Source: Malachius bipustulatus
Lineage: Eukaryota > Arthropoda > Insecta > Coleoptera > Melyridae
Reading direction: 5' to 3'
DNA: 64,000 nucleotides
Assembly: GCA_910589415.1 (NCBI GenBank)
Contig: OU342631.1
Span: 60,540,598-60,604,597, forward strand
Shown: piece by piece, positions 1 to 64,000 of the stretch
Layout: the number at the start of each line of letters is the position of its first letter
Numbering within the stretch: position 1 is the first letter of the stretch
Translations under genes and position numbers: made by a program
The notes under the pieces: model-generated
What the model was told of the DNA's origin: nothing
Database searches by the model: none
The model's input: only the letters and a program-made list of their open reading frames with translations

Positions 1-19
1 CTACAACGTAGAGCATTTC

Positions 20-250
20 TCTAATTCATTACCTTACTAATCAACCATCTAAATAATGACGGCATACAAGGCGCTCATTTTATTATGGACAACATGAGAT
101 TCCCTAGAAATGAAGCCATAGCCACTCTCATTAGAGGTCATGGCCACCATGTAATAATTTTGCCTCCCTTCCCTATAGTCCTTTTTTAAATCCAATAGAA
201 GAGTTATTCGACCAACAGAACAATGAATCGGAAAATATTAGTCCCGACAA
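20..250 (+). pseudogene. Tc1/IS630-like transposase C-terminal fragment
   Basis: A decayed C-terminal piece of a DDE-superfamily (IS630/Tc1-type) transposase. Reading + from about position 53 gives HFIMDNMRFPRNEAIATLIR followed by a His-rich stretch and LPP; after a one-base frameshift near 170 the frame resumes as YSPFLNPIEELF, the typical motif around the third catalytic acid. The DN of HFIMDN would be the second catalytic acid. The upstream part lies outside the window, and the downstream end runs into the MITE at about 269. No intact ORF remains. Confidence 0.6.
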
Positions 251-268
251 TTGTCTTCCCTATGTTGA

Positions 269-709
269 GCATATCGAGGGCGTCAAATCATAAGGGCGTA
301 ACCACCATTATGGTAAGTTTTTTTTTTTTGTTAAATCAACCCCATGATATATCAGAAGTGCGTATGATTAAAATAAAAATAAGTCGCTATATTTCCTGAT
401 CTTTATAAGTCGTATGAACCAATTTTAGGTGGTAATATCAGAATGGCTTCACTAAACAATGCTCGGTAAGTACTCCTAATAGCAAATGAGCGTATGAACA
501 GGAAGTATAAAAAAATAGTGTATTACACAAGTGCTCCATTTTATAATAACCTATATTGTTTATTGTTCTAATATTTTCATGTCGGCAATAACAACAATAA
601 TTATTTATGGCAAAAAAATAATAATTTTTTTATCAGCTTTTTTTATTTCCTGGCGAATTTATTGTTTGGTGGTTACCTACACCCTTATGATATGACGCCC
701 TCGATATGC
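269..709. mobile_element. MITE with about 35-bp terminal inverted repeats
   Basis: The left end reads GCATATCGAGGGCGTCA and continues through ATCATAAGGG and GGTTACCACC-like sequence as an imperfect inverted repeat of the right end (TGACGCCCTCGATATGC at 693-709). About 440 bp, no ORF. No clear target-site duplication was seen, so the superfamily is left open. It interrupts or abuts the transposase fragment at 20-250. Confidence 0.6.
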
Positions 710-1346
710 AAACTTATTGAGGACACTGCTTGGAGAGAAATGAGATACTCAATTAGTTTTTGGCCTTGTATGTATAGTTATGTTATACTTACGTAATACA
801 TACACTCTTGATACTTTGAAAAAACACTCGTGAAAAATTATTTTTATTTTTATAGTACCTACTCTTTAGAACCAACATAAAAGTTACTATCAAAAATATT
901 GGAAAAGCATTTGCTATAAATGGAATCGTATTTGACAAAAAAGAGGAATTTAAATTGAAAAATCACACTGACGTTTGATAAATGGGAAAAGCATTTGAGA
1001 AATTAGGAAAAGCAATTGACAAAAAAGAGGAAAATCAAGATTTTGATTGATTTGATTGCATAATCAAATCCTAATTTTACTGAAAATTGAAAGTAATAGA
1101 TGTTGGGACGTATTTCACGAATTACTTTGTCGCGTTCCCGGATGAAAAAGATTAATGTTAGATTAATTAATGTTAATTGTACGGAAAAGTGTTTTTAATC
1201 AAATTTGTTGCAAATCGTATAAGGAACAACTTTTCCATTTGAACATGGCACATTTTTTGCAAGGAAAATAGTGCAAAAGTGCAAAAATTGCATTTCAACC
1301 CCTTCGCTGCAGCTTATTATGCCGTAATATTTGTTATTATGGTAAA
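710..1346. other. AT-rich spacer, no gene seen
   Basis: No coding signal. Contains a short locally repeated segment: GGAAAAGCATTTG and GACAAAAAAGAGGAA each occur twice between 900 and 1030. Confidence 0.6.
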
Positions 1347-2563
1347 TATACAGGTATCCCATAATATGTGGGCAATCTCCCGGATTTGGGTAAATTTCGT
1401 AAAAATAAATGAAAAAATGGCTACAAAATTAATTCCTCAGAGACACCCCTACAAAGATATTAGCTGTTGAAGTTGAAGGTTGAAAATCAATTTTTTGCAA
1501 TAACTTTTTTATTTCTTGACCGATTTTGATAATTTTTTGTTTTATTTTGTATTATTTGGGACTGTTTAGAATAGTGTTTCATAATCTTTGGTAGCACATA
1601 CACAGACCTCGGGATGGCATAACCCCCTCATTCACTTGAAAGAAAACAATAAAAATATTAATTTTACAGTTTTTTAAGGTTAATTTTCTTTTTATTTGAC
1701 ATTTTTTACATAAAAAATGTATCTTTATTTATTTCGATAGAGCGAACCGTTATCGAGATAAACGTCCTTCTAATAGGTGATGCGTCGCAGGAACTTTCTA
1801 AATTCCAAGTAAATTTTAACAAGATGGCTGACCTATGACAGTAAATTGAGCAGGAAACAAAACAATAACTTAATTAAATACACGTCAGTGTCAAAAGATT
1901 TCATTTCATGCAGATTCAATTCTAACTGATTTTCTGCGTATTCAGCGTTTTTGTAACTCATCTTAAAATCAGTTAGAATTGAATCTGCATGAAATAAAAT
2001 CTTTGACACTATTTGACGTGTATTTAATTAAGTTATTGTTTTGTTTCCTGCTCAATTTACTGTCATAGATGAGCCATCTTGTTAAAATTTTCTTGAAATT
2101 TGAAAAGTTCCTGCGACGCATCACCTATTAGAAGGACGTTTATCTCGATAACGGTTCGCTCTATCGAAATAAATAGAGATACATTTTTTATGTAAAAAAT
2201 GTCAAATAGTCAAATAAAAAGAAAATTAACCTTAAAAAACTGTAAAATTATTATTTTTATTGTTTTCTTTCAAGTGAATGAGGGGGTTATGCCATCCCGA
2301 GGTCTATGTATGTGCTACCAAAGATTATGAAACACTATTCTAAACAGTCCAAAATAATACAAAATACAACCAAAAATTATCAAAATCGGTCAAGAAATAA
2401 AAAACTTATTGCAAAAAATTGATTTTCAACCCTCAACTTCAACAGCTAATATCTTTGTAGGGGTGTCTCTGAGGAATTAATTTTATAGCTATTTTTTCAT
2501 TTATTTTTACGAAATATACCCAAATCCGGGAGATTGCCCACGTATTATGGGACACCCTGTATA
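1347..2563. mobile_element. 1.2-kb foldback element with near-full-length inverted arms
   Basis: The left arm (1347 to about 1930) and right arm (about 1967-2563) are reverse complements over nearly 590 bp, with a loop of about 35 bp. The outer ends are ATACAGGTATCCCATAATAT and, on the right, GGGACACCCTGTATA. The arms differ only by scattered substitutions and small indels. Its short ORFs are by-products of the repeat. It abuts the next MITE directly. Confidence 0.85.
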
Positions 2564-3046
2564 CATCCACGCCTCCTAAGTTACATCAATTTTTTCGGGA
2601 CCGAGGAGCGAAATAGGGGTGCTGGGTGGGTAAGAAGCTAAAAACAGCCATTGCAAACTAATATTAAGGTCACACACAACTAAGGGCTCTTTGACACTAC
2701 GGTCACATTGCTATTTTTTCTTCACTTTCAGGGCAAAAAGGAATATCTTCGAGATTAACAGTAGCACGATTTTTATTTTGCATTTATATTCCAAAAATCA
2801 TAACATCAAATCCTGTGGTCTGGTCACAATATGAGAAAATGGATATAATGCGAGTCCGTGTTTGTATACGTTTCGAAGCGCTTGGCATTGTTGTAAGTGG
2901 TTACATCCGAGACTTGAGGTATTTAATCGGGGCTTGTGTCAGGACCGTCCTTTCATTGCACTCTCAAAATCGATTTTTAAGGCCGTTTTTTGCCACCTTC
3001 CTGGTGTTACTATAGGTATGTTGAAACTGTAGGAGACGCGGATGTA
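2563..3046. mobile_element. MITE family CR, copy 1 (TACATCC...GGATGTA)
   Basis: Starts TACATCCACGCCTCCTAAG and ends AGGAGACGCGGATGTA. The interior matches the copy at 3866-4439 closely (for example GGGACCGAGGAGCGAAATAG and GGTGCTGGGTGGGTAAG). No ORF of interest. Confidence 0.7.
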
Positions 3047-3389
3047 TATAATGACCTTTGTTATAAACAATCGAATATCGAAAAATTATAAAGACATATA
3101 AAATGTAATAAAACCCACAAGTTTGGAAATGAGTGTTTTTGCCCAAAACTCGAAAACTAGGGAGATAATGAGGAAAAATAAATTCACCCTCTAAATTCAA
3201 GATGGTGAACGAGGCCTGGGGCTAATTTTCAATATTGCACTTTAAGCATCTCTGAGGAGGGGGGGAACAAAACTTCACCATAAAATTTCTGCCGGCAATT
3301 AACTTATGGGAAGGGTCTAAAATGACTGGACTATTGCTATTGGGTACAAAATATTTGGGTATTTTCTTACTATGCCCACTGCCGGTAAT

Positions 3390-5048
3390 CCTATAGAAGT
3401 GGTACATCAGATTAGGATAGTCAGATTAGGTATTTTTTCCCTTGCCCTTACCGCTTTTTCTATGTAGGTATTACTAAATTTTATAATAAACTGCTCAACA
3501 AACGAAACGTTACTACATGACCAAAGTTGCCCTAACTTTGGCACTGATAAAATTTAGATTGTTTCGAGAAATTCAATTTTTGTTTCGAGGGTTCACTGCT
3601 AGTTCAATCCTCAGTCCGTATGTTTGCAAGAACTTCGTGCTTCACAAAGTTTATATAGGGTGGTAAGTAAAACAGTTCAAAATCTCAGAAACTTCGGCGT
3701 GCTCCCATTATTTGATCAAAGATTTTTCTTTTTTAATTTCAACACAAAGATCATATCTCTTACTCTTAACAATTTTCCATAATACCAGATTTCGGAAGCC
3801 ATTCAAATTTGGGTTAGTTTTAATCGGTTTTAATATAACCCTGTATTTTTAATTTGGTAATTGTTTACATCCGCGGCTCCTAAGTTTCATCAATTTTTTC
3901 GGGACCGAGGAGCGAAATAGGGGTGCTGGGTGGGTAAGAAAGTAAAAACAGCCATGGCAAACTAATATTAAGGTCACAACTAAGGCCTCTTTGGCACTAC
4001 GGTCGAATTTCTATTTTTTTTCACTTTCAGGGCAAGGAAAATCTTGCCCTGAACGAAAATAACAGTACCACGATTTTTATTTTGAATTTTGCATTTATTT
4101 TGAATTTATAATCCGAAAATCGTTGCATCAATCCCTGTGCGGACTGAACACGTAATGAAAGCGGATATATCGCTCAGTCCGGCTCTGTGAGCCTCTAACA
4201 CAGAATAGAATACTTGGCAATTATGGTGAAGTGGTTTTATCCGGGATCGCGGCATCTAATCGGTGCCTCTTGTCAGGACCGCACTCCCTCCGCACTCTCA
4301 AAACCATTTTTTTACACCGTTTTGTGGCTTTCCCTTTCATTTGCCCAGCAAATGAATACCTTCCTGGTGTTGCTATAGGTATGTTCTCCACCCCTATAGG
4401 TATAGGTACCATAGTGAAACTGTAGGAGCCGCGGATGTAAATAATGACCTTTAATTTTTGTCCTTGGTCGATTATCAATCTTGTGTGTTCTTGTTTTTGA
4501 AGCTTGAGCTTAAAAATGAGCCTTACATTTCGAAAATCTGGTCACGGGAAACAAAGTTATCATTGCCACACCAAAAAGTAGTTTTTTTGAGATCACCCTG
4601 TAAATAAAAGAAATAAGCGGAAAATTCGAAAACCATTTTGAGATATGAGGTCCATCTTCATGATCTTTGCGTTGAGATTAAAAAAAATTAATTGTTTGAT
4701 CAAATGGGAGCACACCGAAGTTTCTGAGATTTTGAACTGTTTTATTTACCACCCTATATAAACTTTGTGTGAAGCACGAAGTTCTTGCAAACATACGGAC
4801 TGATAAACAAGGGATTGAACTAGTCAACCCTCGAAAAAAAAATTGAATTGCTCGAAACAATCCAAATTTTATCAGTGCCAAAGTTAAGGCAAATTTGGTC
4901 ATGTAACGTTTCATTTGTTGAGCAGTTTAGTAAAATATAAAATTTAGATGACCCGTAAATTTAGATGAGATAGAAAAAGCCGTATGGGCAAGGGAAAAAA
5001 AACCCTGACCTGACCTGACTATCCTAATCTGATGTACCACTTATATAA
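3390..5048. mobile_element. Foldback element, arms 3390-3790 and about 4510-5048, with a nested MITE
   Basis: The outer ends (GGTACATCAGATTAGGATAG at 3401-3420 and CTATCCTAATCTGATGTACC at 5019-5038) are inverted repeats, and the arms stay complementary inward through the AAACGTTACTACATG and CTCCCATTATTTGATCAAAG segments. The centre was later occupied by the MITE at 3866-4439. The 78-codon ORF in the right arm and its mirror in the left arm are shadows of the repeat. Confidence 0.75.
3866..4439. mobile_element. MITE family CR, copy 2, nested in the foldback
   Basis: About 574 bp, with terminal inverted repeats TACATCCGCGGCTCCTA and TAGGAGCCGCGGATGTA. Same family as 2563-3046 and, in reverse, 12560-12971. 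It lies in the middle of the 3390-5048 foldback, so it inserted later. Confidence 0.75.
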
Positions 5049-5900
5049 AGGTTTACCCCACTGTCCCCCACTCTAACAAAACCCTACCTGCTTGTAGAAA
5101 AACAAAAAAATGTGCCCTCCCTAAGAGTTAAACTTGGGATACAAATTAAAAAAATAATAATAAAAATGGCAAATTATCCACGTGTTGGAAGAAATTCAAG
5201 ATCCATCCTCAAAGTAAGCAAAACTTAAAGGATGCCATTATTTATTATTAGGTATTAGCGATTCCAATAACTACAACTAATAAGTACTTAAGTTGGTACC
5301 TACCTATAAGAGCGGGAAAACATTTTCAACACTCTTTTGAACATAAATTTATAAATAGAATTATTATTATCAATTATTTATTATTAATTACTGCAATTAA
5401 TGTTAAATTAAAAATAATACACTAGGATTTTACTCCTAGGTCAGAGATGCTTATTTTTGTTCAAAAATTAGATAAACGGATTGATTTAGACTTTGTACAA
5501 CAAACAGAGATACTATTATTGTAAAAATACAAAAGAGGATCAACAAGGTACTAACTACTATAGTAACTTTGGTACTGCAGATTTTTGAAAAGAAAATGAA
5601 AGATTAATAATTTTGTTATAAATTAAACTCGAATTTTTATAGGTATAATTATTAATGTAGGTACTTACAAGTTCTGGTACTTTTGACAGAAGACGAGACG
5701 GCAGTTCGAGCAGCATTTTTGAGGATCCCTTGATTGAAAATTTTGAGAGAATTTGATAAAGCCATTTTTAGTTAAAAACTTATTAAAATGTTTAATAAAC
5801 CGCACCGCAATTCGTTATTATGAGAAAATAAATTCAAAAACTCCCCACGTTTTGTAATTTTAACTTAACCTCTTCCAAAATCCAAACCAAACGGCCGAAA
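5049..5900. other. AT-rich intergenic sequence, no gene seen
   Basis: No recognised ORF, RNA or transposon ends. Mostly AT-rich, with a short C-rich patch near 5055-5125. Confidence 0.5.
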
Positions 5901-5919
5901 AGAAAAGACAAAAACTTTC

Positions 5920-6340
5920 ACGTGCGGTGCGAGGGAGATGCGATTGATTCGAATTGCCAATGGCCAATGGAATGAACTGGTGAACTGAACTGAACTGGAA
6001 CTGAATGAGAATGAAGGAAGAAGGAAAAAAATATTGACTTGACACACCAGGCTGACTCAAAGTCAAAACTCGAAACTCGAACTCGACACTCAACTGCCTA
6101 CTCTATCTACTACTACTAGAAACAATTGAATCAAATCGAATGAATCGAATCAACTACTGACTGATCAAAATTCAAAACTGAAGTAAAGTAACTTAAACTG
6201 AACGTGAACTGAACTGTGACTGCGAGAGAGTGAGAGTAGCAAGCAACTAACGAACCAGCCCAGCTGCCCTGCTGCTGCAAAAGAGGAAGAGAGATGGCGA
6301 TGATGGTTGGGATGGGGATGTCACGGTTACCATATAATTG
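5920..6340. other. GC- and GA-richer island, possible promoter or first-exon region
   Basis: Unlike its surroundings this stretch has CpGs, two adjacent CCAAT words (near 5957-5968), runs built from GAACT/ACTGAACT and CTCGAAACTCGAAC units, GAGAGAGTGAGAG near 6223, and CTGCCCTGCTGCTGC. It is not palindromic and carries no transposon ends. It could be a promoter or untranslated exon of an undetected gene; nothing proves transcription. Confidence 0.25.
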
Positions 6341-8177
6341 ATATTATGTGTTCAGTGGCGTCACGTGAAAAAAAAAGGATAATATATTATTTTATCTACT
6401 CCTATTAGATTAGATAACAAATCAATAATTATTAGTCTAATTTTAACGAAGTAATGGACATGCATTACTATTGCCCTATCGAATAATAGTGTCAGGTCGA
6501 TTGAACAATGAGCTCATTATTCAATCGTTATTGTCAATTGTTTAACTTTACTGCCCTATTCTGTCGTACGTTTGGCAGATCGGAAAGTAGAGTCCCTAAA
6601 CGTTTATTTTACGTTTAATAAAATGTTATAAAAATATGAAAGTCGCAGAATAATAGGTTGATTTTGATCTTTCAACTACTATAGCATACGAAGCTACTTT
6701 GATAATACTAAAATGAACATGTTTTAGTATCCGTGCGTAGTCATAAAGCCTTGGTCAACCGCTGTGAAAGCTGATGCCTTTGGAACGCTGCCAATAGGTT
6801 TAGTCGACTGACAGTAGTGGCAGCTAATCACGATAACCTAACATTCACGTTTGTTTATGTTTAGTTTCAATTTTACAACACAAATTAATTATTGTATTAT
6901 AAAAATTAAACTTAAAATTATTATTAACAGAATAATACAGGATGTTCTTCGAAGAAAATAACATCTTGAATAATACGGCACCTGATGTAATACGGGGAAA
7001 AGCAAGAAATGCATCAATTAATGGTTTACTGCCTGCAAAATCAAAAGTGAAATACGACGCGCGACGAAATCTTTCACTCTGATTTTGTAATTTTTCTGTT
7101 TTTAAAGTTATTTTACAAATTTTCAGTCGACAGTGAAGTATGTAATATTTTCTGTACTTTTGCAATGCAATATTCCAATAACCAAATTATTTACTTAAAG
7201 AGAACCATATTTTTTAATAAATAAAACTGCAATCCATAAAACTTTTTCACATAAAAATTTAATTCTACCCTAAGTAAAATTATTTTTATTCAAGTATACT
7301 CGTAGATAAAGTATAGTATTCCACTCGCGCATAATGGCTATTATCCACTTGGATGTTACAGCACTCGCTAGAGGCTCGTGCTGCAATTTTCATCTTCGTG
7401 GATATAATAAACTATCATTATGCGCTTGTTGAATAATATTTTACGACCAATTTTATTCTATTGATTATAGTTTTTCAAATTATTTTTAAGTTTTTTTTTA
7501 CATGTTAATACATTTTATGAGTGAACAAGGGACCAAATGGCCCCGAAACGTTCCGATTTTTTATAAGAATTTTTTGAAAAAATAATATTTTTATCGAAGA
7601 ACCTAGACGTTAAGCATTGTTTCACTAAGGCTTCTCATGAAACAGTTTTCCAATGTAACGTTTCTGAAAGAGTACACATGGAACATAATTTCAATTGAAA
7701 CGTTTATTATGAGGGCGGACATTTAACGTTTCATAAACGTCTCGGCATTGTTCTCGGCATTGTTTCAGAGACAATATCACGGAAACGTTTCAAGGTATCG
7801 TGTGTTTGTTTCAGCAAATTTACAGATACAGTTGTTTGCACAGTGGGAGGTAATGAGAAGAAATGATTTATTTCTACTTTCTCTGAACCTGAATTTAATA
7901 TTCTGAAATTGAAATTTCTTTTTACTGAAGGTGATTTCTTTCTTCTGAAATTGACTTTGAAATGGTATACTTATATATAGTCGCGTAAAAAATTCACACC
8001 CCTCGCTGTAACTCCCTTAGTTTGACACTTTTATCACTCCTAAATTTTCGAATTAAAGGGGTAAGCTTGCGACACCTTATTTGAAAGTTTCTCTTTCATT
8101 CTTTATGCAATGATGATATTGATTATTGATTGAAAATTTATTTCAAAACAAAATTATTAAAAAAGTACCTACCTCTA
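6341..8177. other. Intergenic, no gene seen; small palindromes
   Basis: No protein similarity recognised. A 30-bp palindrome with one mismatch is centred at 6512/6513 (6498-6527). Around 7510-7560 there is a hairpin motif, GGGACCAAATGGCCCCGAAAC, discussed as a finding. The 106-codon minus-strand ORF near 6845-7165 has no recognisable domain. Confidence 0.45.
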
Positions 8178-8876
8178 TAATACACGGTGTTGATTTTCAA
8201 AGCGGGCCATAGGGAATTAGTATTGCGAAAGTGGTTTTTGAGGATTCCTGCTCGCCGTTTAAACTGACAGAAATGGTTTTGGTTATCAAAATGAAGCTAA
8301 AATTATTGCGCATAACGCTTGACATCAGAAATTAATTTAATTTCACGTTGTTTTCTAAAATTCTTCAGTAAAAATTCAAGTAATTGTTAATGTTTAATCA
8401 CAAAATAGCATGCCTTGCCTAAACAATAATGACGTTTCTACGTTTTGACAATCCAATAATAAAACTTTATAAGTCAGTAGGTAATAATGAAATCTGGTTC
8501 TATTTAAAAATGGGTTATACAAACCAAGAAAGAGTCTTTATGGTGAAAACCTACTACAGTGTAGCCAGTTACAGGAGGGTTAAATAGAACCAGACTTCAT
8601 TATTACCTACTGACTTATAAACATCATTATTGTTTAGGCAAGGCATGCTATTTTGTGATTAAACATTAACAATTACTTGAATTTTTACTGAAAGATTTTA
8701 GAAAACAATGTGAAATTAAATTAATTTCTGATGTGAAGCGTTATGCGCAATAATTTTAGCTTCATTTTGATACCAAAACCATTTCTGTCAGTTTAAACGG
8801 CGAGCAGGAATCCTCAAAAACCACTTTCGCAATGCTAATCCCCTATGGCCCGCTTTGAAAATCAACACCCTGTATA
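8178..8876. mobile_element. 0.7-kb foldback element with a captured transposase start
   Basis: The arms (8178-8508 and about 8578-8876) are near-perfect inverted repeats. The ends read ACACGGTGTTGATTTTCAAA and TTTGAAAATCAACACCCTGT. The spacer contains a small + strand ORF at 8510-8584 whose peptide includes TNQERVFMVKTYYSVASYRR. This resembles the N-terminal helix-turn-helix of the mariner-like transposases (EQR-F-VKTYY pattern) that occur widely in insects. Confidence 0.8.
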
Positions 8877-9838
8877 GGCACGATACACGAATACACGGTA
8901 CGCCAATAGACTATGACTGCGCAGGCTGCGTTCCGGTCTTCCTGAACGTCACGCGGTTGGAAGACTACACATAAGATTGCTCATATCTTTTTTATTCTCA
9001 GGAATAAATTAGATAATTCTTTGTAGGCTTGCATAAGTCGGCAACAGCTATCCATTTAACGTTTTAAAAATGGTCACGGCCAACTAAATCCCAGAGTTTT
9101 CATAGTCAACTTTTGTTTATCTTATAGCCGCCCGCCATATTGGTTTTTTATGTCGTTTGGTACAAAAAAAATCATGGAAATCGAAAATCAATAACATTAA
9201 AAAAATTGTAAAAATTTTATTCAATTTTTTTTCGAAAAAAATTTTTCTTTATAGATCTAGCACAAAGAAAAACACTAGCAAGAAGGATGGAAACAATATA
9301 ATTTTACATTTATAGTATAAACAACCTCGCCGCGATTAATGCTTTAAGTCAAAATCCAACCGCATGACGTCGTCATTGCGCAGTAGTGACCAAAATAGTA
9401 AAAACAATCGGCATACACCGATGTGTATGCACAATTTTATGCTTATTGAGAATCTGAAAGAAAATTTATGTAAACTTCAGGCGTTGCTGAAATATCCTGA
9501 AAAAAACTTGAAAATGGAGATTTCTTACTTCAATCAATCTTTTTTATTATTGAAAAGAAATTGAAATATTTTTGTGGGTTTACATAAAGTCATAAAAAGG
9601 TATCATCTGACATTTCAAAAATTTTCAAGGACTACTAAATCCCAGAGTTTTCATAGTCAACTTTTGTTTTTCTTATGGCCGCCATATTGTTTCTTTATGT
9701 CGTTCGGTATGAAAAAAATAATGGAAACCAAAAATTAATAAACTGCAGTTCCCCAATTCCCGTTTAAAAGTTAATGGGTCGCAATAACTTTCGTCACTCG
9801 ACACTCGAACAATGAGGTTTGACTTTATTAGGGAATAA
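8877..9838. repeat. Repeat-derived spacer with two copies of a 110-bp segment
   Basis: The segments at about 9080-9200 and 9625-9740 are related to each other. Both read AAATCCCAGAGTTTTCATAG, then a GCCGCC...CATATTG box, then ATGTCGTTYGGTA. A reverse copy lies at 13780-13900. No gene seen. Confidence 0.5.
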
Positions 9839-11296
9839 AGGCCTCCTCAAACCGGCGCGGTATGAGGTAGCGGTAGCGGTACAGCGGTACATGTTTCTAC
9901 AGCGGCAAATATAAGTGTTCAAACCAATGGCGATATACCGTGCACGTGCTGCGGTATTGCAGCGATACAAGTTTGTATCGCTATCGCTGCAGGCACAATT
10001 GACCGCGCGCTCGTACCGCACTTGAACGGCGTAAAAATAAAATGTCTGCAACAAGTGGAATTGAACTGTTGATTTAAATGGTAAAACCGCATGTAGTGTT
10101 ATATGACATGAAGCATCCTGGTTACAATAATTAAAATAAATAATAAAATTTAAAATTTCATCGAAGCAAACTTGTCATTCTGAAGTATACATGGTGTTTT
10201 GTAATTGAATATCAATATTTAGGGGGGTGATTTTTGGGTCAATGTTAAGAAGAACACTTCATAAGAACGTTTGTCCTAAAAGTCTTAAATAATAGACAGG
10301 TATTACTCATCAAGAGGCATTTTTTATCTCCACTAGTCACATCTTGCAGAATTTTACCTGCATGTTTTTATATTTTTTTATATTGTCATTTTAACGATAA
10401 TCTTGTGACCATGTAGAGAAACAGATTTATTTTTTTAAGCGAAAACCGTGCATCGGACTAAAAAAAAAACAAGTAATCAAAGCTGCTTGGAAATGAATGG
10501 GGACTCCAAAAATGATTTCTATTTGAACAGAAATCAGTGGCGTACCATCAATGTCTGCTAAAATATGCCGGTAAAATTCTGCACGATCGTGCAAACTGTA
10601 AATCGTCACTAATGGAAATAAAATGAAACGTAGTACATGAAAAAATGCCACTTGATGCGTAATATCTGTATTCGAAATTTCATTAAAATATCCAGAGCGG
10701 GATTACAGATATTACAAAAAAATGATTTATTTTAATAAAACTTTACCACCCTGTATCTCAAAAGTTAAGACTCCTTAGGACATGTTATTATGAAGTTTTC
10801 TACTTCAAATGGGCCCAACAATCACCCCCTTAAATATTGACATTCAATTACATAACACCCTGTATATAAACCTTTTTTCATCTAGCAGGAGCTGTGGAAT
10901 TAGCGTGTAAAACTCTCCTTTTGTTTTTCTCTTCATGTCAATGTTATGAATCCATTTCCTAGTTTCTCTTCTGCTAAAAAGTCGGTAAACCAAATAATAT
11001 AGAATTGAAGTTTTAGTTTGTTTTTTTCATGTCATCTTCCATTGCTGCTAGCACTAGTAAAAATTCTTCCTCGTCCGAAGAAGTGTAGGTACAAATCTTC
11101 CATTTTGATTTTTGATTAATTTTCCACTACACATTAAAACACACGTGCTTATTAAATGTCACATCTTTTAGTTGTATCTTTTTAGTTTACCGCGTCGCGA
11201 TACTCGCGTCGGTTTGAACAAAATGGCGGTATACCGTTACCGCAGTGTATCGCCACCGCTACCGCTACCGCATACCGCGCCGGTTTGAGGAGGCCT
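9839..11296. mobile_element. PIF/Harbinger-type MITE with TAA target duplication
   Basis: The ends are AGGCCTCCTCAAACCGGCGC at 9839 and GCGCCGGTTTGAGGAGGCCT ending at 11296, flanked by TAA at 9836-9838 and 11297-11299. A 3-bp TWA duplication is the PIF/Harbinger signature. Subterminal regions repeat ACCGCT/AGCGGT units. On the minus strand near 11020-11085 a peptide TSSDEEEFLLVLAAMEDD recalls the acidic N-terminus seen upstream of Harbinger nucleases; this is weak evidence. A second MITE (10187-10868) is nested inside. Confidence 0.7.
10187..10868. mobile_element. Nested MITE, GGTGTTWTGTAATTGAAT family, complete copy
   Basis: The left end (TACATGGTGTTTTGTAATTG) and right end (CAATTACATAACACCCTGTA) are inverted repeats that continue through the TATCAATATTTAGGGGGGTG and matching CACCCCCTTAAATATTGACA segments. 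It sits within the Harbinger-type MITE. A half copy lies at 13141-13607. Confidence 0.7.
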
Positions 11297-11376
11297 TAAA
11301 TCTGTACGCTGCAGGTCATTTTATAATCAAAGAATCGACATGTTTCAGGTTTTTATAATTCTATATACAAATATAC

Positions 11377-12232
11377 ATACAGGGTAAGTCATTGATATGG
11401 TAAAGCTCGATTGCACCTACACCATTAAACATATCGAAATGAACCAAAAAGTGCTGTAAATGGGAGGGTAAAGTGCAGTTTGTAAAATTATTTTCAGATA
11501 CACAGGATGGCCCAATATCGCTGTACGCCATACAACTTTGTTATTTTAAATAGGACACCCTCTATATTATTACATTTTCATATTGTTTGAGAAAAGTCAA
11601 AAAGAATGATTTGTAAAGTTGAAGTTTGTAATGAGCAATTTATGAGTTATAAACAAATGAAAATCGCGATTTTCCATTTTCAAAGCAGCTTATATTGAAA
11701 ACGGCTCGAGATATGGAAAAACGGTTTACATGTTCCTATCTTAACTTTTCAAGCGGTATCCTATTGGATGGATGAAATTTTTATACAGAGTGGTAAAAAA
11801 TTTGATTATTTTCATCACCCGGTATAAAAATTTCAGCTACATGATAGGATACCAAATTAAAAATTAAGATAGGGACATGTAAACCGTTTTTCCATATCTC
11901 GAGCCGTTTTCAATATAAGCTGATTTGAAAATGAAAAATCGCGATTTTCATTTGTTTATAACTCATAAATTGCTCATTACAAACTTCAACTTTACAAACC
12001 ATTCTTTTTGACTTTTCTCAAACAATATGAAAATGTAATAATATAGAGGGTGTCCTATTTAAAATAACAAAGTTGTATGGCGTACAGCGATATTGGGCCA
12101 TCCTGTGTATCTGAAAATAATTTTACAAACTGCACTTTACCCTCCCATTTACAGCACTTTTTCGTTCATTTCGATATCTTTAATGGTGTAGGTGCAATCG
12201 AGCTTTACCATATCAATGACTTACCCTGTATA
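11377..12232. mobile_element. 856-bp near-perfect palindrome (GATGAAA palindrome family, copy 1)
   Basis: The ends are ATACAGGGTAAGTCATTGAT and ATCAATGACTTACCCTGTAT, and the whole element is a palindrome centred near 11800-11815. It contains the family words GAGTTATAAACAAATGAAAA, AACGGCTCGAGATATGG and ACATGTTCCTATCTTAACTT. The 65-codon ORF in the right arm is incidental. Family copies recur at 18616-20514, 22345-22740, 59755-60251, 62278-63080 and 63640-63905. Confidence 0.85.
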
Positions 12233-12559
12233 TTACCTGGGAAAATGAATTTATTCATTATTATGCGTTCATAGTGTATTAAGTAGGTAAATATAGAAGT
12301 TACGCCACTGTCTGTTACTATAAATAATAGGTACAATTAAAACGATTACACGAGTAATAAGAACGGTTTTATTTTAAGTGTAAATTTTAGAAATATATTA
12401 TTATGTAAACTATAATTTTATTGGTTAAATTAAAAATTATATGAGAAAAAGATTTCCCTTAGGAGCATATCCAACACATAAACATCCTGTATCTCGGTTA
12501 AAAAGCATGGTCATATTTACATTCGCGTGTCCTACAGGTTATTCACTATGGCACTTTTA

Positions 12560-12971
12560 TAGGGGTTTTAATTATATAAGTATAAGTAACACCAGGAAGG
12601 CAATCGTTTGCTTTGCAAATGCATGATTAGCCCAAAAAAAGGCATTCAAAAATCGCTCCAGGGAGTGCGGTCCTGCTTAGTAAGGCATATATTCTCATAT
12701 AAGCATGCAAATTGCAAATTGCAAAGACGCAAATGCAAAATAAATGCAAAATTCAAAACAAAAATCGTGCTACTGTTAATCTCGAAGATATTTCATTGTT
12801 GCCCTGAAAGTGAAGAAAAAATACCAATGCGACCGTAGTGTCAAAGAGGCCTTAGTTGTGACCTTGATATTAGTTTGCAATGACTGTTTTTAGCTGCTTA
12901 CTTACCCAGCACCCCTATTTATTCGCTCCTCCGGTCCCGAAAAAAATTAATGGAACTTACACGCGGATGTA
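12560..12971. mobile_element. MITE family CR, copy 3, reverse orientation, one end missing
   Basis: Reverse-complement similarity to 3866-4439. It includes CACCAGGAAGGCAAT, GGGAGTGCGGTCCTG and TTACCCAGCACCCCTA and ends ACGCGGATGTA at 12971. The expected left terminal repeat was not found, so this copy is truncated. Confidence 0.6.
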
Positions 12972-13108
12972 AATATTTACCAATAGCATGCATTTTCGAG
13001 AAAAGCGCATCTCTCCAAATTTCCTTATTATTTTACCTTTATGTACACGTCCTCCAATTTATTATGGTACTCCTATTTAGAAACACCTTGCATAATAATA
13101 ATTAACTA

Positions 13109-14178
13109 TGGGTGTTCAGTTTAAAATACAGTACATGGGTATACAGGGTGTTATGTAATTGAATGTCAATATTTAAGGGGGTGATTTTTCGGTCCATTTT
13201 AAGAAGAAAACTTCATAAGAACGTACTTATGTACGTCTTAACTTTTGAGATACAGGGTGGGAAAGTTTTAAAAAATCAATCATTTTTTCATAATACCTAT
13301 CTGTAATACCGCTCTGGATATTTTAATGAAATTTTGTATACAGGAACTACTCATCAAGAGGCATTTTTTCATGTACCACATTTCGTTTTATCTCCACTAG
13401 TGACGATCGTGCAGAATTTTACCTGCATATTTTTATATTTTTTTATTGTCATTTAACGACAATCTTGTAACCATGTAGAGAAACAGATTTTATTTTTTTA
13501 GGCGAAAACCGTGCTGCGGATTGAAAAACATAAGTAATCAAATTTGCTTGGAAATTAATGGGGATTCCAAAAATGATTTCTATTTGAACAGAAATCAGTG
13601 GCGAACTATTCTTTTTTCGAAGAAAAACAAAAAAAAATTCGCTGAATACGTCAATATGAAGTCATACTGCTTGTCTCATGGTTTTTTAATTTCTCTATGA
13701 ATATTCTATCTAAAAAATTGTATTTTTTTAAGGAAAAATAAGAATAAACATTTTTTAATTAAATTTATTTTTGAAGTTTATTAGTTTTTGGTTTCCATTA
13801 TTTTTTTCATACCGAATGACATAGAAAAACAATATGGCGGCCATAAGAAAAACAAAAGTTGGCTATGAAAACTTTGGGATCTAGTCGGCTTTGAAAATTT
13901 TTGTAATGTCATACGGATTACGGATAGCTTTTGACGTTATAAGCCTACAAAAAATAATAAATTAATTTCCAATAATAAAAAAGATATGGGTAAAATAAGA
14001 AATTTTGATTTTTCAGTTTTTTCAGGATATTTCAGCAACGACTGAAAATATAAAAAAAAACAATCAAATTCTTATTAAAGCATCAAATTGTGCAACTTTT
14101 CTCTAATTTAACCGACCCTGTATCTCTTGTCGTTTCCAATATACCCATGTACTGCATTTTAAACTGGACACCCTGTAT
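13109..14178. mobile_element. 1.07-kb element with inverted ends and nested repeats
   Basis: The left end GGGTGTTCAGTTTAAAATAC continues to GTACATGGGTATA; the right end is its reverse complement (TATACCCATGTACTGCATTT then AAACTGGACACCCTGTATA). Inside are a half copy of the 10187-10868 MITE (13141-13607) and a reverse copy of the 9625-9740 segment (13780-13900). Confidence 0.65.
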
Positions 14179-16590
14179 AAGTCGACTTAAATAATTATAA
14201 AACAAATTCGAAGTCTTTCCCTTACGCTGAAAAATTGAAAAGATGTCATCAATAACAATTATTATGTTGTGATTCAGTGGTAAGTAGGTACCTACCTATC
14301 ACAAATTGCAAGGCTCAGGGCTTGTACCTAGACAAAACTAAAATAATGAGAAAATTCCGTAGGCGAAAGCGTGGGCTGGCCATGGAGTCATGATTGTTAC
14401 GATTTTTTCAGTTTGTTTACGGTAATTTTTTATTTGGTGAAATTTCTTAATAATACTTTCATTAACCAAAACAAGACATTTCTTTCCATTTCAGCCATAA
14501 AAAAACGAAAAAAAAAATTGTGGGAAATTATTCAAAGTCCCTCTCCCTCCCTGGCCGAAATGGCCGAATGCGTGGCTGGCCAAAGCCAAAGGCCATAAGG
14601 CCAAGCAAAAAAGCGTGGCTTGGTGGAAAAATGCATGTCTTTAATAATCATTGATAAAAATCTGTAAAAGTGTAAAATTACGAATTCTAATAGTTTTTTT
14701 GCACTTTTACAGAGTCAATTATTATTGACGTAGGTATATTTTCCAAAGCCTGTTATAGTTTTTTCATTTATTACTCATACCTACCATAAGAAAGAATAAG
14801 GTTAGGATGTTTTAAGATGTCATGTAATCGTAGTATGATTATTTCCCTAATTTTAAATTTTATCTTGATATAAAGTAGATACAAGATAATAATCATGGCG
14901 ATTTTTGGTTTACGCCCCATTCTGGTTTTCCTCACATAAACACTGTCCTTTCTATTAAAATTAAACTTGCAAACTTTCGCATTTGAAATTGGGCTCGACG
15001 CGGCATTATAGGGCCGTCGCCCTTTCCTTTTCTCAATTATTATTCTCATTCTCCTCATCCCACAAAGCCGGCTGGTCTCGTGGTCTCTGTCTCCTCCACT
15101 CCAACACACTGAACAGATCTTACTTACACCACATACACACTTCCCTATCTCTCTCATGCCCACGCAGCTTGGAGCAATAATTGCCGGTATACATGCTTCC
15201 TTTCCTTTCTTTCCGTTCCACTGGCCTCTCAAACACGTTGTGTTCGTGTTCTGTAGTGACTAGTGAGATGAGATGACTTCTTTCCGGCTCTAAAAATCCA
15301 GCCAGCTGATCATCAGTTTGTTGCACGTTGGCAGGCGTTATTGTTTAATTTTCATAATACCGGGTGGTATCGTTATAAGTTAGGTACATTTTTATTGTCG
15401 ATTGATATTACTGGTATACCTACGTAGGTATTACGTGTGCTCAAAAGTTAATTTACCTGTGTGATCTGACAACGTGCCTCAATGCTATGTTATACCGCGA
15501 TTGTTAACTCTCCAAAAAAGTCGGTTTTTCATAAAGAAGTTAATTTATAAACTTTTGGGAAACAAGTGAGTAAAGCAAGATCTTTGTGCTGCTCTATAAG
15601 TAGGTAAGTACCTATTTTAAATTTAGAAAACATTAAAACGTAGCGATATTATTTGACACACATGTTACGTTACCTACAAGACGTTCAATTTTGAAAAAGA
15701 GCATCACGTGGGGGTAGGAAACATTTTTTGAATTTAATCCTTTTGTTTATTAGAACATTCCCAGTGCTTACCTGCTAGGTAATTATTTTAAAGGATATTG
15801 TGTAGGAATTTGAATCTTTATATTTTTATGTCCCAATTCTAATAATACAACCCACAACTTGTTGAAGTAGGTAACAACAACTATTACTTTTAAAAATAGA
15901 CACACAGGGTGTCTGTTTATCCCAATTATTCTATAATTAAATAGGTCAGTAAAGTAAGTAGCCGCTGATTGAAAATTAACTTTTAATTTTTAATTCGGAA
16001 AAATGGTTGAATTATTATTTTTTTTTTTGATTGATCCTTAGTATAGGTACCTAATTATAATAGGCTAAATTGTGTAATGCAAGCCGGTCGATTTTATATA
16101 AAAAGAGGCAATTAACTAACATAATTTTATTCTTACACGCGCATTTTAAGCTGTGACTTTTTTTATAACAAACCACTCTTTTTAACATTGTTGCTATTGC
16201 CTCCTCGTTCATCACAGATTTAATTAGCCCACTTTAATCCACGCGACCGCGTGCCCATTATAACTTTTGGTTTGGTACCTACACCACACTCCATACTAGG
16301 TACTTACCTTACGTTTTCATGAACTGGGGGTGATGAATTGCCTAAGCATGGTATTGTGACTAGCGATGGGTAAATTTCCGGAATTTATTTTTGGGGAATA
16401 TTCAATTTTTAGGGAAACTTTGGGAATTTGAAATTTTATCTCGTAAATAATGATAAATGATTGAATACTACGAAAGCGTCTAGGGGTCACAAAATTATAA
16501 TAAAATTAATATTTTTAAAATATACCTACAGCCTACAGATATAAATACCTAAGTAGTAGGTAAGTATCATTCCTGTTGTGTAGGTAGTAT
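14179..16590. other. Intergenic region, no recognised gene
   Basis: Holds a GGCCA-dense patch (14545-14612), a short hairpin (CTGTAAAAGTG near 14662 against CACTTTTACAG near 14701) and a GC-richer stretch 14980-15330. That stretch contains a TCAGT initiator-like word near 15313. A 153-codon minus-strand ORF (14771-15232) has no domain I recognise, and its composition (several Cys and Arg/Lys runs) does not look like a conserved protein. Confidence 0.4.
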
Positions 16591-16659
16591 ACATATACAG
16601 GCTGTTTCTGAAAGGTGCGGAAAAAAAGCTACCACAAATTCCTGAGGCCTAAATAAGCC

Positions 16660-16925
16660 GATCTAACCCAACTCATCGGTCACAATAGCCAAACTGTAAG
16701 AGTTTCGGTCAAACGATCTCTAAAGTGCAGCATGGCTTTGTTTGATCAGTACTTAGATGGGTGACCAAAATTATAGTGGTAAAAAAAAAGTTCCGTGACC
16801 GATCGTGCTCCGGGAGGTACGTTAAAAAGGGGGTCCCGGCTGCTTCACAGCAGTCGTTAAGTTATGTCAGAGGCCCTTGAGGCTACTTGGAAAACTTCTG
16901 ACACTTGGGCTTTACCACAGCCATA
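16660..16925 (+). mobile_element. 5S rRNA-derived SINE-like element
   Basis: The segment around 16700-16770 resembles the second half of animal 5S rRNA: CGATCTCTAAAGTGCAGCAT, then GATCAGTACTTAGATGGGTGACC in the place of the 5S internal promoter (box C-like GTTAGTACTTAGATGGGGGACC in flies). It runs on into a non-5S body with GTCCCGGCTGCTTCACAGCA and CTTCTGACACTTGGG. This head-plus-body layout fits a SINE3-type element; it is too diverged to be a working 5S gene. Confidence 0.45.
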
Positions 16926-17560
16926 CCATATTTATTTATTTATTTTTATCTCTGTCCAAAAGTGGACGATTTCAGAGATACAGGGTGTCAAAAGTTCAAT
17001 TTGGTTTCCGTTTTTCTTAAATAACTTTTTTAATAATTGGTATATTTTCACAATATCCGGCTGCTGGAGGGGCTTTTGTGGGGTGAAAAATTAAAAACTG
17101 CAATCATTTTTATTTTAAAATTTAGAGAGCGCCACCTGCGGTACATTGAACACATTCAAAACGAACTATCTTTTTTGGGACACTCTGTATGTATTTAACT
17201 TTTAAATAAAAATTCTTATTCTCCAACGTCTTTTACCAAAAAAAGGCATACGTGGTAAGAATTGATTTGAGCAGTCGTTTCTGAGATATCTGGATTTAAG
17301 AAAATCACTACGTGCATGACCGGGTCTAAGTAAGTAATTGTAATAATTGAACACAATTTGAAGTAAAGGCGTTGAATTAAAATAACTGTCACTGAAAGCT
17401 ACAAAAAAACGACTAGGTACATAATTGTGTATTTAACTTTATAGGTACTTTAGTTGAAACAGTCAATAAGAGATTTATCAACAACAAACATTTAGTTTAA
17501 ATTTAATAAAAAAAAAAGTTTTTATTAAATGTTCAAAAAGACCCCCTTTTTCGTGTATAC
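16926..17560. other. Repeat-derived spacer
   Basis: Contains ATACAGGGTGTCAAAAGTTC near 16980 and GGGACACTCTGTATG near 17178 facing each other. These suggest the ends of a small eroded element of about 210 bp. No gene seen. Confidence 0.4.
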
Positions 17561-17676
17561 AAAGATTAATACGTTTTAAAAAATTAAATTGAACCTTTGG
17601 AGCATTTCGTGATGATTTCTCAAAACGTCCATTCCGGTTTCAATACGTCTCCTTAATAATTAACCTTCTGTATCTA

Positions 17677-18200
17677 CTATGGCCTAGAATACACAAGGGT
17701 TTTCAAAGTTCCCCATAAAAAGTAATCCATCGGTATCATAGCAGGGGATTGAGCTGGCCAATTTGTAGGTGCAACATTAGCTCTACCTATCCATCTATTT
17801 GGATACTGTTGGCTCAAATAATTATGTACATTTAGCGAAGAATGTGGAGGAGCACCGTCATGCATAAACCACATTCGTCTTTGAAGTTCCAAGGGCAGGG
17901 GATCAAACAAGTGTGGTAACTCGTTTTGCAGATGTTCTAAATAATTTCGCCATTAAGTCGAGGTGGTAAAATGACAGGTCCAATTATGAAAGTGTCTATG
18001 ATTCCTGCCCACACATTGATCTTAAGCTCATGCTGATAATGGCTTACTTTAATCGCATGAGGATTTTCTCCAGCATAGACATGTTCATTGTGCAAATTAG
18101 TTATGCCATTCCGCGTGCACTTCCTATCCTGATTTCTGCGTTCTTGGATATGGTATAATATGTGTACAGGGTCATGATAGTTTGGAGCTTTGGTTTGTAT
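17677..18200 (-). pseudogene. Mariner-like (DDE) transposase, C-terminal half, frameshifted
   Basis: Minus-strand translation gives a transposase catalytic region of the insect mariner-like type. An upstream segment (about 17940-18190) contains INVWAGIIDTFIIGPVILPP. After a one-base shift near 17935 the frame continues as a 77-residue stretch including MWFMHDGAPPHSSLNVHNYL, then RWIGR and PMDYFLWGTLKTLVY. HDGAPPH carries the second catalytic Asp and PMDYFLWG the third. The neighbouring family motif SPDL reads SPAM here. The N-terminal half is absent and the copy is inactive. Confidence 0.75.
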
Positions 18201-18529
18201 TAACTAATTCAACTTATTGAAGCTTGGTGGTCTATACTGAGGAAAAAGTCTACTCAATTTTATAAGAATCTTTTTCAAGAGTTGAAAAAAAGTCATCACG
18301 TTTCCGGTTCAGAACTTGAAATATCTTTGCTGTAATTCTGCTTTGTGAGGTCACACAAGTGGGTAATTTGGGCTTTCCGTTAAATTAGTTTTTCAAAATC
18401 ATTAAGCTATATTTGCTATTTTTTACAAAAAGATCTTCATCAAATCGTATGTGAATGGAACACTCATAAGAAGTTATCTACGAGTTATCTACAAGAACAA
18501 ATCTACAACTTATGCAAAACGTTTAGCCT

Positions 18530-18612
18530 GGGAATATAGATTTTTAGATTTAGATTCATTGTGAGTGGGCCATTGTGACACCTCCACTCTGAGACCTCCA
18601 TTGTGGCTCATC
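18530..18612 (-). mobile_element. LINE 3'-end scrap (AATCT-tailed)
   Basis: On the minus strand this reads GAGCCACAATGGAGGTC...GGTGTCACAATGGCCCACTC and ends in an AATCTAAATCT tail. It matches the + strand sequence at 33740-33872. Both look like the 3' untranslated end of one R1-like LINE family. Confidence 0.45.
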
Positions 18613-18615
18613 ATA

Positions 18616-20514
18616 TATACAGGTGTCCCAGCTTATTCGAAGCGGTCTCTGTAGGCCAATAGATGGACTTTTTCGAAAAACTTTTTGAAAATTCAAGTAC
18701 AGAATTACAATGGCCATAATTTAAAATTATTTTGGAGTATAAAGAGTGTCCCTCGGAGTGTCCCATATGACCGTGACATATACATAATGTACAGGGTGTC
18801 CCAAAAGCATAAAACATATCAAAGTTATGTTTTTTTAAATGGAAAGCTCTAGTGATGAAAAAAAGCGTGTAATAAATTAAACGTGTAACCGTCAACACTA
18901 AACGTTTATAAACGTGTACACGTTTCTTTAATAGTTGCATGAAAATAACCATTCAGTATTCTTAGATAGGGAAATGATGGTTAATAGGTTAACCAGTTGT
19001 AAACAGTTAATAGGAATGTGAACTTCAGATACAGATTGTCCTAATATGCGGACGAAATATAAAGAAAGGGACGATGATTAGATAGAAAAACTTGTTGAAA
19101 ATATCAATTTCAAATTAATGTTCATAAAATAATTTAAGTAGGTGCGCTCCTTGTGGACCACCCATGGCGCTGCATAGCAGTAGTAGTTATCCGTCCTTCC
19201 TCCTTCCTGCTAGCCCTAATGTGACTTGACCTTCACCAATTTATTGCCTTTCATTATCACAGGGAGTTGTGATGGAGTTTTTAAATTTTCATTAAAAGCA
19301 TATTGTAGACAAACAATAATAACAGTAAGCGTTTTTAAGACTTTGGGGAACAAATGAATAAAAGAACAAAATACAGGAATTGAAATTTTTAATTATTTCT
19401 TATTGAAATCAAGTGTTGGTAATCCCCAACAATCCCAACACTAGTATCAGCAAAATAAAATAAAATTCCAGTTCCAGACAATCATAAAAAGCATCATTTC
19501 ACATCATTTAACTACCCTCTGCCCAGTAGGGACACAAAGCAACAACATTGCAGGATTTGCAGGTGCAACTAATTACAAGGAACTCTCAGATGAAAACCGG
19601 TTTTTTATGATGAAACCCGAAAGTTTAAATAAATACCTCCCTCACTAATTTACTAAAGTCTTATAGGTAATTCGATTTCTTTCATATTGGATTTATTTTA
19701 GCCCTTTCAGGCAAAGGAAATTGATTTTTTCCTGTTAATAGATACACGGGCGGCGTGTAATTTTTTTTAACGTTTAGTAAGGTCATTACGTGTACACGTT
19801 TACACGTGTACACGTTTCATCACTAGAAAGCTCCTATGTTATTGCATTTTTAGATTGTCTGAGAAGAGAAAATAAGATTGTCTTTTACAGTTGGTGTTTA
19901 AATTCAGAAGTTTTTGAGTTATAAACAAGTGAAAATCGTCATTTTTCAAGTTCCAGGTCCTGTACAACGAAAACGGCTAAAGATAGAGAAAAACGGCTTA
20001 CATGTCCCTATTTTAACTTTTTATGTACTATCCTATGGTATAGAAACATTTATTTGTACTTTCTTTGATTTTTTTATTTGGCGACACGTGGAGAAATCTC
20101 AGAATGTTTCAAATTTTTTATCACCCTGTATAAACATTTCATCTACATCATAGGATAGTACATCAAAAGTTAAAATAGGGACATGTAAGCCGTTTTTCTC
20201 TATCTTTAGCCGTTTTCGTTGTACAGGGCATTGAACTTCAAAAATGATGATTTTCACTTGAACACCAACTGTTAAAGCCAATCTTATTTTCTCTTCTCAG
20301 ACAATCTAAAAATGCAATAACATAGGAGCATTCCATTTAAAAAAACATAACTTTGATATGCCACTGTCATATGGGACACTCTGTATACCTACTCCAAAAT
20401 AATTTTAAATTATGGCCATTGTGATCCTGTACTTGAATCTGCAAACATTTTTTGGAAAAAATCCATCGTCTGGCCTACAGAGACCGCTTCGAATAAGCTG
20501 GGACACCCTGTATA
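18616..20514. mobile_element. Palindromic element (GATGAAA family, copy 2) split by a hAT element
   Basis: The outer ends are ACAGGTGTCCCAGCTTATTC and GAATAAGCTGGGACACCCTG, with arms matching inward (AGCGGTCTCTGTAGGCC, ATGGCCATAATTTAAAATTA). The left arm is interrupted by the hAT element at 18850-19825; without it the element is about 915 bp. Core family words (ATAAACAAGTGAAAATC, ACATGTCCCTATTTTAACTT) are present in both arms. Confidence 0.8.
18850..19825. mobile_element. hAT-type element, 976 bp, with 8-bp duplication GAAAGCTC
   Basis: The terminal repeats are TAGTGATGAAA and TTTCATCACTA. The flanks are GAAAGCTC at 18842-18849 and again at 19826-19833, an 8-bp duplication typical of hAT. 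Subterminal ACGTGTA/TACACGT repeats occur at both ends. No transposase ORF survives, so it is non-autonomous. The target is the left arm of a palindromic element. Confidence 0.85.
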
Positions 20515-22300
20515 GCTGCTCCTCCATGTTTATCCTGCTTTCTACAGAAACTTGACGCCAGGTGAAATCCTCGTATGCCGTAGCACTCAAGCTGATCTTT
20601 TGATTTCCAGTGTTCTGTGAGACATAGAAATTTACAGTTTTCCTGGTCTTGTAGCATTATATTCCAGTTTATCTCTACTGTTCCCTATAGATTGTATGTT
20701 CTTATGTATCAGGCAGTATAACAAAACTAGAGTATCTTACTCTTTGTTGTGTGTGTTTGGTTACCAGCTTGTTTTGGCTCATCATTTGGTTTCTTGTTAC
20801 ACTAAAAAGACCCACCCTCTTGGAGAATGTTCCTATGTCTCGCAAAGTCAAACCTCTTTATACCCACACCAGTTGGTCACATGCTTGATGCGTACATTTG
20901 GTCCTTCTTTCCAAATGGTGCCGACACTACAAATCGTTTGAGTCTTCCCTTGTCTTCTTTCACATATATTTCATCACATTTAAGTTCCGGTGTATCTTCT
21001 AAGTATTTTAAGATGCTTTCGCTTGTTGTGTCCCTCTGCACTCTGTACGGATATATCCAGACTTTTCCTTCTGCCCCCATGAAAACTGTTTCCGTCCGGT
21101 TTGTTAAGTCGTTCGTTCCTATTTGTTTTTTTGGTCTCCATTTTCTTTTTCGTGTTACTGTTTTAAACTCTGTTTCATTACCCTGGCCTGACTCTCCATC
21201 CGATTCATAATTCCCATATTTCTCTTTTTTTGTTTGCCGCCATTATAGTGTTGTCCTTCTTGGTCATTTGAATTCACCTGAGTTCGGGGTATATCCTTGT
21301 ATGATTCTTGTTGTGGGTTTATGTCTTGATTCAGCTCTATAATCTGCCTCATTTTTTGTCGTTGCAGTTGGATGGTATTGTCCAGATCATTATCTGGTTT
21401 TTTCAGCTGTATTGTTACCAGTCCTAAACAGGCAGCAGTTAGCTGATTGTTGGTGGGTTTGTGTAGATTTTCAATAAATTTGTTTCCATGTGCATCAGTA
21501 TGTTGTTTTTTTTTAATTTGGGATGATTTTCTTCATTTTTTTTTTTGTTTTTGTTCCCGTGTTTGCAGCTATCATGTTCTCTTCCATTATTTTGTATCCA
21601 TTTTGTATTCTCCCTAAGTAGTGTGTTGTTCTCTTGTAAAATTCTGTATTTTTCCTCCATTTCTGCTATTATTTTTTTCAGAAACTCATTCTCCTCCAGT
21701 CTCTGCACTTTTTCCAGCTCTTCTACAACCACCTCTCTAGTGCTCTTTAAAGCAACTGCCTCTTTCTGCTTATCACAATTTACCAGACATTGTGTACAAA
21801 AAAACATAAGTTTTCTGCTTTTCAGTTGTAAAGCCTTATTTCTGTTGCTGAAATTCCTGCATTGTCTACACATTTCTCACAATACTTTGCCCCGCACTTA
21901 TCGCACTGAAAAGTATCTGCTTTGTCCTTCATATAGCTCATGCAACTATTATTTTCCTATAAGTTCTATTGCACTTTCTTGCGATGTACAATTTTGTTTA
22001 CTTCACATTGTTTATTTACATTTTTTTTAAATTAATTTTACAAAATTATTTCTCTTCAATTTCAATTTCTTATCACTCACCATTGATTATTAAAATCAGC
22101 AGTAGATAAAACCAAGCATTTACTTCTCTAGTTTACATGCATTGAAAGTTCAATCCATCCACATAATATATCATCAACTGGGCCACCATATCTTGAAGGC
22201 ACACACCCTATCTACAATTTGATACCACTTTCACCTATTTTTGCGATTTAGAAGCAGCACTAAATCTTCACAAATCAGGGAGCACTTGAAAAGTTCATTC
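20515..22300 (-). pseudogene. CR1-like LINE, 5' part only: ORF1 and start of endonuclease
   Basis: Minus-strand remnant. From the 5' end it has an untranslated leader (about 22300-21940) and an ORF1 with Cys clusters (CDKCGAKYC, then after a frameshift CRQCRNF and CTQCLVNC). A Glu/Lys-rich coiled-coil stretch follows (VVEELEKVQRLEENEFLKKI), then further ORF1 pieces at 21155-21352 and 20877-21080. The endonuclease N-terminus is at 20530-20660 (KFLCLTEHWKSKDQLECYGI, GGAA). It stops where the palindromic element begins; the endonuclease remainder and the reverse transcriptase are missing. Confidence 0.7.
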
Positions 22301-22344
22301 AACAGCTGCTGCCTTTTTTTATCTTAAAATTATTAAAAATCTGA

Positions 22345-22740
22345 TGAAATTATGAAAAATCTGATAATTTTCATCATCCTGTGAAACAATTTCATCCACA
22401 CAATAGGACAACACATGAAAAGTTGATATAGGGACATATACATTTCCAATAGGTTTCCTGATAGGTATCTTGAGCCGTTTTTAATGCGAACTACTTTGAA
22501 CAAGGAAAATGGCGATTATCACTTGTTTATAGCTCCTAACCTAAGCTACTCAGTGTAGACTCCAACTGTGAAAACTATTAGTGTATTTTTTCTTACTGAA
22601 TTTTCTCAGACAATCTGAAAATGTAATAATATATAGGTGTCCAATTTAAAATAACAAAGTTGCATGGCGTACAGTGATATTGGGCTACCTTTATAGATGA
22701 AAATAATTTTAGGTTATAGGTCTCTTCAAAACATACCACT
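22345..22740. mobile_element. Palindromic GATGAAA-family fragment (copy 3, half)
   Basis: Begins within the element core (ATAATTTTCATCATCCTGTG) and runs through GGGACATATAC, TTGAGCCGTTTTTAATG, CACTTGTTTATAGCTC and AATAATATATAGGTGTCC. This matches the right arm of 11377-12232, including TTGCATGGCGTACAGTGATA. The left arm is missing. Confidence 0.65.
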
Positions 22741-23284
22741 TTACTGTCGCATCTTTTTTTCTATCTCGAAAGGAAGGTTGATAGGAATGCCTGAGGCACT
22801 ACTGCACGACCCTGTATGATTCATTTCATTGTCTAAAAACCATCTTGCCTTGAATAGATAGAGATCCTAACCCTAACCTAAAATATCTTCTGCTTTTTCA
22901 TTATCTTTACACTTTTTGGTTTTTTAGCTCTCCAAACTGTTATATAATTTGAGGAATTTATTTATAGTTAGGGAATATTCCCTTATAAATTCCTTCTTCA
23001 GAAAATATTCCTTGGTCCCATCACTAAATTCTGTCCTTGAAATTATTGCAAAACCACACACAATACAAGGGAAGTATATTGGTGGTTATGGTCCAAGCTC
23101 AAACATAGGTTCAAAGCATTTTCACTTCTTTGGTTCAAATAAGAGACTACCAACTGAAATTTGTTTATTCAACAGGGCCACAATAAGTATATAAAATTTC
23201 AAAAATTGATTTTTAATTCTTATTTCTCATTTTTTTTTAGTTAAACATTTTTTATATCTTAATTTATTTAATATTTTATTTTTA
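22741..23284. other. Intergenic spacer, no gene recognised
   Basis: An 81-codon + ORF at 22949-23194 has no domain I recognise. AT-rich, no transposon ends seen. Confidence 0.4.
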
Positions 23285-25400
23285 TTATTATTCGATTCAT
23301 TCTCAGCATTCTCAGCATCATAGCTGGTGAGATTATCCAAGCAGACGGGCTCAGGTCAAGTCTACACAGATTTCATTATCTTTGATTTAGGAAGTTCTGA
23401 GTAATGTTGCATGTTTGAAGTATCGTTGCTTTTTGCGCCTGCTTATATATGTAGTGTGGCAGCTGGAGTTGGGTGAGATGTTGTGTGAATGTGTGCGGCG
23501 TCATTCCAGTTACTGATATTATAAAGGGTAAGATGTAGACCGACTTCTGTTTCCATATTCTTTCAACTTCTATGGCTAATGGTTGATATTTAGTTTTCTT
23601 TTCTGCGTATTTATTTGTTATGTTGGAGTCTGATGGAACTGCGATGTCAATGATGAATGTTACGTGTTCTTTTTTATTTACAAGCGTGATATCTGACCTA
23701 TTGTGCATGATTGTTTTATCAGTTTGGATGGTGAGGTCCCAATATAATTTGTGGTCCTGATTTTCCAGTATTGTTTGCGGTGTGTATTTGTAGTAGGGTT
23801 GAGAGTGTGTAGTGGAGTCATTGCTTGGTGTATTAATTTTGCTACTGTGTTGTGTCTATCAGTATATGCAGTTCCTGCAAGGAGCTTGCAACGAGAGATG
23901 ATGTGATCTATTTTCTCTGGAAATTGTTGGCATTTTCTACATGCGTCACTGACTATTGTTGCATCTTTTAATATGTGCTTTCTGTAGTTATTGGTGGCAA
24001 TTACTTGGTCCTGGATGGCAAGAAGAAAGCCTTCGGTTTCAGGAAAGAGAAGGCCGTTTTCCAAAAATCTATACGACAGCTTTTTGTTAATGTTGGAGTT
24101 ATTGACTTGATTGTAGTGTCTGCCATGTAGAGCCTTAGGACCATGTCTCTTTTTTTTGTTCGACTGTTCTTGGATGTTGATCAGTTGGTGTTTGTGAATG
24201 AAGATTCAGCGGTGTGTAGTTCTTGTCTGTATGCACTATTGCTTTGTGTAGTTTATGTTCTTTTGAACGGAAGTATGTCTGGAGTGAATTCAATTGTTTG
24301 GCATGTAGTGAATGTAGGTCTATTATTCCTCTCCCTCCTTCTTTTCTGCTTATGTTGAATCTTTCCTTACATGAGTTGGGGTGCAGTATTCTATTTTTCG
24401 TTAAGGCAGTTCTTGTTCGTATCTTAATGTTTTCCAGGTCTGTGGTCGACCATTTGATGATTCCGAAGGAGTAAGTGAGAATGGGGATCTCGTAAGTGTT
24501 AATGGCTTTAAATAGATTTCCGGAGTTCAAGTGTGTTTTAAGAAGTTGATTTAGTCTTTTTTCATATTCTGCTTGGAGCTATGATTTTATTTCGGTGTGA
24601 TTAAGTCTGAAGCTTTGTTGAAATCCCAGGTATTTCATTAGGGTGTAGTTGTTGCAATGTTTGATTATTCAGTACTTGATGATTTGGTTCCTGAGTTAGT
24701 TTCTCCTTTTCCAGGTGAAGTGTTTTGCATTTGTCCACTCCGAACTCCATTTTTATGTCTGTTGATATTGTTTCTATTGTTCCGAGTAACTGTTGTAATT
24801 GTGGTCGCGTTGATGTGTAGATTTTAATGTCGTCTATGTACATTAGATGGTTTATGATGTAGATAACCCGTTTGTTATGTTTGATTTGGTAGCCAAGTTT
24901 GGTGTTATTGAGAGTGTTTGATAATGGATTCAGAGAGAGGCAGAACCATAAGGCGCTCAATGAGTCTCCCTGGAAAATACCACGTCGGATATTTATCTGG
25001 TCGGTTTATATGATTTCTGAGTTTGTGGTTAGGAGGATTTTTGTTCTTCAGTTATTCATGACTGTTGTCAAGAATTGTTCGATTATGGGGTGTATTTTGT
25101 AGATCTGCAGGATTTTCGAAAGCCAGCTGTGTGTTATCATGTCAAAAGCTTTTTTATAGTCTATGTAGGCAATGTGGATATTTCTTTTATCTTTTTCTGT
25201 TTGTTTCATTATGGTCGTGTCTATTATCAGTTGTTCCTTACAACCTTGCCGCCCCTTCGGCATCCCTTCTGTTCTTCGGTGAGAATGTTATTTGTAGTAA
25301 GGTGATTCTCTATTTTGTTACACACGATGGCTATAATTATTTTATATAAAGTGGATAGACACGTGATGGGTCTGTAGTTGGCTGGGTTTTCTGTTTGTTA
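23285..25400 (-). pseudogene. R4/Dong-like LINE remnant 1: RT plus restriction-like endonuclease
   Basis: Minus strand, 5'-truncated within the reverse transcriptase and broken by stops and frameshifts. Pieces in order: RT around 25380-25050 (CKEQLI, then AYIDYKKAFDM with the first catalytic Asp); RT 24960-24601 (SALWFCLSLNPLSNTLNN, then the YIDDIKIY box); 24530-24135; then PETEGFLLAIQDQVIATNNY and the zinc-finger-like CRKCQQ-X7-HIISRC at 24064-23678. Last comes the endonuclease at 23708-23376 (HNRSDITLVNKKEHVTFIID, then AVPSD and EK-KY). C-terminal restriction-like endonucleases of this type mark the R2/R4/NeSL side of LINEs; the layout best fits R4/Dong. Confidence 0.7.
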
Positions 25401-26460
25401 AGTTAAACTTGCACTTTCTCAACCGGAGTTGTAAAATATTTACTGACCCTTCGCGAACGGTATCTGGGTTCGGTTCGGTAGACGGGGATGAAATTCATCA
25501 TACCCCGTTTTTCCGATGGGTGTTAAAGCTATCTGCATAGGCGAAAGACTTTAGTATTCCCCACAGAACGTTTGCCACCAGATCCAGACAATGCAACCAC
25601 CCGGAGTGACACCTTTGTTCCTTAGCCAGTTTAAAAACTTAAGAACTATGTGACAGGTCTGTAAAAGAGTAGCATGCTGGCAAATGTCTGCAATGGCAGC
25701 TGGTAGACCCAAACAACCGATATTCGCCGCAAAACTTCTGCTTACTATCCCTTCAGCAGACACCACCAGAGGATATATTTCCACTCGCTGAAGTTTCCAG
25801 GAGTTCTTCAGTTCATCAGCCAGGTTTTGATATTTGTTTATCTTCTCTATCTCAGTTTTCTTGATGTTATGTGACAGAGGCACTACTATATCTCTAATTA
25901 CACCAAGTTTCTCTGATTTATGGAGGAGTACTACATCTGATCTGTTATAATCGACAGTTCGATCAGTTACTATTGGTCAATCCCAATAGAGTAGGTACCT
26001 CATTCGCAGACTCCAAAACTGGACAGGGTTGTATCGATACTAAGGTGCTGGTGTCTCATAAACAAGTTTATATTTAATTGCTAGCTGTTGATGGATTAAT
26101 TTTGCCACCTGGTTATGTCTGCCTAAGTAGGCTGATTCTGCTAGAACAGGGCAGGCAGCAGTGACGTGTTCTATAGTTTCTTCCATGTTTCCACATTTCC
26201 GGCATCTATTAGTCACATCGATCTTCAGGCAGTATTTTTCATAGTTTCTGACTCTAATTACTATATCTTGGATAGCCATAACGAATCCCTCTGTTTCTGG
26301 ATAAAGTTGTCTTCGCATAAGCCACCTAAAGGACGCTGACTTATTCACCACATCTGTTTGAATCATTTTGGGGTATCGTTCGTGCAGGGTTTTGTCTATC
26401 CAGCGATTTATGTTGTCAGCAGTTGAAATGATGTCTAATTTATAATTACAACAAATTAAA
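25401..26460 (-). pseudogene. R4/Dong-like LINE remnant 2, C-terminal part
   Basis: A second, diverged element of the same type directly upstream of remnant 1, same strand. Residues at 26501-26040 include YPETEGFVMAIQDIVIRVRN and CRKCGNMEETIEHVTAAC (zinc-finger-like), then GRHNQVAKLIHQ. After frame breaks the endonuclease region YNRSDVVLLHKSE and VPLSHNIKKTEIEKINKYQN follows (25960-25551). The 3' untranslated part runs to about 25401. Remnant 1's truncated 5' end abuts it, so remnant 1 may have inserted into this 3' end. Confidence 0.65.
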
Positions 26461-26539
26461 ATAATAAAAATTACAATAATTATAACAACATGCCTGCCCA
26501 AACGTGTAAAGAAAACAAATGTTGATGTCTGCTACTGGT

Positions 26540-26905
26540 AACTGCATGGGGATTTTCTTCTGACCATCAATGATCATTGTGAGAATTGAATATTGCATTT
26601 CTTGAGAATTTAGCTTTGTCCATGAAAAGTACTAATCGATTAAAGTTGTTGGATGCTTCACATTGCCTTAAAAACCATTGACAGAATTGAATTCTCGGTT
26701 CATAATCGTTTTCTGTGAGAACTACTCGTTGAACATGATATGGCCTAAGCTGCTGCTTACGCAGAACCTTCCAAACAGTTTGCATGACACATACCAACTT
26801 CTGCAGCTATTCGTCTGGTGCTGTTACCATCATCATCTTGCAACATATCTAAGATTCGTTCTTCCTGCTCAACTGTTCAAACTGGATAGTTCTTTACTTG
26901 CAAAG
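26540..26905 (-). pseudogene. Mariner-like transposase fragment, helix-turn-helix to first catalytic Asp
   Basis: Minus strand. The segment at 26900-26790 reads EERILDMLQDDDGNSTRRIA. After a shift, 26797-26567 reads KVLRKQQLRPYHVQRVVLTE, then NDYEPRIQFCQWFLRQCEAS, LVLFMDKAKFSRN and NSHNDH. The F-M-D-K-A-K box corresponds to the F-T/S-D-E-x region of the first catalytic Asp, with Glu replaced by Lys. This is the same broad transposase type as at 17677-18200 but a different part of the protein. Confidence 0.7.
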
Positions 26906-27320
26906 TCGGGCGTTTCAAGCAACCATTTTCTCCACTCAAAAGTGGATTGTTCAGACATTCTGCATATGCTGAAATTCAAAATCCCAAGACCAATTGCCCG
27001 AAGTCATATCTGTTTTGTTTTCCCAGCCTCAAGAACAAATCTCCACAAGTTTCCACCACTGCATGACATCTGTGGTATTTATAATGCATATTGCGATGTC
27101 TTGGACATCTTTTGCTGTTCTGTTGGGGACATTTCAGTGTGTTTATTTGAGTAGGTAGTTCTGTTATTTGTGTTATTATTGTTAATTGATTTGTATATCA
27201 CAACTTCTGCTCACCTTAAATGTGATTATTTTTGTTATGGAGTCATATAGTAATTGGGGTAAACCCTGTTGTGATGACGTTATTGTAAATAAATAAATAA
27301 ATAAACAAATAAATCAATAA
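26850..27320 (+). pseudogene. CR1-like LINE 3' end with AAAT tail
   Basis: The + strand C-terminal region of a LINE ORF2 includes KVDCSDILHMLKFKIPRP, then RTNLHKFPPLHDICGIYNAY and DVLDIF. This follows the D/IDCP..L..L.F.VP..R...F..P..RTN pattern at the end of CR1-like reverse transcriptases. A short untranslated region ends in an (AAAT)n tail at 27281-27320. Confidence 0.55.
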
Positions 27321-27725
27321 ATTTGAAAACCGGAAAATTCACGTCTAGTTTAACAAATAAAATTGACTTATTACAAAATCCCACTTATTACAAAAACGTG
27401 CGGCGCGATTTTTCGTGTGCGGCGCGACACGTTATTTTTCGATGAAAAGTACAAAACGTTTTGGTACAAATGGAGAGCTCGACCCCGTTTTGCAATTTTG
27501 CCACGATCGTCAAAGTAGAAGTAGAGGACAAGCCATCTTACTCGTATCTACTCGTGTTACGGAATACGAATAGAGCTCTGATAGATGTCGCCAAATCGAT
27601 GTCGGCAAATTCCGACTCGGAATGCCACTTCTATCCGATTGGACGCGAGAGTTACGGAATAGGGCTGATTATTACCCTCATTCAGTGTGTAGTAATCGAA
27701 TATTTTTTTTAATCTTATAAAGTGC
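27321..27725. other. Spacer with CpG-rich patch, no gene recognised
   Basis: Contains a CpG-rich repeat (GTGCGGCGCGA twice near 27399-27427) and an 83-codon + ORF (27461-27712) without a domain I recognise. Confidence 0.35.
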
Positions 27726-27727
27726 CT

Positions 27728-28020
27728 ATAAGTTCCTACACAAGTGTAATAATTTATAGTGGGATAAATTATGAGCACTTGCTAACATATTTCGGCCTGC
27801 AAACATTGTCATCCCGACATACTTTCTTTGCGGTGAACTTCACACAGAAAGCTTTGAATGGAGGCATGGATTGTCCAGAGATAGTTGGTTCCTTTTCGTT
27901 ACACGTGCCATCTTACACTACTCGTGCACGAGATATGTTACATATGAACCAACATAAGACAAATTACGGTCAGAAGTGTCCTGTGGATAGGTGTAGTGCA
28001 ATAGTGAATGCTCATAATAT
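27728..28020 (+). pseudogene. Older CR1-like LINE, left part (split by a younger LINE)
   Basis: The + strand ORF2 C-terminal region includes NYEHLLTYFGLQTLSSRHTF, then NGGMDCPEIVGSFSLHVPSY and KTNYGQKCPVDRCSAIVNAH. It stops at 28020, where the younger antisense LINE begins, and resumes at 32484. 5'-truncated before the reverse transcriptase core. Confidence 0.65.
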
Positions 28021-28161
28021 TTATTTATTTATTTATTCTAATTTCAACAGGGCAAGCCCCATACAATGAAATAATAACTTTTCATATGAAACGCTTACAA
28101 ATTCATGACTTGTTCAAATCGAATACAGGTGTTTTGCAATTTAATTATTCATATTTTAACA

Positions 28162-31100
28162 TTAACTTTGAGAGTTTTTTAATACAATATAAAGAAGAGT
28201 TATGCAATCAAACCAAGCAGTATTTTCGTTACAAAGCTCAGACAACCTATAGACAATCGACTTCCCCTGTCCCATTCTTAGTGTTGGAATTAAAAAATAG
28301 TACCTGTTATGCCTTAAAGTTCTAGGAGGACAGTAAAAGTCGAAATGCCCAAGTACATCTGGACAATCAATGAGATTGTTATGTAATTTGAATGCAAATA
28401 TAATATCGGCTCTATTTCTGGCAGACTCTAAAGTAGAAATTTGGAATAATTTATAAGTTGAAGAAAAATTGTGATCAGTAAAATGAAGTGCATTTCCAGT
28501 TTTAAATGCCGCATAACGTAAAAACAAAGTATTTAAAGATTCTAACTTTTTTATGTCACCTCTCTCACTTGGTCTCCAGATCGTCGAGGCGTACATCAGT
28601 TTTGAGTAAATATAAGCAAAATATATACTGCGGAAAGTACTTATAGATCTAAATTTAAAAGAAAACCTCTTAACAAAGTAGATTTTTTTACGAACGTTAA
28701 TATCCAGGTAGTCTATATGAAACTTAAAAGAAAGCTTAGAATCAAAGACAACTCCCAAGTCCCTAATATGATCAACTCTCTCCAATATATTCCCTCCAAG
28801 AAAATAATCGTAAATAGGCTGATGGGATTTACCAAATCTAATGGTGAAGCACTTTTTTGTATTACACTGAAGTCCATTAACACGTTCGCTGCTACTGGCT
28901 CTTATAAAAGTCAAGTCTACACGTTATAATTGTCAACCCTTATATTTGACCTCCAGTGCTGCCGGCTCTTTGAAGAGCCGAAGAAAAAAAAAGTGCCAGC
29001 AGATAACAAAAAATTGGTTTATCATCTCTATTGAATAATAGTTACTACTTAAAAACACTATGCATGAAAATTTTCAGAAAAATATTAGTTAGCACAACTG
29101 AAGTTGAAGCTTGAAATGTGCAGCAGTGAACGTGTTAAGATTGCACCACCTTTCAAAGGAGTTAATATCTAATTGAAGGTTCATAGCATCGGTTGATGAC
29201 TCGATAGACTTAAAAATTTTTGTATCATCTGCAAAAAGAGAGATCTCACAATATTTGATGCAATATACTATATCATTAATGAAAATTAAAAATAATAAAG
29301 GGCCCATATGTGTTCCTTGGCCAACTCCTGAAAGAACTTCAATAGTAGTTGATATGTAGTTTTTTATTTTAACCATTTGTTGGCGTCCATTTAAGAAGGA
29401 TTCAAACCAAACTAAGAGATTGCCAAAAACACCAAAAGCCTCCAATTTTTTTAGCAATAAATTAAAATTGACGAGATCAAATGCTCTTGTAAAGTCTATA
29501 CATATAGAATCAACAACTTTGCCACAATTCAACTGGGATGTAATGTACTCGGAATAAACTGATAGGTTTGTAACTGTAGATCTAGACTCAAGGAATCCAT
29601 GTTGATGAGGAACTATATATTTACGAAAATACGGAAGTAACTTAGTGTACATAAGAAAGTCCAACATCTTCGCAAAAACTTTATATTTATTAATCGGTCT
29701 ATAATTGTTCACATCGAACGGATCCCCTCCCTTGAAAAATGGTGAAAGGTAAGATAATTTCCATGTCTGCGGGAAAATACCCAGTTTAACTGAAAGATTG
29801 AATAATTTCAGTAACCAATGTTTGATGGCTTCACTGCAATTAATAATTATAATTGGATGAATTTTATCTGGACCAGGACTTTGGCCAGAATTCAAATTAT
29901 TTATGCACGTTTCAATATCCTCCAAGGTGAACACAATACTGCCGATAGAGTCATTAAACTCTAAAGGTACAGCTGTTTTGCTAAGATCAACATTACGATA
30001 AATGCTTCTAAATTTACCAGCAAAAAGATTGACAATATCTTGACCGTTATCAGCCGTTTGATCATTTAGGTGAAGGGTTGACGGTATCGAATTATTAGAA
30101 CTGAGATTGTTAACATACTTAAAAAAAAATTTAGAGTTACATTTTATTGATTCTTCCGTAGATTCAAGATATAATTTTTCATCTCTATGAGCTAATAGTT
30201 TAGAATAAGCTCTATCCCTTTTAAATCTATTAAAGAAAAACCTGGACTTGTACCTTTTGTATAGTTTGTGAGAGATTTTCTTATTAATAATTGCCGCTTT
30301 CAGATCATTTGAGTACCAGTGAGGAAAAGTTCTAGATTTAGTCTTTAATGTAGGTACAAAATCATCAATTAACGTCTGAAAAATTAACTCAATATTAGTA
30401 ACACATTCATTAAACTGAATCTCACCTGAAATGCCATCAGGAATAGCGATATCATTCAACTTCTCAGAAATTTCAGTGAAATTTGCATGTTTAAAATCTA
30501 AAATAACATCATTGCATTCACATAAAGTCATAGCTGATGCTTGGAATGAAATAGATAAGGGATGATGGGCCTCGTCGCATTTTATCAAAAAGTCATTACA
30601 CAAATTAATGTCGGAGTTATAAAAGTTAGTAAAAACTAGATCTAAAATATTACCAAAAACGTTCTTATTATTATTTAGTTGAATAATATTGTATGATTTA
30701 CACCACTCAGACATAATGTGAGCAGCTTCTCTAAAATTGACATCTTTATTATAGAAATAGGCGGTAGAATAACAAGATTCATTAAACCATTCGTATCCTG
30801 GAATATTAAAGTCTCCCAGGAGACAAAACTTAGTTGTATTATCATTGACTAGGATATCACAGAGAGATGTTTGTAAACATTCTATAAATTCAGAATAATA
30901 TTCCGACTTAGAACCGGTGGGAATGTAACAAACTCCAAAAATAAAGCAAGAGTCAATAGTAAATACTTTTATAAATGATAATTCAAAAGAATTATCACTA
31001 ATGGCAATTTTCTCAAATTTAAATTTCTTATGGAGGGCAATGAGGACGCCCCCACCATCCCTTTTATCACTAGTGAACAAAGTTCTATCACATCTTATAA

Positions 31101-31281
31101 TATTATAATTAAATAAACCTAATTCTGCGTCGTTAATATCCTCGCTTAGCCAAGTTTCCGTTAGGGCAATGATGTCGTATTCCCCCAACAGACCGATACC
31201 ACTCCGAACAACGTTGAGTCTACCGCGGATACTATGAGCATTTTGATAGTATACATTAATTTGTACGGGGCTTGATAATTC
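28162..31281 (-). pseudogene. LINE ORF2 (AP endonuclease plus reverse transcriptase), split by a MITE
   Basis: The reading frame opens directly after the ORF1 stop, with no ATG. The endonuclease occupies about the first 230 residues: INVYYQNAHSIRGRL, LTETWLS (catalytic Glu), LLGDFNIPGYEW, NILDLVF and HHPLSI. The reverse transcriptase has NYRPIN, CIDFTRAFDLVN (catalytic Asp), GVGQGTHMGPLLFLIFINDI and FADDTKIF. The frame stops at 29089 inside the MITE at 28881-29134; beyond the MITE the C-terminal 250 codons continue. The MITE plus one TTAA is 258 bp, a multiple of three, and removing it restores WCNL-NGLQCNTKKC. The R of the usual NYRPI-S box and the FADD box are intact, so the copy looks young. 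No RNase H. Clade assignment to the CR1 group is inference. Confidence 0.8.
28881..29134. mobile_element. piggyBac-type MITE, 254 bp, in TTAA
   Basis: Flanked by TTAA at 28877-28880 and 29135-29138. The terminal inverted repeats are CACGTTCGCTGCT and AGCAGTGAACGTG (one mismatch). TTAA duplication plus a CAC-type end is the piggyBac signature. A second internal inverted repeat is GGCTCTT/AAGAGCC at 28965-28978. No transposase. Confidence 0.8.
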
Positions 31282-32181
31282 CTATTCATGATTACTGCTC
31301 GATGATGTTCTTTTCTTCTTATGAGATTTATCGGTGACAATGGTAGGGAGACCACGAATATATTTGATAAATATACCTTCTTCACCTTTGCTTTTACGAG
31401 TCTTGAGCTCTTTCACGACTCGAGAACGATAGTCTCGTTGTTTCTGTGTAAGGTCAGCTGACATCGATAAGCCGCCTTCGCAAATTGTCTTCTTATTGTG
31501 GAAAAACCAGTGAACACCATCTTTGTTAGGAAGAGTGACCTTGAGCGGACGCTTGGACTCTTTGGAATATTTACTTCCCAATCTTGAAACAACAACATCA
31601 TTGACGTTAAATGGTGGAACTTCGCCGCATTTCGAAACCAAACCAACAACCATTTTTTTATCTGTAGAGTTCGCATTTTTGGAATCAGCTGCTTTATAAA
31701 TGATGACGTTATTCTCACGATATTTCTGATCTTGGATTTCAGCTATAACTTCATCGGCGAGGAAAAGAGAATTATCCTCAATAATGTCGAGTCTACTTTC
31801 AATATCAGTTATCTTATACTTCACTTTGTTGATAGCACTAGAAAACCTTTTAAAGTTGTAATCAATTTTCTTTGATAAAAGTTTGTACAATGCTTTAGCG
31901 CTAGGATCTAAATCATTGAGATCATTTTCATCTTCCATAAAAGATGATTCATCTAGTTCTTCATTTCCGCAACAAGTCGAGAAGACCATGTCTCGATTAG
32001 GTTTAGCCCTTAACGCGCAAGAGGAATGGTAATAAGCACCACAATTAGTGCATTTAGATGCATCACTTGACAATGTTGCACCCTTTTTGGGACACAAAAA
32101 GCACTTATGAGGCATTACACTGAGGTCCTTAAATCTCAACTGTTTGTTTACAATTTCTTCCTTTTTCTTTTTTACCTTCAA
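31282..32181 (-). CDS. LINE ORF1 protein with PHD-like zinc finger
   Basis: 299 codons on the minus strand. The N-terminus is Lys-rich, then a PHD-like Cys/His finger spans about residues 26-72 (HKCFLCPKKG, CTNCGAYYHSSC, STCCG). An acidic linker and a helical segment with likely coiled coil follow (about 90-150), then a C-terminal region with basic patches (SHKKKRTSSSSN). Such ORF1 proteins bind element RNA. It ends in a single TAG at 31284-31282 that is in frame with the downstream endonuclease-reverse transcriptase ORF. The ORF is uninterrupted. Confidence 0.75.
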   Translation of the reverse strand: MKVKKKKEEIVNKQLRFKDLSVMPHKCFLCPKKGATLSSDASKCTNCGAYYHSSCALRAKPNRDMVFSTCCGNEELDESSFMEDENDLNDLDPSAKALYKLLSKKIDYNFKRFSSAINKVKYKITDIESRLDIIEDNSLFLADEVIAEIQDQKYRENNVIIYKAADSKNANSTDKKMVVGLVSKCGEVPPFNVNDVVVSRLGSKYSKESKRPLKVTLPNKDGVHWFFHNKKTICEGGLSMSADLTQKQRDYRSRVVKELKTRKSKGEEGIFIKYIRGLPTIVTDKSHKKKRTSSSSNHE

Positions 32182-32483
32182 TGGAGCAATTTATTTATTT
32201 CTTTAAATTCACTTATCACCACTGATAATTATAATCAGCAAAAATTACAAAAAAACAACAGTATCTCATTCCACTCCACCATTAGGCAATAATTTAAAGT
32301 CTATTTCCTTCCTATATACACCTCCAACTAGTTTACAAACTATATACAACTAAAGATCCAATTTTTAGCTACAATCTGATACCACTTTCACCCAATTTTC
32401 ACCCTCAAAACAGCACGAAATCGTGATAAAACCAGAGAGCCAATAACTGTGACACACTCACTCTGCATTCATGAAGCATTATA

Positions 32484-32715
32484 ATAATATGCTGATAGAT
32501 TTTTCTATTCCATACGGGACGTTCAAGAAACTCTCAAAAAATGAATTTCTATGACTTTCACGATGTTTATTTGATTTATTGCTTGTTTGGCATACTCTTA
32601 ATAGTTTTTGCACTGTATTTCCTTGTTTAGTTTAATTATTATCTGGTCTAACTCTGTATATAGCCTGGCGGCATAAATAAAGGTTTATTATTATTTATTT
32701 ATTATTACACAATTG
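32484..32715 (+). pseudogene. Older CR1-like LINE, right part with 3' tail
   Basis: Continues the reading frame of 27728-28020 once the inserted LINE and one copy of ATAATAT are removed: N-MLIDFSIPYGTFKKLSKNEFL, then stop. A 3' untranslated region follows and ends in a TTATTATTATTTATTTATT tail near 32680-32708. Confidence 0.65.
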
Positions 32716-33589
32716 AGTTTCATTTAACTGTGGACTTGGCATGATATGAAAAGCACCGGCATAAAAAAAGCAAGTTGTATGAAAAAATCCGGACAAAACA
32801 ATATTAGTTCGAAACGGATCTCGACAATAAGCATTTGCATGAAACTTCCCGTTTCGTTCGAACCTGTTGCTTCTTTCGACCGAAACGTAAGCTCGTATCA
32901 ACTCGGGAATAACCTCCCAGTCAAGGGTTGTCACATTTACTTTTACAAAAGCGGCCATATCTTTGGAAACATCACTGCGGTAAGAAAATTTACTACTCTT
33001 AAAAAGGGATCACACCATGTTCCAAGTATGCGAGTTACTGATCACTGATCAGCCTGTAGATACATATAAATTATTGATAAATTAATTGATAAGTGATGAG
33101 AGTCTATTCAGAAAACTTGTCTTGTAATGCAAAGATAAGCAATAAAGTCATTTTCATTTCGGCAGAAGTTGAACTTAAACTTCATAGAATTACTCTGTTT
33201 CTAAGCAGTTAGGGAGAAGTACCTACCTAGTACGAATCATATTTTTATTTTTTAACTTCCCGTTAGCATTTATATTATAGCAAGTCGGAGCAGTTAGATA
33301 GCATGATTGAAAGTACACAGACTTGAAAAGGACAAATTAATAATAATTCATGTAGTCCTTGATTTAATGAATGATCCATAATGAACAAATTACAACTTGA
33401 TTTGGATTTTTCACTAGTCAGCTATTTAATTTTAGTACATTAGAGTAGTTTAACGCTTTTAATTACTGTGTGTTATCAGTGTTGTTCCAAATTTGTAGAA
33501 AGTCGTTTTTGTGGCTTGAAAACAATAATAAAACCCCAATGTTTTACTCGTATTTATACCGTGTTGGCTGCATACTGCTAAGGTATGTA
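32716..33589. other. Intergenic, no gene recognised
   Basis: A CpG-richer stretch at 32750-32970 carries overlapping 87- and 100-codon ORFs on opposite strands. Neither shows a domain I recognise. Confidence 0.4.
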
Positions 33590-33875
33590 TAAATGAATCC
33601 CCCAACCTAGTTGTCGTGTAGTTCGTCCCCTGAGAAAAAGGAAGACGGATAACCAGATTACAAACGTTCGAGAGAGACTTTCTCACACCGGAGGACCTGG
33701 ACACATTAACAACAGGCAAGACTCACAATCAAGATTCCTTAAAGAGGCTGACCCGATGTGGTTAATGTAGTACAACTAGATGTGAGCCACAATAGACCTA
33801 CGATTGCAGTGGAGGTGTCACAATGGCCCACTCACGATGAATCTAATCTACTCTAATCTAATCTAATGTATAAAT
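33590..33875 (+). pseudogene. R1-like LINE 3'-end fragment, AATCT tail
   Basis: The + frame reads RKTDNQITNVRERLSHTGGP, then INNRQDSQSRFLKEADPMWL and a stop, which looks like the terminus of a LINE ORF2. An untranslated segment shared with 18530-18612 follows (GTGGAGGTGTCACAATGGCC), then an (AATCT)n-like tail at about 33838-33868. Identification of the ORF tail is tentative. Confidence 0.45.
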
Positions 33876-33989
33876 TCACTGGTAAAGATAGCTATATATG
33901 GGTGATGCGCATTAGAAGAGGATAGAGAATCTTTATGTTGTCAAATTGATATGCAAACTAACCAAGCAACAACAATTTTCAACTTGTGT

Positions 33990-34110
33990 TACGACAAATT
34001 AATTAAAAATTAAATAAATAATAATAATAAAAATTAATAATAATAATAATTAATAATAATAATAATTAATAATATTAATAATAATAAATAATAATTAAAA
34101 ATTGGCAGGT
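33990..34110. repeat. AAT/ATT microsatellite
   Basis: About 110 bp of imperfect AAT repeats interspersed with AATT. Confidence 0.9.
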
Positions 34111-35517
34111 TAGACAACATCGTGTATCTATCGCCTTCTCTTTTCCGTTCACATGTGTTCTAATATCTTCTCTGTGCCCACTCAATAAAAACCCATTATA
34201 TCTAATATCATTCAGCCAACAAGGTATATCATAAATGCAGAGATTCTACAAAGTACTTATAATATCAATACGTAATTATTGTATTGCTAAAAGTGCAAGT
34301 TAATTATTATTTCTAAAAAATTCAGCCACATAAAAAACTATTGAGATCAGTAATTATTAAGGAGTGTTCAGTTAGACACATTAGTTTGTGTATCTTATAT
34401 ATTCATACATTTCTGGTTATATTCAACATCACAATAACGTATTGTTTTTAGATTTATAAGAGGATTTCAAAAGTTATTTGCATTGTTTTGTTACAAGTGC
34501 AAAGTAATCTATATTTTTTTGAGGACAATGTAGAATGTAGATTATTTTGCTTAAAATATCTATATGAAATTTATCAACTACTTTTCTACTTATCTAATCA
34601 TCATCATTATGTAAAAATACAAGTGCAGTCCGCTTTTTATTTGTTTAATTTATTATTATTTATTAGCGTATTTTATTCATTAGGTATACTTACAGGCTGT
34701 CCCTTTCTTTTAGAGCTCACTTATGTGTATCTTGTAAATACTAAGAGATATAGAGTTGATTAAATTACATAATAATTGCGCTCTGAATATCCTAAAAAAC
34801 TAAAAACCCCAATTTTTTATTTTCTCAAAACTCCTTTGTTATTTGAAGTTTAAATTTGAAAGTTGATTTATTGACGCTTGACATTCTGCATTTATTCGTG
34901 TCTCTACTTGATTGTTTTTACCCCAACTAGTTTCGAAGATATGATAGTGAACTTTAGTTTTCTGTGATAAAGTATAAGAAATATTTCTGTGTACAATGAA
35001 CCGTACACCTAATTATCATTTTTTTTTTTAAGATAATCTGTTAGATTATAAACTAGGCAAAAATAAGCGACCAATGTGACGTCACCATAGTTAAATAAAT
35101 CCAAAATTCCGAGCCTTGTTTCCATATCGCATGCCATTGAAATTAAAACTTGTTATCTTTGTCACTTGTTGTTTTATTATTATTTTTCACATCTACCATC
35201 TAACATTATTATTAAAAAATAATAATTACAATCATAAGAAAAACTAAAGTTGACTATCATATCTTCAAAACCAGTAGGCATAAAAACAATCAAGTAGTGA
35301 CACCAATAAATGCAAAATATCAAGCAATGTCAATCAATGCACCAATTTTCAAAGTGAAACTTCAAAATGATAAAGGAGCTTTTGAAAAAATAAACAATTG
35401 CAGTTTTTCAGTTTTTAAGGATATTTCAGAAACGGTTCCAAATATCTTGTGTATGTCTTCACGGATTGAAGATAGCAACAAATACGCACTTTTTCTGTAA
35501 TTTAGTCAACTCTATTG
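34111..35517. other. AT-rich intergenic, no gene recognised
   Basis: Short ORFs only (up to 91 codons at 34488-34763), with no recognised domain and no transposon ends. Confidence 0.5.
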
Positions 35518-37290
35518 ATATTGATTGATATTGATATTGAGGGTGTCAGATGCGCTGCGACCTATTACAGATCTATTGTGCCCCCTCTTCTCTGCTCCTT
35601 TGGAGTATATTCCCTTCATTGAAGCAGCCTCTCCAACTCCGCTTCCCTTAGGAATTTCAGGATTTGAAGGGGATCAAGGTCGGGCAAAGCCCCCCCGTTG
35701 AGCTGGTGTTGGCCCAGAACATCGTTTCTTTCACGTTCTAGGGCTTCGCAGTTCATCAATAGGTGACGAGGCGTCTCGTTTTCTTCCCTGCAGAGTCTGC
35801 AAACGCCATCTTTTTCTATACCAAGTTTCCTCAGGTGTTCATTGAGCTTGCAATGACCTGTTAGGAATCCTGTTAGCATTCTGAATTTCTGAGACTTCCT
35901 TTGTTGAGGGTCAGGAGTTTCCTTGACCTTTCTCGGTTAAAGTTCCCGAGGAGCTCTTTGGATTGTCTCAATCCTGAGAGGTTATTCCAATGGATTTCTC
36001 TCAGTTTTTCTTCTTCTTTCCGAAGTTCTGCCTTGAAAAACGTGTCTTCAAGGCTACAGAATGGTTCTGGTCCTATAAAGGGCGTCGATGCTCCTTTTCT
36101 TGCCAATGAGTGGGCACGTTCGTTTCTCTCAATCCCAGTGTGTCCTGGTATCCATTTGAGGTGAATTTTGTTCTCTCTGCCTAGTTTATTGAGTTTTTGT
36201 AGGCAGTTCCATGCCATTTTTGAGCTGATGATAGGGGAGCTCAGCGTCTTTATGGCTGCTTGACTGTCTGTCAGTATTGCTATTTTCCTATTTTTATAGT
36301 TTCTGTCGAGGTTTATTTGGGTACATACTTCTATTGCGTACAGTTCCGCTTGAAGTATGCTTGGGGATGTTCCCATAGGCTCGGAGTAGTTGGTGCCTGG
36401 CCCATATACTCCTGCCCCAGTTCCCTCGGTGGCCTTTGAGCCGTCTGTGTACCATTTTATTGTACCTTCTTTGAGAGTGTGAATGGATGTGTTGCTCCAT
36501 TCTTCTTTCGTAGACAGTTCCATGATGAAGTTTCTCTTGAAGCTGAATTTCTTGACAGTTTTGTCTTTTGGCATTATCAGGAGGTTTTTACAGATGTTCA
36601 GGGGTTGATTCCCCTCGGTCCGTAGTCCCCCCCCCCTGATCCCCATTCTTGACATTCTGAGTTGAGCCTCTGCGGCACTTCTCTCAATCACTAAGTGCAG
36701 TGGTGTGAGATCTAGAATTACTTCCAACGCTGCTGTTGGGCATGTTCTCATTGCTCCTGTGATGCAGAGGCATGCAAGTCTCTGGATCTTCTCGAGTGTT
36801 TTCCTCGCTGTTATTAGCTTTGTCCTCTTGTACCAGACGACCGCTCCGTATGTGATGATGGGTCTCACTAGCATGGTGTACATCCAGCGTAAAATGGATG
36901 GGTTACAACCCCACGCATTCCCCGCCATTCTCCTGCACACCATGAGTACGGATGTGGCCTTACTTACTGTTGCACTTAAGTGCTTGTTCCACATTAGCTT
37001 CTTATCCAGTGTTATTCCCAGATATTTTACTTCTTCCTTCCATTCTAACTCGACTCCATTTAAGTCGATGGTTTTGAGGTTTGGAAGCTTGTTTTTTCTT
37101 GTGAATGGTATCAGTGTAGTTTTTGTAGGATTGATGTTGAGTCCTATTTCTTGGCACCATTTCAAGGTTATCTTTAACCCCCTCTGTACTATGTCGCAGA
37201 GTGTTCCTTCAAATTTTCCTCTGGCCATGATGACGATGTCATCGGCATACCCGATGCAGGTAATGCCGTTCTCGGTGAGTAGTAGTCAAC
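35518..37290 (-). pseudogene. 5'-truncated LINE with RNase H (R1/LOA/I group)
   Basis: The minus-strand copy starts just before the reverse transcriptase YADD box (GYADDIVIMARG near 37262-37225) and continues in an open frame of 451 codons to 35873. In order: RT C-terminal part and thumb (VKYLGITLDKKLMWNKHL); RNase H at about residues 255-380 (WYTDGSK, LQAELYAIE, LTDSQAAI, IPGHTGIERNERAHSLARKG); then an overlapping frame at 35879-35616 with TGHCKLNEHLRKLG and the zinc-finger-like CRLCREENETPRHLLMNC. The last catalytic Asp of RNase H (usually NERAD) is His. The 3' end carries GGCACAATAGATCTG...GGTCGCAGCGCATC and an ATATCA-repeat tail at 35518-35545. Confidence 0.75.
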
Positions 37291-38717
37291 TCTAGTATCT
37301 CTTAGCATTTACGGGATACCTATGAGCTCTGAAAAAAGGGACACCTGTAGTATGTTACATATTTATTTATTAATACGAGTCTACTTGCTTAAAGTGAACC
37401 TTGTTACATTAAAAATCTGTTACATTATCTTATCATTATATCAGCTAACGTAAGAAAAGAATTATCTTAATTTACATAAAATTTTGGACATTATATAATA
37501 TTTAATTTCTCCCATTGTCACTGAACAACTTATTCTTAGGTAACACTATGTATTTTTGAATTAGTGTTGGTTATCTTTTCAAATTGTACAAGATCATAAT
37601 TCAATAATCACTAAATCTATCGCTAGCAGCAACATATCCACAATATTTAATAATTTATTGGGTAAATGAATATGTGCAAAAAACTTTCAGGGATGATCCC
37701 TTGTTGAAAATTTAGCAGGGTTTTCACATGAAAATAAATAATTTGCCCCTCTCCTGTTGAGATACAAAGATGTTAAATATTTTTTCTTAAAAACTGAACA
37801 AGTTACAGAAATCGAATTAAGTAGGCATAGTTTGCTATTGAAAATACACTCAGTGGACAATTGGTTTTCTTCTACTGTTTTAAACAAGTAAAAACGTGGG
37901 GAACTACTCCATCTTTAAAATACGCCCAGCAACTTTGCTTCCTACTCAAAGTAATTTAATTTTCCGTGCTCTCTTGAAGCTGATCGAATTATTATATCAT
38001 TCATTATATCATGAAGTAAATAAATATAATTAATATTAAGTAGGTATATACAAAAATTTCGTTTTTACGTGGTGATACATCGTTTATATTTTTCTGTACT
38101 CTTTTTTGATGTATTAATGCATCCAGGGACAAAACACCATTTTATTCGCACTCATAGTTTTCATTAAATTTCGCGGACCGAACTATAATATTATAACAAA
38201 TTAAGAAACTGGCGAAATGGAAAAAAAAACTGGAAATGGAACCCTAACAGGAAATTAATTATAACATTTTTACCTAATGATAAAAGATTAAGCTTACCTT
38301 ACTGAAGGTTACACAAACTAGTAACAACACTTAAGATAACACCAACCAGTGAAACATTGAAATGTAACGAAAATTCTGTTCATTTGTAGAATACAAATTT
38401 ATTTGATTCAATAAACCATGGAACAGGTATACATGTGCTTTGCTACTTTGCTGGTAGTCCAGGAAGTACTCCTCGAACAGTCACGACACATCTTGACCTG
38501 CATGAACCCCTTGACGCGTCTTACTTCTTGCCTTTTCCTTTCTTCCCTGTTCCTCTAACTTCACTTCTCGGCTATCTCTCAATTAGTTCCTTAAGCCTTC
38601 GTGAATTTCATTCATTTGATAACTTGCCGTTCGATGAGTCACATTCTTAGAATTAATATTTGATTTAAGAACGGTTGTATTACCCTGCACTGTTTTGATT
38701 ATCTGGGTGTCTTTCAG
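37291..38717. other. Spacer upstream of NNT coding exons; possible NNT 5' intron
   Basis: No recognised gene. It ends in CTGGGTGTCTTTCAG (38703-38717), a good splice acceptor 17 bases before the NNT start codon. Part of this stretch is therefore probably a 5' untranslated intron whose upstream exon and promoter I cannot place. Confidence 0.45.
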
Positions 38718-38734
38718 GAATAAGAAAAATCAAG

Positions 38735-53538
<14,804 letters not shown>

Positions 53539-53984
53539 AACAGGTGAGGAGTAAAGGTTTTTATGCATGATTGTAACATTTTTTTTTTTTTTTTTGGTTG
53601 ATCATAGTTTCTTTTGAAATTAAGTTGTTATCTATAATGGTAGTTTTTCAACAGAAACAGTATGCAGGGTGTTGTGGAAAAATAGGTTAAGCTCTCAGCC
53701 ATAGATTGTTTTGAGTTGAGACTCAAGATATTCAAGATGTTCAATGGTGTTCATTTGAAATTATTTTTTTTTATTGGTAACTTCGTTGTTTCTTGGAATA
53801 TTCAGTTGAAAATCTGGCACATACTTCTTTCTTATGTCAGCATTTTTTACGAAATTTTTCCCAAAAGAATTCCTTTGAAGGATTGTCTGATTCGGGTTTG
53901 CCGGAAGCACCTTAGCCTCATGGGCTTATTGCGTTTACCCCCGTTGTTTCATGTAATCCATTCCGTCAGTCTGGTTCCCTGAAC

Positions 53985-54300
53985 TAGTATGTATAGCCCC
54001 ATCACTGGATGAGTGTCACATTCTTCCGGACTCATTTTTGGTTGCCCATATAAGTATTTCCTGTCTTCTGCGGTCCAGAGCTTCACATTGGCACAGAACA
54101 TGTTTGGCTGTCTCTTGGGCCTTGCTGCATTCTCGGCAGCTTAGCCTCCATTGAACAATCCTATTTTATTTAAATGTTCTTTTAGGACAATATGTCCCGT
54201 TAGTAATCCCACTGTGATAGGATAGGCAACTGATTCCTACTAAGTGATAGTAGTTCTTCAGTTGTCTTCTTTACTGAAAGGTATTTTTTTTAGATCAAGC
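53985..54300 (-). pseudogene. LINE C-terminal zinc-finger fragment (R1/LOA-like)
   Basis: The minus strand reads LTGHIVLKEHLNKIGLFNGG, then CRECSKAQETAKHVLCQCEA with a C-X2-C-X9-H-X3/4-C pattern, and LDRRRQEILIWATKNESGRM before a stop. This matches the tail that follows RNase H in the element at 35518-37290. Lies downstream of the NNT stop. Confidence 0.6.
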
Positions 54301-55345
54301 TTACATTTATTTTTCTCAGTCTTGTAAAATTTTGATTTATGGCTTGGTGCATGAGATGCTTCAACTTATTTGACTATGTGTCATTGATCAACTCTCTTTT
54401 TTATGCTGGTAGTCGAGTCAAATTAGACAAAAAATGTTGGTTTTATCGTGAAAATCATGTAGCTCCAAGAATTTTGGGAATCTGTAGTGGGTGGTTTCCT
54501 GAAGAATCGTTTTGTAAAACCATGTTTCACAAAAGATTGTAAGCGATGGGGGGGTTGGTTAGTTGAAAGTTTAGACAAAAACCATAAAAATTAAATACAT
54601 TATTTTATGGACATGTTGAGTTTAATGTGTTCTATAACACCCATTTCCTCCCTTCGCGCTGCTATTCTCGTTGAACAAAATTTTACAAAAAGGATGCTGG
54701 CATAAGAAACGCATATGTGCAAAATTTCTACTGAATACTTTGAGAAACAATAAAATTATGAATAAAAAACTTTTTTTTAATTGCAACTTAAAACATCCCT
54801 TATCTTGAAAACGTGACACATGAAAATGTGAAAAATGACATAAGGAAAGTCCCATTATATTTGACCATTCTGACTATAAGCTTGACCTACTTTTTCACTT
54901 ATAAGTAAAAGGAAAAAAAATAATCATTATATGAATAGAAATTCAATAAAAAAAACTCAACAATAATAATTGTAGCTCACAGATAATTCTTGCCTGGCAC
55001 AAACTACAGAAAGGCCTAGATTTGAAATTATTTGACTTGTCCCGACTCGAGGCAGCCGTGAGGTTAGCCCCTTCCCTGTATGTACATAATTTCTCTTAAG
55101 ATAAATCAACTAAAACACATACTTTCTTATTTTTACCTTATTTGGATTCTAAACATTTTATTATGCTGTTCAATAAGTTGCCCCCTGGATGATACTACTT
55201 TTTTTAACATTTCCCGTTTTAAAGATTTCCCTATCAAAAATACAAAATGAAAACCAGTAGTTTTTTACAGCTGCAGTTGAAGAAAGTTAATGACACTAAT
55301 GATATTAGCAAAATGCAATTGCAATGTTACAAAAATTTACAATAG
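54301..55345. other. Spacer downstream of NNT, no gene recognised
   Basis: AT-rich. AATAAA words near 54748 and 54761 could serve a 3' end, but nothing ties them to NNT. Confidence 0.4.
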
Positions 55346-55529
55346 ATAAAAATAATGTTACAACAAACCGTAGGTAGGTAGGTCTTAATGAGTATAAAGA
55401 CAAATCAATAGCCTGTCGTATTGGAGTCGGGTTTTAACCCATCGTCCTGACAGTTGTCAAGTCTGGAGTGCCCGAGAACCCAAATAAAGAGTTTTCGACT
55501 CAGGCAGCAACACACATCCAACCAGACCA

Positions 55530-55586
55530 CCAAAAGCACGGACGGCCGTTTCGGTCTCATTAGACCTCGTCAGCGTACTATATTGG
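55530..55586 (-). ncRNA. Hammerhead ribozyme, copy 1
   Basis: On the minus strand: CCAA, TAT, AGTACG, then the core CTGACGA, stem II GGTCT-AATG-AGACC, then GAAA, a self-complementary stem III ACGGCCGT, the cleavage triplet GTC and CGTGCT, T, TTGG. Stem Ia pairs AGTACG with CGTGCT (one G-U); stem Ib pairs CCAA with TTGG. Predicted cut after the C at 55541. All core bases fit the hammerhead consensus. Confidence 0.88.
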
Positions 55587-55980
55587 AGAGTCCGGAAGGA
55601 TATGAATCGCTGCATGAATCGAAAACCCTATATGGAATCTCATTCAACCGGTTACCAGTGACCTCGAGACAGAGCGACATCTATCAAGAGAAACAACAGG
55701 CTCCCAGCCAAAACAAAACTCCAATGTGTATTATGGGTTGCAGACACTCCAGGGGCTACGAGACTGACATCAAATATGCATATTAAAAAGCCGAAGTATA
55801 CTCAAAAGTCACAACAAACCGTAGGTAGGTAGGTCTTAATGAGTATAAAGACAAATCAATAGCCTGTCGTATTGGAGTCGGGTTTTAACCCATCGTCCTG
55901 ACAGTTGTCAAGTCTGGAGTGCCCGAGAACCCAAATAAAGAGTTTTCGACTCAGGCAGCAACACACATCCAACCAGACCA

Positions 55981-56037
55981 CCAAAAGCACGGACGGCCGT
56001 TTCGGTCTCATTAGACCTCGTCAGCGTACTATATTGG
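55981..56037 (-). ncRNA. Hammerhead ribozyme, copy 2
   Basis: No difference from copy 1 was seen by eye, 451 bp downstream. Predicted cut after the C at 55992. Cleavage at successive copies would release 451-nt monomers. Confidence 0.88.
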
Positions 56038-56431
56038 AGAGTCCGGAAGGATATGAATCGCTGCATGAATCGAAAACCCTATATGGAATCTCATTCAACC
56101 GGTTACCAGTGACCTCGAGACAGAGCGACATCTATCAAGAGAAACAACAGGCTCCCAGCCAAAACAAAACTCCAATGTGTATTATGGGTTGCAGACACTC
56201 CAGGGGCTACGAGACTGACATCAAATATGCATATTAAAAAGCCGAAGTATACTCAAAAGTCACAACAAACCGTAGGTAGGTAGGTCTTAATGAGTATAAA
56301 GACAAATCAATAGCCTGTCGTATTGGAGTCGGGTTTTAACCCATCGTCCTGACAGTTGTCAAGTCTGGAGTGCCCGAGAACCCAAATAAAGAGTTTTCGA
56401 CTCAGGCAGCAACACACATCCAACCAGACCA

Positions 56432-56488
56432 CCAAAAGCACGGACGGCCGTTTCGGTCTCATTAGACCTCGTCAGCGTACTATATTGG
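56432..56488 (-). ncRNA. Hammerhead ribozyme, copy 3
   Basis: No difference from copies 1 and 2 was seen by eye. Predicted cut after the C at 56443. Confidence 0.88.
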
Positions 56489-56824
56489 AGAGTCCGGAAG
56501 GATATGAATCGCTGCATGAATCGAAAACCCTATATGGAATCTCATTCAACCGGTTACCAGTGACCTCGAGACAGAGCGACATCTATCAAGAGAAACAACA
56601 GGCTCCCAGCCAAAACAAAACTCCAATGTGTATTATGGGTTGCAGACACTCCAGGGGCTACGAGACTGACATCAAATATGCATATTAAAAAGCCGAAGTA
56701 TACTCAAAAGTCACAACAAACCGTAGGTAGGTAGGTCTTAATGAGTATAAAGACAAATCAATAGCCTGTCGTATTGGAGTCGGGTTTTAACCCATCGTCC
56801 TGACAGTTGTCAAGTCCGGACTCT

Positions 56825-56881
56825 CCAATATAGTACGCTGACGAGGTCTAATGAGACCGAAACGGCCGTCCGTGCTTTTGG
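56825..56881 (+). ncRNA. Hammerhead ribozyme in the inverted copy
   Basis: The same 57-nt motif on the + strand in the inverted segment: CTGACGA at 56838-56844, stem II 56845-56858, GAAA 56859-56862, GTC ending at 56870. It would be active only in RNA transcribed from the + strand. Confidence 0.88.
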
Positions 56882-57095
56882 TGGTCTGGTTGGATGTGTG
56901 TTGCTGCCTGAGTCGAAAACTCTTTATTTGGGTTCTCGGGCACTCCAGACTTGACAACTGTCAGGACGATGGGTTAAAACCCGACTCCAATACGACAGGC
57001 TATTGATTTGTCTTTATACTCATTAAGACCTACCTACCTACGGTTTGTTGTGACTTTTGAGTATACTTCGGCTTTTTAATATAAAAATAATGTTA

Positions 57096-58585
57096 TACTG
57101 GCAACAGTGTTGATTTTATTTTATTTTTGTACCACATCAGTTTGAAAGCATTTAAGTTGTATCAGCTTTTGATCGTGTCCAATTTTAGTTGGTGTTAGTT
57201 TTCTTAAGCTGTCATATTTTCACAAGAAAGCGGACAGCATCTACTTCCACAGTACACAGAAAAAGCACGTTCCTACATAATCAGAACACCAGCATAAATA
57301 AATTCTTAATGCTGTAGAGTAAAGCCTAGATGAAATCAAATCAAATCCTAGCAAGATCAGATTTTCAATCGTTTACAAAAATATACATATAAATATGGAA
57401 ATGAGTTCTGTTCTGTAATACAAGGACCTGTTTGACGGCAGGTGTCACTCCTTTTTTAACTACAGATAAAACATAATTTATGTAGAAGGCTCATATCCTT
57501 CTACGATCACAAAAGCAGTGTTGCAATATTTTTCAAAACATAAATGACTATTTTTTTAAAGCCACAAATGACTTTAAAATAAATGAAGATATATATTGGC
57601 AATTTTGCATCCATATTCGTGATCACTTCCGCTGAACCAGTACCTAACATAGTACCTGACCTTAATTACATTTCAAATATGAAGTCGTCTTTCAACTTGA
57701 GAAAAGGTAATGGCTTTACATCTTCGTAAATCCAAAGCAATAGGCAAATCAGTCAGATCAATAAATAGCCCCCTGGCAGGTACAAGGAATCTTACAATAA
57801 TGCTGAACATTTTGAAGTTTGAATCCCTTTGCCTAGCCAGCGGCTGCAGTGGTTCCTAACAAGTTAACTATCGAATACCAATGTTTTGTCAATTTATTAT
57901 TGGACCTTGGATTTTTTATTCTTAAGAATCAATAAAAAATAGCATTTTTTAGATGAAAAAACAAATTGTGGAAATTAGCTTCACAGATCTATAACAAAAA
58001 ATTATTTGTCAAAGCTTCGTTTAAGCATTTAGAAACACTTACCTACCGATACAAATAATATTACCGAACTAATGTTGATTGTAGTTTTTGCAGTAGTAAA
58101 TAATATCCTGAGAAAAGGTAACTGTTTGAGTAACGCTGTGGGTCAGAAGTCTATTTACAAATATTTACCAGTTTATGATGTATTCCCTACTGTGAAGGAC
58201 TTATTACTGTCTCTGTTCGTTTTCAAGTGGAAAGACCATTTCATATTTGAAATCTACCATCCAGATGTGTCACTTATTGAACACCTATATAGTAAGTTGA
58301 GATCAAAATTTTGTTGTAACGTTTTCCACTTTAAGTTTAAATTGAAATGTCTACTAATAGTCTACTAATGTCTACTAATTTTTTTTTTCTGTTAATATAT
58401 AGGAAGTCTGCGCTGGATAATCAGATGAACGATACAGAAATTCCTCCAACCTTGAAGCACTCTTGTAATGATTGTCTTCTTTTAAGCTTTTCTGAGATCC
58501 AGTAAGATACATTTCTCAGTATTTCATTCAAAATCGTCTTTTCCTTTTGCCGCCCATAAAGGAAACTGGCTGAAACGAATTTAAA
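57096..58585. other. Spacer, no gene recognised
   Basis: A 98-codon + ORF (58072-58368) has no domain I recognise. AT-rich, no transposon ends seen. Confidence 0.45.
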
Positions 58586-58589
58586 TTGT

Positions 58590-58812
58590 AATTGATTGGG
58601 GGCTAGGTTGTGCCGTGGTCCATGGAGCTTTTCTCCGAACGTTTCATCTGTAGCTGCGTTATACATCATCAGCGTAACGTGTGTGCAAGCAATGCTTCCA
58701 CAACCGATAACAGTTATCAGTGCACACGTAACCGCTGATGATGTCTACCGCAGCTATAAATGAAACGTTCCGAGCAAATCTCCATGGACCACGGCCTGAA
58801 ACCAATTACGAT
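58590..58812. repeat. Inverted repeat with about 95-bp arms
   Basis: Left arm about 58605-58700 and right arm about 58718-58812 share GTGGTCCATGGAG, CGTTTCATCTGTAGCTGCG and CATCATCAGCGTAACGTGTG (left-arm spelling). The two flanking 82- and 86-codon ORFs both begin in the arms and share ETF-LHGPR only for that reason. Confidence 0.7.
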
Positions 58813-59754
58813 TTAAATAAAACCGGCCGGGGAAGCCTACACACATCAATGACTGAAACAAAGTTAGATAATTTTTCATCATTTAACACAGTCGAGGGAA
58901 AAAGTGTAGGGCTAAGGATTGAGAATAAAGGAAAACTTTTTATCCTGCCTCTTTGTTGTTGCGATCTCACTTTCGTCTCAGTAGTAAGATTAAAATAGGT
59001 GCTACCTAAAATGAATACAACATACAAATACTATTAATTGCTCATGGTGAAAAAGTGATCATGATTGTGGTAAATGATGAAATATTTTCTGGATTTCATA
59101 ATTTTGTTTTAAAGATAATATTTTTTTAAATTTCATGAGCTGTGGATAAGGTCTAGCCTTAAAAGTATATCTCATAACGGACCCCCAAGTGGAGAGAGGG
59201 ATCCGGCCAAAATTCTCGTAAATTTCAGGATTGGTTGTATTCCATGAGTAGATCAGAAGTTTCCCTTAGCACAAGACCAGAAAAAGTTGTTTTCTCGAAA
59301 TATTCACCTCTATAATCTCAGTAACCAAAATAGTTTGCATTCATGCATATTTCTATTTGGTAAATTTAGGCTTTCCTAATTGTTTTAAAGAGAAATACTG
59401 AATAATTGATCATTTGTTGAGATTGAAAAGATACTTCTGTTGTTACGTTACACTTTGAGTCTTTTAAGCCATAAATCGGGAAAACATTTCAATCTGTGAC
59501 CTCATTTCGTAATAGCTTTGACTTGGACTAACATGTCACAAATTACAAATTTCTCTTAATTTTCTCAAAAGTGGCTTAATTAACAGAGTTGGAATGCGGC
59601 AAAAAAAGCAGCTTTTCAATCTTAACAAATTATACACAGTGTTTAAAAATTCTCTGTACCCTTCATCAAATCCTTGAATTATGAATTGAAAAATGTATAG
59701 GTGCCTATAGGGTTTTACTTGGCTCAGCAATGATGACATTGTCTATTTTTTCAA
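58813..59754. other. Spacer, no gene recognised
   Basis: Short unrelated ORFs only. Confidence 0.4.
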
Positions 59755-60251
59755 ATGGGACACCTGTATATTATTATATTTTCATATTTTTTGAAAGAAT
59801 CCAGTAAGAATGATTTTGAAAGTTGCGGTTTAAATTAAATAGGTAGTTTATGAGTTATGAATAAATGAAAAACGCTATCTTCTATTTTAAAAGTTGTCTA
59901 CGTTAACAACGGCTTAAGATATCGGAAAACGGCTTACATGTCCCTGTTTTAACTTTTCATGTACTCTCCTATGATATATGTACTTGAAATTTTTATACAG
60001 AGTGATGAAAATGATCAGATTTTTTATCACCCTGTAAAAATTTCATCTACATCATAGGATAGTACCTACATAAAATACATAAAAAGTTCAAATAGGGACA
60101 TGTAAGCCGTTTTCCGATATCTTAAGTCGTTTTTAATGTAATAAACTTTGAGAATTGAAAGTTGCGTTTTTCATTTGTTTATAACTCATCAACTAGTTAA
60201 TTATTTTTTTCTCAGGAAATATGAAAATACATTAATATACAGGTGTCCCAT
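59755..60251. mobile_element. Palindromic element (GATGAAA family, copy 4)
   Basis: The ends are ATGGGACACCTGTATATTA and TAATATACAGGTGTCCCAT. The centre has TACAGAGTGATGAAAATGAT against TTTTTTATCACCCTGTAAAA. It contains GAGTTATGAATAAATGAAAA, ACGGCTTACATGTCCCTGTT and the matching reverse words. Confidence 0.8.
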
Positions 60252-60379
60252 TAAAAAAAAAAGGCAATGTCATTATTGGCGAGCCAGGGAACATCCCGTA
60301 TACATTTTTTTTACATCAATTGGAAGTAAATTAAATTATAAAATTGAGCTGCTTTTTATTTTAATTTTTTTTACTTATG

Positions 60380-60498
60380 GGGCCGGTTGCACGAACGTAA
60401 TTAAAAATCTTTCAGTTAATTCCTGATTTTAAATTGCAAATTTTGAAAATATCATTTTCAATGAGACAAATTTTTCATTACGTTCGTGCAACGGGACA
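60380..60498. mobile_element. Small MITE, GTTGCACGAACGTAAT ends
   Basis: Inverted ends GTTGCACGAACGTAAT (60386-60401) and ATTACGTTCGTGCAAC (60477-60492). The interior shares TTTTAAATTGCAAATTTTGA with the MITE at 62399-62633, so the two belong to related families. Confidence 0.65.
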
Positions 60499-61513
60499 AT
60501 AAGTTATGGATTTATTGAAGGGTACTGAGACTTTTTCAACACCCTGTTTATCTAACATTTTTTTCTAAAACCACCCACAGGGGGCCAATATTAAAATCAG
60601 ATATATATGCGTGATCATGAGAGGTTAATATTTCGAGAACAGTCGTTTTTAAGGGCTTGTGCCTATAGGGACTTTTGATTTATTCATTGAATACTACCGA
60701 TCCCCAAAATTACAAAAACTCATGACCGGAGGCCAATTTCCATGAGGATTCTGTGGGCTCCTTTTTAGGTTTTTAAGTTGGTATTTTTAAGTATTTTATT
60801 GTAATAATTAAAACCATTTTTAGGGAATTTTGACTTCAAATTTTAGGTAAAAATGATAATTGTTTTAAATTGCTTGATAATGTAGGTAATTCTTGTAGTA
60901 TTAAGGCTTATATTTAATTACTTATGCAGGTAGTTATAAGTTTTGTATTAAATCCGGATGTTACAGTGAATAAGTTTTGTTTACCTCTACCACTGGATAT
61001 TTTAAGTAAAATGTTTATTTTTAAAACTGGAATTTTTTTGACCCACACATAGATGATAACTCACTCCTTCACTTTTATATGGCTGATGCCTCTTCATCTT
61101 CATCCCTCATCAGTAATAGCCATTCATTGTGCTATAAAAGGTGCCATAATTCATAATTCTTTATGGTACAAAAAGTATATAAAGGATTCCCATTTTCAGA
61201 GAAAATACATGGGAATCTTGCTTATAGGCTTTCCCTCTTATATGCAGAGTGCAAGCTTTGTTGTGTCCGACTATCAATCTCCTTAACTTGGGTAGAGTAC
61301 CTGCCTATATCATTCAGTAACTAGAAAATTGTATATATTGAACCTGTTTGGAAGTGAGGTATTTTGAGAAAACAATTTTTTTTTTAACAACACTGGTGGT
61401 CGAGTTTATTCACCTACCTTCCTGTCTACCAGCGATGCAATGATGTGGCCACACTTTTCCGGTTGTCTGTTCCTGGGGTAGGTTGATGGTGATGACACAA
61501 CACGAACTAAGTA
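60499..61513. other. Spacer, no gene recognised
   Basis: Only short ORFs, for example 77 codons at 61053-61286 without a recognised domain. Confidence 0.45.
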
Positions 61514-61990
61514 CATACAGGGTGTTAGTTAAGTACGGGGCCAAACTCCAAGGGGTGCTTCCTTGAGTGATTTTAAGAAGAAAAGTTCAAATAAACATGG
61601 GTCCGAAAATGCATATTTTTCAAGATAAGTACAGGGTGTCAAACTTTTATTTTTTTTTCTCGAAAACAAAGCAAGATATGAAAAAAACTCAAGAGATAAA
61701 ATAGTTGTATTTTTAGTTGCTTAATTCGAAAAAAATACAAAATTAAAAAAAAGTCAGTGGCGCCCAATTTTTTAATCAAAAATATTAGTTAGACTGTCTT
61801 CCGGGACGCCACTGGAATTAATAATTTTAATCTAATTGGGGCTAAATTACCCTCTTGTTAAAGTTTGACACCCTGTATCTTGAAAAATATGCATTTTCGG
61901 ACCCATGTTTATTTGAACTTTTCTTCTTAAAATCACTCAAGGAAGCACCTCTTGGAGTTTGGCCCCGTACTTAACTAACACCCTGTATAT
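61514..61990. mobile_element. Palindromic element with double TACAGGGTGT boxes
   Basis: The ends CATACAGGGTGTTAGTTAAG and CTTAACTAACACCCTGTAT are perfect inverted repeats continuing for about 125 bp on each side, including CATGGGTCCGAAAATGCATA. A second pair, TACAGGGTGTCAAAC and GTTTGACACCCTGTA (with one base difference), lies inside. About 477 bp, no ORF. Confidence 0.8.
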
Positions 61991-62277
61991 TAATTGAGAA
62001 TTCCTAGAATTAATTTTAGTTTCACTTATAGTCGCTGTGAGAGAGTCTTTTTCATTCGCAGCGCGCGGACGACGTCTCTGGTCGGTAGGGCGTGCGCACT
62101 CCCACCAGTGATAATAAAATGCGCGGTTCAAACATCATCTGATATTATTCTTGAAAATACCAATGACTCAAACCGCAGCATAGCATCACGAACAAATGTA
62201 ACAAGAATAAAAAAAAAAGAATGAAAGTGAATACCTACACCCAAATATTATGATAAATCAACCCAAAAAATTAATAT
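61991..62277. other. Short spacer, no gene recognised
   Basis: A CpG-richer patch at 62055-62115 (GCAGCGCGCGGACGACGTC) but no supported feature. Confidence 0.3.
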
Positions 62278-63080
62278 ACAGTCCCAGAGCTCATTCAAAG
62301 CGGTCTCGGTAGGCCAAACGATGAATGAAAAAAAAAATTGCAAATTCAAGTACAGGATCACAATGGCCATAATTTAAAATTATTTTGGTCTATACAGGGT
62401 GGAGTGCTAGAACGCTAATTAAAGATTTGTCAGATAATTAGTGATTTTAAATTGCAAATTTTGAAAATAGGGTGAATATTTTGAATGGTCTTTCATTTTT
62501 TATCAGTAATTAACTCTTCTAAAAGGGCGCTGAGTTTATTTCCAGCAATATCAGACCAACATTTTGATAATACAGGGCATTTTAAAATCAGTAATTATCT
62601 GGCAGATCTGTAATTAACGTTCTAGCACTCCACCGACAGAGTGTCTCGTATGGTCGTATGAGAGTGACATATCAAAGTTATGGTTTTTTTTTTCAATAAA
62701 ATGCTCCTGTGTTATTGCATTTTTAGATTGTCTGAGAATAAAAAATAAGATTAGCTTTTACAGTTGGTTTTTAAATTGAGAAGTTTGTGAGAGAAATTCA
62801 GAAGTTTCAGATGTTTAAATTCAGAAGAGTTATAAACAAGTGAAAATCGCCTTTGTCGAAGTTCAAGGCCCTGTACAACGAAAACGGCTCAAGATAGAGA
62901 AAAACAGCTTACATGTCCCTATTTTAAGTTTTCATGTACTATCCTATGATGTAGATAAAATGTTTATACAGGGTGATAAAAAATTTGAAAATATCAGATT
63001 TCTCCATGCGTTGCCAAATAAAAAAACAAAAAAAGTACAAATGTTTCTATACCATAGGATAGAACAGAACCAATTGCCGA
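62278..63080. mobile_element. Palindromic element (GATGAAA family, copy 5), left part, with nested MITE
   Basis: Starts CAGTCCCAGAGCTCATTCAA, AGCGGTCTCGGTAGGCC, related to the outer arm of 18616-20514. It continues after the nested MITE (62399-62633) with AGAGTGTCTCGTATGG, GTTATTGCATTTTTAGATTG, ATAAACAAGTGAAAATCGCC and ACATGTCCCTATTTTAAGTT to the central TACAGGGTGATAAAAAATT. The right arm is replaced by other sequence. Confidence 0.7.
62399..62633. mobile_element. Nested MITE, GTGGAGTGCTAGAACG ends
   Basis: Ends GTGGAGTGCTAGAACG (62399-62414) and CGTTCTAGCACTCCAC (62618-62633), with the arms continuing as imperfect inverted repeats (AGATAATTAGTGATTTTAAA against TTTTAAAATCAGTAATTATC). No clean duplication was seen. 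Confidence 0.75.
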
Positions 63081-63086
63081 TAAAGT

Positions 63087-63350
63087 ATATTATTATTTTG
63101 ATTATTAGGTTTTAGGTCCTGGCTTGATAGTTTTAAAGTAATAATAATTATGTAATCAAAAGTTTAAAGTCTCGGGACTGATTAGTCCCTTCATCACATT
63201 TATTAAGTACAAATAATAAATTATAAAATAAAATTGAATTATAAATTCAAATTGACTAATCAGTCCTGAAACGTTAAACTTTTGATTACATGATTATTAC
63301 TTTATAACTATCAAGCCGGGACCTGAAACCTAATAATCAAAATAATATCA
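63087..63350. repeat. Inverted repeat with hairpin motif
   Basis: The arms at 63087-63198 and 63248-63350 are complementary: ATTATTAGGTTTTAGGTCCT against the matching AGGACCTGAAACC-like end, and TAATCAAAAGTTTAAAG against GTTAAACTTTTGATTAC. A local hairpin GGGACT-AATC-AGTCCC lies at 63174-63189 (minus sense). Confidence 0.7.
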
Positions 63351-63451
63351 TTATTATTATTATTATTATCATTCAGTAACATTTTTGATATTTGACTTGT
63401 AACATTTTGTTATTTTATTTTCAGTTATTTTATATGATGAGACTGCCAGAA

Positions 63452-63642
63452 TTATACAGGGTGTCTGCTTAAGCCTGGCCATATATCTCGGAAACTAATG
63501 GGCCTAAAACCTCAAGATAAAACATTTCCAGACATAAGTGATCACGAGAAATTCAATGAAAATATTCTCAAGATGGACGCACTTCCGGAAATGCCGGCAG
63601 TTGACACCTACTTCGTAATTTTAACGGGAACACCCTGTAAAA
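63452..63642. mobile_element. Short element with TACAGGGTGTCTGCTTAAGC start
   Basis: Left end ATACAGGGTGTCTGCTTAAG, right end GGGAACACCCTGTAAAAT. The interior is not palindromic (CTCGGAAACTAATGGGCC, CTTCCGGAAATGCCGGC). About 190 bp. Confidence 0.5.
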
Positions 63643-63905
63643 TAATATATTTTTTAAATGTCTGAAGAAATCGAATACAGGTGGTTTTCACCATTGGAAT
63701 TTAGATTGAGCAGTTTATGAGTTATAAACAAGTGAAAATTTAACATTTTCAACTTCAAAGCAGTGTAGAACTAGAACAACTCAAGATATCGGAAAGCGGT
63801 TTACATGTCCCTATCTTAACTTTTCACATAGTAACCTACTGTGTGGTTTAAATTTTAATACAGGGTGATGAAGAATCGGATAATTTTCATCACCCTGTAT
63901 TAAAA
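63643..63905. mobile_element. Palindromic GATGAAA family, copy 6, left part
   Basis: Contains GAGTTATAAACAAGTGAAAA, ACATGTCCCTATCTTAACTT and the central pair ATACAGGGTGATGAAGAATC / TTTTCATCACCCTGTAT. The right arm ends a little past the centre, near 63905, where the sequence changes. Confidence 0.65.
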
Positions 63906-64000
63906 TTTACTCCACATACCCTCTCCTTTTATGATCTCCTTCTAAAAGCCGACTGGTCACTCTTTCAGCAGACTCGCGATGTCAATTTAGCTTGTCATGC

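Follow-up and report, generated by a model that had tools for sequence, protein, structure and literature searches.

Sequence features of the 64,000 nt stretch of Malachius bipustulatus DNA analysed here (the window), and of related copies elsewhere in the genome, make it highly probable that the array at 55346–57095 is a retrozyme insertion, with a 451 nt non-coding unit carrying a type I hammerhead ribozyme, that was mobilised in trans by a Penelope-like element (PLE) of the same genome through double-ended, target-primed reverse transcription of a circular RNA. As read from the sequence, insertions of this family have two arms, two fixed ends that occur once each, 12 bp flanking repeats, a palindrome-leaning target, one haplotype per insertion and a hairpin in common with PLEs. 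By its testable features the element is a retrozyme and, since the unit holds no reading frame, not itself a PLE, yet it appears to move as PLEs do.

Structure of the Array

The features are given below, position 1 of the unit being the nucleotide that follows the cleavage site, itself placed after GUC by reading.

55346..55360, no strand: left flanking direct repeat, the target site duplication (about 13 bp once the 2 bp in common with the element end are subtracted)
55361..56820, minus strand: antisense arm of 3.24 units, with minus as its sense strand and its outer end, an RNA 3′ end, at unit position ~181 (site 1)
55379..55396, minus strand: PLE-type hairpin truncated at site 1 by the outer end, leaving its 5′ strand and the start of its loop
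55535..55579, minus strand: type I hammerhead, copy 1 (RF00163, 25.9 bits)
55797..55847, minus strand: full hairpin (UAUACUCA ... UGAGUAUA), far end by reading
55986..56030, minus strand: type I hammerhead, copy 2 (RF00163, 25.9 bits)
56248..56298, minus strand: full hairpin, far end by reading
56437..56481, minus strand: type I hammerhead, copy 3 (RF00163, 25.9 bits)
56699..56749, minus strand: full hairpin, far end by reading
56815..57082, plus strand: sense arm of 0.59 unit, inverted relative to the first arm; its outer end, which has the 32 bp tail, is at unit position 212 (site 2)
56832..56876, plus strand: type I hammerhead in the inverted arm (RF00163, 25.9 bits)
57015..57065, plus strand: full hairpin in the inverted arm, far end by reading, followed by the tail end at 57082
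57081..57095, no strand: right flanking direct repeat
61670..61860, minus strand: paralogous copy, without the insertion, of the site occupied at another locus of the family, L040 (187/194 identical)

Three complete 451 bp units lie between 55360 and 56712 with no differences among them, followed by a partial fourth unit of 108 bp that has a single mismatch, at the inner junction (TRF score of the array 2915; 451 bp unit, 3.2 copies). The insertion is framed by a 15 bp direct repeat, ATAAAAATAATGTTA, at 55346–55360 and 57081–57095; the net duplication is about 13 bp because two bases of the repeat overlap the element end (by reading). At the inner junction, 6 bp are common to both arms. Neither end of the insertion has a poly-A stretch, and a short CCTA-CCTA-CCTA lies just inside site 1 (both by reading). 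No open reading frame of at least 120 aa, scanned from stop to stop, overlaps the array, and by that test the unit is non-coding.

A first-pass annotation, made from the sequence alone, had described three identical 451 bp units and part of a fourth, together with an inverted piece and a 15 bp flanking repeat, all of which the coordinates confirm, and a complete hammerhead core in each full unit, which was borne out by the RF00163 match in every one of them. Its view of a recent event is supported for the window copy, the units of which are identical; the matches listed for the element across the genome show 93–99% identity, apart from the window's own and some short pieces of full identity. 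Beyond that description, the inverted piece is a regular second arm and not debris, apparently primed from the other end of the break, and the outer ends of the insertion occupy two fixed positions.

The retrozyme is situated about 2 kb downstream of the last exon found of an NAD(P) transhydrogenase gene (AlaDh_PNT_C and PNTB domains; 39613–40038 and 53077–53538, plus strand). The window also carries LINE-type reverse transcriptase (RT) frames with weak endonuclease/RNase H matches (40368–43250, 29089–31281 and 35873–37285, minus strand), one of them 960 aa long, which share this stretch with the transhydrogenase gene.

Hammerhead Ribozyme

Each of the four hammerheads in the window has a complete type I core (Rfam RF00163, E = 0.0015 each). 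The score of 25.9 is below the Rfam gathering score of 34, so a default scan listed nothing. The hammerheads of the full units are on the minus strand of the window, which is therefore the sense strand of the element. In the predicted fold, stem I contains an internal loop, and self-cleavage of the retrozyme RNA is predicted.

When the genome (544 Mb in 52 contigs) was searched for other copies, a check that the first-pass annotation had proposed, a 38-base hammerhead pattern allowing up to three mismatches was matched 578 times, compared with none for the reversed control, ruling out a chance hammerhead. The 100 places listed, of the 578, form 54 clusters, which would put the family at some 300 loci genome-wide; among the places listed, a minus copy is followed within 3 kb by a plus copy 12 times, and the reverse order never occurs.

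Anatomy of Dispersed Insertions

Forty loci, including that of the window, were read. They were assembled by manual merging from the listed portion of 309 matches, in a search that scored 40 of 428 candidates, and are a non-random sample that leans toward long, young copies. A second, neighbouring piece was set aside in each of L009 and L029. Flanks and junctions differ among the 40 loci, which rules out an assembly artefact.

An antisense arm followed by a sense arm was found in 33 of the 40 loci and the reverse order in none, so that the RNA 3′ sides of the arms face outward. The outer ends fall at two positions of the unit, about 180 (site 1) and about 212 (site 2), an offset of 32 bp. Ends were typed within broad intervals (170–187 for site 1, 207–226 for site 2), with L037, L041 and L044 typed on short fragments outside the aligned arm. 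Typing succeeded at both ends in 31 of the 40 loci, and all 31 have one site 1 and one site 2; of the other nine, eight had one end typed and one had none. In the 31 typed loci, site 1 forms the left end 16 times and the right end 15 times.

Direct repeats of 11–15 bp with at most one mismatch flank 29 of the 40 insertions (11 are without a passing repeat) and are exactly 12 bp in 19. They are 83% AT overall. The bases just outside them follow a pattern, RWC on the left at 16 of 28 loci (1.4 expected from nearby positions), GWY on the right at 13 (1.5 expected), and both at 8 (0.08 expected); L029, where the 11 bp repeat looked like chance, was omitted from the 29 loci for this count. The target, RWC/12 nt/GWY, thus tends to a palindrome.

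The inner junctions are scattered over the unit and have small overlaps or filler. Arm pieces reach 9.48 units (L017), and 59 of 77 are longer than one unit. Inner ends within 20 nt of the ribozyme cut number 11 of 66, against 5.9 expected, which is weak evidence for a piling up of cDNA ends at the cut, a pattern that would favour linear monomers. No clear relation between arm length and start site emerged: the arm ending at site 2 is the longer one in 20 of 28 loci, taken from the 31 typed (sign test, p = 0.036), but the Wilcoxon test gave p = 0.21.

The window itself holds an empty site, that of L040, in which the alignment block crossing the junction is identical at 60 of 60 positions and the 12 bp repeat TAAAATTATTAA is present as a single copy. 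Among 29 joined-flank queries, searched in the stretches read, convincing junction-spanning alignments came from L040 and L039 only, the empty paralogous sites of L039 being diverged (83–84%); L032 aligned poorly and L038 matched itself. L019 interrupts the reading frame of a PLE; the insertion falls after residue ~60 and before residue ~67 of the query fragment.

One Haplotype per Insertion

The mean difference between units was 0.49% within an arm (356 pairs), 0.58% between the arms of one locus (288 pairs) and 2.6% between loci (26,028 pairs). Twenty-six positions are polymorphic among loci; pairs of loci differ at a mean of 9.45 of these, and 20 of 780 pairs are identical. The two arms of a locus differ at a polymorphism with both states known elsewhere in only one of 31 comparable loci, L018, where two templates are possible (L009, L029 and seven loci without two arms of at least 100 bp were dropped from the 40). 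Fixed differences between arms number 21 in all, of which 20 fail this known-polymorphism test; four are in L010, most of them at or beyond its site 2 end. Thus each insertion, including both of its arms, was in nearly all cases copied from one monomer sequence, the haplotype being shared within loci.

A single-monomer template is most simply explained by a circle copied several times round, and the haplotype identity within loci lends support to the first-pass annotation's picture of one inserted unit made from a template copied more than once around. Alternatively, the same PLE route could have used a linear, multimeric transcript of an older array, with no need of the hammerhead for insertion. 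An older array of near-identical units would give a near-identical daughter, leaving a trace similar to that of a circle, and a PLE of the anole used uncleaved RNA in vitro, where hammerhead mutants did not lower insertion (PMC11167929). If the template were such a multimer, however, then daughters should inherit the single-unit variants of their source. Only 10 of 147 within-locus minor states recur as minor states at another locus (L009 and L029 dropped), and, of 152 minor states (L009, L029 and L041 dropped), 126 are private and 135 are found in a single unit. The length of some arms, up to 9.48 units, also speaks against a linear template, which we regard as rather unlikely. Since 135 of the 152 minor states are confined to one unit, there has been little later homogenisation.

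PLEs of the Genome and a Shared Hairpin

Frames with a GIY-YIG domain are numerous in the genome (150 of 775 candidates scored); long ones are often 823–855 aa, and many are arranged in tandem, minus then plus. A fragment of one of these PLEs gave 787 hits in a wider search; among the 120 listed, the minority that carry an organism name all come from beetles, such as Coccinella and Diabrotica. Four types of PLE were compared. One, F1, has RT and GIY-YIG on one frame, and in a second, F2 (L071–L074 and L079), they were seen on frames of two copies. A hammerhead-like core adjoins the ORF start of F2 (by reading, with no Rfam score). F2 has alternative ends, ...TATTCG and, 32 bp further, ...CCTATAT, and in L072 and L073, the two copies in which both were read, each end occurs once, with 12 bp repeats (by reading). 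The alternative ends of F1 are 39 bp apart (by reading).

The retrozyme tail and the F2 tail have a 12-mer, TTTGAGTATACT, in common and in the same register. When the two tails were compared, after the 12-mer match was known, 19 of 32 positions matched, and 40 of 200,000 shuffles were as good. The 12-mer was the only match of the unit to 30 PLE loci (E = 4.2 in that search), and the retrozyme resembles F2 in the hairpin and tail only. Upstream of the 12-mer, both carry TATACTCA, a short spacer and GACCTA, an arrangement that allows UAUACUCA to pair with UGAGUAUA. Site 1 is in the loop of this hairpin and site 2 just past the stem.

A third PLE, L070, apparently of the 823 aa type, has UAUACCCA and UGGGUAUA as its hairpin arms. 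The hairpin UAUACYCA...UGRGUAUA is therefore common to the retrozyme and two PLE types of the genome, with covariation. Across the genome, stems with U-A at the variable pair number 1154, C-G 72, U-G 2 and C-A 4, all reversed controls giving 0; these are counts of copies, not of independent events, and the 1154 include the retrozyme's own copies. The C-G stems recur every 3374 bp at an array of the 823 aa PLE on contig C6. The short 5′ motif of the hairpin by itself has 2252 matches in the genome, compared with 10 for the control.

A regular-expression scan of the PLE stretches read found the hairpin in L070, L072, L073, L074 and L079, and did not find its sequence in F1 or F3 loci. F1 (L051–L069) folds an analogous hairpin, GCCGUA/UACGGC, which spans its two ends, which suggests that the start hairpin varies among PLE types while its layout stays the same. 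Within the retrozyme unit, the hairpin region (145–212) is the least variable of three regions (0.22%, compared with 1.54% for the hammerhead and 2.99% for the rest). PLEs with RT and GIY-YIG, the full form that the first-pass annotation had proposed looking for, are thus present elsewhere in the genome.

Several other features of these PLEs were observed. A number of F1 copies (among L051–L069) end in (TA)n stretches. In F2 (L079, 100–200, and L071–L074), a stretch resembling an intron, GTGAGT...CACTTGCAG, runs right up to the 5′ strand of stem I of the hammerhead (by reading), so that splicing would alter the surroundings of the ribozyme. Contig C11 (84 kb) has at least 24 GIY-YIG matches, about 3327 bp apart within each run, 6 on the minus strand then 18 on the plus strand, a head-to-tail PLE array with one switch of orientation, as if copied by rolling circle from both ends.

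Other Hammerhead and Hairpin Families

A second tandem family, with a spacing of 461–462 bp, bears the retrozyme hairpin and is also arranged minus then plus (C1:7372706–7379554 and C1:27041322–27044106). The best Rfam hammerheads of the genome reach 60.1 bits (74 of 73,468 candidates scored), and mostly belong to another family with a unit of about 320 bp, found at C1:2206015–2207019 and elsewhere, mostly at 58.7 bits; one member, at C2:60609271, is about 4.7 kb beyond the window. On C1, this family shows five minus-then-plus pairs within 3 kb and no reverse pairs (by eye). Of the places listed for it on C1, 23 lie below 17.7 Mb, and none of these has a match to the hairpin motif within 10 kb (by eye); the family may use another PLE.

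Proposed Mechanism of Insertion

In the reading we favour, a tandem copy would be transcribed and the transcript cut by the hammerhead into 451 nt monomers, each closed into a circle, probably by the host tRNA ligase as reported for other animal retrozymes. A PLE reverse transcriptase-endonuclease, acting as a symmetric pair, would recognise the hairpin UAUACYCA...UGRGUAUA and make a staggered cut with 12 nt 3′ overhangs at RWC/12 AT-rich nt/GWY. Both 3′ ends would then prime on the same kind of template, at site 1 (~180, in the loop) and site 2 (~212); each cDNA would go round the circle, up to about 9.5 times, and the two would be joined through short overlaps or filler to leave two inverted arms between the repeats. 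From the sequence we infer that the hammerhead cleaves, circles form, a PLE protein is the enzyme, both 3′ overhangs serve as primers and cDNA synthesis proceeds round the circle.

Twin priming, for which LINE-1 is the known precedent, or self-priming at one nick might also yield inverted arms, with no priming from both ends of a break. Self-priming on an antisense template has been proposed for PLE palindromes (PMC3846280). Both outer ends of the retrozyme insertions are, however, RNA 3′ ends at fixed sites, the inner junctions are scattered over the unit, the target leans to a palindrome, and a PLE extends both strands in vitro (PMC11167929); an origin at a single nick is accordingly judged improbable.

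Plain satellite DNA spread by unequal crossing-over, with a hammerhead present by chance, might explain some long arms, such as the 9.48 units in L017, but is extremely unlikely given dispersed loci with 12 bp repeats, two fixed ends, an empty site and minor states mostly confined to one unit; the repeats and fixed ends refute it as the main mode, and the long arrays without target duplications that are typical of satellites were not seen, although later expansion of single arrays is possible. Carriage by a LINE, as a SINE-like passenger, could draw on the LINE-type frames in the window, on a review that leaves LINEs open as mobilisers (PMC11722881) and on the short CCTA-CCTA-CCTA inside site 1, yet it can practically be dismissed, since each typed insertion has two alternative fixed 3′ ends 32 bp apart, and not one with 5′ truncation, a second arm of equal rank and a hairpin in common with PLEs, with no poly-A at either end of the window insertion.

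Within the favoured mechanism of double-ended priming on a circle, we suggest tentatively, at slightly less than even chances, that a single RNA circle is read simultaneously by both halves of a symmetric PLE RT pair. Priming from the two overhangs of one 12 nt break would occur at separate points of the same hairpin, and the enzymes would chase each other round the circle, a mode that would also make the PLEs' own head-to-tail arrays. The rule of one end of each kind and the rule of one haplotype per insertion would both follow from this.

Comparison with Known Elements

Animal non-LTR retrozymes were defined by Cervera and de la Pena (2020, PMC7229834), for whom PLEs were strong candidates as mobilisers because of shared traits and co-occurrence. 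Animal retrozymes give rise to linear and circular RNA monomers and have tandem repeats of about 150–450 bp, a published range that the 451 bp unit exceeds by 1 bp, and it is slightly longer than the RNAs described for animal retrozymes, of 170–400 nt (PMC7229834). A type I hammerhead with a complete core was found in four places, each scoring below the gathering score. What differs from the published animal retrozymes is that the tie to PLEs comes from where the insertions end, from their target motif and two-arm layout, and from a hairpin that PLEs also carry; the inverted second arm seen here is not part of the account consulted in PMC7229834.

The likeness to PLEs, as reported for Poseidon of Anolis (PMC11167929) and Penelope of Adineta vaga (PMC3846280), includes inverted terminal arms with an optional tail of 30–40 bp on one, AT-rich targets and tandem copies. 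A tail of 31 bp is described on one of the inverted ends in A. vaga (PMC3846280); here, inverted arms with the tail on one were present in 31 of 31 typed loci of the 40. Short target duplications in AT-rich DNA were found at 29 of the 40 loci, usually of 12 bp, compared with 8–10 bp in A. vaga (PMC3846280). A PLE was shown to initiate reverse transcription internally, at two neighbouring sites that correspond to the genomic tail, and in vitro it cuts and extends both strands without a requirement for hammerhead cleavage (PMC11167929); the candidate counterpart in the retrozyme is the two fixed genomic ends in the PLE-shared hairpin. The Anolis PLE also has a hammerhead (PMC11167929), and the main text of that paper has no words beginning with circular or retrozyme. 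Unlike the minimal form of PLEs, the retrozyme hammerhead is predicted to have an internal loop in stem I, and the unit lacks an RT and GIY-YIG frame of its own, PLEs with both being present elsewhere in the genome. The two identities offered by the first-pass annotation, animal retrozyme or non-autonomous PLE, were therefore each right in part: the sequence is that of a retrozyme and the insertion signature that of a PLE, without the PLE's own RT/GIY-YIG.

Plant LTR retrozymes (PMC4918200; PMC7229834) are likewise non-autonomous and cut by a hammerhead, with circular RNA as a proposed intermediate. They differ in having a type III hammerhead, LTRs with PBS and PPT, and 4 bp duplications, and are probably mobilised by Gypsy elements (PMC7229834). 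Hammerhead satellites of newts, schistosomes and cave crickets (PMC2837043, PMC7229834) are tandem repeats of similar size; unlike these, members of the present family are short insertions scattered through the genome, which have target repeats and two defined ends.

Significance

The enzyme that moves animal retrozymes is left unsettled in two reviews, one of which leaves both LINEs and PLEs open (PMC11722881) and the other of which names PLEs and Terminons as likely candidates (PMC7761336). The insertion ends, the target motif and the shared hairpin with its matched stem changes point to PLEs, and even to particular PLE types. Neither two-ended, PLE-type insertions nor a shared start hairpin was described for a retrozyme in the open-access journal literature searched. 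The sequence evidence regarding the mobiliser is unusually direct.

Retrozyme copies provide a simple natural record of the PLE reaction, as the unit is short, young copies are many and both ends are readable. They make three questions testable: what the start signal of the PLE RT is, whether a single RNA is the template for priming at both strands of the break, and what purpose the hammerhead serves. If the rolling-circle, double-ended mode is true, then the hammerhead of PLEs would gain a role, that of making circles.
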